From CAVPRW01 sp046727435 [NCBI: bacterium] (lineage in GTDB: Bacteria > Tectomicrobia > Entotheonellia > J063): a stretch of DNA of 6,962 nucleotides. The notes under the pieces are model-generated. The model searched no databases and had not been told where the DNA came from. It was given only the letters and a program-made list of their open reading frames with translations. Positions 1-6,962 of this stretch are shown here, piece after piece; position 1 is the first letter of the stretch; every line of letters begins with the position of its first letter. Location of the stretch: positions 1 through 6,962 of the forward strand of contig JBKPCR010000140.1 in assembly GCA_046727435.1 (NCBI GenBank). Direction: 5' to 3'. The position numbers were made by a program, and so were the translations under genes.

Positions 1-1719
1 TTCGGCCGCAGTGAGCTGAATGTCGGCGGGGTGTCCAGCCTTCAGAACGAGCTGGTCTGCCTCTGGCAACAGGACGACCACTTTTGCCCCCAGAATTTGT
101 GCCACCTGCGTCACGATCGCCCGCAGCACATCACTCAGCCCAGCTGCCCCAGCGATCTGACGGCTCAAAGCATACAGGGCAGCTGTTCTGGCCTCGCGAT
201 GTTTGGCCGCATCGGCCTGATGGCGCACGCGTGCCGCTAGGTTGCTCGTGAGTACTGCCGTGATGAGGAAAACGACAAGCGCCAAAATGTCTTGCGGGTT
301 GGCGACGGTGAAGGTGAAGATCGGCGACACAAAGAAGAAGTCATAGACGAGCAGGCTCAGGATAGAGGCGAGGATCGACGGCCCGAGGCCCCAGGTGACG
401 GCGCTGAACAGCACGGCGATCAAAAAGACCAGGGAGAGGTTCGGAAGCGCCAGAAATGATTCGAGAATCTTCGCCGTCACCCCTGCGCCACACACCGCGG
501 CGGCGCTCAACACATATGTATGGATGGCGGGTCGCTGCAGCACGGGGGATGTCGGCGTCCGTTGGGGGCCCTCATCCGCGTCATTGATGACGTGGACCTC
601 GATGTTGCCGCTCTTGCTGATGAGGTCGTAGGCGATTGAGCCGCGCCACAGCTCGCTCCAGCCCGAACGCAGCGACTTGCCGATGATCACCTCAGTCACA
701 TTACGAGATTGCGCATAGCGGATCAGGTCCTCGGCGACGTTTTGCCCTGGGATCGTGATGGCTTCGCCCCCCAATTGCTCGGCCAGCCGCAGCGTCTGGG
801 CCACTCGGTCGCGGTCGGCGTCAGAGAGGCGGTGATGGCGTGGGGTTTCGACGTAAAGGGCCAGCCACTCGGCGTGGCGGCGGTCGGCCATGCGTCGGGC
901 AGCGCGGACCAGGCGTGGCGAGTGCGGACTGGAGCTGACGCACACCAGAATACGCTCCCCGGCTGGCCACGGACCAGGGATGGCGTGCGCTTGCATATAG
1001 CTCTGCATCTGCTCGTCCACCCGTTCCGCCGTCCGACGGAGGGCCAGCTGCCGCAGTGCCGTCAGGTTGCCCAGGCGGAAAAAGCGCTGAATCGCTCGCT
1101 GCGCTTGTTCGGGCACATAAACCTTGCCCTCCCGCAAGCGTTGCAGCAGCTCATCAGGCGACAGGTCAACCAGCTCGATCTCAGCGGCGCCATCGAGGAT
1201 CCGGTCGGGCATGGTCTCCCGCACGCGCGTGCCGGTGATCTGGGCGACCGTATCGTTCAGACTTTCCAGATGCTGGATATTGACCGTGGTATACACGTCA
1301 ATATCGGCGGCGAGCAATTCCTCGACATCGAGATAGCGCTTGGGGTGGCGACTGCCAGGAATGTTGGTATGCGCGAGTTCATCCACCAGGATCAGTTGAG
1401 GCCGCCGCGCCAGGATGGCATCAAGGTCCATCTCATCGAACGTCCGGTTGCGATATTCGAGCTTGCGTCGAGGGATGATTTCCAAGTCGCGAAGCAGAGC
1501 CTCAGTCTCAAGCCGGCCGTGCGTCTCAACGACGCCAACGACCACATCAATGCCCTCCCGCTTGCGCACCTGGGCGGCTTCGAGCATGGCGTACGTCTTG
1601 CCAACCCCAGGGACGGCCCCGAGAAAAATCTTCAGCCGTCCGCGCCCCTCTTGCTCTGCGGCCGAGAGGAGGGCTTCAGGAGAGGGGCGAAGGTTTGACT
1701 CCGGGGTTCCGTGCGGCAT
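1..1719 (-). CDS. kdpD: KdpD, osmosensitive K+ channel sensor histidine kinase (N-terminal two thirds; 3' end beyond the window)
   Basis: KdpD is the membrane-bound sensor kinase that, with the response regulator KdpE, controls the KdpFABC potassium pump. Translating the minus strand from 1719 gives 573 uninterrupted codons to the window edge. Visible: KdpD N-terminal domain with Walker A GAVPGVGKT (residues 34-42), the VVGVVETHGR segment, Walker B LILVDELAHTN (109-119), PGSRHPKRY, NIQHLES (147-153) and GNLTALRQLALRRTAERVDEQ (217-237). A Usp-like domain follows (about 254-372), then four closely spaced hydrophobic segments of the DUF4118 type (about 399-495), then the start of a GAF-like region (from about 510). 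The HisKA and ATPase domains would lie outside the window. ATG 1719 is preceded by GGGGGAG with 9-nt spacing and gives an N-terminus similar in length to E. coli KdpD. The in-frame ATGs at 1770 and 1767 are alternatives. It is unusual in being separated from kdpC by 4.7 kb. Confidence 0.97.
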   Translation of the reverse strand, partial: MPHGTPESNLRPSPEALLSAAEQEGRGRLKIFLGAVPGVGKTYAMLEAAQVRKREGIDVVVGVVETHGRLETEALLRDLEIIPRRKLEYRNRTFDEMDLDAILARRPQLILVDELAHTNIPGSRHPKRYLDVEELLAADIDVYTTVNIQHLESLNDTVAQITGTRVRETMPDRILDGAAEIELVDLSPDELLQRLREGKVYVPEQAQRAIQRFFRLGNLTALRQLALRRTAERVDEQMQSYMQAHAIPGPWPAGERILVCVSSSPHSPRLVRAARRMADRRHAEWLALYVETPRHHRLSDADRDRVAQTLRLAEQLGGEAITIPGQNVAEDLIRYAQSRNVTEVIIGKSLRSGWSELWRGSIAYDLISKSGNIEVHVINDADEGPQRTPTSPVLQRPAIHTYVLSAAAVCGAGVTAKILESFLALPNLSLVFLIAVLFSAVTWGLGPSILASILSLLVYDFFFVSPIFTFTVANPQDILALVVFLITAVLTSNLAARVRHQADAAKHREARTAALYALSRQIAGAAGLSDVLRAIVTQVAQILGAKVVVLLPEADQLVLKAGHPADIQLTAAE

Positions 1720-1728
1720 CGTGATCTG

Positions 1729-1735
1729 CTCCCCC
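1729..1735 (-). promoter_or_regulatory. Ribosome binding site of kdpD
   Basis: On the minus strand GGGGGAG lies 9 nt before ATG 1719. The in-frame ATG-ATG at 1770/1767 has no comparable purine-rich stretch upstream, which is why 1719 is preferred as the start. Confidence 0.5.
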
Positions 1736-1893
1736 AACGCGAAAGGTGGCTCCTTAGTGGAAACCATCATGCGCGAGTGTCGTCGCCAGCAATCCGCCAC
1801 CTGTCCTGATGCCTCTGTCAGCGGGGTGTGGCCGCAGGCCACTCGGTGCTGGTGCTTCGATGATCTTCGCTGGGGATGAACGCTTTATAGCTG

Positions 1894-1902
1894 AGTATAC
1901 CA
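1894..1902 (-). promoter_or_regulatory. Putative extended -10 promoter element for kdpD
   Basis: The minus strand reads TGGTATACT, an extended -10 (TGn followed by TATACT, close to TATAAT). It sits in an AT-rich patch of an otherwise GC-rich region, about 175 bp before the kdpD start. No good -35 hexamer is seen at 17 bp, which is tolerated for extended -10 promoters. A separate promoter is expected because kdpD is no longer directly behind kdpC. This is inference from motif and position only. Confidence 0.3.
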
Positions 1903-1931
1903 TATCTGGCCTCGAGCGGCTGATCGATAGT

Positions 1932-1939
1932 CGTGACTC
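1932..1939. repeat. Left target-site duplication of the MITE
   Basis: CGTGACTC abuts the first base of the element and is identical to 2009-2016. The match stops at exactly 8 bp on both sides. Confidence 0.75.
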
Positions 1940-2008
1940 GGTAATGTCCTAATTTGAGCTCCCGCAGCTCAGCCTGAGGACTCCTATACGGCAAATTAGG
2001 ATACTACC
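1940..2008. mobile_element. 69-bp miniature inverted-repeat transposable element (MITE)
   Basis: The element begins GGTAATGTCCTAATTTG (1940-1956) and ends CAAATTAGGATACTACC (1992-2008). The second is the reverse complement of the first at 15 of 17 positions, with the inner 10 bp perfect. Immediately outside both ends is the perfect 8-bp direct repeat CGTGACTC, the expected target duplication. The interior is only 35 bp and has no coding capacity. It adds further palindromes: GAGCT-cccgc-AGCTC (1956-1970) and CTCAG-c-CTGAG (1968-1978). It must have been moved by a transposase encoded elsewhere. The 8-bp duplication is compatible with several IS families, and I cannot name the parent. It lies just upstream of the putative kdpD promoter. 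Confidence 0.8.
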
Positions 2009-2016
2009 CGTGACTC
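2009..2016. repeat. Right target-site duplication of the MITE
   Basis: CGTGACTC directly follows the last base of the element and is identical to 1932-1939. Removing the element and one copy would restore an uninterrupted target site. Confidence 0.75.
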
Positions 2017-2166
2017 CATAGCTGTCCACATAAGCATATATCAGCATTTGGGGTTCGTCTTGGCTAATCCGCAAACCTGCGTCGAGTTTGGGGCTCGGGA
2101 TAGAGGCTGTCAGGTTCAAAGAGGCGGAGCTTGTCCTCTTGAGCGCCTGATCTCACCGGGCCATGG

Positions 2167-2190
2167 CAGGGCACCAAAGCGCATGCCCTG
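2167..2190. repeat. Short inverted repeat (7-bp arms, 10-nt loop)
   Basis: CAGGGCA (2167-2173) and TGCCCTG (2184-2190) are perfect reverse complements. There is no following T-run, so it is not an obvious terminator. Role unknown; it may be chance. Confidence 0.3.
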
Positions 2191-2350
2191 AATATGCTTG
2201 ATGTCTGCGCCGATGCTGAGGTTGACGATGCGAAGTCGAGGCATTATATTGCTCTCCGGACCGAACCGGATGCGAACATCCAACGGGGGGATGAAGAGAA
2301 GACATGATAGGCGACAATCGTCTCACCACTCTCAGGGAATCTCGGCCGTT

Positions 2351-2402
2351 CGGTTTGACTCACGCATGCAGTATCTTCCTCATCTTCGCTTCGGTCAAAC
2401 CG
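2351..2402. repeat. Spaced inverted repeat (9-bp arms, 34-nt spacer)
   Basis: CGGTTTGAC (2351-2359) is the perfect reverse complement of GTCAAACCG (2394-2402). No direct duplication flanks it, so it is not clearly a mobile element. It could be paired regulator half-sites or the debris of an element. Confidence 0.35.
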
Positions 2403-2609
2403 CCTGACCGCCAGCGGAAGTGACTGGCTGGTCCATTTATCGTCCTCGTGTTCCCCTAGTGGCATACATTTTTAAGCCGTCATCGTGGATGCGGCCGAAC
2501 TCTATGCGAGCTCGGCGTTATTCGTTGACGGAGTCTCTGCGGGTAATAGAGAAAGCCTTTGTCTGTCCGGTGACGAGGGCTGTGCGCTGGGCCCAATGGT
2601 GCAGTTTGT

Positions 2610-2633
2610 GAGCCCTCTCTCTGTGGAGGGCTC
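2610..2633. repeat. Hairpin upstream of the ABC permease gene
   Basis: GAGCCCTC (2610-2617) and GAGGGCTC (2626-2633) form a perfect 8-bp GC-rich stem with an 8-nt loop, ending 91 bp before the permease start. No T-run follows on either strand, so an intrinsic terminator is unlikely. A leader-RNA structure or a dyad operator is possible. Confidence 0.4.
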
Positions 2634-2724
2634 GGGTGTCCCCCTGGAAGAATTGACTTGTCCTCAACGCCGCTCGTGATCAGGATAACCTCGTGCTCCG
2701 TGGCAAAGCTCGTGAGATAGACCC

Positions 2725-4446
2725 ATGAACCAACCAGCCCGGCTCTTTACGGTGCCAGAGCCTGTGGATCGACGCTTCCAGTGGGGCGATGTTGTGGTCC
2801 TCCTGGGGGTGGTGGTGCTCATTTATGCCGGCGTCTCACTGGCCATGTACAGCCCGCTTGCGCTTCGAGCTCCCGACATCTCCATAGCTCCGGAGGTGCT
2901 ACCCTATTACGCTGTCCTTTCGGTTGGCCGGATGGCAGCGGCATACCTCCTCTCGCTCCTCGTCGCCCTGCTCTATGGCCGGGCCGCCGCTGAGCATCAC
3001 CAGGCAGAGCAGGTGTTGATGCCGCTTCTCGACGTGCTTCAGAGCATACCCATATTGTCCTTCCTGCCAGTGGTGCTTCTGAGCTTTAGCGCTGTGCTCC
3101 CGCCGCGCCTCGCAGCTGAGCTCGCGGCCATTGTGCTCATTTTTACCAGCCAGGCCTGGAACCTCATTTTTGCTTGGTATCAGTCCCTCAAGACCATTCC
3201 CTCTGAGCTGCGGGAGGCCTCCGCCATCTTTCGTTTCAACGGCTGGTGGCGCTTTCGGACGCTGGAGTTGCCATTTGCCGCCATCAGCCTGATCTGGAAT
3301 AGCATGATGAGCTGGGCGGGAGGGTGGTTTTTTTTAATGGCGGCAGAGATTTTCACCGTGGGTGAACGCGATTTCCGCCTGCCGGGGCTCGGCGCCTATT
3401 TGCAGGAGGCCGCTAACCGCGGGGATATTGCGGCGATCGCCTGGGGTCTCGGCACATTGGTGTCGGTGATCGTCATCCTTGACCAGCTGGTTTGGCGACC
3501 GCTGCTGGCGTGGTCGAGTCGCTTCAAGCTCGAGATGGTCGCTGGAGCCGAGGCCCCGTCCTCCTGGTTTTACAGTGTGCTCGGCCACTCGCGGCTGATC
3601 CGCGCCTCTCAACACGTGGTGCGCCGCGGCCTGACCCATCTCGACGTCGCCCTGCTGAAGTGGTTTCCCCCGCCGGGAACGCGAGCGAAGCCGGGCAAGC
3701 GGCCGCCCTGGAGGGCGTATGCCATCGCACCGCTCGGGGGGGCGGTGTTACTCTATGGCCTCTATAGAGCTGGGTCGATGCTGCTCCTCGTGTCCGCTGC
3801 CCAATGGCGAGATGTCGCTGTAGGGGTCGGGGCAACGCTGCTCCGGGTGGTTGCAGCGCTGGTTATAGCGCTCGCCTGGACGCTGCCCTTGGGGGTTGCC
3901 ATTGGGACCCGACCCCACCTCGCCGCCCGGGTGCAGCCGCTGGCACAAATTGCTGCCTCCATCCCTGCCACCGCCCTCTTTCCGGTGGTCGTGCTCATGA
4001 TCGCTGGGCTGCCAGCCGGGATGAACCTGGCCGCTGTGCTCCTCATGCTCATGGGCACACAGTGGTATCTCCTGTTTAACGTGATTGCCGGGGCGAGCGC
4101 CATCCCTCAGGACTTGCGATATACCGCAGACCTACTCCAACTCAGCCGCTGGAAACGCTGGCGTATCCTGATTCTGCCGGCCCTTTTCCCGTATCTGATT
4201 ACCGGGGCTGTGACTGCTAGCGGTGGCGCCTGGAACGCCAGCATCGTCGCTGAATATTCCGATTTTGCTGGAAACCCCCGGTACGTCACCGGCGTAGGCT
4301 CTCTCATCGCTCAAGCTACCTCAGCCGGTATATATCCGTTACTATTGGCAGCCACCCTGGCGATGATCGGCACTGTGGTCACCATCAACCGCTTGGTGTG
4401 GCGTCGCCTCTATCGCGTCGCCGAGGCACGTTATCGCCTGGAGTAA
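2725..4446 (+). CDS. ABC transporter permease with two fused NitT/TauT-type (BPD_transp_1) domains
   Basis: This 573-residue inner-membrane protein looks like two permease subunits joined head to tail. Each half has about five to six hydrophobic segments (roughly 22-256 and 331-556) and a cytoplasmic EAA-type coupling loop: REASAIFRFNGWWRF...LELP at about 163-183 and DLLQLSRWKRWR...LILP at about 469-485. These loops would dock on the ATPase encoded next. A basic, proline-rich linker (about 260-330) joins the halves. The family resembles the permeases of nitrate, sulfonate or taurine importers, but no binding protein is encoded nearby, so the substrate is unknown. The start is firm: an in-frame TGA at 2713-2715 precedes it and ATG 2725 is the first start after that, although its ribosome site is weak. 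It is followed after 3 nt by the ATPase gene. Confidence 0.9.
   Translation: MNQPARLFTVPEPVDRRFQWGDVVVLLGVVVLIYAGVSLAMYSPLALRAPDISIAPEVLPYYAVLSVGRMAAAYLLSLLVALLYGRAAAEHHQAEQVLMPLLDVLQSIPILSFLPVVLLSFSAVLPPRLAAELAAIVLIFTSQAWNLIFAWYQSLKTIPSELREASAIFRFNGWWRFRTLELPFAAISLIWNSMMSWAGGWFFLMAAEIFTVGERDFRLPGLGAYLQEAANRGDIAAIAWGLGTLVSVIVILDQLVWRPLLAWSSRFKLEMVAGAEAPSSWFYSVLGHSRLIRASQHVVRRGLTHLDVALLKWFPPPGTRAKPGKRPPWRAYAIAPLGGAVLLYGLYRAGSMLLLVSAAQWRDVAVGVGATLLRVVAALVIALAWTLPLGVAIGTRPHLAARVQPLAQIAASIPATALFPVVVLMIAGLPAGMNLAAVLLMLMGTQWYLLFNVIAGASAIPQDLRYTADLLQLSRWKRWRILILPALFPYLITGAVTASGGAWNASIVAEYSDFAGNPRYVTGVGSLIAQATSAGIYPLLLAATLAMIGTVVTINRLVWRRLYRVAEARYRLE
4440..4443 (+). promoter_or_regulatory. Ribosome binding site of the ABC ATPase gene, inside the permease 3' end
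   Basis: GGAG overlaps the last codons of the permease and lies 6 nt before ATG 4450. The permease TAA (4444-4446) and the ATPase ATG are in the same frame, separated by a single codon. This favours termination-reinitiation and stoichiometric synthesis. Confidence 0.6.
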
Positions 4447-4449
4447 ACC

Positions 4450-5736
4450 ATGACGCTCGCACCCACTTTACTTACCCTCGAACATATCAACCAAGTGTAT
4501 GGTACGAACCGACATCGCGTAGTCGCCCTTGAAGACGTCAACTTCAGCATGCATGAGGGGGAGTTCGTCGCCCTGTTAGGGCCTTCGGGTTGTGGGAAAA
4601 GCACCCTGTTGCGTATCATCACCGGCCTGCAGCGCCCGACCGAAGGCCGCGTGTCGTATCGCGGCAAGCCCGTGTCCGGCATTAACCCGCACACCACCAT
4701 TGTGTTTCAGAGCTTTGCCCTCTTCCCCTGGTTGACCGTCCAACAAAACGTCGAAGTGGCGCTCTTGGCCCATGGGCTGCCCCCCGATGTGTCTGCCGAG
4801 CGCTCCGAGGCGTTCGTCGACAAGGTTGGGCTCGATGGGTTTGAGACTGCCTTTCCCCGCGAACTCTCCGGTGGGATGCGCCAGAAGGTGGGTTTTGCCC
4901 GCGCGCTCGCGGTGGAACCGGAGCTGCTCTGCCTCGACGAACCCTTTTCGGCCCTCGATGTGCTGAGTGCCGACGCCCTACGCGGGGAGTTGCTCGAACT
5001 CTGGAGCAGCGGAACCATGCCGACGAAGGCCATCCTGATAGTCACCCACAACATTGAGGAAGCGGTCTGGTTAGCAGACCGAATTGTGGTCATGGAGAAG
5101 GAACCAGGGCGCGTCGTGACGGAGCTAGAGGTGAGACTCCCCCACCCACGCCGGCGCAAAAGCCTGCCATTCCTGCAAGTAGTTGACCAGGTCTATGCCA
5201 TCTTAGCTGGCCAGACGCAAGCGGAGCATATCGAGATGGGGACGGCTCCTGGTGAGGCAGGCCGCACCCGGGCGCTTCCGCATACCACGATCAACGAGCT
5301 GGCTGGCTTACTTGAACACCTGCACGAGGCACCGCAGCAGCGCGCCGACATCTATCAGCTCGCTAAGGACCTTAAGGTCGAGTTGAACGCCCTGTTGCCC
5401 TTGACGGAGGCTGCAGAGTTGCTGGGCTTTGCCACGATCGCCCAGGGTGATATCACACTCACGCCCCTGGGGGAAACATTTGCCGAAGCCAGCATTCAGG
5501 CGCGCAAGGAAATCTTCGCCACACGGATTCGTCGCTTGCCCCTCTTCAAGTGGCTCGTCGCAATGCTGCAAGCCGCTGACACTCATCAACTCGAGAGAGA
5601 CGTCCTTACCACGGCTCTCGAGCTCGACTTCCCACCGGATGAGGCTACGCGCCAGGTCGATGTAGTCATCAACTGGGGCCGCTATGCCGAGCTCCTGGCC
5701 TACAACGACCGCACGGCCAGCATTGATCTCGCCTAG
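4450..5736 (+). CDS. ABC transporter ATP-binding protein with C-terminal AAA-associated domain
   Basis: This cytoplasmic ATPase would energise the fused permease encoded upstream. The nucleotide-binding domain fills about residues 8-230: Walker A GPSGCGKST (44-52), Q-loop in VFQSFALFPWLTV (Q87), signature LSGGMRQKV (139-147), Walker B LLCLDEPFSALD (159-170) and switch histidine H200 in IVTHNIEEA. All catalytic motifs are intact. The protein is much longer than a stand-alone SsuB/TauB-type ATPase (about 250-270 residues). The extra 190 residues, from about 283, match the AAA_assoc_C type in character: INELAGLLE at the start, LLGFATIAQGDITLTPLG in the middle, and VINWGRYAELLAY near the end. This domain is typical of ATPases paired with double permeases; its role is not established to my knowledge. 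Databases often name such proteins nitrate/sulfonate/bicarbonate ATPases, which is not supported here. The stop codon sits directly at the edge of a decayed gene on the other strand. Confidence 0.93.
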   Translation: MTLAPTLLTLEHINQVYGTNRHRVVALEDVNFSMHEGEFVALLGPSGCGKSTLLRIITGLQRPTEGRVSYRGKPVSGINPHTTIVFQSFALFPWLTVQQNVEVALLAHGLPPDVSAERSEAFVDKVGLDGFETAFPRELSGGMRQKVGFARALAVEPELLCLDEPFSALDVLSADALRGELLELWSSGTMPTKAILIVTHNIEEAVWLADRIVVMEKEPGRVVTELEVRLPHPRRRKSLPFLQVVDQVYAILAGQTQAEHIEMGTAPGEAGRTRALPHTTINELAGLLEHLHEAPQQRADIYQLAKDLKVELNALLPLTEAAELLGFATIAQGDITLTPLGETFAEASIQARKEIFATRIRRLPLFKWLVAMLQAADTHQLERDVLTTALELDFPPDEATRQVDVVINWGRYAELLAYNDRTASIDLA

Positions 5737-6120
5737 GCAAGCTTGAAACAGGAGGAACACGGAGGCGGCCGACCAGGACTGCGGAGCGCACGCAACCGGG
5801 TACAGGGAGGGTCCCTTGCCTGGAGCCTGAGGGAAGCCACAGAACAGCTCCGGCATGCGGTGCAAGTCGAAGTACAGGCCAGCTTCGAACATCCCCGTCC
5901 AGATCTGCAGCGCCAGATCCCCCAGGCCATCGCGGGCGAGCCCCTGGGCGATCAGACTATTGCCGTGGGGCCAGACGGAGCCGTTGTGGTAGGCCATCGG
6001 ATTGTAGCGCGCTGCGGTCTCGTCGCGACCGTGTGGACGCCCCAGCCAGTGAACGACTCCGGGCTAAGGAGCATACGGGCGACAGAAACTTCTTCAGCGC
6101 GATATGCAACGTGCCGAGCA
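5737..6120 (-). pseudogene. Remnant of an amylo-alpha-1,6-glucosidase (glycogen-debranching type) gene
   Basis: The minus strand from about 6010 down to 5737 encodes a typical C-terminal part of the bacterial amylo-alpha-1,6-glucosidase family: RYNPMAYHNGSVWPH, then YFDLHRMPELFCGF, then GPSLYPVACAPQSWSAASVF and LLFQACL. Just upstream the homology continues in another frame (LLSPESFTGWGVHTVA, about 6085-6025), so there is a frameshift near 6020-6030. Intact members have about 700 residues; only some 120 remain. Family members usually read WPHDN, while here it is WPHGN, which fits decay. The similarity stops where the ABC ATPase stop codon lies on the other strand, and the nominal frame then runs antisense through that gene to 5308 without meaning. 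Upstream traces (LLGTLHIA at about 6110) are in a third frame. The family assignment comes from remembered motifs, not an alignment. Confidence 0.8.
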
Positions 6121-6452
6121 AGACCCGCGTCTGGCCGTCGTGGAGGGATTGCTATAGCTAGACAGGAAGGCGCCAATGACCATGCCGCAGAGCAGGGGGG
6201 TCATTCGCATGTGGGTCTCCTCGGACAGCGCCGGGATCGCCTCCTATGCATCTCTGGGGAAGACGCTGTCATCTCACGTGGGGACAAGGGCCTTGGCTTC
6301 GACACGACCTGCGCCAATGTCGGATGGCGATGGTCGTCCCATGCGCCTCGTTGCATCGTAGAACAATGCTGGTATGTCTCCGGGGGTGTTTTACCTCCGA
6401 ACGTCCAGGGCGGTACACCTCACGAGGCGGAGGACCATGCCAGCTCGCTGGT
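6121..6452. other. Intergenic stretch with unidentifiable gene debris
   Basis: No intact gene is visible between the debranching-enzyme remnant and the kdpC stop. A minus-strand frame from about 6240 to 6140 reads AIPALSEETH then MTPLLCGMVIGAFLSSYS, which looks membrane-like. It is bounded upstream by an in-frame TAG at about 6244-6246, and I cannot place it in a family. In many bacteria kdpD would begin here; no kdpD start or N-terminal motif is present. Confidence 0.5.
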
Positions 6453-6962
6453 TCACCGCACGGCATCGAGCGCCAGATTGAGGGCCAGCACGTTGACGCG
6501 CGGCTCCCCCAAGAAGCCGAGCTGCCGACCCTCAGTGGATTGACGCACCAGCGTTTGCACTTGCGCCTCCGACATACCCCGAGCCTGAGCCACACGGGGC
6601 ACCTGAAACGCGGCCGCCGCGGGCGTGAGATGCGGATCCAGGCCGCTCCCCGACGTCGTGACCAGGTCAACCGGGATGGGCGCGTTGGGGTTCTCCGTTC
6701 GCAGATCTGTCACTGCTGCCGTCATGCGATCGACCAGCGCTTGGCTGGTCGGCCCTAAATTTGAGCCCCCCGATGCCGTCGCATCGTAGCCATCCTTACC
6801 CGCTGCGGAGGGTCGCGGGTGGAAATATTGGGGCCCAGCGAAATTCTGACCGATCAATGCTGAACCGATGACCTGGTCGTTGCGAACCACCAGGCTGCCG
6901 TTGGCCTGGTAGGGAAAGAGCAGCTGGGCCAGGCCGGTGACGGCCAGGGGGTAGATAAGCCC
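6453..6962 (-). CDS. kdpC: KdpC, potassium-transporting ATPase subunit C (5' end beyond the window)
   Basis: KdpC is the single-span subunit that stabilises and assists the KdpA/KdpB potassium pump. The minus-strand frame is open from the window edge to TGA at 6455-6453, giving 169 residues. About 20 N-terminal residues are missing compared with E. coli KdpC (190). Visible: the end of the membrane segment ([17 protein letters not shown]), then [72 protein letters not shown], and the usual C-terminus [11 protein letters not shown]. All conserved blocks are present in order, so the gene looks functional. kdpA and kdpB would lie beyond the right edge. kdpD does not follow it here. Confidence 0.97.

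Follow-up and report, generated by a model that had tools for sequence, protein, structure and literature searches.

The window analyzed here, a stretch of DNA of 6,962 nucleotides taken at its full length, carries at its left end a minus-strand kdpD gene for a potassium sensor kinase (1..1842; PF02702, E 4e-100, with Usp and DUF4118 domains), whose 3' end lies outside the window. Its divergent neighbor on the plus strand encodes a two-domain ABC permease (2725..4446) and is followed on the same strand by a gene for an ABC ATPase (4450-5736), with kdpC at 6453-6962. Upstream of kdpD, 97 bp from a candidate start at GTG 1842 or 220 bp from one at ATG 1719, lies a 69-bp element (1940-2008). It is bounded by 17-bp terminal inverted repeats that are complementary at 15 of 17 positions and stand 35 nt apart: GGTAATGTCCTAATTTG on the left (1940..1956, plus strand) and CAAATTAGGATACTACC on the right (1992..2008, minus strand), the latter reading GGTAGTATCCTAATTTG on the minus strand. 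Both arms directly adjoin an 8-bp target site duplication, CGTGACTC, whose left (1932..1939) and right (2009..2016) copies agree at 8/8 bp. The core (1957..1991, 35 bp), for which our searches found no relatives, contributes to a 6-bp stem (TGAGCT/AGCTCA) that starts inside the left repeat. The element is thus short, has terminal inverted repeats and a perfect target duplication, and contains neither a transposase nor any other gene, as is characteristic of miniature inverted-repeat transposable elements (MITEs).

The preliminary description of this DNA had reported exactly this geometry of 69-bp element, 17-bp repeats and gapless duplication and had called it hard to get by chance; both statements withstood scrutiny. 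With up to 3 mismatches allowed, the two arms were the sole matches to the end motif GGTARTRTCCTAATTTG in the window, where shuffled sequence predicts 0.01. Across 1000 composition shuffles of the window, in which the arms were allowed to lie up to 3 kb apart, 366,614 8-mer pairs occurred in the same geometry, and the best arms among them reached 14/17. An analytic estimate for arms of at least 15/17 (1.5e-7 x 367 pairs) gives an expectation of ~6e-5 per window. The view that inverted and direct repeats coincide here by accident could draw on the fact that the 69-mer is known from one copy only. Against it stand this expectation, the failure of all 1000 shuffles to produce an arrangement of such quality, and the match of 16/17 bases between each window end and the commonest end from unrelated genomes, in a comparison whose search pattern fixed all 17 bases except positions 5 and 7; we therefore regard coincidence as vanishingly improbable.

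We then used the end repeat to delineate the family to which the element's ends might belong. A scan with the end motif retrieved at least 118 stretches in genome contigs and 54 in viral contigs. The raw genome count was rejected as evidence, as we estimate that chance alone would yield roughly that number in the 257 billion bases covered; given this, we relied instead on paired ends with duplications and on a reversed-pattern control. The 231 loci fetched by the end repeat contain 97 unique inverted pairs when each arm may carry up to 4 mismatches, and a perfect 8-bp duplication flanks 43 of these pairs, compared with 1 of 485 offset controls. Eight base pairs was also the modal duplication length across the 97 pairs, with 9 bp in three and 7 bp in one, and duplications of 5, 6, 10, 11 or 12 bp were found in none of them. 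A perfect 8-bp duplication is thus lacking in 54 pairs; apart from the 9-bp and 7-bp cases, the duplication in these has decayed or is absent, and some are chance pairings. In 396 genomes drawn from one phylum and searched with the end sequence alone, the exact end occurred at 26 sites in 15 genomes, and its reversed control at none; excluding G005, the genome on which the draw was centered and which had itself been reached via the motif, 25 sites in 14 of 395 genomes remain. Compact arrangements of two ends separated by a gap of at most 30 bp were absent from IMG/VR and present in one genome among 387 of one phylum.

Aligned across 229 ends, the commonest version reads GGTAGTGTCCTAATTTG, followed by a weakly conserved AAWT, with no conservation further inward. 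Each window end departs from it by a single change, an A at position 5 on the left and an A at position 7 on the right. The family ends begin GGTAGTG, and together with the duplication length they agree with the IS1 pattern of 8-9 bp duplications and ends starting GGT..TG. As the family occurs under the names of several phyla as well as in viral contigs, the window ends, judged by sequence, belong to a large cross-phylum family. We found no mention of the end sequence or of the name 'ISMhu11' in the openly searchable literature, nor a published description of this IS1-type group in the titles and abstract beginnings listed. The defined 17-bp end offers a simple means to annotate repeats of this family.

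The preliminary description had proposed looking for IS elements with the same ends, and this search was positive. Perfect duplications flanked 62 unique elements of 34 to 6033 bp, three of them nested at the single locus L081; of these 62, 12 encode a near-complete transposase, seven a fragment and 43 none. Those with a near-complete transposase span 1966-6033 bp, exceeding the transposase by ~1 kb or more, and share their ends with the window element. All five transposases tested passed the cut-off of the Pfam profile DDE_Tnp_IS1 (PF03400), and the NCBIfam IS1 model NF033558 was the best match in all four compared with it, reaching its cut-off in one. Among the plasmid homologs, 20 of 21 of which were listed, five are annotated as 'IS1 family transposase' and one as 'IS1 transposase'. 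Canonical IS1 is ~0.77 kb long and uses two frames, although IS1 members with a single ORF exist. In the nine transposases that we aligned, the protein is encoded by a single ORF of ~275-326 aa (stop to stop), with D97, D167 and E231 (numbering of L102) invariant; none has the overlapping insA/insB frames with a -1 frameshift of canonical IS1. The relatives thus fall within the IS1 family by their transposase, yet differ from canonical IS1 in their length and in their one transposase ORF, and the window element differs from them in having no transposase at all.

Several of the duplication-flanked elements also carry other genes. HTH and IrrE-like protease genes lie together in L107 and L117, a Fic gene in L058 and a DNA methylase gene in L119. 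L229 encodes a protein that resembles methyltransferases but stays below cut-offs, and L237 a protein of 140 aa whose weak similarity to bleomycin-binding proteins falls far short of them. As no transposase was detected in the L058, L119 and L237 elements, a pair of these ends may move with just one gene between them. There are also open frames without a Pfam match (L102:6568-7620, L086:2525-3481, L169:4695-5798, L170:3115-3909 and 3922-4809, L090:5155-5958), whose products, on visual inspection, resemble membrane proteins that bear an outer domain; they occur in several elements with and without a transposase. In their composition, these longer relatives, whether L058, L119 and L237 (ends and a gene, with no detectable transposase) or L107, L117 and L229 (a transposase with other genes), resemble the mobile insertion cassettes and transporter IS presented in PMC3129680; unlike either, the window element has no passenger gene. 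This IS1-type group, often carrying other genes, is broader than the insertion that led to it.

At the short end of the size range, the family includes MITEs with lengths of ~91-170 bp, for which a single genome can contain up to ~40 matches, full or partial, among the matches listed. One ~91-bp MITE (L263, L288-L302 and L304) accounts for 16 of the 17 stretches fetched from G807, a genome labeled Verrucomicrobia, and perfect duplications are present in nine of the 17. The L304 copy has been shortened to 73 bp by an internal deletion. Across five genomes of the same family, which include the relatives G816-G818, this MITE yielded 41, 40, 17, 12 and 0 hits in a search that scored at most 40 candidates in each genome, counts that include partial matches and a few to flanks only. 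Another genome, G810, holds nine copies of a ~168-bp element, three of them with perfect duplications. The left end of the 91-bp copy at L263 and L296 is letter-identical to that of the window element. At L263, the MITE is embedded as AAGGCGCG-[MITE]-AAGGTGCG, a duplication matching at 7/8 positions, and the corresponding sites in two relatives lack the element and hold a single AGGGTGCG (G816) and a single AAGGTGCG (G817). On the right, the flank can be followed for 910 bp in G817 but for only 19 bp in G816; the left neighborhood is common to both relatives but is broken by other insertions or deletions, with ~120 bp just upstream that both relatives hold and G807 does not, and additional extra DNA on the left in G817. 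At the L028 copy, the relatives match only from at least 185 bp away. The L263 locus is a direct record of the insertion of a same-ended MITE, and the short family members are true MITEs.

Taken with these relatives, the 69-bp window element is very probably a non-autonomous, MITE-like derivative of the single-ORF IS1-family group with ends GGTAGTGTCCTAATTTG(AAWT). The element was presumably mobilized in trans: an IS1-type DDE transposase supplied from elsewhere would recognize both ends, GGTAATGTCC and GGTAGTATCC, and join them to staggered cuts in the intergenic region between kdpD and the ABC-transporter genes, and repair of the gaps would yield the 8-bp CGTGACTC duplication. The core, in an element with no gene, would probably play a passive part.

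Comparable elements have been described elsewhere. The IS1-family copies that bound Tn6645, which are 81% identical to ISAba3, have ends beginning GGTGGTGTTTC, and the 8.5-kb insert is bordered by 8-bp duplications, according to PMC6382973; by this account, both ends and duplication are similar to those of the window element. The same paper describes MITEAba12 (111-114 bp, with 9-bp duplications), which is attributed to ISAba12. The window element shares with MITEAba12 its shortness, the lack of genes, ends in common with an IS, a target duplication and possible outward promoters, but differs in its 69-bp length, 8-bp duplication and IS1-type ends and in being known from one copy. Two MITEs of Sulfolobus, SM3A at 164 bp and SMN1 at 320 bp, depend on the transposase of resident ISC1058 and ISC1733, as stated in PMC3718332. 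They resemble the window element as small non-autonomous derivatives; unlike it, they are archaeal, longer and mobilized by other IS elements. The insertion itself is ordinary, a further example of known mobile DNA in the form of an IS1-family MITE or MITE-like remnant.

We also surveyed the genomes nearest to the window for further copies and for a possible helper. In a phylum that includes an 'Acidobacteria' MAG, the window's ABC permease had matches in 56 of 149 genomes, reaching at best 60% identity in two of them (G142 and G151). Their class is the nearest found: 24 of its 41 genomes gave matches, and the main DNA matches are 66-72% identical. The host is therefore probably a relative of that class that has yet to be sampled; other phyla were probed through 19 genomes, seven of which matched. 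A second copy of the 69-mer was not found in plasmids or phages, nor did an exact 24-mer of the core recover another copy from IMG/VR, and the loci fetched first had nothing in common with the 69-mer beyond its terminal repeats and a 13-base core match attributable to chance. The window end, with up to 2 mismatches, was present in two of the 41 nearest-class genomes, which does not exceed the reversed control (four genomes). IS1-type transposases were encoded in seven of these 41 (E <= 1e-3), three near full length and two marginal. Among the nearest-class loci examined, the one duplication-flanked element (L326:1346-2820) is 1475 bp long and combines the variant end GGTAGTGGGTCAGTTT and the duplication CGAGGCCC with an IS1-type transposase in two pieces. 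Since a helper bearing the window's ends was not demonstrated in the nearest class, we infer the helper rather than observe it.

The family further includes seven elements of 33-40 bp that consist of almost nothing but the paired ends. The 8-bp duplication is perfect in four of them, which measure 34 bp (L318:2001-2034, the same as L257:1501-1534), 36 bp (L037:3115-3150), 39 bp (L104:1409-1447) and 40 bp (L098:3997-4036); in the other three the duplication matches at 7/8 (33 bp, L194:1501-1533), 6/8 (33 bp, L001:97-129) or 5/8 positions (36 bp, L223:3001-3036). They represent either scars left by deletion or mobile units of extremely small size. As DNA of 33-40 bp should be hard to synapse, the former is plausible, and it raises the same question for the window element, whose 69 bp fall between these copies and the proven MITEs. 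A longer IS1-family element could have inserted upstream of kdpD and lost most of its interior in place, leaving its ends, a residue and the duplication behind, for which the 'nearly precise excision' of Tn10 provides a parallel. In this direction point the near-ends-only copies, four of the seven being perfectly duplicated, the internal deletion in the 73-bp L304 copy and the want of known relatives of the window core. On the other side, no longer sibling with the window core was found in the fetched loci or IMG/VR, and members of 91-168 bp clearly multiply as such, so that 69 bp falls little short of a size of proven mobility. We consider an origin as such a scar the less probable course, albeit one of some weight, and moderately favor arrival as a short MITE.

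It appears improbable to us that the IS1-type group mobilizes near-ends-only elements of 34-73 bp as such, below the normal length for pairing of duplex ends, as the ends would then have to meet in an unusual way, for example with an extruded cruciform or a single-stranded hairpin as the synapsing form. If it did, few known transposable elements would be as small as the 69-bp window element and the 34-40-bp copies. The 17-bp end also offers a test of the minimum length of a transposable element.

The preliminary description had further taken nested palindromes in the 35-bp core to suggest a strong hairpin in the transcript. This part did not hold: the core alone folds at -4.4 kcal/mol with a z-score of +1.39, worse than most of its shuffles. 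The entire 69-bp element does form a stable fold (-25.0, z -4.43 on the plus strand; -25.9, z -3.32 on the minus strand), which comes from the terminal repeats. Of its account of the locus as a MITE, the insertion with an 8-bp duplication and the same-ended IS relatives remain, and the core hairpin drops out. The stability of the whole-element fold on the plus strand and the location upstream of kdpD, together with a promoter-like minus-strand match across the right junction, might also suit a functional hairpin or regulatory RNA in the kdpD leader in place of a transposon. The fold, however, is accounted for by the terminal repeats around a core that folds worse than shuffled sequence; an Rfam search returned no match, a scan found no terminator-like site, and a leader would not be expected to come with a perfect flanking duplication or with transposase-associated ends shared across phyla. 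The family evidence largely contradicts a leader RNA, which we judge highly unlikely, and the IS1-family MITE-like derivative remains the preferred reading.

A bearing of the insertion on kdpD can be argued from position. The preliminary description had placed a likely kdpD promoter ~40 bp from the insertion, and an extended -10-like sequence, TGGTATACT, with TATACT at 1899-1894, does lie at about that distance beyond it, but it fails the promoter scan. What the scan flagged instead was the match across the right junction, TGGACA-16-TAGTAT on the minus strand (2028-2001, 9/12), whose -10-like half lies inside the right repeat; promoter-like matches in the scanned stretch numbered three, against 0.5 expected. 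As a promoter this is a weak candidate, and a hybrid promoter directed towards kdpD is possible; any effect on kdpD would be small.

The order of the surrounding genes is itself unusual. kdpC and kdpD are usually adjacent, and here a gap of ~4.6 kb separates them, occupied by the ABC permease and ATPase genes on the other strand and by a minus-strand ORF (5308-5997). The latter has no Pfam match, and from a motif we take it to resemble part of a glycogen-debranching enzyme.
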